Shown here: positions 1 to 36,404 of the stretch, piece by piece
Layout: each line of letters starts with the position of its first letter
Position numbering within the stretch: the first letter of the stretch is position 1
Source of the DNA: Nitrospirota bacterium
GTDB lineage: Bacteria > Nitrospirota > Nitrospiria > JACQBW01
Direction of reading: 5' to 3'
Assembly (NCBI GenBank): GCA_016178585.1
Contig: JACOTA010000062.1
Span: 1 to 36,404 of the forward strand
Length of the DNA stretch: 36,404 nt
Notes under the pieces: model-generated
Databases searched by the model: none
What the model was told of the DNA's origin: nothing
The model's input: the letters and a program-made list of their open reading frames with translations, nothing else
Program-made: the position numbers and the translations under genes

Positions 1-133
1 GATGCCTGGAGACAATATCAGCATCAGCGTGGAATTGATCACGCCGATTGCGATGGAGAAGGGGCTGAAGTTTGCGATCCGTGAAGGAGGACGAACCGTC
101 GGCGCGGGTGTGATTACAGAAATTACCGCTTAA
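1..133 (+). CDS. tuf: Elongation factor Tu, copy 1 (3' fragment only)
   Basis: The window opens inside this gene. Only the last 43 codons and the stop are present, read from position 2 ([10 protein letters not shown]...). They encode the C-terminal beta-barrel end of EF-Tu, the GTPase that carries aminoacyl-tRNA to the ribosome. The fragment is identical at every base to the end of the complete copy at 15640-16839, and the identity continues 8 nt past the stop (positions 1-141 equal 16707-16847). Two near-identical tuf genes kept alike by gene conversion are usual in Gram-negative bacteria. Position before rpmG-trnW-secE matches the tufB location. A contig that begins inside a duplicated gene may also reflect an assembly break. 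Confidence 0.95.
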
Positions 134-145
134 AAGCAAAAGATC

Positions 146-187
146 AGCTTCGCTGCGGAACCGCTCGCAAGCAAGCTTTGTGGGAGG
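146..187 (+). repeat. Family B leader repeat, copy B1 (before rpmG)
   Basis: AGCTT (146-150) pairs with AAGCT (173-177) around an inner TGCG...CGCA stem. The element runs into GGGAGG (182-187), about 16 nt before the rpmG ATG. The same module occurs before rpoC, rpsC, rpsM and rpoA. Function is unknown; see findings. Confidence 0.8.
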
Positions 188-203
188 AATGGAATAAAAT
201 AAA

Positions 204-353
204 ATGAGAGAAATTATTTCTATAGCATGCCTGGAATGCAAGCAAAAGAATTATTCAACCAAGAAGAATAAAAGAAATACCCCTGATCGGCTGGAACTTA
301 AAAAATATTGTAAATTTTGCAGGAAACATCAGGGGCATAAAGAAGTTAAGTAG
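204..353 (+). CDS. rpmG: Ribosomal protein L33 (zinc-binding form)
   Basis: This 49-residue basic protein of the large ribosomal subunit has two CxxC pairs (C9/C12 and C36/C39), the zinc-ribbon 'C+' form of L33. It starts [12 protein letters not shown], as in typical L33. The length matches the family (about 49-55 residues). Start ATG 204 is the only sensible one; GGGAGG lies upstream, with an A/T-rich spacer. It sits between tuf and trnW, the usual tuf-rpmG-secE context. Retention of all four cysteines suggests zinc is needed for this copy; no C- paralogue is in the window. It is too short for many gene finders. Confidence 0.95.
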
Positions 354-370
354 ATGAATAAAGCGAAGCA

Positions 371-477
371 ACTGGCTTTGCCAGTGACGGACTTTGGAAT
401 GGTCGTAGTTAGACCGAGCGTTGCGCGGGTATGGGGCATCGGAGGATTCCGCGAAGCGGAACCGCACGGGCCCCATA
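371..477 (+). repeat. Family A leader repeat, copy A1 (before trnW)
   Basis: This is the longest copy. Hairpin 1 is ACTGGC-TTT-GCCAGT (371-385). The outer stem is TATGGGGC (430-437) with GCCCCATA (470-477). The inner hairpin is TTCCGC-GAA-GCGGAA (447-461). It also has an extra GGTC/GACC hairpin (401-415) not seen elsewhere. Compared with other copies, all three stems differ in sequence but keep pairing. It lies 10 nt before tRNA-Trp. Confidence 0.85.
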
Positions 478-487
478 TACAATGGTT

Positions 488-560
488 AGGCCAGTAGCTC
501 AATTGGCAGAGCATCGGTCTCCAAAACCGGGGGTTGGGGGTTCGATTCCCTCCTGGCCTG
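488..560 (+). tRNA. trnW: tRNA-Trp (CCA anticodon)
   Basis: The 73-nt sequence folds as a full cloverleaf. The acceptor stem is AGGCCAG/CTGGCCT with discriminator G560. The D arm is GCTC...GAGC, the anticodon stem is TCGGT/ACCGG with loop CTCCAAA (anticodon CCA, tryptophan), and the T arm is GGGGG-TTCGATT-CCCTC. The 3' CCA is not encoded, so it must be added by CCA-adding enzyme. tRNA-Trp between rpmG/tuf and secE is a common arrangement in several phyla. It is probably processed from the tuf-rpmG-secE transcript. Confidence 0.97.
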
Positions 561-611
561 TATGTAAAACTAAAACAAATCGATCCTGTCAAAAAGTTTT
601 CCGAGGGTGAA

Positions 612-806
612 ATGAAGAAGTTTTTTGAAAAAATTTCAGATTTTTTTAAAGAAGTCCAGGCTGAATTAAAAAAAATATCTTACCCGACCAAAAATGAGAC
701 GGTCGGGTCGACAACCGTGGTTATTATTTTTGTATTTATACTCGGTTTTTTTCTTGCTTCGGTGGATTCGGTTCTGATGAGAATTGTTCGTCTGGTGATT
801 CATTAG
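612..806 (+). CDS. secE: Preprotein translocase subunit SecE
   Basis: This 64-residue subunit of the SecYEG inner-membrane channel has an amphipathic N-terminal helix (about residues 1-22, KKFFEKISDFFKEVQAEL), the conserved SYPTKNET turn (23-30) and one transmembrane segment (about 33-52). That is the minimal single-span SecE found in most bacteria. ATG 612 follows GAGGGTGA. An upstream in-frame ATG at 534 lies inside the tRNA and is rejected. It forms the usual pair with nusG, and its partner secY is at 26135. Confidence 0.95.
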   Translation: MKKFFEKISDFFKEVQAELKKISYPTKNETVGSTTVVIIFVFILGFFLASVDSVLMRIVRLVIH

Positions 807-826
807 TTTTTAACGAAAACGACGTT

Positions 827-891
827 CTGGCTTTGACAGGCCGGGTGCGGATTTTTGGGGCAATGGGAACGAAGTGAACAGCCCCGAAAAA
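827..891 (+). repeat. Family A repeat, degenerate copy A0 (secE-nusG gap)
   Basis: CTGGCTTTGACAG (827-839) corresponds to hairpin 1 with one change that weakens the stem. TTTTTGGGGC (852-861) pairs with GCCCCGAAAAA (881-891), apart from one bulge. The centre ...GAACGAAGTGAAC... resembles the inner hairpin of intact copies. This is a decayed or diverged member of the family. Confidence 0.55.
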
Positions 892-950
892 GAAAGATTC
901 GGAGCGTCGCCAGGATGTTATTAACAATAAACCAATAGGAATATGATTGA

Positions 951-1481
951 ATGGGTAAAAATTGGTATGTCATCCACACTTATTCAGGTTTTGAAGGGAA
1001 GGTTAAAACCAGCCTGGAAGAACGAATTCAAACCGCCGGTTTATCTGAAAAGTTTGGGAAAATCATGGTTCCGACGGAAGAGGTCGTTGAAATTAAAGAG
1101 GGTAAAAAGCGAGTTTCGAACAGAAAATTTTTCCCGGGTTATGTTTTAATTGAAATGGATATCAATGATGAAACCTGGCAGTTAGTAAAAAGTACGCCAA
1201 AAGTGACAGGTTTTGTCGGGGGCGGTGAAAAACCCGTTCCCCTTTCGGAAAAAGAAGTCGGCACCCTGCAATCTCAAATGGATTCAGGAACGGCTCAGCC
1301 CAGGAGCAAAGTCCAGTTTCAAAAAGGGGAAAATATCCGTATCATTGATGGCCCTTTTATCGGGTTTAACGGCTCCGTAGAGGAAGTCCATCTGGATCAC
1401 AGCAAATTGAAAGTTTTTGTATCCATTTTTGGAAGACCTACGCCGGTAGAGCTTGGATTTTTACAAGTTGAAAAAATGTAA
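951..1481 (+). CDS. nusG: Transcription termination/antitermination protein NusG
   Basis: This 176-residue RNA-polymerase-binding factor promotes processivity, Rho action and transcription-translation coupling. The NGN domain (about 1-110) opens with NWYVIHTYSGFE and includes FPGYVLIEM (61-69). The C-terminal KOW domain (about 120-176) has GENIRIIDGPFIGFNG (126-141) and ends FGRPTPVEL. Length matches the bacterial core form without insertions. ATG 951 fits the conserved N-terminus; AATAGGA about 10 nt upstream is a modest ribosome-binding site. It lies after secE and before rplK, the universal order. Confidence 0.97.
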   Translation: MGKNWYVIHTYSGFEGKVKTSLEERIQTAGLSEKFGKIMVPTEEVVEIKEGKKRVSNRKFFPGYVLIEMDINDETWQLVKSTPKVTGFVGGGEKPVPLSEKEVGTLQSQMDSGTAQPRSKVQFQKGENIRIIDGPFIGFNGSVEEVHLDHSKLKVFVSIFGRPTPVELGFLQVEKM

Positions 1482-1487
1482 TTCATC

Positions 1488-1519
1488 GTAGGGGCAGGCC
1501 CCTGTGCCTGCCCCCCTAC
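1488..1519 (+). repeat. G/C-rich palindrome between nusG and rplK
   Basis: GGGGCAGGC (1491-1499) and GCCTGCCCC (1506-1514) form a perfect 9-bp stem over a 6-nt loop. It is extended by GTAGG/CCTAC with a 2-nt bulge. No T-tract follows, so it is a poor terminator. It looks like a dispersed REP-type palindrome. It occupies the position where E. coli rplK mRNA carries an L1 target, but it does not look like an L1 site. Confidence 0.7.
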
Positions 1520-1548
1520 AAGATCATATAGCAAGGAGTTAAATAGAA

Positions 1549-1974
1549 ATGGCCAAAGAAGCAATCGCGTTTGTCAAATTACAAATTCCGGCGGGCAAGG
1601 CCAATCCTGCTCCTCCGGTCGGCCCCGCGTTAGGGCAGCACGGGGTTAATATCATGGAGTTTTGCAAAAGTTTTAATGCGAAAACTCAAACCCAGGGGGA
1701 TACGATCGTTCCGGTTGTGATCACCGTTTTTTCAGATCGCACATTCACGTTTATCATGAAGACTCCGCCTGCTTCCGATTTATTAAAAAAAGCGGCGGGA
1801 GTCGTTAAAGGCGCCGCGGTTCCCAATAAAGACAAGGTGGGAAAAGTAACGGCCGCCCAGGTTGAAGAAATCGCAAAAACAAAAATGCCCGACTTAAACG
1901 CTGTCGATCTTCCCGGGGCGATTCAAATTATCAGAGGGACGGCGCGGAGTATGGGAATTCAGGTCATCGATTAG
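1549..1974 (+). CDS. rplK: Ribosomal protein L11
   Basis: This 141-residue large-subunit protein lies at the GTPase-associated centre and contacts EF-G and 23S rRNA. The N-terminal domain contains [15 protein letters not shown] (21-35), with the prolines that interact with thiopeptides and release factors. The C-terminal rRNA-binding domain ends with RGTARSMGI. Length equals the bacterial norm. ATG 1549 follows AAGGAG with good spacing. It pairs with rplA, as in the rplKA unit. Confidence 0.97.
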
Positions 1975-1988
1975 TTTAAAACGAGGAA

Positions 1989-2064
1989 CAGGCTTTGCCT
2001 GGCCCGAGCGCGGGGCTTGGGGGCATCGGAGGATTTCACGAAGTGAAACCGAACGGGCCTCCAA
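1989..2064 (+). repeat. Family A leader repeat, copy A2 (before rplA)
   Basis: Hairpin 1 is CAGGC-TTT-GCCTG (1989-2001). The outer stem is TTGGGGGC (2017-2024) with GCCTCCAA (2057-2064), including one G-T wobble. The inner hairpin is TTTCAC-GAA-GTGAAA (2034-2048). An A/T-rich tail then leads into GAGGAG and the rplA ATG at 2088. Confidence 0.88.
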
Positions 2065-2087
2065 ATAAAATATAAGAGGAGTTAACC

Positions 2088-2780
2088 ATGGGTAAGAAAT
2101 TTAAGGCGGCTCAGGCCAAAGTTGAAAACAAGTACTATGAAATTAAAGATGCGGTTAATTTGGTAAAAGAAATCGCCTTTGCCAAATTTGATGAGAGTGT
2201 CGACCTTGCGATTAAATTAGGCGTTGATCCGAAACATTCTGATCAGATGGTTCGGGGGTCTGTCGTCCTTCCGCATGGAACTGGAAAGAAAGTAAAGGTT
2301 TTAGTGTTTGCCAAAGGAGAAAAAGAAAAAGAAGCGACGGACGCGGGCGCCGATTATGTGGGATCCGATGACCTGGCTGAAAAAATTTCAAAAGGCTGGA
2401 TCGACTTTGACAGTATTGTGGCTACGCCGGACATGATGGGAACCGTCGGAAAATTGGGAAGAATTTTAGGCCCCAGGGGATTGATGCCTAATCCGAAAAC
2501 AGGGACCGTGACTTTTGATGTCGCCAGAGCCATCAGTGACATCCGAAAAGGAAAAGTGGAATTTAAAGTTGAAAAAGCCGGAATTATTCATGTGCCGGTA
2601 GGTAAAAAATCTTTCAATCCAGAGCATCTCTATGAAAATAGCATGGCTGTTTTAGAATCTGTCATTAAAGCAAAACCATCCTCCAGTAAGGGAACCTACT
2701 TGCAGTCGGTTACCATTTCCACCACAATGAGTCCCGGGGTTTCTGTTAATACCGGAAGTGTTACGAGAGTCGTTATCTAA
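2088..2780 (+). CDS. rplA: Ribosomal protein L1
   Basis: This 230-residue protein forms the mobile L1 stalk at the E site and is in many bacteria a translational repressor of its own operon. The signature [10 protein letters not shown] starts at residue 128, and [10 protein letters not shown] lies in the C-terminal part of domain I. Length is typical (about 229-235). ATG 2088 follows AGAGGAG, supplied just downstream of repeat A2. It is followed by a 266-nt leader before rplJ. Confidence 0.97.
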
Positions 2781-2797
2781 GATTTTGTTTTAGCAGT

Positions 2798-2870
2798 TCA
2801 TTGTCGAAGACAGTAGGTCGATTAAATCGTTAAGCGTTCTTCTTTATGGAGAACAGCCTGCCGAGACAGA
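2798..2870 (+). promoter_or_regulatory. L10 leader (autoregulatory rplJ-rplL mRNA element)
   Basis: The region has the core of the ribosomal L10 leader: GTCGAAGACAGTAGG (2803-2817), and a downstream strand CCTGCCGAG (2857-2865) that pairs GTAGG with CCTGC, enclosing an internal GTTCT/AGAAC hairpin (2836-2854). The sequence GAAGACAG...CCTGCCGAG is what I recall of the L10-L7/L12 binding site in other bacteria. Its place before rplJ fits feedback repression by L10(L12)4. Recognised from memory of the motif, not from a covariance search. Confidence 0.8.
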
Positions 2871-2925
2871 AAATAGATCATTCAGGTTGAATATCATTTT
2901 TCTTTCTTGGATATAGCGCGAGTAA

Positions 2926-3001
2926 CAGGCTTTGCCTGGATGAGCGCTGGGGTTCGGGGCATCGGAGGATTTCACGGAGTGAAACCGTACGGGTCCCTGA
3001 A
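2926..3001 (+). repeat. Family A leader repeat, copy A3 (before rplJ)
   Basis: Hairpin 1 is CAGGC-TTT-GCCTG (2926-2938). The outer stem is TTCGGGGC (2953-2960) with GTCCCTGAA (2993-3001), less perfect than other copies. The inner hairpin TTTCAC-GGA-GTGAAA starts at 2970. It lies between the L10 leader and the rplJ ribosome-binding site. Confidence 0.82.
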
Positions 3002-3046
3002 TCAATGAAACGATTTGTTTATCATTGCAAGAAAGGAGGAAAGTTT

Positions 3047-3571
3047 ATGAATAAAACAGAAAAATCTTCTGAAATTAAAGAAATTTCAGACCGTTTCAGC
3101 AGGGCGACGTCTGTGGTTTTATCAGAATATGCCGGATTAGGGGTGGAAGATTTAAGAAAACTTCGTAACAATGTCCGCAAGGTGAACGGTGAATTTAAAG
3201 TGATGAAAAACACCCTCGTTCAAAAGGCCATTGAAACCTCTTCGTATAAACCGATGCAACCCTTCTTTAAAGGACCTATAGGGGTTGTTTTTGGCTACGA
3301 TGATCCCATTGGGGCCATTAAAGCGGCAAAGGAATTTTCCGAAAAAGAGAAAGTGTTCAGGCTTAAAGGCGGAATGATCGAAGGCAAGGTTTTGGATGTC
3401 AAAGATCTTGGCGCTGTTGCCAATTTACCGAGCCGGCAGGTGATGATCGGACAGCTTCTTTCAAGGATGCAATCTCCTCTTTATGGTCTGGTAAGGACGT
3501 TAAATGGGATTGTGAATAACTTTGTTTATGCCCTGAATGCGGTTAAAGAGAAAAAAGAATCCGGATGTTAA
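3047..3571 (+). CDS. rplJ: Ribosomal protein L10
   Basis: This 174-residue protein anchors the L7/L12 stalk to the large subunit. The N-terminal globular part includes VVLSEYAGL (about 23-31) and the NTLVQKAIE segment. The C-terminal helix (about 145-170) binds L7/L12 dimers. ATG 3047 is chosen because AAAGGAGG (3032-3039) is ideally spaced and the conserved protein starts MNKTEKSSEI. An in-frame ATG at 3005 would add 14 non-conserved residues partly from repeat A3. Probably feedback-regulated through the upstream L10 leader. Confidence 0.95.
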   Translation: MNKTEKSSEIKEISDRFSRATSVVLSEYAGLGVEDLRKLRNNVRKVNGEFKVMKNTLVQKAIETSSYKPMQPFFKGPIGVVFGYDDPIGAIKAAKEFSEKEKVFRLKGGMIEGKVLDVKDLGAVANLPSRQVMIGQLLSRMQSPLYGLVRTLNGIVNNFVYALNAVKEKKESGC

Positions 3572-3615
3572 ACGGAAAAACAACGATTTAAATACTCACT
3601 TAAGGAGAATGTAAA

Positions 3616-3993
3616 ATGACAAATGAAGAAATTATTTCCGCCGTTGAAAAAATGCCGGTTCTGCAGCTTGCAGAGCTTATTAAAATGCTTGAAGAAAAGT
3701 TTGGCGTCAGCGCCGCTGCTCCCGTTGCAGTTGCACAAGCAGGGGGCGGGGGATCCGCCGCCGCTGCTCCTGCTGAAGAAAAAACGGCATTTGATGTGAT
3801 TTTAGCGAGCGCTGGCGACAAAAAAATCCAGGTGATCAAGGTGGTTAGAGAATTAACCAGCCTGGGTTTGAAAGAGGCTAAAGACCTTGTCGAAGCCGCG
3901 CCTAAACCGGTTAAGACCGGCGTTGCCAAAGAAGAAGCCGAATCAATGAAAAAGAAACTGGAAGAGTCAGGGGCAAAAGTCGAAATCAAATAA
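3616..3993 (+). CDS. rplL: Ribosomal protein L7/L12
   Basis: This 125-residue stalk protein recruits translational GTPases. The N-terminal dimerisation domain (1-30) is followed by an Ala/Gly/Pro-rich hinge (about 31-53, including [15 protein letters not shown]) and the C-terminal factor-binding domain (57-125) with [15 protein letters not shown]. Length is typical (120-130). ATG 3616 follows TAAGGAG. The gene is 44 nt after rplJ. A strong hairpin follows it, so expression relative to rpoB can differ. Confidence 0.97.
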
Positions 3994-4011
3994 ATGAGAT
4001 AGGTAAAAATC

Positions 4012-4045
4012 CCCGGACCTTAAAAGATCAGGTCCGGGCTTTATT
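4012..4045 (+). terminator. Hairpin between rplL and rpoB, probable attenuator
   Basis: CCCGGACCT (4012-4020) pairs perfectly with AGGTCCGGG (4030-4038) over a 9-nt loop, followed by CTTTATT. The 9-bp GC-rich stem with a short imperfect T-tract suits partial termination. E. coli has an attenuator in the same rplL-rpoB gap that lowers polymerase expression relative to ribosomal proteins. The functional analogy is inference. Confidence 0.7.
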
Positions 4046-4065
4046 GGGAGAAAGAGCATGCGCGA

Positions 4066-4140
4066 CAGGCTTTGCCTGAGCGCAGGCTGGGGTTTGGGGG
4101 CATCGGAGGATTTCACGGGGTGAAGCCGGACGGGCCCCAT
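4066..4140 (+). repeat. Family A leader repeat, copy A4 (before rpoB)
   Basis: Hairpin 1 is CAGGC-TTT-GCCTG (4066-4078). The outer stem GGGGC (to 4101) pairs with GCCCC (4134-4138). The inner hairpin TTTCAC-GGG-GTGAAG starts at 4111. The tail ATCTATAATAGAGGAG leads to the rpoB start. Confidence 0.85.
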
Positions 4141-4167
4141 CTATAATAGAGGAGATAAGGATATTTA

Positions 4168-7100
4168 ATGTCAAACAGCATAAATGCTTTGAGGACTCGA
4201 AAAGATTTTGCAAAAATCGGGACAAAAATTGAAATTCCGAATTTAATCGAAATCCAGAAACGGTCTTATGAACGTTTTCTGCAGATGGATGTATCGCCGG
4301 AACAGAGAGAGGATATCGGTCTTCAATCTACTTTTACCTCTGTTTTCCCCATTTCTGATTACAATGATACCGCGATGGTTGAGTTTCTTGACTACTCTAT
4401 CGGGATTCCAAAATATGATGTCCTGGAATGTTTAGAAAGAGGAATGACGTTTGCCGCTCCGCTAAAAATCCGCGTCCGTCTCATGGTTTGGGATAAGGAT
4501 GAAAAAACAAACGCCAAAAAAGTGAAAGATATTCGGGAGCAGGAAGTTTACATCGGGGAACTTCCACTCATGACAGGGAACGGAACCTTTATCGTAAACG
4601 GCACTGAAAGGGTGGTCGTCAGTCAGCTCCAGCGCTCACCGGGGGTTTCTTTTTCGCATGACAAAGGGAAGACGCATGCGAGCGGAAAGGTCCTTTATTC
4701 CGCCAGGATTATTCCTTATCGCGGCTCGTGGCTGGATTTTGAGTTTGACGTAAAAGATATTCTTTATGTACGGATTGACCGCCGGCGGAAACTTGCCTCG
4801 ACCATCCTTTTAAAAGCCTTCGGCTACACCGTTGAGGATCTTTTAAAAACCTATTATCCTATTGAAGAAATTGTGGTCAAGGACGCCAAGTTTTTCAGGG
4901 TGATTGACCCCGAAATTCATTCAGGAATATTAAAAGCTCCTCATGATTTGATCGATAAAAAAACCAAAGAAGTCATTGCTAAAGAAGGGACCAAATTAAA
5001 CCGGTTACATGTCAAAAAGCTAAAATCGGCTGGCTTCAAAGAGATTACCTTGCCCGATGAAGAACTTCTGGGCAGGGTGGTCCTGAATGATTTAATTGAT
5101 ATTAACACGGGGGAGATTATTCTTGAGCGAAATCAGGAAATTACCCAGCCTGTCTTCGAAAAGATTTTAGCGAGCGGAATCACCTCTTTTCAACTTCTTT
5201 TTATTGATAACATTCAAATTCTTCCGGTTATTCGGGATACTCTTGCGATTGAAAAAGTCGGTTCCCAGCAGGAAGCGATGGTCGAAATTTATAAAAGAAT
5301 TCGACCGGGTGAAACGCCCAGCGTCGATGCCGCCAAATTATTATTCGATAATCTTTTCTTTAATAACAAGCGATATGACCTTTCTCCAGTCGGCAGGCTT
5401 AAGATCAATAAAAAGTTTGGCTTAACCATTCCCCTTGAACAGCGAACGCTAACGCGGGAGGATGCCGTTGAGGTGGTTCGTTATCTCATCAATTTAAAAA
5501 CCGGAAAAGGGGAAATTGATGATATCGATAACCTTGGCAACAGAAGAGTCCGGTCAGTGGGAGAGCTTTTAGAAAATCAATTCAGGGTTGGTTTAGTCAG
5601 GATGGAACGAACGATCAAGGAAAGAATGAACCTTCTTGATATCGAGACCATCCTTCCTCATGATGTGATTAATTCCAAACCTGTCATTGCGGTGATTAAG
5701 GAGTTTTTCGGATCCAGCCAGCTTTCTCAGTTTATGGATCAGACCAATCCGTTGGCTGAAATCACCCATAAAAGAAGGCTTTCGGCGCTGGGACCCGGCG
5801 GGTTAACCCGCGAACGGGCCGGTTTTGAAGTTCGAGACGTTCATCCCAGCCATTATGGGCGGATTTGTCCGATTGAAACGCCTGAAGGGCCTAATATCGG
5901 TTTGATTACCTCAATGGCAACCTATGCAAGAGTCAATGAATTTGGTTTTATCGAGTCTCCTTACCGAAAAGTTGAAGGAGGGCGGGTCAGCGACGATGTT
6001 ATTTATATTTCTGCGATAGACGAAGATCAATACATCATTGCCCAGGCCAACACGAAAATCGACGCGAAAGGGAAAATAGTCGCCGAAATTGTTTCCGCGC
6101 GTCATGCCGGTGATTTTGTCATGGTGACCCCGGACAAAATTAATTTAATGGACGTTTCTCCAAAACAGATCGTCAGCGTTGCCACGGCGCTCATTCCGTT
6201 TTTGGAAAACGACGATGCCAACAGGGCGCTGATGGGATCAAATATGCAGCGTCAAGCGGTGCCCCTTCTTCAAACCGAAGCGCCTTTTGTCGGAACCGGA
6301 ATGGAAGCCATTGTCGCCCGGGATTCCGGCTATGTTGTTTTAGCCAATCGCTCCGGGGTGGTTGAGAGCGTTGACGCCAGCCGAATTGTTATTCGTGCTG
6401 AATTGACCAGAAAACAAAAGGAACAGTCATTAAAAGAGCCGGAAGTTGCTTTGGACGTTTATAATTTGATTAAATTTCAACGGTCAAACCAAAATACCTG
6501 CATTACCCAGAAACCGATTGTGCATGTGGGCCAAAAAATCAAAAAAGGGGATGTTCTTGCAGACGGCCCGGCCATTGAAATGGGCGAGTTGGCTTTGGGG
6601 AGAAATATCCTGGTCGCCTTTATGCCCTGGGGAGGTTACAATTTTGAAGACGCGATTCTGGTCAGCGAAAATTTAACGAAAGAAGATCGATTTACCTCCA
6701 TTCATATTGAAGAATTTGAAATTGAATCCCGTGATACTAAATTGGGCAAGGAAGATATTACCCGGGACATTCCAAATATCAGTGAAGAGGCCTTGAAAAA
6801 TCTCGATGAATCCGGAATTATCCGGATCGGAGCTGAAGTCAAGCCTGGAGATATTCTGGTTGGAAAAGTGACGCCTAAAGGGGAAACTCAGTTGACTCCG
6901 GAAGAAAAGCTTCTTCGGGCAATTTTTGGAGAAAAGGCGGGCGATGTGAAAGACGCCTCCCTCTATGTTCCTCCAGGAATTGAAGGCGTTATTGTCGACG
7001 TTAAAATATTTTCCAGAAGAGGCATTGATAAGGATGAACGCGCCAAGAGCATAGAAACGGATGATATTCTACGAATTCAGAGGGATCATCAGGATGAACT

Positions 7101-8142
7101 TCGCCTTTTAGAGGAAGAGAAAAACAAGAAAATTCGAAAGATTCTTCTGGATATGACGGTTGCCAATGAGATCATGGATCGTGAAACAGGAGAAACCCTT
7201 TTACACAAAAAGAAAAAACTTACAGGCGAAATTCTCGAAAAGATTTCGGATAGCGATTTAAAAGATATTTCCCTGGTGGAAACGGAAGAATCTGAAAAAA
7301 TTGAAGAAATCGAGCGATATACAAAAGACCAGATTGAGATGCTCCAAACGATTTATGATGAGAAGGTGGGGCGTCTTAAAAAAGGAGATGAACTTCCTCC
7401 TGGCGTCATTAAGCTGGTTAAAGTTTATATCGCGATGAAAAGGAAATTGCAGGTTGGCGATAAAATGGCCGGCCGGCACGGCAATAAGGGCGTGGTGTCG
7501 CGAATCCTCCCTGCTGAAGATATGCCGTTTCTGCCCGACGGGACACCGGTAGAAATTGTTCTCAATCCTCTGGGGGTGCCTTCCCGTATGAACGTCGGCC
7601 AGGTTTTGGAGACTCATTTGGGATGGGCAGCTAAAACCCTGGGGATTCATGTCGCCAGTCCGGTGTTTGATGGGTCTACGGAAAAAGAAATTAAAGATCT
7701 CTTAAAAACAGCCGATCTCCCTTCTTCGGGTCAAATTATGTTGTGTGACGGAAAAACCGGGGAGCCATTCAAGCGGCCTGTAACCGTTGGGGTTATGTAT
7801 GTTTTGAAGCTTCATCATTTGGTGGACGATAAGATTCATGCCAGGTCGATCGGACCCTATTCGCTGGTGACCCAGCAACCTCTGGGCGGAAAAGCGCAAT
7901 TTGGAGGCCAAAGATTGGGAGAAATGGAAGTCTGGGCGCTTCAGGCCTATGGAGCGGCGTCGATTTTGCAGGAATTTCTGACCGTCAAATCGGATGACGT
8001 TCCCGGGAGATCCAGAATCTATGAAGCCATCGTGAAAGGGGAGCCTTTCTTGGAGCCGGGTTTACCGGAATCATTTAATGTTCTCATCAAGGAATTGCAG
8101 AGTTTAGGATTGGACGTTGAGTTGATCAAGTCAAAAGGATAA
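4168..8142 (+). CDS. rpoB: RNA polymerase subunit beta
   Basis: This 1324-residue catalytic subunit of RNA polymerase is slightly shorter than E. coli RpoB (1342). The rifampicin pocket is conserved from [11 protein letters not shown] (515-525) through [14 protein letters not shown]. The usual resistance positions are wild type: D524, H534 and S539 correspond to E. coli D516, H526 and S531. The active-site/hybrid-binding motif [11 protein letters not shown] begins at residue 1099. The C-terminus has [20 protein letters not shown], which contacts beta'. ATG 4168 follows GAGGAGATAAGG. It is co-directional with rpoC, 87 nt away. Confidence 0.98.
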
Positions 8143-8181
8143 TGACAAGAATATAAATGATTTAAAAGCCAACAAGAACGG

Positions 8182-8222
8182 AGCTTCGCTGCGGAACCGC
8201 TCGCGAGCAAGCTTTGTGGGAG
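8182..8222 (+). repeat. Family B leader repeat, copy B2 (before rpoC)
   Basis: AGCTT (8182-8186) pairs with AAGCT (8209-8213). The middle has TGCGGAACCGCTCGCGAGC, allowing GCG/CGC pairing. GGGAG (8218-8222) follows directly and serves as the ribosome-binding site for the TTG start at 8230. It is nearly identical to B1. Confidence 0.8.
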
Positions 8223-8229
8223 CGCAACT

Positions 8230-11200
8230 TTGGAAAGCATTTACAGTTTATTTGAAAAACCAAAAGATCCTGTTTCTTTTGATGCGATTCGTATTCGAAT
8301 CGCATCTCCGGAAAAAATCAGATCCTGGTCCTATGGGGAAGTTAAAAAACCTGAAACGATTAATTATCGTTCCTTTAAACCCGAACGGGATGGCCTCTTC
8401 TGCGCGAAAATTTTTGGCCCGACCAAAGATTGGGAATGTAATTGCGGTAAATACAAAAGGATGAAACATCGCGGTATTGTTTGCGATAAATGCGGTGTCG
8501 AAGTCATTCAGGCTAAAGTCAGAAGGGAACGGATGGGGCATATTGAACTTGCTTCTCCCGTTGCGCATATCTGGTTTTTAAAAGGGGTGCCGAGCCGGAT
8601 CGGTACCCTGATGGATATGACCCTGAAACAATTGGAACGGATTCTTTACTTTGAACAGTATATCGTTCTGGATCCGGGAGATACCCCTCTCAAAGAACGT
8701 GAACTTCTTTCTGAAGAAAAATACAGGGCGCTTTTTGAAGAATATGGAAATAGGTTCCGGGCAGACATGGGTGCCGAGGCCATTCGGGAACTTTTAAAAA
8801 AAATCAAACTGGATGAGCTTTGGAATGAATTGCAGATTAAGGTTAAAGAGGCAAGTTCCGCGGCGGTAAAAAAGAAGGTGACCAAACGCCTGAAAGTGGT
8901 TGAAGCTCTAAGAAAGTCGGGAAATCATGCGGACTGGATGATTATGGATGTGATACCGGTTCTCCCTCCCGAACTCCGTCCTCTGGTTCCTTTGGACGGC
9001 GGGCGTTTCGCGACTTCGGATTTAAATGACCTTTATCGGAGGGTCATTAACCGGAATAACCGGTTAAAACGCCTCATTGAACTCAAGGCTCCTCTGGTTA
9101 TTATCCGAAACGAAAAGAGGATGCTGCAGGAATCGGTAGACGCTTTATTTGATAATGGCCGGAGGGGGCGTTCGATTCGCGGACCCAACAAAAGACCGTT
9201 AAAATGTCTTTCTGACATGCTGAAAGGAAAACAGGGACGTTTCAGACAGAACCTTCTCGGAAAGCGGGTTGATTATTCCGGACGTTCTGTTATTGTAGTG
9301 GGTCCTGAATTAAAACTTCATCAGTGCGGCCTCCCAAAAAAAATGGCTTTGGAGCTTTTCAAACCGTTTATTTTTCATAAGCTGGAACAGGAAGGATATG
9401 TCACAACCATCAAGAGCGCGAAAAAGTTAGTTGAAAAAGAAAGGCCTGAAGTGTGGGATGTGCTTGACGAAGTGATTCAGGAACATCCTATTTTGTTGAA
9501 CAGGGCTCCCACCCTTCACCGACTCGGCATTCAGGCGTTTGATCCGGTATTGGTTGAAGGAAAAGCGATCCGTCTCCATCCCCTGGTTTGCGCCGCTTTC
9601 AATGCTGATTTTGACGGCGATCAAATGGCAGTTCATATTCCCCTTTCGGCGGAAGCCCAGATCGAAGCCAGGGTTTTAATGATGTCCGTCAATAATATTC
9701 TTTCCCCTGCGAGCGGAAAGCCCATTATGGTTCCTTCCCAGGATATGGTGCTGGGCTGTTATTGGTTGACTAAAGAGCGTTCCGGCGCGAGGGGTGAAGG
9801 AAAGATTTTTTCCGACATCCATGAATTAAGGATCGCCTATGATGCTGACGAGGTGGAAGAGCACGCGCGAATCAAACTCCGTATTAACGGTGAACTGGTT
9901 GAGACCACGGTTGGGAGAGGCATCTTCCTGGAGATCATTCCTAAAACGGTTCCTTTCCATTACATCAATAAGGTTTTAAATAAAAAAGAGATCATGAAGC
10001 TGATTGATATTTGTTACCGGGAAGCGGGAAACCGCGCGACTGTGGTGCTTCTCGACGACATCAAGGACCTGGGGTATCTTTACGCCACGAAAGCAGGTTT
10101 GTCCATTTGTATCGACGACATGCATATTCCAACCCGTAAAGAGGATTTTCTTAAAAAAGCCCGTCACGAAGTCCTGGAAATTGAAAAACAGTATTCAGAA
10201 GGTTTAATTACGAACGGCGAACGTTATAACAAAGTCGTTGATATTTGGTCTCATGTAACGGAACAAATTGCCACCGAAATGATGAAAGAGCTCGGAAACG
10301 AAGAAGAGGCGATTAAAACAGGAAAATATAAAGATAAGAAACTGAGAGACTTCAACTCAATCTTTATGATGGCCGATTCCGGAGCAAGAGGGAGCACCCA
10401 GCAGATTCGCCAGCTAGGGGGAATGAGAGGCTTGATGGCCAAACCTTCCGGAGAAATCATCGAATCCCCGATTACGGCAAACTTCAGGGAAGGGCTGACC
10501 GTTTTACAGTATTTTATTTCTACCCATGGCGCCAGAAAAGGGTTGGCGGATACTGCTTTGAAGACGGCCAATTCAGGGTATTTGACGCGTCGTTTGGTTG
10601 ATATTTCTCAGGATGTGATTATCAATGAGGTCGATTGCCACTCGATGGACGGCATCTATGTTTCTTCCCTCGTAGAAGGGGGAGAGATCATCGAACCTAT
10701 GGAAGAACGTCTTCTCGGACGCCTCGCGGCAGAAGAAATAAGAGATCCGTTAACAGGGGAACTCATCTGCAACGCAGACGATGAATTAGATGAAGTCCGG
10801 GTGAAAACCATTGTTGACGCGGGCGTTGACCGGGTCAAGATCCGGTCGGTGCTGACCTGCCAGGCCAGACGAGGTGTTTGTGCCAAATGTTACGGGCGCG
10901 ATCTGGCGAGAGGAAAACTGGTGGATAAAGGTGAAGCCGTAGGCGTGATTGCGGCTCAGTCGATTGGCGAGCCAGGCACCCAGTTAACGATGAGAACTTT
11001 CCATATCGGAGGAACGGCGAGTAAAGTCGTAGAGCAGACCGTTCTTGAAGCTAAGAACAAAGGAAAGATTAAATATCTGAACCTTAATACGGTAAAAAAT
11101 AAAGACGGCGATATGATCGTGATGAACCGGAACGGGAAAATCGCTCTCTTTGACGAGTCCGGCCGTGAAAAAGAAAAATACTCCGTGGTTTATGGCGCGA

Positions 11201-12360
11201 AAATCAAGGTTAAAGACGGCGGAAAAGTGGAACCCGCCCAGAAGCTGGTGGAATGGGATCCCTACTCTCTTTCGATTCTGACTGAGGTTGGAGGAAAGAT
11301 TGCTTTCGGGGATATTGTCGAAGGGGTCACGATGCGCGAAGAAGTGGACGAGGTGACAGGTCTTTCCCGTAAGGTGATTATCGATTATCCTGGTTCGAAT
11401 CTTCGTCCGCGTCTTTCCATTAAAGATCAACATGGCAAAACAGCCAAAATTTCAGGGACTTCTGTTGCCCGTTACCTGCTTCCGGCTGGCGCTCATATCC
11501 TTGTCGAAAAGGAAAAGACGGTATTTCCGGGAGACGTTTTGGCCAAAATTCCTCGTGAAACCACGAAAACCAAAGATATTACCGGAGGTCTTCCCCGGGT
11601 TGCCGAATTGTTTGAGGCCAGAAAACCCAAAGAGCAAGCGGTCATCAGCGAAATTGATGGAACAGTTGAGTATGGCGGTTTTGTTAAAGGGATGCGGAAG
11701 ATCATGGTTAAAAATGAAATGGGCGACGTCCGCGAATATTTCATCGCTAAAGGGAAGCATGTGAACGTCCATGAAGGAGATTGGGTTCAAGCCGGGGAAC
11801 CGCTCATGGATGGTTCTGCGAACCCCCATGATATTTTGGATGTTCTTGGACCGAAAGAACTTCAGAAATACCTTGTGGACGAGGTTCAGGAAGTTTATCG
11901 GCTGCAGGGCGTTTCGATCAATGACAAGCATATCGAAATTATCGTCCGGCAAATGCTCAGGAAAGTCAAAATAGAAGATCCAGGAGATACCGACTTCCTA
12001 ATGGGAAACCAGGTCGATAAGATCATTTTTGCTCAGGAAAATGAAAAAGTAATGGCCCAGGGGAAAAAACCGGCTATCGGGAAACCGATTTTGTTGGGAA
12101 TCACCAAAGCCTCCTTGAGCACAGAGAGCTTTATTTCCGCCGCTTCCTTCCAGGAAACAACACGTGTTTTAACTGAAGCGGCCATTACCGGAAAAATCGA
12201 CGACCTCCTCGGATTGAAAGAAAACGTGATCGTTGGCAGATTGATCCCGGCCGGGACAGGCTTTTCTGAATATCAAGAGACGTATGTTTTACCGCCGGAA
12301 AGGGAAGAGGAAAAATCACCGATTTACGAACGTGGCGAGGTCGTTGAGCCGGCCGCCTAA
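8230..12360 (+). CDS. rpoC: RNA polymerase subunit beta'
   Basis: This 1376-residue catalytic subunit starts with TTG at 8230; GGGAG lies 7 nt upstream and the protein aligns from its first residues ([20 protein letters not shown]). The N-terminal zinc finger has C70, C72, C85 and C88. The catalytic loop NADFDGDQM (458-466) supplies the Mg2+-binding D460, D462 and D464. The bridge-helix/trigger-loop region includes [21 protein letters not shown] second zinc site has C803, C877, C884 and C887. Length is close to E. coli (1407). No frameshift or large lineage-specific insert is visible. Confidence 0.98.
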
Positions 12361-12393
12361 GCCTCTTTTGCGCTGAAAGTCAGATAAAATATG

Positions 12394-12421
12394 TTGACTT
12401 TTACAAAAGTTTTGATATAAT
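12394..12421 (+). promoter_or_regulatory. Sigma70-type promoter for the str (rpsL) unit
   Basis: TTGACT (12394-12399) and TATAAT (12416-12421) are separated by 16 nt and lie 66 nt before the rpsL start. The -10 is perfect and the -35 matches 5 of 6. It is the best promoter sequence noticed in the window. It implies that rpsL-rpsG-fusA-tuf can be transcribed independently of rpoBC. Confidence 0.8.
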
Positions 12422-12442
12422 CGACAGGTTTTTCTCAATAAA

Positions 12443-12462
12443 CTTTGCCTTTGCAGGCAAAG
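12443..12462 (+). promoter_or_regulatory. Leader hairpin before rpsL
   Basis: CTTTGCC (12443-12449) pairs with GGCAAAG (12456-12462) over a 6-nt loop, in the 5' untranslated region of the predicted str promoter, 24 nt before the GTG start. It may protect the 5' end or tune translation; there is no direct evidence of regulation. Confidence 0.5.
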
Positions 12463-12486
12463 GGATCGATTAAAGAAAGGAAAGCA

Positions 12487-12858
12487 GTGCCTACAATAAA
12501 TCAACTGATCCGCATAGGTCGCGAAAGCGCAAAAGGGAAGACGAAAAGTCCCGCGTTAAAACAATGCCCGCAACGGCGGGGGGTGTGCGTAAGAGTGTAT
12601 ACAACGACGCCGAAAAAACCGAATTCCGCGTTAAGAAAGGTTGCGAGGGTCAGGTTAACCAATGGAATGGAAATTACCTCCTATATTCCAGGAGTGGGCC
12701 ATAATTTACAGGAACATTCGATTGTGTTGGTGAGGGGCGGAAAAGTAAAAGATCTTCCCGGCGTTCGTTATCACATTGTCAGAGGGACTTTAGATACTGT
12801 CGGGGTGCAAAACAGAAAACAAGGACGTTCCAAATATGGAGCAAAACGTCCAAAATAA
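12487..12858 (+). CDS. rpsL: Ribosomal protein S12
   Basis: This 123-residue decoding-centre protein uses a GTG start at 12487, chosen because conservation starts [12 protein letters not shown]; upstream in-frame codons from 12445 cover a hairpin and are rejected. AAAGAAAGG precedes it. The [13 protein letters not shown] segment keeps the lysines (43/44) at which streptomycin-resistance changes occur elsewhere, and [14 protein letters not shown] keeps the second such site and the Asp that RimO methylthiolates in other bacteria. First gene of the str unit. Confidence 0.96.
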
Positions 12859-12896
12859 ATATCGGTTAAACCAGACAGCCTCCTCAAAAATTTAAG

Positions 12897-12926
12897 CGAA
12901 GCAACACGGGTACCTGAATATAATAG
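12897..12926 (+). repeat. Possible family A remnant (before rpsG)
   Basis: CACGGGTACCTGAATATAATAG resembles only the 3' end of family A (compare GTACGGGTCCCTGAATCAAT in A3 and GCACGGACCCCCAAATATAA in A6). The 5' stems are not recognisable. Called by eye as a decayed copy. Confidence 0.35.
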
Positions 12927-12942
12927 ACAAGGATTAAATTGA

Positions 12943-13413
12943 ATGCCTAGAAGAAAAGTAACTGTAAAAAGAGAGATTTTGCCCGATCCGATTTTTAATG
13001 ACCGGCTCGTAGCCAAATTCATCAACGCCGTGATGAAAAAAGGTAAAAAGAGCACCGCTGAATCGCTCTGCTACGATTCGTTTGAAGTCATTAAAAATAA
13101 GACGGGAAATGATCCTTTAAAAGTTTTCAAAACAGCGATTGATAATATTAAACCAGCTGTTGAAGTTAAATCCAGACGGGTGGGTGGAGCTTCTTACCAG
13201 GTTCCGGTTGATGTCCGTCCCTCTCGAAAAATTTCATTGGCGCTCCGCTGGCTTTTGGCTTATGCCAAACAAAGAGCTGGAAAATCGTTTGAAGAAAAGC
13301 TGGCATCCGAAATATTGGACGCTTCGAACAATACGGGCGGAGCTATTAAAAAGAAAGAGGACACGCATAAAATGGCAGAGGCGAATAAAGCCTTCGCTCA
13401 TTTTAGATGGTAG
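12943..13413 (+). CDS. rpsG: Ribosomal protein S7
   Basis: This 156-residue protein initiates assembly of the 30S head and lies at the E and P sites. It starts [18 protein letters not shown], a standard S7 N-terminus, and contains the conserved [11 protein letters not shown] segment (E. coli has RRVGGSTYQVPV) and ARWLL-like [10 protein letters not shown]. Length equals the bacterial norm. ATG 12943 follows AAGGA. Its stop is 6 nt before fusA, so translation of the two is probably coupled. In E. coli S7 represses this operon; no such site is evident here. Confidence 0.96.
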
Positions 13414-13419
13414 AAGATC

Positions 13420-15513
13420 ATGGAAAGATTGTACCCCTTAGAACGTACCAGAAATATCGGAATTATGGCGCATATCGATGCCGGTAAGACCACGACAACG
13501 GAAAGAATTCTTTTTTATACCGGAATCACCCATAAAATTGGTGAAGTTCATGAGGGGACCGCTACCATGGACTGGATGGAGCAAGAACGGGAGAGAGGGA
13601 TTACGATTACCGCTGCCGCAACCACTTCATTCTGGAAAGAGCATCGGATTAATATTATCGATACCCCCGGCCATGTTGATTTCACCATTGAAGTTGAACG
13701 GTCTCTCAGGGTGCTTGATGGCGCGGTAGCCGTTTTTGATTCCGTTCAGGGTGTGGAGCCGCAATCGGAAACTGTTTGGAGACAGGCGGATAAGTACCAT
13801 GTTCCCAGAATTGTCTTCATGAACAAAATGGACCGGATAGGGGCTGACTTTTTTGAAAGTGTCAAGTCGCTGGTCGATCGTTTAGCGGCAAAACCGGTTT
13901 GTATTCAACTTCCAATTGGAAAGGAAGATTATTTTCGGGGGTCCATTGATTTAATCGAAATGAAAGGTGTTTTCTTCGATGACGAAACCCTTGGGGCTAA
14001 ATATGTGGTCTCGGATATCCCGCCGGAATTATTGGATCAGGCAAAGGAATATCGGGAAAAAATGCTTGAATCTATTGCTGAGCAAGACGAACGGGTCCTG
14101 GAGAAGTTCTTAAATGGTGAAGAGATTACCCCTGTAGAAATCAAGAGAGCGCTTCGAAAGGGGACCATGGCCATGGCCTTTAATCCGGTTATTTGCGGCG
14201 CATCTTTTAAAAATAAGGGCGTTCAGCTTCTCCTGGACGCCGTTGTGGATTATCTTCCCTCGCCCCTTGATGTTCCTCCGACAAAGGGCATTCATCCTCA
14301 AACCAAAGAAGAAATTGTTTTAAGGACTTCGGACGATGAGAAATTTGCGGCGCTTGCATTCAAGATCATGACGGATCCTTTTGTAGGGCAGTTGACCTTC
14401 TTTAGAGTCTATTCAGGAGTCTTAAAATCAGGCTCTTATGTTTACAACTCAACCAAAGATACCAGAGAACGTATTGGCCGGATTTTAAAAATGCATGCCA
14501 ATAAACGAGAAGAGATTAAAGAAGTGTATGCCGGAGAAATTGCTGCCGCTGTGGGATTGAGAAGTTCGACGACAGGAGACACGCTCTGCGAAGAAGATTA
14601 CCCCATTTTGCTCGAAGTGATGAATTTTCCTGAGCCTGTGATTTCTCTTGCCATTGAGCCAAAGACCAAGGCTGACCAGGAAAAAATGGGGATGGCTTTG
14701 CAAAAATTGGGTCAGGAAGACCCCTCATTACGGTTGACCAGCGATGAAGAAACAGGCCAAACGATTATATCCGGCATGGGAGAACTTCACCTTGAGATTA
14801 TCGTTGACCGGATGAAAAGAGAATTCAAAGTAGAAGCCAACGTTGGCAAACCACAAGTGGCTTTCCGTGAAACCATTCGTTCTAAAGTCCAGTCGGAAGG
14901 AAAATATATCCGGCAAACCGGTGGACGTGGACAGTACGGCCATGTTTGGCTGGAAATTGAACCTTTAGAGCCGGGAAAAGGGTTTGAATTTGTTAATAAA
15001 GTTGTAGGGGGAGCCGTACCAAAGGAATATGTTTCCGCCGTTGAAAAAGGGGTTTTTGAAGCGCTTCAAAATGGAATTCTGGCAGGTTATCCCGTCGTGG
15101 ATATAAAGGTCACAATTTTTGATGGCTCTTACCATGACGTTGATTCTTCTGAAATGGCTTTTAAGATTGCAGGTTCGATGGCCGTAAAATCGGGAGCATT
15201 GAAAGCGAACCCGGCTTTGCTGGAACCGATTATGAATTTGGAAGTGATCGTTGCTGAAGAATACATGGGAGATGTCATGGGGGATTTAAACTCCAGGCGG
15301 GGAAAGATTCAAGGAATGAGATCCCGGTCGGCCGCGCAAATTATTGACGCCCTTGTTCCTCTCGCAGAAATGTTTGGCTATGCAACCGATCTCAGGTCAA
15401 TGACACAAGGACGGGCAACGTTTACGATGCAATTCGCCCATTATGATATTGTTCCCAAAAATATTTCAGATGAAATTATAGCCAAAACTCAAGGGGCTAA
15501 AGAGCAAAAATAA
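13420..15513 (+). CDS. fusA: Elongation factor G
   Basis: This 697-residue translocation GTPase shows all G motifs: AHIDAGKTT (17-25), RGITI (59-63), DTPGH (81-85) and NKMD (135-138). Domain IV contains the [18 protein letters not shown] segment, and domain V ends with [17 protein letters not shown]. Length is typical of canonical EF-G (about 690-705). It directly follows rpsG. The ribosome-binding site is weak (AGAAG), consistent with coupling to rpsG. No second fusA is in the window. Confidence 0.97.
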
Positions 15514-15590
15514 CGTTGTTTAAAAAACACTAAATTCTGTTGGTCACGAACTAAACTAGCGGACAGGCTGGTTAAAAATATAGACATTTT

Positions 15591-15609
15591 GGCTTTTCCA
15601 GAAAAAGCC
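15591..15609 (+). promoter_or_regulatory. Hairpin in fusA-tuf gap
   Basis: GGCTTTT (15591-15597) pairs with AAAAGCC (15603-15609) over a 5-nt loop. It lies in the 126-nt fusA-tuf gap, 30 nt before tuf. It could be a processing site or stability element. No clear promoter was found in this gap. Confidence 0.4.
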
Positions 15610-15639
15610 GGGTAAGAATAAGGAAGGAACAAATCAGTC

Positions 15640-16839
<1,200 letters not shown>

Positions 16840-16847
16840 AAGCAAAA

Positions 16848-17105
16848 TTGGACCAGTCGCTTATCGATATTGTCGATACAGCGAAAAGAACCGGCGCGAA
16901 AATTTCGGGCCCTATTCCTTTGCCGACAAAAATCAATAAATATACGGTTTTAAGGTCTCCGCATGTCGATAAAAAGTCGAGAGAGCAGTTTGAAATCCGG
17001 ACACATAAAAGATTGCTGGATATATTGAACCCCAGCCAGGATACGGTCGATGCGTTAATGAAATTAAATTTGTCGGCGGGTGTTGACGTTGAAATTAAGT
17101 TATAG
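16848..17105 (+). CDS. rpsJ: Ribosomal protein S10, N-terminus missing or displaced
   Basis: The 85 residues from TTG 16848 match S10 from its LDQS...[19 protein letters not shown] segment to the end ([17 protein letters not shown]). Usual S10 has about 102 residues, so roughly 17-20 N-terminal ones, including first strand IRIRLKAFD, are absent. No Shine-Dalgarno precedes the TTG, and it is the only start codon in frame after the stop at 16788. The frame remains open upstream through the end of tuf and reads [10 protein letters not shown], resembling RLKAFDHRLLDQS with a 4-residue gap. Either a real recombination at tuf or an assembly error; see findings. The gene identity is secure, the start is not. 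Confidence 0.8.
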
Positions 17106-17154
17106 AGGATTCGAATCATCAATTTTAAGTTAATCGAAAAAAAGGATTGATTGC

Positions 17155-17796
17155 ATGATTAATGGAATGATGGGTCAAAAACTCGGAATGACTCAGATTT
17201 ATAATGAAAAGGGAAAGCTTGTTCCCGTAACGATAATTCAGCTTGGCCCGTGTAAAATCGTTCAAATTAAAAATATTGAAAAAGACGGTTATAGCGCCGC
17301 CCAGATTGGTTTTCAAGAAAAGAAACCCAAAAATGTTACGAAACCTTTAATGGGACATTTTAACCTTGCTAAAAGTTCGCCTTACCAATTTTTAAGAGAG
17401 TTTAAGGGGGACCTTTCTGATGTCGCTTTGGGGCAAGTCATCCTGGCCGATCTTTTTTCGAAAGGTGAAAAGATTGATGTTCAAGGGGTCTCAAAAGGAA
17501 AAGGATTTCAAGGGGTAATGAAAAGACATCATTTTCGGGGGGGGCCAGCCACGCACGGTTCGATGTTCCATCGGGCGCCGGGTTCAATCGGGGCCAGCTC
17601 TTTTCCTTCCAGGGTTTGGAAAAACCAGCGAATGGGCGGACACATGGGAGACCGGACTGTCACAACTCAATCCCTGGAAGTTGTAGAAGTTCGTAAAGAA
17701 GAAAACATTTTATTTGTGAAAGGGGCTGTTCCGGGGTCCAAAGGGGCGCTGCTTCTTTTAAAAAAAGGAATCAAGCAGTCAGGGAAGGTGAAATAA
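17155..17796 (+). CDS. rplC: Ribosomal protein L3
   Basis: This 213-residue early-assembly protein reaches towards the peptidyl-transferase centre. It starts [16 protein letters not shown], the normal L3 N-terminus. The extended loop contains [17 protein letters not shown] followed by [15 protein letters not shown]; the Gln in this loop is a known PrmB methylation site in E. coli. Length is typical. ATG 17155 follows AAGGATTG. Its stop is 1 nt before the rplD start. Confidence 0.97.
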
Positions 17797-17797
17797 G

Positions 17798-18421
17798 GTG
17801 GAACTTTCGATTGTTAATTTAAAAAACGAAAATACTGGGACCCTGATCCTCGATCCCCGTATCTTTGAGCTTGCTTTAAACAAAGGGTTGATTCATGAAG
17901 TCGTTGTCATGCAGCAGGCTTGTCTCCGGCAGGGGACCGCTTCTACCAAGACAAAAGGTTTCGTCAGGGGTGGTGGAAAGAAACCATGGAAACAAAAGGG
18001 TACCGGCCGGGCAAGAGCGGGTTCTATCCGATCGCCTTTATGGAGAGGGGGAGGGACGATTTTTGGGCCCACGCCACGAGATTACTCCTACTCCATGCCG
18101 AAAAAGAAGGTACGGTTGGCGCTTTGTATTATGCTGGCCGAGAAAGCCAGAGAAGGGGAATTGAAAATTTTAAAAGACTGGGAAGGAATTGATTCGAAAA
18201 CAAAAACCTTTTCTAAAATTCTTGATCAGCTCAATCTTTTAGATACCACGCTTGTCGTCAATGAAATGGAAAACGAGAATTTAATCCGTTCTTCAGCGAA
18301 TATTTCCAGGGTAACCGTTACCAGACCAGAAGGTTTAAATGTTTTAGATTTAGTGAGCCATAAAAATTTGGTGGTTACGCCGGGGAGTTTAACTAAAATC
18401 GTAGAGGTCTGGGGAAAATGA
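17798..18421 (+). CDS. rplD: Ribosomal protein L4
   Basis: This 207-residue protein lines the exit tunnel, and in E. coli represses the S10 operon. The tunnel loop contains [20 protein letters not shown] and [20 protein letters not shown], both signature L4 segments. The GTG start at 17798 is 1 nt after the rplC stop, with GGGAAGG inside the end of rplC. It ends in an ATGA overlap with rplW. No S10-leader-like structure was found upstream of rplC or rpsJ. Confidence 0.96.
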
Positions 18422-18708
18422 AAAATAATCATGATTTAATTATCAGGCCTCTTCTTACCGAAAAAAGCACCCTTCTACGGGAGACGAAAAATCAGGTCGC
18501 TTTTGAAGTTCGTAAAGATGCCAATAAAATCGAGATTAAAAAAGCAATTGAAGAGGCTTTAAAGGTTAAGGTCGTTTCTGTAAACGTGATGCGTGTTCTC
18601 GGTAAAACTAAACGTTTGGGCCGTTTCGAAGGTAAGAAGCATGACTGGAAAAAGGCGATTGTGACGTTAAAAGCAGGTGAAAAAATGAATTTATTCGAGG
18701 GCGTCTAA
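18418..18708 (+). CDS. rplW: Ribosomal protein L23
   Basis: This 96-residue exit-tunnel protein is the docking site for trigger factor and SRP. It shows [15 protein letters not shown] at the N-terminus and [17 protein letters not shown], the standard L23 core. The ATG overlaps the rplD stop (ATGA at 18418), and its own TAA shares one base with the rplB ATG. Such overlaps imply translational coupling. Length is in the usual range. Confidence 0.96.
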
Positions 18709-19535
18709 TGGCGATTAAAGAGTTTAAGCCGACTTCTCCGGGAAGAAGGTCTATGACGGTTTCGACCTTTGAGGAATTAACAAAAGTCGAACCTGAAAAA
18801 AGTTTGCTTGTCCGTATTCCTTCAACCGGAGGAAGAAACAATAGAGGAAAAATTACCCGGCGGCATCAAGGCGGGGGACATAAGCGGATTTACCGTTTGA
18901 TTGATTTCAAACGGGATAAATGGGATATTCCGGCGAAAGTTGCCTCCATTGAATATGATCCCAACCGATCTGCGCGGATCGCATTGCTTCATTATCGGGA
19001 CGGGGAAAAGAGATATATTCTCGCACCCAATGGATTAAAAGCGGGAGATCCAGTTTTTTCGGGCCAGAACAATATCGATATTAAACCAGGAAACGCCATG
19101 CCGCTGAAGGTTATTCCTTTGGGGAGTATTATTCATAATATTGAATTAAAAGTGGGTAAGGGCGGACAACTGGTTCGAAGTGCGGGGGGATCGGCTCAAC
19201 TCATGGCCAAAGAAGGAAAATATGTGCAAATCCGTCTGGGTTCAGGCGAGGTAAGGCTCGTTCAGGCCGAATGTTTTGCGACCATTGGTCAGGTCGGAAA
19301 TCTGGACCATGAAAATATTGTAGTCGGAAAGGCCGGCAGGTCAAGATGGTTGGGAATAAGGCCCAGAGTCCGAGGGGTCGCGATGAACCCGGTTGATCAC
19401 CCGCATGGAGGAGGAGAAGGAAAAGCTGGCCAGGGAAACCCTCACCCTGTTTCCCCCTGGGGCATGTTGACCAAAGGATACAAGACGAGAAGAAGAAAGT
19501 TAACAACTCGTTTTATTGTTAAAAGAAGGAAATAG
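18708..19535 (+). CDS. rplB: Ribosomal protein L2
   Basis: This 275-residue protein is needed for subunit association and peptidyl-transfer function. It starts with [17 protein letters not shown] and has [10 protein letters not shown]-like [19 protein letters not shown]. The C-terminal [14 protein letters not shown] carries the conserved histidine near the catalytic centre. Length matches the family (about 273-277). It overlaps rplW by 1 nt and ends 2 nt before rpsS. Confidence 0.97.
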
Positions 19536-19537
19536 GA

Positions 19538-19825
19538 ATGCCGAGATCTATAAAAAAAGGTCCCTTCATCGATGAAAGACTTTTGAAGCGGGTCGAGAAA
19601 ATGAATGTGACAATGGAAAAACGGATTATTAAAACATGGGCAAGAAGATCGACCATTGTTCCTGAAATGATTGGGCATACTTTCGCCGTGCATAACGGCC
19701 GAAAATTTATTCCGGTTTATATTTCAGAAAATACGGTTGGACACAAGCTTGGTGAGTTTTCTCCGACCCGGTTTTTTAAAGGCCACGGAGCCGCAAAAAC
19801 TGAAAAAGCCGCCCCGATAAAATAG
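19538..19825 (+). CDS. rpsS: Ribosomal protein S19
   Basis: This 95-residue head protein of the 30S subunit binds 16S rRNA with S13. It begins [19 protein letters not shown] and has [24 protein letters not shown]-type sequence, all conserved. Length is typical (about 92). It starts 2 nt after rplB with AAGGAAATAGG upstream. A 62-nt gap with short hairpins separates it from rplV. Confidence 0.97.
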
Positions 19826-19832
19826 GTGCGAA

Positions 19833-19864
19833 AAGGCTTTACCTCACGAGCGGCGTGAACGCCT
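19833..19864 (+). repeat. Possible family A remnant (before rplV)
   Basis: AAGGCTTTACCTCACGAGCG resembles the 5' part of family A (CAGGCTTTGCCTG...GAGCG). It is followed by GGCG-TGAA-CGCC (19852-19863), and AGGC...GCCT can close the whole. The 3' half of family A is missing. Called by eye. Confidence 0.4.
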
Positions 19865-19887
19865 GAAAAGGTTAGAAGGGGAAAAAA

Positions 19888-20256
19888 ATGGCAGAAGCAA
19901 AAGCAATATTACGGCATGTTCATATTGGCCCTCGAAAAGCGCGCCTTGTGGTTGATTTGATTCGAGGACAACGGGTAGAGGCTGCGTTAAGCACTCTTCG
20001 ATTTTTACCCCAGCATGCGGCGAAAACGATCGAGAAACTTTTGAAATCAGTGGTTTCGAACGCTGAACAGAAAGCCATTGGAGACGTCGATGATTTATAT
20101 GTCAGCAAAGCCTTTGTAGATGTGGGGCCCGTTATGAAGCGCTTTCAACCGCGAGCTATGGGGCGTGCGTTTGAGATTCGAAAACGGTTAAGCCATATTA
20201 CGTTGGTTCTTTCGGCTCAAAAAGAAAAAAACCAGTTAAAGGATAAAACCAGTTAA
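19888..20256 (+). CDS. rplV: Ribosomal protein L22
   Basis: This 122-residue exit-tunnel protein contains the conserved RHVHIGPRKARLVVDLIRG start and the beta-hairpin with KRFQPRAMGRAFEIRKRLSHITLVL. ATG 19888 follows AGAAGGGG. The final residues (QLKDKTS) come from a 17-bp tandem repeat, and the stop TAA (20254-20256) lies in its second unit. Without that repeat the frame would run on into repeat B3. The C-terminal tail therefore differs from usual L22 and is probably of recent origin. Confidence 0.96.
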   Translation: MAEAKAILRHVHIGPRKARLVVDLIRGQRVEAALSTLRFLPQHAAKTIEKLLKSVVSNAEQKAIGDVDDLYVSKAFVDVGPVMKRFQPRAMGRAFEIRKRLSHITLVLSAQKEKNQLKDKTS

Positions 20257-20286
20257 AGGATAAAACCAGTTAAAGGATAAAACCAG
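20231..20286 (+). repeat. 17-bp tandem repeat at the end of rplV
   Basis: Three exact units of ACCAGTTAAAGGATAAA (20231-20247, 20248-20264, 20265-20281) and a partial fourth (ACCAG, 20282-20286). Because 17 is not a multiple of three, the second unit is read in a new frame and supplies the rplV stop. This looks like recent slippage. Confidence 0.95.
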
Positions 20287-20332
20287 CTACGTTGCGGAAA
20301 CACTCCGCATAGCAAGCTTGGAGGGGAGGGGG
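20285..20332 (+). repeat. Family B leader repeat, copy B3 (before rpsC)
   Basis: AGCT (20285-20288) pairs with AGCT (20315-20318), enclosing TGCGGA (20293-20298) with TCCGCA (20304-20309). It is followed at once by GGAGGGGAGGGGG (20320-20332), the ribosome-binding region of the TTG start at 20341. Confidence 0.85.
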
Positions 20333-20340
20333 ATAAAAGT

Positions 20341-21015
20341 TTGGGACAAAAGGTACATCCCGTTGGATTTAGATTAGGTTATATCAAAACGTGGAGCTCA
20401 AAATGGTATGCGGACAAAGATTATGCCAGGCTTCTCCATGAGGATTTAAAAATTCGGAAAATCGTAAAGAAAAAACTTTTTCATGCCGGGGTTTCCCGAA
20501 TCGAAATCGACCGTTCTGCTAATCAGGTGAAAATTAACATTTTTACGGCAAGGCCTGGAATTATTATTGGCCGAAAAGGGGCGGAAGTCGATAAGTTGAA
20601 AGCAGAACTGGAAGGGATCGCAAAAAAACAAGTTTATATCAACATTAAGGAAATTAAAAAACCCGAATTAGACTCCCAACTCGTCGCCGAAAGCATTGCC
20701 CTTCAGCTTGAAAAACGAATTGCTTACCGAAGAGCCATGAAAAAAAGTGTTACCACGGCGCTCCGGTTAGGTGGTTTAGGAATTAAAATTTCCTGCGCCG
20801 GACGATTGGCCGGGTCTGAAATTGCCCGTACGGAATGGTATCGTGAAGGAAGAGTTCCCTTGCATACTCTCCGGGCAGACATCGATTATGGGTTTGCCGA
20901 GGCAAAAACAACCTATGGACAAATAGGCGTGAAGGTTTGGATTTATAAAGGCGATATTTTGGTAGATAGCGAAGAAGCGCAAAATGAACGCCGAATTGAA
21001 AGGAAGTATGCTTAG
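20341..21015 (+). CDS. rpsC: Ribosomal protein S3
   Basis: This 224-residue protein lies at the mRNA entry tunnel of the 30S subunit. It starts [18 protein letters not shown] from TTG 20341. The KH domain carries [19 protein letters not shown]. The C-terminal domain has [20 protein letters not shown] and [17 protein letters not shown]. Length is typical. The G-rich ribosome-binding region adjoins repeat B3. It overlaps the rplP start by 8 nt. Confidence 0.97.
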
Positions 21016-21421
21016 CCCAAAAAAAGTTAAACATCGTAAGATGATGAAAGGGAGAATGAATGGAAAAGCTTATCGGGGAGCTGACCTGGCTTTCGGTGAG
21101 TTTGGCTTAAAAGCCATGGAGCCAGGGTGGGTGACCAGCCGGCAAATTGAAGCTGCCCGTATTGCGATGACGCGCTATATTAAAAGAGGAGGGAAGATCT
21201 GGATACGGATTTTTCCCGATAAGCCTATTACCAAGAAACCTGCGGAAACCCGTATGGGAAAAGGAAAAGGGAATCCTGAATATTGGGTGGCTGTCGTTAA
21301 ACCGGGCCGAATTTTATACGAAATGGATGGCGTAACCCGGGCAGTTGCCGAAGAAGCTTTACGGTTGGCCGCGTTTAAATTGCCCATCGCCACCAAGCTG
21401 ATTGAACGGGGAGTCATCTAA
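21008..21421 (+). CDS. rplP: Ribosomal protein L16
   Basis: This 137-residue protein helps position A-site tRNA. ATG 21008 is chosen because L16 proteins begin ML(S/Q)PKxxKxRK, here [23 protein letters not shown] lies only a base upstream, so initiation may depend on coupling to rpsC, whose stop is at 21015. An earlier in-frame ATG at 20984 adds eight residues and cannot be excluded. Conserved TARQIEAAR-like [20 protein letters not shown] and [19 protein letters not shown] are present. Confidence 0.93.
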
Positions 21422-21643
21422 ATGAAAGTGAAGGAATTTCGAAATTTCTCAGGTGAAGAACTTGAGGCTAAAAAGGGGGATATTAAAAAGGAACTCTTTA
21501 ATCTAAGATGCCAAATTGTTCTGGGAAAAATGGAAAATCTTGCGAGAGTCAGGAATCTAAAAAGAGACGTCGCCAGAATTGAAACAGTTCTTAAAGAAAA
21601 TAAAACCGGGACAAACTCCCCAACACAACAGGTTAAACCATGA
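21422..21643 (+). CDS. rpmC: Ribosomal protein L29
   Basis: This 73-residue helical hairpin protein lies near the tunnel exit. It contains the L29 core LEAKKGDIKKELFNLRCQIVL-like segment and LARVRNLKRDVARIETVL. It starts directly after the rplP stop and ends in an ATGA overlap with rpsQ. The tail after about residue 60 is not conserved in the family. Confidence 0.93.
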   Translation: MKVKEFRNFSGEELEAKKGDIKKELFNLRCQIVLGKMENLARVRNLKRDVARIETVLKENKTGTNSPTQQVKP

Positions 21644-21939
21644 CGGAGAATAAAGAGCTTTCCAAAAAGAAAAAAATTTTTATAGGAAAAGTAATCAGCA
21701 ATAAGATGGATAAGACGGCCGTGATTGAAATCCAGCGAACCATTGTTCATCCCCAATATCAAAAGGTGGTGAAGCGTTTTACCCGGTTAAAGGCGCATGA
21801 TCAGGATAATCAATGCAAAATCGGGGATCAGGTTAAAATTATCGAAACGCGTCCATTGAGCAAAGAGAAGAATTGGAAGGTCATCGATATCATCAGTTCT
21901 GCCCCTCAAAAAGCCAAAGGCGCGGAAGCGGGAGAATAG
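21640..21939 (+). CDS. rpsQ: Ribosomal protein S17
   Basis: This 99-residue 16S rRNA-binding protein of the OB fold contains [20 protein letters not shown] and [27 protein letters not shown], both signature segments. It is slightly longer than E. coli S17 (84), with a lysine-rich start and a short Ala/Gly tail. The ATG overlaps the rpmC stop. Confidence 0.96.
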
Positions 21940-21943
21940 GGTT

Positions 21944-22312
21944 ATGATACAAATTTATACCATGTTGGATGTCGCAGACAATTCCGGAGCAAAAAAAGTG
22001 ATGTGTTTTCATGTGATGGGGGGGTCTCGAAAACGATATGCGACCGTTGGGGATATTATAACCGTTGCTGTGAAAGAAGCCATACCTCAAGCCAGTGTAA
22101 AAAAAGGGGACGTTGCAAAGGCGGTTGTCGTTCGAACAGTTAAAGAGGTTCGCCGGGAGGATGGTTCCTATATAAAATTTGACCGGAATGCTGCGGTATT
22201 GATTAACGCTCAGGGAGAACCGATCGGAACTCGAATTTTTGGACCGGTTGCAAGGGAATTAAGAAGGAAAAAATTCACGAAAATTATTTCTTTGGCGCCC
22301 GAAGTCATTTAG
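21944..22312 (+). CDS. rplN: Ribosomal protein L14
   Basis: This 122-residue subunit-interface protein, and the contact for silencing factor RsfS where present, begins [21 protein letters not shown], the standard N-terminus. It contains [23 protein letters not shown] and [13 protein letters not shown]. Length equals the family norm of 122. ATG 21944 follows GGGAGAATAGGG. It is the first gene of the spc series and is continuous with the S10 series. Confidence 0.97.
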
Positions 22313-22351
22313 GGTTTATTGTTTTTGATTGAAAGAATAGAGGAAATTTAC

Positions 22352-22699
22352 ATGCTTGGAACCGAGTTAAAGCCGCCCCCAATCAGTTTAAAAAAAGGGG
22401 ATATGATTAAGATCATTTCCGGAAAAGAAAAAGGAAAACAGGGGAAAGTGCTGCAGGTGATTTCAAAAAGCCAAAGTGTTTTGATCGAAAAATTGAACTT
22501 GATCAAAAAACACCAAAAACCCACTCAGACGAACAAACAGGGCGGAATCATAGAAAAAGAGGCGCCCATTCATGTTTCTAACGTTATTCTAGTTTGCAGC
22601 CATTGCAATAAAATGACCCGTCCCAAAATAAAGTTTTTAGAAAACAGCAAGAAATTGAGAATTTGTAAAAAATGCGGCGAGGGAATCGACAAGGTCTAA
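22352..22699 (+). CDS. rplX: Ribosomal protein L24 with C-terminal zinc ribbon
   Basis: This 115-residue assembly-initiator protein has a KOW motif (about 14-40, KKGDMIKIISGKEKGKQGKV). The C-terminal part has two CxxC pairs (C82/C85 and C105/C108) in a zinc-ribbon arrangement, as in many L24 proteins outside enterics. ATG 22352 follows AGAGGAAA; an ATT-like upstream reading from 22319 would add 11 unconserved residues and is rejected. Confidence 0.94.
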   Translation: MLGTELKPPPISLKKGDMIKIISGKEKGKQGKVLQVISKSQSVLIEKLNLIKKHQKPTQTNKQGGIIEKEAPIHVSNVILVCSHCNKMTRPKIKFLENSKKLRICKKCGEGIDKV

Positions 22700-22725
22700 G
22701 CGTTTTTTAACAAGGCAAAGGGAAG

Positions 22726-23331
22726 ATGGCAAAAAAAGAAAGCACAACAAAAAAAGAGACTGCAGTAAAAAAAGAAAGCATGACAAAAAAAGAACCCAAT
22801 GTCATGAAAACCAAATTTAAAGAAGTGTCGCCGCTTCTTATGAAAGAGTTTTCTTTTAAAAGTCCGATGCAAGTTCCAAAACTTGAGAAAATTGTGATTA
22901 ACATTGGAATGGGTGAAGCCATTTCTAATGTCAAGCTCCTTGATGAAGCTGTGAAAGAGTTAGGCCAGATCACCGGACAAAAGGCTGTAATCACCAAGGC
23001 GAAAAAATCCATTGCCGGTTTTAAAGTCCGGGAAGGGATGCCGATTGGGTGTAAAGTGACCCTGCGAGGTGAAAGAATGTACGAGTTTTTTCACCGGCTT
23101 TTACATGCGGCTTTACCCAGGATTCGTGATTTCCGGGGCGTTTCGCAAAAATCTTTTGATGGAAGAGGGAGTTACACGCTGGGTGTAAAAGAACAGCTGA
23201 TCTTTCCGGAAATAAAATATGATGAAATTTCGGCATTACATGGTATGGACATTACCATTGTAACAACCGCGAAGAATGATGACCAGGGACGGGCGTTGTT
23301 GAGGCATCTCGGCATGCCTTTCAGAAAATAA
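22726..23331 (+). CDS. rplE: Ribosomal protein L5 with repeated N-terminal extension
   Basis: This 201-residue 5S-rRNA-binding protein has L5 homology from about residue 27: [16 protein letters not shown], then [16 protein letters not shown] and the conserved [22 protein letters not shown]. The preceding 26 residues are MA plus four hexapeptides [18 protein letters not shown] and KKEPNV. The extension is probably translated: AAAGGGAAG precedes ATG 22726, while Met27 (22804) has no ribosome-binding site. A basic tail could contact rRNA, but this is inference. Confidence 0.95.
22732..22803 (+). repeat. Four 18-bp repeats encoding KKExxx in rplE
   Basis: Four in-frame 18-bp units each begin AAAAAAGA(A/G) and encode Lys-Lys-Glu followed by three variable residues. 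The last unit ends exactly at the Met codon where homology to other L5 proteins begins. Confidence 0.85.
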
Positions 23332-23346
23332 TTAAGGAGAAAAATT

Positions 23347-23532
23347 TTGGCGAGAAAAGCGTTAAAAAACAAGGCAAAGGCGGAGCCCAAATTTAAGGTA
23401 AGAGCTTATAACCGCTGCCCGGTTTGTGGAAGGGTCCGGGGTTTTATGAGAAAATTTCAATTGTGCAGAATCTGTTTCAGAGGTCTCAGTCTGAAAGGGG
23501 AAGTTCCTGGAGTGACCAAATCAAGCTGGTAA
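23347..23532 (+). CDS. rpsN: Ribosomal protein S14, zinc-binding short form
   Basis: This 61-residue S14 has C24, C27, C40 and C43 in a zinc finger ([22 protein letters not shown]) and ends KSSW. This is the type Z form, shorter than the 101-residue E. coli protein. The TTG start at 23347 follows TAAGGAG with good spacing, and the N-terminus [11 protein letters not shown] agrees. It lies between rplE and rpsH as usual. Confidence 0.96.
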
Positions 23533-23563
23533 AAACAGCAGGGTCTTTTATTAATTTTTTTTG
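23514..23563 (+). terminator. Weak hairpin plus T-rich run after rpsN
   Basis: GACC (23514-23517) can pair with GGTC (23542-23545) around GCTG (23525-23528) and CAGC (23536-23539), and a T-rich run (23546-23563) follows. It spans the rpsN stop in an 87-nt gap. The stem is weak, so at most a partial attenuator. A second hairpin TCAGTT/AACTGA lies at 23578-23598. Confidence 0.3.
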
Positions 23564-23619
23564 TGTGGGTTGAGTCATCAGTTTCACAATTCAACTGAAT
23601 TTTAAAGAGAGAATGATTT

Positions 23620-24021
23620 ATGTCAATGGTTGATCCCGTAGCGGATATGCTTACCAGAATTCGGAATGCCAACAAACGGTGGCAGGGTTTTGTCGATGTT
23701 CCAACTTCAAAATTAAAATTGGAACTCGCCAAAAAAATATATCAGGAAGGTTTTATCAAGAGTTATAAAATTGTTGAGCAAAAGGGTAAAGGCCACATAC
23801 GTATCTTCTTGAAATATTTGAATGAAGATGAAGACCGAGTGATCACGGATATTCAAAGAGTCAGCAGACCCGGGAGAAGGGTTTATACCGGAGCTGAAAA
23901 GATTCCCTTGATCAAGGGGGGTCTGGGTGTGGCTATTCTTTCGACTTCGAAGGGGATAATGACAGATCGTGAATCGAGAAAACAAAGTTTAGGGGGAGAA
24001 GTCATCTGTTCGATCTGGTAG
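23620..24021 (+). CDS. rpsH: Ribosomal protein S8
   Basis: This 133-residue 16S rRNA-binding protein begins MSMVDPVADMLTRIRNAN and ends with GILSTSKGxMTDREARxxxxGGE-type sequence (GVAILSTSKGIMTDRESRK, GGEVICSIW). In E. coli S8 represses the spc operon at rplE; no equivalent site was recognised here. ATG 23620 follows AGAGAGAA. Length is typical. Confidence 0.97.
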   Translation: MSMVDPVADMLTRIRNANKRWQGFVDVPTSKLKLELAKKIYQEGFIKSYKIVEQKGKGHIRIFLKYLNEDEDRVITDIQRVSRPGRRVYTGAEKIPLIKGGLGVAILSTSKGIMTDRESRKQSLGGEVICSIW

Positions 24022-24069
24022 GATAGGCGGCAGGGAACTCCTTTAACGGTTAGAACGGAAAAATAGCAT

Positions 24070-24606
24070 ATGTCTAGAATTGGAAATAAACCCATACAGA
24101 TTCCTTCGGGAGTGGAAGTTAAGATTACTCCCGGCTTGATTACCGTAAAAGGGCCTAAAGGTGAACTTAAGAAAGACGTTCATGAGAAAATTGAAGTTCA
24201 AAAAGATCAGTCTGAAATAAAAGTCAGCCGGAACGGAAATGACGGGTTTTCTAAAGCTCTTCACGGCCTTACCCGAAATAATATTTTCAATATGGTGACC
24301 GGGGTAACCAAGGGTTTTGAAAAAGTTTTAGAAATTAGCGGCGTTGGGTATCGAGCGCAGGTTCAGGGTAAGAACCTGTCTTTGACCCTCGGTTTTTCCC
24401 ATCCTGTTCAAGTTGAACTCCCTAAAGGAATCGAAGCGACCGTCGAAAAACAGACCATCGTGACCTTAAAGGGAACAGACAAAATTTTATTGGGCCAGAT
24501 TGCGTCAAATATACGGGGTTTAAGAAAACCGGAACCCTATAAGGGAAAAGGAATTAAATACGCCGGCGAAAAGATTTTAAGAAAAGAAGGAAAAACAGGG
24601 AAATAG
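24070..24606 (+). CDS. rplF: Ribosomal protein L6
   Basis: This 178-residue protein beside the factor-binding site starts MSRIGNKPIQIPSGVEV and ends with LRKPEPYKGKGIKYAGEKI, the diagnostic L6 C-terminus. Two homologous halves are visible. Length is typical (about 177-180). It is 48 nt after rpsH and 11 nt before rplR. Confidence 0.97.
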   Translation: MSRIGNKPIQIPSGVEVKITPGLITVKGPKGELKKDVHEKIEVQKDQSEIKVSRNGNDGFSKALHGLTRNNIFNMVTGVTKGFEKVLEISGVGYRAQVQGKNLSLTLGFSHPVQVELPKGIEATVEKQTIVTLKGTDKILLGQIASNIRGLRKPEPYKGKGIKYAGEKILRKEGKTGK

Positions 24607-24617
24607 AGGTTTAAGGA

Positions 24618-24986
24618 ATGGGACTACAAGTTCAAAAAAAACGAGAGGCGAGGTTAAGCCGCCACAAAAGGGTCAGAAAAAAAGTCCATGGCACCACAGA
24701 GCGCCCAAGATTGTCGGTTTTCAGGAGCAATTTATACCTATACGCTCAAATTATCGATGATACAAAAGGGGTAACTTTAGCTATGGCGTCAAGCCAGGAA
24801 AAAGAAATCGCCAAGAAAAAATCCGCGAATAACATTGAATCGGCGAAAAAACTAGGCTTGCTTCTCGCAAAAAGAGCAAAGGAAAAAAAAATCACTCAGG
24901 TTGTGTTTGATAAAGGGGGGTATCTCTATCATGGCAAAATTAAAGCCCTCGCTGATGCAGCCCGTGAAGGCGGATTGGTTTTTTAA
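24618..24986 (+). CDS. rplR: Ribosomal protein L18
   Basis: This 122-residue 5S-rRNA-binding protein has [24 protein letters not shown] and the C-terminal [23 protein letters not shown], both signature L18 segments. Length is typical. ATG 24618 follows GAGGTTTAAGG. It lies before rpsE, which has duplicated ribosome-binding sites. Confidence 0.97.
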
Positions 24987-24988
24987 TT

Positions 24989-25008
24989 AAGGAGTTATAA
25001 GGAGTTAT
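24989..25008 (+). repeat. Tandem duplicated Shine-Dalgarno before rpsE
   Basis: AAGGAGTTAT occurs twice head to tail (24989-24998 and 24999-25008), just before the TTG start at 25010. The second copy is at the right distance (GGAG ends 6 nt before the start). Confidence 0.9.
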
Positions 25009-25009
25009 A

Positions 25010-25504
25010 TTGGAAAAAATAAATCAGGATGACAACTCGTTAAAGGATAAGGTTGTTTGTATCAATCGTGTTGCCAAGGTGGTAAAAGGCGGCAAACGGT
25101 TTAGCTTTAGCGCCGTGGTGGTTGTAGGAAATGGAAACGGCCAGGTAGGCATGGGGAAAGGAAAAGCGGCTGAGGTCCCGGAAGCTATTCGGAAAGCGGT
25201 TGAGAACGCCAAAAAGAATATGTTTGTTTTTCCTTTAAGAAATAATACGATACCTCATGAGGTAATCGGTCATTACGGTGCGGAAGACGTTTTATTAAAA
25301 CCGGCCGCGGAAGGCACGGGAATTATCGCCGGTGGGGCTGTCCGTTCCGTAATGGAGATGGCAGGCATACAAAATATTTTAAGTAAATGCCTGGGAAGCG
25401 GAAATCCCTTTAATGTTGTGAAGGCGGCTTTGGCTGGCTTAAAGAACCTGCGTAGCCGTGAAATGGTCCGTGAAATGAGAAAACAATCCGAGATTACGGT
25501 GTAA
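25010..25504 (+). CDS. rpsE: Ribosomal protein S5
   Basis: This 164-residue protein takes part in decoding fidelity and mRNA unwinding. It has [45 protein letters not shown] and [14 protein letters not shown], all conserved. Length is typical. The TTG start at 25010 is supported by the second of two tandem AAGGAG sites. It ends 1 nt before rpmD. Confidence 0.97.
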
Positions 25505-25505
25505 A

Positions 25506-25688
25506 ATGGATAAAAAAATATCAATTACTTTAAAAAGAAGTTTTATAGGAAGATCCGGAAAACATAAAAAAGTGGCTATAGGCCTTGGTTTGAGAAAATT
25601 AAACCAAACGGTTATTCGTCCTGATTCTCCGGAAATCCGTGGAATGATTGATAAAATCTCTTATTTAGTAGAAGTTAGTCAAACGTAA
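25506..25688 (+). CDS. rpmD: Ribosomal protein L30
   Basis: This 60-residue protein contains [25 protein letters not shown]-type sequence and ends in the usual VRGMI-like [14 protein letters not shown]. Length is typical (about 58-60). The start is 1 nt after the rpsE stop, so it is probably coupled. It lies between rpsE and rplO as in the spc operon. Confidence 0.95.
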
Positions 25689-25699
25689 AGGGATCCAAA

Positions 25700-26134
25700 A
25701 TGAGATTAGAAGATTTAGGACCAACGCCAGGATCGCGAAAAAAAGAAAAACGGATAGGACGCGGGCCCGGATCGGGTCATGGTAAGACATCCACAAAAGG
25801 GCATAAGGGACAAAAAGCCCGTTCCGGTGGCGTTAAAGGTCCCGGCTTCGAGGGTGGTCAGCAACCTTTAATCCGACGAATCCCCAAAAGGGGGTTCGCA
25901 AGCTTATTTAAAAAAGAATATTCACTCGTTAATTTAAAGTCTCTGGAAAACTGTCAAGAGAAGGTTATTACCCCTGACGTTTTAAAAAATCTTGGACTGG
26001 TGAAGAAGACCGCTTTAGTGAAAATTTTGGGTACGGGTGAACTTAAAAAACCTTTGACCATTCACGCCCATAAATTCACCAAATCTGCCGAGGATAAAAT
26101 TAAACAGGCGGGTGGAAGCGTAGAGGTTATTTAA
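25700..26134 (+). CDS. rplO: Ribosomal protein L15
   Basis: This 144-residue 23S-rRNA-binding protein begins [22 protein letters not shown], followed by the glycine/lysine-rich [16 protein letters not shown] segment and [17 protein letters not shown]. The C-terminus carries the [14 protein letters not shown] motif. Length is typical. Its TAA is immediately followed by the secY TTG with no gap. Confidence 0.97.
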
Positions 26135-27448
26135 TTGTTTGGAAGACTTGTCACCAGCCTCCAGAATATCTTTAAAATCGAAGAATTACGCCACCGTGTC
26201 TTGTTTACGCTTGGAATGCTTGCCGTTTACCGGATTGGAGCCCATGTCCCCACTCCAGGAATTAACAACGAAGCCTTAAGTGAATTCCTGACCCGTCAGG
26301 GCGGCGCTTTGATGGGTTTTTTGGATATCTTCTCAGGGGGAGCGCTTTCCAAGCTTTCGATTTTCGCTCTTGGGATTATGCCCTATATTAGTGCGTCCAT
26401 CATTCTACAGCTTTTAACTGTGGTGATTCCGCATTTATCGAAATTGGCCAAAGAGGGGGAGCGTGGAAGAAAAAAAATAATCCAATACACCCGTTTTGGC
26501 ACGATCATAATCGGCTTAATTCAGGCGTTTGGCATTGCCGTCGGTCTGGAAGGAATGGAAAAGGGCGTGTTTGTTCAGAGCCCGGGATGGAGTTTCAGGT
26601 TAATGACCATGGTTACGGTTACGGCTGGAACCGCCTTTTTAATGTGGCTGGGGGAACAAATCACCGAGCGCGGCATCGGGAATGGAATCTCGTTAATCAT
26701 TTTTGCCGGGATCGTGGCAAGAATGCCTTCTGCAATCAGCAGTACCTATCAATTGGTTAAAACGGGTGAACTCAATATCTTTCTTCTTATCGCCCTTTTA
26801 GCCGTGATGGTATTTGTTGTGGCCGCTATCGTCTTCTTGGAAACCGGAAGGCGAAAAATTCCTGTTCAATATGCGAAAAGGGTTGTGGGGCGGAAAGTTT
26901 ATGGAGGACAAAACACTCATATTCCATTGAAAATAAATACCGCCGGGGTGATTCCTCCAATTTTTGCTTCCTCGATTATTGCCTTTCCAGCAACGATTGC
27001 AGGTTTCATAGCTATCCCATGGGTTCAGGCTGTTAGCCGGAACCTGGCGCCTGGTTCTGTATTTTACACGCTTTTATATGTCGCTTTAATCGTTTTCTTT
27101 AGCTTTTTTTATACGGCGGTGGTCTTGAATCCTGTAGATATGGCTGATAATATGAAAAAATACGGAGGTTTTATTCCAGGAATTCGACCGGGGCAGAGGA
27201 CTTCCGATTATATTTATCGGGTCTTGACCCGAATCACGTTTGTGGGATCTCTTTATCTCGCCGCTGTAGCAGTGCTTCCTGAACTTTTTATCTATAAGCT
27301 TCATGTGCCCTTTTATTTTGGCGGCACATCCTTATTGATCGTGGTGGGGGTGGGATTGGATACGGCGCAGCAAATCGAAACTCACATGATTACTCGAAAT
27401 TATGAGGGTTTTATGAAAAAAGGACGATTAAAAGGAAGAAGCGCCTAA
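26135..27448 (+). CDS. secY: Protein translocase channel subunit SecY
   Basis: This 437-residue inner-membrane protein forms the SecYEG channel with about ten transmembrane helices. Signatures are [13 protein letters not shown] near the start, the plug-region [31 protein letters not shown], and the cytoplasmic-loop [17 protein letters not shown] and [17 protein letters not shown]-like [20 protein letters not shown]. The TTG start at 26135 abuts the rplO stop; AGAGG lies upstream inside rplO. Length is typical (about 430-445). It precedes adk, the common secY-adk-map order. Confidence 0.97.
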
Positions 27449-27450
27449 AA

Positions 27451-28170
27451 ATGAATCTTAAAGAAGAGACTCAGACTCAATTGGAAACAAAGGAAAAAAA
27501 ATATTCAGGTTTTAAATTAATTCTCCTGGGACCGCCAGGCGCAGGAAAAGGAACTCAAGGTCAAACTCTTTCTGCTCAATATGGAATACCGAAAATATCA
27601 ACCGGAGATATCCTCAGAGAAGCCGTCGCAAACCAAACGCCTTTAGGTGTTAAAGCAAAATCGTTTTTGGATAATGGCATTCTCGTCCCCGACGAGGTCG
27701 TAAATGGCCTGGTCAGAGAGCGGTTGAACCAGTCTGATTGTCGTGAGAAAGGTTTTATTCTGGATGGGTTTCCAAGGACCATTCCACAGGCCGAGACGTT
27801 AAAGCGAATCCTGTCTGAACTCAACCTTGCCCTGGATGCTGTCATTAGCTTTGAATTGAAAGAGGCCGATTTAGTAAGAAGGTTGTCGGGTCGAAGGAGT
27901 TGTCCGAATTGTAAAATGGTTTTTCATTTAGTTTTTAATCTGCCTCAAAAACCGGGCGTCTGTGATCGTTGTGGAAATACGCTGATCCACCGCGATGATG
28001 ATAAGGAAGAAACGATTAAAACCCGTTTCAAGGAGTACCAGGAAAAAACGGCGCCTCTTTTAAACTATTATCAAAGTTTGGAATTATTGTATTCGGTTCC
28101 AGGGAATGGGACAATAGAAGATGTCAATAAAGCGCTCGAAGGGATTTTATCGAACAAAAAAATAGAATGA
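27451..28170 (+). CDS. adk: Adenylate kinase (long form with zinc-type LID)
   Basis: This 239-residue enzyme interconverts ATP + AMP and 2 ADP. The P-loop GPPGAGKGT is at 27-35, the AMP-site STGDILRE at 50-57 and DGFPRT at 105-110. The LID has CPNC (C151, C154) and CDRC (C171, C174), predicting structural zinc. The N-terminus carries about 20 extra hydrophilic residues before the usual LILLGPPG strand; ATG 27451 is 2 nt after secY. A start closer to the core lacks an obvious ATG, so the extension may be real. It ends in an ATGA overlap with map. Confidence 0.96.
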   Translation: MNLKEETQTQLETKEKKYSGFKLILLGPPGAGKGTQGQTLSAQYGIPKISTGDILREAVANQTPLGVKAKSFLDNGILVPDEVVNGLVRERLNQSDCREKGFILDGFPRTIPQAETLKRILSELNLALDAVISFELKEADLVRRLSGRRSCPNCKMVFHLVFNLPQKPGVCDRCGNTLIHRDDDKEETIKTRFKEYQEKTAPLLNYYQSLELLYSVPGNGTIEDVNKALEGILSNKKIE

Positions 28171-28928
28171 TAATTCTTAAATCGGAAGCAGAAATCGAAA
28201 AAATAAGGGTAGCGTGCCAGATTGTGGCGGAAACCCTTGAATACTTAAAGGAGAATGTAAAACCCGGAATTACAACCACAGATTTGGATCGGATGGCCGA
28301 AGAAAGAATCCTTAAGAAGGGGGGAAAGCCCGCCTTTAAAGGATATCGAAATTTTCCGGCGACGCTTTGTGCGTCCATAAATTCAGAAGTGGTTCATGGA
28401 ATTCCGTCCAAAAAATCGGTTTTGAATGAGGGAGATATCATCGGTTTGGATCTTGGCGCCATTGTTGACGGTTTTTACGGAGATGCGGCGATTTCAGTGC
28501 CTGTTGGAGAAATTTCAGCAGAAGCCAGAAATTTGATTAAAACGACTGAAGAGTCCTTATATAAGGGAATCGAGCAGGCCCGAATGGGCAACCGTTTATC
28601 GGACATTTCCCATGCGGTTCAGGTCCATGTTGAAGCTGCAGGATATTCTGTGGTGAGAGACTTTGTCGGGCATGGCATTGGAAGAAATTTGCATGAAGAC
28701 CCTCAAATTCCTAATTATGGAGAACCCGGGCAAGGGCCAAGATTGAAAAAGGGAATGGTGTTAGCCCTTGAGCCAATGGTCAATATGGGAAAGAACCCTG
28801 TGATGATTCTTGATGATAAGTGGACTGTTGTGACGAGAGATGGAAGTCTTTCCGCCCATTTTGAACATACGATTTCAATCACCGAAAATGGGCCTGTCAT
28901 TTTATCTTCTTTAAAGAAGGATTTTTAA
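28167..28928 (+). CDS. map: Methionine aminopeptidase, type I
   Basis: This 253-residue metallopeptidase removes N-terminal Met from nascent proteins. Predicted dinuclear metal ligands are D95, D106, H169, E202 and E233, with catalytic H77 in NSEVVHGIP. The [12 protein letters not shown] and LEPMV motifs are intact. There is no N-terminal zinc-finger extension, so it is type Ia. It overlaps adk by 4 nt and lies 1 nt before infA, which suggests a secY-adk-map-infA translational unit. Confidence 0.97.
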
Positions 28929-28929
28929 A

Positions 28930-29154
28930 ATGGCCAAAGAAGATTCCATTGAAGTCCAGGGGACGATCTCCGAAACCTTGCCAAATGCCATGTTTCGGGT
29001 GGCATTGGAGAACGGTCATCAGGTTCTGGCGCATATTTCCGGTAAAATGAGAATGCATTATATTAAGATTTTGCCGGGCGACAAAGTGACACTTGAGTTA
29101 TCGCCCTATGATTTAACAAGGGGGCGGATTACTTATCGGTTTAGCGGCAAATAG
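28930..29154 (+). CDS. infA: Translation initiation factor IF-1
   Basis: This 74-residue OB-fold protein binds the 30S A site during initiation. It begins [24 protein letters not shown] and ends RGRITYRF, both diagnostic. It is two residues longer than E. coli IF-1 (72). It starts 1 nt after map. A 108-nt gap with a structured segment follows before rpmJ. Confidence 0.97.
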
Positions 29155-29219
29155 TTACCGTTTAAGTAAACGCGAGGATTGGGTTTATCCCTGCCGGGCG
29201 AAGGATCGCGGGGAATTTA

Positions 29220-29258
29220 GCCAGGGAAGGATAAAAAGTCCCGAATAAAATAGAGGAA
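29220..29258 (+). repeat. Possible family A remnant (before rpmJ)
   Basis: The tail GTCCCGAATAAAATAGAGG has the same form as the 3' end of family A copies (CCCCCAAATAAAATAGG in A5). Upstream, TTATCC...GGATAA and CGCGA...TCGCG can pair, but the family A hairpins are not recognisable. This is a low-confidence relation. Confidence 0.3.
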
Positions 29259-29262
29259 AAAA

Positions 29263-29376
29263 ATGAAAGTTAGATCTTCGATTAAAACGATTTGTTCAAA
29301 ATGTAAAGTGATTAAAAGAAAAGGGGTCATCCGTGTGATTTGTGAAAATCCACGGCATAAACAACGGCAGGGTTAA
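29263..29376 (+). CDS. rpmJ: Ribosomal protein L36 (zinc-binding form)
   Basis: This 37-residue protein [20 protein letters not shown]... has zinc ligands C11, C14, C27 and H32 and ends PRHKQRQG. This is the 'C+' type and exactly the usual length. ATG 29263 follows TAGAGG. Because of its size it is easily missed. It lies between infA and rpsM as in most bacteria. Confidence 0.96.
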
Positions 29377-29388
29377 TAAAGACAAAAC

Positions 29389-29433
29389 AAGCTTTGTTGC
29401 GGAACCACTCCGCGCAGCAAGCTTGGAGAGGAG
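29389..29433 (+). repeat. Family B leader repeat, copy B4 (before rpsM)
   Basis: AAGCTT (29389-29394) pairs with AAGCTT (29419-29424), enclosing GCGGA (29399-29403) with TCCGC (29409-29413). GGAGAGGAG (29425-29433) follows directly, 9 nt before the TTG start of rpsM. Confidence 0.87.
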
Positions 29434-29442
29434 CAAATAAAA

Positions 29443-29826
29443 TTGGCTAGAATTTCCGGGATAGATTTACCCAAAGACAAAAGAATTGAAGTCGGGCTTA
29501 CTTATATTTACGGGATAGGTCCAGCCTCGGCAAGAAAAATTTTAAAGGCAACGGGCGTCAATCCGGACACACGGGTAAAAGATTTGAAAGATGACGAGGT
29601 CATCAAAATAAGGGAACGCGTAGACCGGGAATTTAAAGTTGAAGGAGATTTAAGACGAGAGGTATCCATGAATATCAAGCGATTGATGGATATTGGCTGT
29701 TATCGCGGACTCCGGCACAGAAAAGGTCTTCCCGTCAGGGGTCAACGGACAAAAACGAACGCACGGACCCGCAAAGGCCGTAAAAAACATGCAGTGGGTT
29801 TAAAGTTAAAAAAAGAAGCTAAATAA
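29443..29826 (+). CDS. rpsM: Ribosomal protein S13
   Basis: This 127-residue head protein contacts P-site tRNA and L5. It begins [22 protein letters not shown]-type sequence and contains [32 protein letters not shown] and [10 protein letters not shown]. Length is typical (118-127). The TTG start at 29443 has GGAGAGGAG from the adjoining repeat B4. Confidence 0.97.
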
Positions 29827-29846
29827 TTGATCGGGAGATTGAGCAT

Positions 29847-29911
29847 CAGGCTTTGCCTGTGCGAAATTGGGGCTTGGGGGCATTGAGAGTGAATTGCTCG
29901 AAGGCCCCCAA
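29847..29911 (+). repeat. Family A leader repeat, variant copy A5 (before rpsK)
   Basis: Hairpin 1 is CAGGC-TTT-GCCTG (29847-29859). The outer stem is TTGGGGGC (29874-29881) with GCCCCCAA (29904-29911), 8 perfect pairs. The interior differs (ATTGAGAGTGAATTGCTCGAAG), with GAG/CTC in place of the standard inner hairpin. The tail is ATAAAATAGG. Confidence 0.85.
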
Positions 29912-29930
29912 ATAAAATAGGCGAAAAAAT

Positions 29931-30314
29931 ATGATTAAAAAGGGAACGAAAAAGAAAGAAAAGAGAATTGTTCAAAGCGGAATAGCCCATATCGAAGCTA
30001 CTTTTAACAATACCCTGATCTCAATAACCGATATGGGGGGAAATGTTCTGGTATGGATGACCGCTGGCGGTCAGGGATTTAAAGGTTCGAGAAAGAGCAC
30101 CCCTTTTGCGGCTCAGAAAGCGGGCGAAGTCGTCGCTAAAAAAGCCATGGAACAGGGTATGAAGCAGGTGGATGTTTATGTAAAAGGCCCGGGCTCAGGA
30201 CGGGAGTCCGCTGTTCGTTCAATGCAGGCTGCGGGATTAAAAATTAACATGATTAAAGATGTGACCCCGATTCCGCATAACGGTTGTCGTCCCCCGAAAC
30301 GACGTAGAGTTTAA
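29931..30314 (+). CDS. rpsK: Ribosomal protein S11
   Basis: This 127-residue platform protein has [35 protein letters not shown] and [20 protein letters not shown], and ends [13 protein letters not shown]. All are diagnostic. It starts [12 protein letters not shown] at ATG 29931, with a weak ribosome-binding site (GGCGAAAAAAT). Length is typical. Confidence 0.97.
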
Positions 30315-30335
30315 TTAAAATAGGAGAAAATACCA

Positions 30336-30962
30336 TTGGCAAGATACACCGATTCCGTCTGCCGGCTATGTCGGCGGGAGGGAACAAAGCTTTTTTTGAA
30401 AGGTTCGCGATGTCTCACTGAAAAATGTGCTATTGATCGAAGGGCTTATGCGCCGGGCCAGCATGGACAGGCCAGACCCAGGATTTCAGAATATCGCATG
30501 CAGCTTCGTGAAAAACAAAAATTAAAACGGATTTATGGGTTAATGGAAAAACAGTTTCGAACTTATTTTCAGAAAGCCGAACGTAAAACAGGAATTACGG
30601 GAGAAACTTTACTCCAATTCCTGGAAAGAAGGCTCGATAACGTTGTTTATCGGATGGGTTTTGCATCTTCACGAAGCCAGGCCAGACAGCTTGTGGGGCA
30701 TAAACATATTCTGGTCAATGGGAAAAACGTGGACATCCCTTCTTTTTTAATTAAGCAAGGGGATGTGGTCGAGGTTAAAGAAAAAAGCCGCACCCTTCCG
30801 GCCATTGTTAGTGCGATTGAGGTTATCGAAGCAGTTGGGATGTCCTCATGGATCGAATTGGACAAAGCTAACTTTAAAGGAACGGTTAAAAACCTTCCTT
30901 TAAAGGAAGACATCTCCCTGCCAGTCAACGAACAACTGGTTGTAGAGCTTTATTCAAGATAA
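30336..30962 (+). CDS. rpsD: Ribosomal protein S4 (zinc-binding form)
   Basis: This 208-residue 30S assembly initiator begins [16 protein letters not shown] and carries C9, C12, C26 and C31, the zinc site known from Thermus-type S4. The S4 RNA-binding domain (about 97-160) has [22 protein letters not shown] and [15 protein letters not shown]. The TTG start at 30336 follows TAGGAG. In E. coli S4 represses the alpha operon; here repeat B4 lies before rpsM, but it shows no recognised S4 pseudoknot. Confidence 0.97.
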
Positions 30963-31000
30963 TTAAGCGGCTATTTTAAATTAGGATGAAAAGAGAAAAT

Positions 31001-31048
31001 AAGCTACGTTGCGGAATCACTCCGCAGAGCAAGCTTGGGGGGGGGGAG
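31001..31048 (+). repeat. Family B leader repeat, copy B5, with G10 tract (before rpoA)
   Basis: AAGCT (31001-31005) pairs with AGCTT (31032-31036), enclosing TGCGGA (31010-31015) with TCCGCA (31021-31026). A run of ten G residues (31037-31046) and AG then reach the rpoA ATG at 31049, so the repeat supplies the G-rich ribosome-binding region. Confidence 0.88.
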
Positions 31049-32050
31049 ATGATTATTAGAACAAAAGATTTCCAAATACCCAAAAAGTTGGAATGCGAAC
31101 AGGAAAGTTTGACTCCAACCTATGGAAAGTTTTTTGCCGAGCCATTTGAAAGGGGTTTTGGAACAACGATTGGTAATTCTCTTAGAAGAGTCTTATTGTC
31201 AACGATTGCAGGTGCGGCGGTAACTTCAATTAAAATTGAAGGGGTTTTACATGAATTTTCAAACATTACCGGCGTAAAAGAGGATGTAACGGATATTATT
31301 CTTAATATTAAAAATCTTCGCTTGAAAATGCACACCGACAAACCTAAGTCCATTCATATTCGGAAAAAGGGGCTGGGAACGGTGACCGGGAAAGACATTA
31401 TTCATGATTCCGAAATCGAGATTTTAACACCCGATTTGCATATTGCAACTTTGGATAAAGATGCCAATCTGGACATGGAATTAACCGTGAAAATAGGAAG
31501 AGGTTACGTCCCCGCAGAACGAAATAAGGAAGAAGGAACGGCGATTGGTGTCATTCCGGTAGATTCTATTTTTACCCCGGTAAAAAAAGTAAATTTCAAT
31601 GTTGAAAACGCCCGGGTCGGGAGGATCACCGACTATGACAAACTGATTCTTGAAATTTGGACCGATGGAAGCGTGGTCCCAGCCGATGCTGTGGCCTTTG
31701 CGGCAAAAATTTTAAAAGATCATTTGACGATCTTCATTAATTTTGAGGAAAAAGAAGAAGAGGCAGTCGATAAAACCGAGGAACAAAAAGAGGAAATCAA
31801 TAAAAATCTCCTGAAAAGTGTCAACGAGTTGGAGTTGTCTGTCCGGGCGGCTAACTGTTTGAAAAACGCTGACATAAAAAGTATATTGGAATTGGTTCAG
31901 AAAACTGAAGGGGAAATGCTCAAAACCAAAAATTTCGGCCGGAAATCCCTTAATGAAATCAAAGAGATTTTGGAAGAAATGGGACTGTCTCTCGGGATGA
32001 AATTGCCACCGGAAGTTTTTGCGCTCGCAAAAGAAGAACAAAAAGCCTAG
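31049..32050 (+). CDS. rpoA: RNA polymerase subunit alpha
   Basis: This 333-residue subunit scaffolds polymerase assembly and its C-terminal domain binds UP elements and activators. ATG 31049 is chosen; an in-frame ATG at 30986 would translate repeat B5 (adding 21 unconserved residues). The N-terminal domain has [25 protein letters not shown], the dimer and beta-contact region. An acidic linker (about 230-255, [17 protein letters not shown]) precedes the C-terminal domain with [15 protein letters not shown] and [14 protein letters not shown]. Confidence 0.96.
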
Positions 32051-32065
32051 AAAAAAAGCGAGGCT

Positions 32066-32140
32066 CTGGCTTTGCCAGGCTGAGCGCGGGGCTTGGGGGC
32101 ATCGGAGGATTTCACGAAGTGAAACCGCACGGACCCCCAA
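32066..32140 (+). repeat. Family A leader repeat, copy A6 (before rplQ)
   Basis: Hairpin 1 is CTGGC-TTT-GCCAG (32066-32078), a compensated version of CAGGC/GCCTG. The outer stem is TTGGGGG (32093-32099) with CCCCCAA (32134-32140). The inner hairpin TTTCAC-GAA-GTGAAA starts at 32110. The tail is ATATAATAG. Confidence 0.87.
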
Positions 32141-32169
32141 ATATAATAGTAATATAAGGGAAAAATAAA

Positions 32170-32592
32170 ATGAGACACAAGTGTGCTGGCAGACAATTTG
32201 GAAGAAATCCTGGACATCGAAAAGCTTTGTTTAGAAGCTTGGTGACATCATTCTTCGAACATGAACGAATTGAAACCACAGAGGCGAAAGCCAAAGAAAT
32301 GCGTACTTTTACAGAACAGATGATTACACTCGGCAAAAGGGGAGATTTGCATGCCAGGCGGCAGGCTTTATCCTTTATACGGGATAAAGATGTGGTCGCC
32401 AGGCTGTTTAAGGAGGTCGCCCCTCGGTTTTCAGCCCGAAATGGGGGCTATACCCGTTTGGTAAAAACCAGGAGAAGGCTGGGAGACGGCGCTGAAATGG
32501 CAATTCTCGAACTGATTGATTATAAAATGGTGAAAAAAGAAAAAGGCTCTCCAACCGAACCCGAAACAGAAAACAAACCAGCGGGTTCATAA
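32170..32592 (+). CDS. rplQ: Ribosomal protein L17
   Basis: This 140-residue protein near the tunnel exit starts [20 protein letters not shown] (usual MRHRxxGRKLxR) and contains [22 protein letters not shown] and [24 protein letters not shown]. It has a short acidic/polar tail. ATG 32170 follows AAGGGAAAA. Its stop TAA lies at the top of a 12-bp hairpin, the likely end of the ribosomal supercluster. Confidence 0.97.
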
Positions 32593-32602
32593 CCCGCTGG
32601 TT
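32576..32602 (+). terminator. 12-bp hairpin at the end of rplQ, probable terminator
   Basis: AACCAGCGGGTT (32576-32587) pairs perfectly with AACCCGCTGGTT (32591-32602) over a CAT loop; the rplQ stop TAA (32590-32592) spans the loop-stem edge. A poor T-tract follows (CAATTTAC), so termination may be incomplete. It is the strongest stem in the window and marks the end of the supercluster. Confidence 0.65.
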
Positions 32603-32663
32603 CAATTTACCCCCGTTTTATCGAATTTCCCAAGTTCAAAAGAATTGTTTTAAAGGAGTTTTT

Positions 32664-33518
32664 ATGGTTTATGCTTTTAAAAGAGGAATGTTTTTTTTAA
32701 TTTTTACTTTTTTGCTGAGTGCACCTTTTACTTCAAATGGGTTTGCAGATGACTTCCTCCTCTCTCCTGAATCTAAAGATGGAATTACCGGCAAAGAAAT
32801 TATGATCAAAGCTGAGGGCATTAACCCTGGGTCCGACCAGCGCTCTAAATTGACCTTTCATTTCAAAGAAAAAGACGGGTCGGAACGGAAAATGGTCATG
32901 CAGAGGTTTTGGAAAAACTATCACGGAGAAAACGGGATCGATTCAAAGGTTGTGATCTTCCAGGAGTATCCTCCGGAAACAAAGGGATCGGGTTTTATGG
33001 GCTGGTTCTATAAAACGGGTCCTAAAAAAAGTGAGTCATGGCTTTATATTCCTATTTTAAGAAAGGTCATTCAATTGCCTGAAACAAGCAATGATGAGGC
33101 TTTCCAGGGATCCGACCTAAGACCCGGCGATATGGCCACCCGTAATGTCGACCAGGATACACATGCCTATCTGGGAGACGAAACAGTGGATGGAAAAAAT
33201 TATTATATGGTGGAGTCTGTTCCCCGCGAAAAAGACCCCTTCTATAAATATGGAAAAGTGGTTAAATGGATTTCAAAGGATTCGTTTTTAAAAGAGCGGG
33301 TCGATTATTATGATGAAACCGGAAAAATTTTCAAGAAACAGACCATCTCATGGAAAAAGATTAAAGACGCCTGGGTTTGGGATAAGGTGACCACGTTTAA
33401 CGTTCAGACGGGCGTTGAAACGAATTTAGACGTGAGCGATATTAAAATCGATACAGGTCTTCAAGATTCGCAATATACCGAAAGAACTCTAAAAGGGGGA
33501 ATAGCCTCCTTTAACTAA
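32664..33518 (+). CDS. Exported outer-membrane lipoprotein-sorting-like protein (LolA-like fold)
   Basis: This 284-residue protein has an N-terminal signal peptide: KR near residue 6, hydrophobic core 9-20, probable cleavage after GFA (28). The mature part resembles the LolA-like 'outer membrane lipoprotein-sorting protein' family: FQEYPPETKGSGFMGW, then SWLYIPILRKVIQLP, then FQGSDLRPGDMATRN, and a repeated beta-strand pattern with KWISKDSFLKERVDYYD. Such proteins are periplasmic and often lie by RND exporters, but none is seen here. ATG 32664 follows AAAGGAG. Substrate is unknown. It is convergent with tatD, 14 nt apart. Confidence 0.75.
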   Translation: MVYAFKRGMFFLIFTFLLSAPFTSNGFADDFLLSPESKDGITGKEIMIKAEGINPGSDQRSKLTFHFKEKDGSERKMVMQRFWKNYHGENGIDSKVVIFQEYPPETKGSGFMGWFYKTGPKKSESWLYIPILRKVIQLPETSNDEAFQGSDLRPGDMATRNVDQDTHAYLGDETVDGKNYYMVESVPREKDPFYKYGKVVKWISKDSFLKERVDYYDETGKIFKKQTISWKKIKDAWVWDKVTTFNVQTGVETNLDVSDIKIDTGLQDSQYTERTLKGGIASFN

Positions 33519-33532
33519 ATTTTAAGCTGTAT

Positions 33533-34333
33533 TCAGGTTGTACCGGAGGACTCGCCCGAAAATGATGACAGCCCGTAAATTCTTTTGGCATTTTCTGTTG
33601 TTTGAGACATGATTTTTTCTACGGGGACCTTTTTGATTTCAGCAATTTTTTCGGCGACATGCTTAACGCGCATCGGTTCATTTTTTTTACCCCGGAAAGG
33701 AACCGGCGACAAAAATGGGGAATCCGTTTCGATTAGTATTTTGTCTAATGGAATCTGAGAAACGACCTCCCGAAGGGAGGAGGAGTTATTGAAGGTAATA
33801 ATTCCGGAAAAAGAAATCAAAAAATTAAGTTCAATCGCGGCTAAGGCCATCTCCAGATTTTCCGTAAAACAGTGAATAATCCCCCCGACTTTTTCCGCTT
33901 TTTCTTTTTTTAGAATATCAATCGTTTCTTTTGGGGCATTCCGGCTATGGATGACTAAGGGCAGAGCCCTCTCTTTAGCTAACCGGATATGGTTAACAAA
34001 AGCAGATTTTTGAGTTTCGCGGGGGGAATGGTCATAATAAAAATCCAACCCGGTTTCTCCAATTCCCCTGATTTTTGGATGCCGTTCGATCAAATCTCTA
34101 AATTTATCAAAGATATCCGAACCGATGGTTTTCACTTCATGAGGATGGACGCCAACCGTGGCAAAAACGTCGTTATATTGTCTGGTCAACTCGCAGGATT
34201 TTTCACTTGAAGCGAAATCGGTCCCGATGGTTACCATAAATATTAAACTTGCCTCTCTAGCCCGCAGGATGATCTCCTCAACCTCCTGTCCATCTCCAAG
34301 CATTTCGAGATGACAATGGGTGTCTACCAGCAT
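33533..34333 (-). CDS. tatD: TatD-family metal-dependent hydrolase (DNase)
   Basis: This 266-residue amidohydrolase-fold protein carries the full metal site of TatD/YcfH proteins: H6 and H8 in DTHCHLE, E93 in GIGETGLDFYYD, H129 in VIHSRNA, H154 in IIHCFTEN, and D204 in ETDSPFLSP. TatD proteins are reported 3'-5' exonucleases involved in DNA repair or quality control. ATG 34333 follows AGGAAGG. It is the last gene of the minus-strand oppB-oppC-tatD run, 35 nt after oppC. It ends 14 nt from the convergent upstream gene with no obvious terminator between. Confidence 0.92.
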   Translation of the reverse strand: MLVDTHCHLEMLGDGQEVEEIILRAREASLIFMVTIGTDFASSEKSCELTRQYNDVFATVGVHPHEVKTIGSDIFDKFRDLIERHPKIRGIGETGLDFYYDHSPRETQKSAFVNHIRLAKERALPLVIHSRNAPKETIDILKKEKAEKVGGIIHCFTENLEMALAAIELNFLISFSGIITFNNSSSLREVVSQIPLDKILIETDSPFLSPVPFRGKKNEPMRVKHVAEKIAEIKKVPVEKIMSQTTENAKRIYGLSSFSGESSGTT

Positions 34334-34368
34334 AACCTTCCTTTCTGTTTTTGAGGGTGCATCAACCT

Positions 34369-35211
34369 TTATTTTTTGAGACGGGGGTCCAGCATGTTCC
34401 TCAACCCTTCCCCCAGTAAATTATAACCCAATACCGTAATTAAGATCGCGGCTCCCGGAAAAAAAGAAAGCCACCAGGCGATCTCGATATTATCTTTCCC
34501 AGCCGTTAACATATTTCCCCAGCTGGGTGTGGGAGGTTGAACCCCCAGGCCGAGAAAACTAAGGGATGATTCCACTAAAATAGCCCCGGCAACGCCCAAA
34601 ATAGCCGAAACATAGACAGGAGACAAAGTATTTGGTAAAAGGTGCAATGAAATTATTCTCGCATCATTTGCCCCAAGCGCTCTGGCCGCTGTGATGTAAT
34701 CCATTTCCTGAGTGGCTAAGAACTGCGCCCGGACCAAACGGGCGACCCCCATCCAGGTTGTGACTCCAATAATCAACATAATATTAAAGAGATTTGGACC
34801 CAGAAAAGCGATGACGGCTAAAATAAGAAAAAAAGTGGGGATGGAAAGCATGATATCAGTAAAACGCATAAGCGCGTCATCCAAAGCTCCTCCATAATAA
34901 CCGGAAATGGCGCCGATCATTACCCCGATAACGATTGATATGCCAACTGCCACAAAACCGACATTTAATGATACGCGTGAAGCATAAATAATTCTTGAAT
35001 AGACGTCTCTTCCGAGTTCGTCGGTTCCCATCCAGTGTTCCCGGCTCGGAGGTGAAAGAATATTTTTAATGTCAATTTTTGCGGGATCTTCCTTTGAAAT
35101 GAATGGAGCCAATAAAGCAATGGTCAAAATCAACGCGATGATCAACGCTCCGCTGAAGGTGACCTTATTTTTAAACAGTGTCGTCGAAAAATCGAAAAAT
35201 ATTTTGATCAT
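34369..35211 (-). CDS. oppC: ABC transporter permease, OppC/DppC family
   Basis: This 280-residue inner-membrane permease belongs to the peptide/nickel transporter group. A membrane helix at about 18-38 precedes the periplasmic loop with EHWMGTDELGRDVYSRIIYASR, a signature of the OppC N-terminus. The EAA loop that contacts the ATPase reads ITAARALGANDARIISLHLLPN. The C-terminus has SLSFLGLGVQPPTPSWGNML. It starts 3 nt after oppB. No ATPase (OppD/F) or binding-protein gene is seen within the window, so the complex must be completed elsewhere. Confidence 0.93.
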   Translation of the reverse strand: MIKIFFDFSTTLFKNKVTFSGALIIALILTIALLAPFISKEDPAKIDIKNILSPPSREHWMGTDELGRDVYSRIIYASRVSLNVGFVAVGISIVIGVMIGAISGYYGGALDDALMRFTDIMLSIPTFFLILAVIAFLGPNLFNIMLIIGVTTWMGVARLVRAQFLATQEMDYITAARALGANDARIISLHLLPNTLSPVYVSAILGVAGAILVESSLSFLGLGVQPPTPSWGNMLTAGKDNIEIAWWLSFFPGAAILITVLGYNLLGEGLRNMLDPRLKK

Positions 35212-35214
35212 TAA

Positions 35215-36198
35215 TTAAGCCGTTTTTGTGGTTACTTTAACTTTGGGATTGACGAGGGCTACGGAAAGATCAGCCAGAAAATTTCCGACCATGGTTAAAA
35301 GGGCTCCGATGATCGTGATTCCCATGACAAGGGGATAATCCCTCATCATGACAGACTGAAAAAACAACTGTCCCATTCCGGGAATGGCATAAATGCTTTC
35401 AAAAATCACACTTCCCCCGATTAAACCCGGGACGGAAAGGCCTAAAATGGTTACAATGGGAATCAACGCGTTTCTAAAGGCATGTTTATAAAGAACGACG
35501 TTTTCCGGCAGGCCCTTGGCATAAGCCGTTCGAATATAGTCCTGACGAATGACCTCCAGCATTTCTGACCGGAGATACCGGGATAAGCCTGCCAATCCTC
35601 CAAATGCCGAAACAAAAACAGGAAGGAGGAGGTGTTTCCCCCAATCTAACAGACGTGTCAAAAACGTAAACCCTTCTGTGTCGAGAGATTGATACCCGGA
35701 AATAGGAAGCCATCCCAGTTGGACGCCGAATAAAATCATAAGGAGCAAGGCGAGCCAAAAGGTAGGTATGGCGAACCCGATAAAAACAAAGAGGGTTGAA
35801 GAGACGTCAAAGAAAGAATTTTGTTTTGCCGCCCCGAGCACCCCAAAGGGAGTGGCCACCAGCAAAATCAGTCCTAATGAGAGAAGATTAATTGAAATGG
35901 TGACGGGAAGACGATCGAGAATTTTCTGGTTAACGGGCTGACCGTCCATAAACGATGTTCCAAAATCGAACGTAATGAATTTCTTAAGCCAAATAAAATA
36001 TTGAACCGGCAGGGGTTTGTCCAACGCATAGAGTTTCCGAAGATTTTCTTTTGCTTCGAGGCTGACTTTTGGGTTGAGATTGGTCTGCACGTCGGCAGGC
36101 TCTCCAGGAGCCAGATGCATTATTAAAAAAGTAATGACCGTGACCCCAAGCAGGGTAACAAAAAACTGGACCGAACGATTTAAGAGAAAAAAAGTCAT
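35215..36198 (-). CDS. oppB: ABC transporter permease, OppB/DppB family
   Basis: This 327-residue permease partner of OppC has a first membrane helix at about 10-29, then HLAPGEPADV and LYALDKPLPVQYFIWLKKF, typical of OppB. The EAA loop is YIRTAYAKGLPENVVLYKHAFRN, followed by GGSVIFESIYAIPGMGQLF. ATG 36198 has only a weak GGGA ribosome-binding site. It is probably first in the operon, since 206 nt of non-coding DNA lies upstream to the window end with a promoter-like sequence. Substrate cannot be inferred from permeases alone. Confidence 0.93.
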   Translation of the reverse strand: MTFFLLNRSVQFFVTLLGVTVITFLIMHLAPGEPADVQTNLNPKVSLEAKENLRKLYALDKPLPVQYFIWLKKFITFDFGTSFMDGQPVNQKILDRLPVTISINLLSLGLILLVATPFGVLGAAKQNSFFDVSSTLFVFIGFAIPTFWLALLLMILFGVQLGWLPISGYQSLDTEGFTFLTRLLDWGKHLLLPVFVSAFGGLAGLSRYLRSEMLEVIRQDYIRTAYAKGLPENVVLYKHAFRNALIPIVTILGLSVPGLIGGSVIFESIYAIPGMGQLFFQSVMMRDYPLVMGITIIGALLTMVGNFLADLSVALVNPKVKVTTKTA

Positions 36199-36234
36199 GC
36201 TTTAACATCCCAGGCCAATAGAAAATATTGTTTG

Positions 36235-36263
36235 AGATTAGCAAGTGGCTGTTTAAATGTCAA
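36235..36263 (-). promoter_or_regulatory. Candidate sigma70 promoter for oppB-oppC-tatD
   Basis: On the minus strand, TTGACA (36263-36258) and TAATCT (36240-36235) are separated by 17 nt. TGC just before TAATCT gives an extended -10. The -35 is perfect but the -10 matches only 3 of 6. It lies 37 nt upstream of the oppB ATG. Confidence 0.45.
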
Positions 36264-36304
36264 ACCCAAGACCAGCGATAGACTTCGCACCCACTTATTA
36301 ATCA

Positions 36305-36382
36305 TGTCATTGCAAGCACCGAAGGGTGCGTGGCAATCTTATCGTAAAGTCTTGAGATTGCTTCACTTTGTTCGCAATGACA
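36305..36382. mobile_element. 78-bp inverted-repeat element (MITE/REP-like)
   Basis: TGTCATTGC (36305-36313) and GCAATGACA (36374-36382) are perfect 9-bp terminal inverted repeats. Nested inside are GCACC/GGTGC (36316-36328) and GCAATCT/AGATTGC (36333-36361). Elements of the form GTCATTGCGAG...GCAATCTC...CAATGAC are, from memory, scattered widely in bacterial genomes. There is no coding capacity. Only one copy is present here. Confidence 0.8.
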
Positions 36383-36404
36383 GCTTTCTAACTCTGTTCT
36401 TGGG

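Follow-up and report, generated by a model that had tools for sequence, protein, structure and literature searches.

A tandem array of exact 17-bp units across the rplV stop codon of a Nitrospirota genome, probably a product of replication slippage

The 36,404-nucleotide stretch of DNA analysed here (the window) contains a ribosomal protein gene cluster in which an exact tandem array crosses the end of rplV and reaches into the spacer before rpsC (Table 1). The array comprises 59 bp of 17-bp units with 100% match (3.5 copies according to Tandem Repeats Finder), and exact 17-mers start at positions 20230, 20247 and 20264. It is an ordinary short tandem repeat of an already known kind, for which no special job was found. 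With a probability of about 0.75, we infer that it arose recently and neutrally through slippage between two AAAACCAG repeats in an indel-prone spacer. The presence of exact 17-bp units across the rplV end had been pointed out in the original prediction and is real, the exact array beginning 3 bp before the position given there (20231).

Table 1. Coordinates of the tandem array, the adjoining genes and the dispersed repeats in the window.
Feature	Position	Strand	Evidence
Exact tandem array, 17-bp unit, 3.47 copies, written [AAAACCAG][TTAAAGGATAAAACCAG]x3	20228..20286	+	Tandem Repeats Finder and scripts
rplV, ribosomal protein L22, 122 aa, stop TAA 20254-20256	19888..20256	+	ORF; PF00237, E 1.1e-37
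L22 stop codon TAA, inside second unit	20254..20256	+	Sequence/ORF
Second in-frame TAA, 24 nt beyond the first	20278..20280	+	Sequence
Dispersed hairpin element copy; left end overlaps last partial unit; followed by purine-rich region, then rpsC	20281..20330	+	Model R1, 73.3 bits (copy among the model's own five); repeat family D5
GGAGGGGAGGGGG, presumed Shine-Dalgarno region of rpsC	20320..20332	+	Sequence; inference
rpsC, ribosomal protein S3, TTG start, 224 aa	20341..21015	+	ORF; PF00189 and PF07650; same-family relatives also TTG here
Hairpin element copies (AGCTTCGCTGCGGAACCGCTCGCGAGCAAGCTTTGTGGGAGG type)	20281-20330; 29386-29435 (before rpsM); 30998-31047 (before rpoA)		
Variant hairpin element copies	142-189 (before rpmG); 8178-8225 (before rpoC)		
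Second dispersed repeat copies	427-484; 1982-2066; 2918-3002; 4059-4143; 32058-32142		

The period-17 exact self-match extends over 42 bases and is the longest in the window at periods of 7-60, compared with 11.0 on average and at most 14 for the longest self-match in 200 dinucleotide shuffles of the window. The copies lie head to tail far above chance expectation, as in short tandem repeats of the VNTR type, and the 8-bp sequence AAAACCAG occupies positions 20228-20235 and closes each unit, providing direct repeats at the unit ends that permit slippage. A genome sample of 378,616 bp, made up of the window and 20 other stretches, contains seven exact arrays of at least 24 bp with periods of 4-120, among which the array at the rplV end is the longest and one of two with at least three copies. 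No further copy of the exact 17-mer is present elsewhere in the genome, a 2.45-Mb draft of 82 contigs, and within the class the 17-mer occurs in one of the 196 genomes searched (an even draw from a larger group), which is the window's own. With two mismatches allowed, two other places in the genome match, compared with one for a reversed control pattern, and reuse of the unit elsewhere in the genome was therefore dropped as a candidate.

Pfam assignments place S19, L22, S3 and L16 around the array, whose end lies 54 nt ahead of the rpsC start. The reading frame is common to L22 and S3, and ahead of the rpsC stop (21013) it contains two stops only, at 20254 and 20278, both of which lie in the array, where all three forward frames are closed. 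The junction was rebuilt by script with different unit numbers. Removal of all units results in an in-frame L22-S3 fusion, a single unit in a 151-aa L22 with its stop ending 37 nt within rpsC, and two, three, four, five, six or seven units in the identical 122-aa protein with gaps to rpsC of 67, 84, 101, 118, 135 and 152 nt, respectively. This reproduces both the run-on of a one-unit L22 without a stop before rpsC and the dependence of the rplV-rpsC spacing on unit number proposed in the original prediction. The proposal that unit number changes the L22 tail applies to zero or one unit and fails for two to seven, and since these all give the same L22, unit number mostly affects only the spacing between rplV and rpsC. 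The array thus does not behave as a phase-variable coding repeat, L22 being altered only at zero or one unit.

The nearest named relative of the window is JACQBY01, 'Nitrospirae bacterium isolate NC_groundwater_954', a Nitrospirota metagenome genome. The comparison drew on one genome per species and within the family comprised two genomes (G001 and G002) with three distinct junctions, as G001 has two rplV contigs, JACQBY010000200 (JACQBY_200) and JACQBY010000126 (JACQBY_126). The array is absent from all three junctions, in which the L22 stop lies 15, 48 and 90 nt ahead of rpsC. A wider survey covered 110 loci (L006-L115, the window being L006), of which 78 gave a junction, 73 of them distinct; the other 32 loci, which did not match the junction patterns, enter none of the junction counts. 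The 77 junction rows other than the window contain no exact run of at least two copies with a period of at least 10, a search of exact runs only that could miss decayed repeats. Across the 73 distinct junctions, window included, the rplV-rpsC gap takes values between -1 and 104 nt, and 4 to 80 residues of L22 follow the conserved core. JACQBY_200 and JACQBY_126 are approximately 96% identical (335 of 348 bases in rplV and 244 of 255 in rpsC) and differ in the offset of the L22 stop after the core (42 vs 33 nt) and in the gap (48 vs 15 nt), so that their core-to-rpsC distances of 93 and 51 nt lie 42 nt apart (9 nt in the tail and 33 nt in the gap). The rplV-rpsC junction is reshaped by insertions and deletions over short distances. 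Other families of the class (L009-L011, L015, L016, L021, L023, L028, L029, L031 and L032) encode long lysine- and alanine-rich L22 tails of 44-87 residues from the SHIT motif, with a stop that overlaps the rpsC start by one base.

The L22 stop lies at +42 after the conserved SHITLVL core in the window as well as in JACQBY_200, and at +33 in both JACQBY_126 and G002; +42 is also found in G004, a member of the same class. A serine codon precedes the stop in the window (AGT-TAA) and in JACQBY_200 (AGC-TAG). The stop near +42 may thus predate the array, an order towards which we lean, with neither order proven. Between the L22 core and the spacer the sequence is too diverged from the relatives for its history to be traced base by base, and the alignment there rests on few matching bases; inheritance of the stop is therefore unproven, and because two of the three same-family junctions stop at +33, the agreement between the window and JACQBY_200 could be due to chance. 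The original prediction held that slippage had created the rplV stop codon. Slippage is retained as the likely origin of the array, but 'created' is too strong, because L22 of the nearest relative, whose junction lacks the array, ends at an identical offset from the core.

A dispersed hairpin element is located in the rpsC spacer, and its left edge there is formed by the last AAAACCAG of the array. About 45 bp long, the element contains the hairpin TGCGGA-AACAC-TCCGCA and terminates in AAGCTTGGAG. The genes next to the other copies in the window were named by Pfam as S13, RNA polymerase alpha, L33 and the large Rpb1-type subunit. A covariance model built from the five window copies yielded at least 37 matches at E<=0.01 in the genome, the model's own five included (150 of 323 candidates scored). 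At E<=0.1, with 150 candidates scored in each genome, at least 39 matches were obtained in the window's own genome, at least 12 in G001 and at least 1 in G002, and the 18 other relatives gave none. A same-strand ORF of at least 60 aa starts within 60 nt downstream of 15 of 30 copies in the genome, compared with 3 of 30 on the opposite strand (L136-L165), and the element often occupies the position expected for the ribosome-binding site of the following gene. The repeat called 'B3' in the original prediction, which a one-unit L22 would traverse, is probably this element. In JACQBY_200 the corresponding site contains AAGCTCCGTAAGCCTGGAGG, seemingly a shortened copy. The L22 stop is separated from the element by 14 nt there and by 28 nt in the window, where two units would by arithmetic leave 11 nt. 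The possibility that the last partial copy of the array (AGC TAC) derives by decay from the stop of the relative (AGC TAG) was dropped, since AGCTACG forms the left end of the element and is likewise present before rpoA. The longest reading frame of rpoA starts at 30986 and reads through its hairpin element, and a shorter start at 31049, right after the element, looks more natural. The Y1_Tnp transposase family (PF01797), to which REP-associated transposases belong, has four matches in the genome (G000:C12:328-651, C13:138-461, C18:56554-56877 and C18:43515-43694; L171-L174), which are possible candidates for the mover of the hairpin element.

The array is probably a young tandem duplication generated through replication slippage. 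As judged from the present array, the 8-bp direct repeat AAAACCAG would before expansion have been located on either side of TTAAAGGAT, adjoining the left end of the hairpin element. Mispairing of the two AAAACCAG copies, 17 bp apart, would have added 17-bp units, which the indel-tolerant spacer would have allowed to persist; the L22 frame would now close in the second unit, with extra units merely shifting rpsC away. With 0 differences in 42 bases compared, the exactness of the units accords with a recent origin without dating it, and could also reflect homogenisation. A different course of events, in which the ancestor had one unit and an L22 that ran through the hairpin element until slippage to two units created the TAA, appears unlikely. 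Cutting the present sequence to one unit yields a run-on that extends 43 residues past the core, which would be in line with the known long L22 tails (at least 44 residues after the core in 8 of the 73 distinct junctions, window included), but such an L22 would overlap rpsC by 37 nt, and overlaps of more than 1 nt occur in none of the 73 distinct junctions (32 of the 110 loci uncounted). The same-family stops, all of which precede rpsC and the nearest of which lies at the window's offset, also argue against a one-unit ancestor. An assembly artefact with a different true unit number, for which a draft of 82 contigs leaves room, is very improbable; usual short reads are longer than the 59 bp of the array, so that unit number is normally resolved, and any true count of two to seven units would leave L22 unchanged.

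Nothing suggests a function for the array, which displays no conservation, no structure beyond that of shuffles, no Rfam match and no start codon. The RNA of the array and of the whole spacer folds no better than shuffles (z 1.11 and 0.25, respectively), the stretch including the hairpin folds about like shuffles (z -0.62, with 49 of 200 shuffles as good), and no Rfam family matches at gathering scores within 19500-21200; a regulatory RNA was dropped on these grounds. The unit copies were likewise dropped as ribosome-entry sites, as ATG, GTG and TTG are all missing from the unit. Selection of the array for terminating every frame, or for tuning rpsC translation as a protein-binding site or an unstructured spacer, would accord with the closure of all three forward frames, with the AAGGA of each unit, which is part of the Shine-Dalgarno motif, and with the heptamer repeats of Beggiatoaceae, which close all frames across upstream stops, in some cases in ribosomal protein operons, and for which a regulatory role is proposed (PMC4679880). 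We nevertheless consider such selection highly unlikely: the unit occupies a single place and is absent from the relatives examined, unlike a repeat reused at many genes, it offers no start codon, its RNA folds no better than shuffles, and the gap to rpsC varies widely among the distinct junctions. Since L22 and S3 share a frame and the only intervening stops are located in the array, at least two units would be needed to end L22 properly, a dependency that follows from the sequence, with unit loss in nature and any harm from it being hypothetical. A one-way ratchet, by which a neutral duplication would have turned indispensable without added function, at least two units now being required, is a rather doubtful extension of neutral slippage.

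Several other repeats are present in the window. A second dispersed repeat of 58-85 nt with a core like CATCGGAGGATTTCACGAAGTGAAACCGnACGGGCCCC is found in spacers between the main forward-strand ORFs. The L18-S5 spacer (24988-25009) is filled by tandem TAAGGAGTTA in 2.2 exact copies, resulting in a doubled Shine-Dalgarno-like motif, and the start of the L5 reading frame (22730-22794) contains lysine-codon-rich 18-bp repeats (3.6 copies, 70% match), with the Pfam domain beginning later, at residue 46. An exact repeat of 141 bp is shared by positions 1-141 and 16707-16847, and because its second copy covers the end of an elongation factor Tu gene (15640-16839), the contig probably begins inside a second copy of that gene.

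The junction illustrates that short duplications next to a dispersed hairpin element can rewrite both the end of an essential gene and its spacing to the following gene. It also shows that an outgroup is needed before a repeat that spans a stop codon is taken to have caused it. In bacteria, short tandem repeats such as minisatellite or VNTR loci arise by slipped-strand mispairing, and the hallmark of a VNTR is length polymorphism. The array resembles VNTR loci in its exact short units, in the short direct repeats at the unit ends, in its position at a gene boundary and in its confinement to one lineage among those searched. Among the titles listed in literature searches, none concerned an array of such kind at an rplV end. 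Ribosomal protein genes of Neisseria elongata are described as acquiring short tandem duplications under azithromycin, and the authors place three of them, with inserts of 24, 18 and 15 nt, upstream of rpsC (PMC8758062). These three inserts, all multiples of three, resemble L22 coding sequence by eye, and may lie inside rplV. The window shares with N. elongata a short tandem duplication in or near a ribosomal protein gene and differs from the duplications described there under drug selection in its 17-nt unit at the gene end, for which no link to a drug response is claimed.

A counterpart at a stop codon is provided by marine Beggiatoaceae, in which direct repeats of the 7-nt unit TAACTGA are intergenic, some of them in ribosomal protein operons, with 169 sets in one genome (PMC4679880). 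Most lie no more than several nucleotides ahead of the following start codon, 13 sets run over the stop codon of the preceding gene, and the repeats, for which a regulatory role is proposed, give stops in all three frames. The window likewise has short tandem units at a gene junction of a ribosomal protein cluster that run across a stop and close all frames. Unlike the TAACTGA repeats, which are found at many genes, its unit is 17 nt long and occurs at one place only, where the exact 17-mer is confined to a single array that ends 54 nt before the rpsC start. An array across a stop codon has a precedent in Beggiatoaceae, and the likeness to these repeats, as to the N. elongata duplications, is one of resemblance only.
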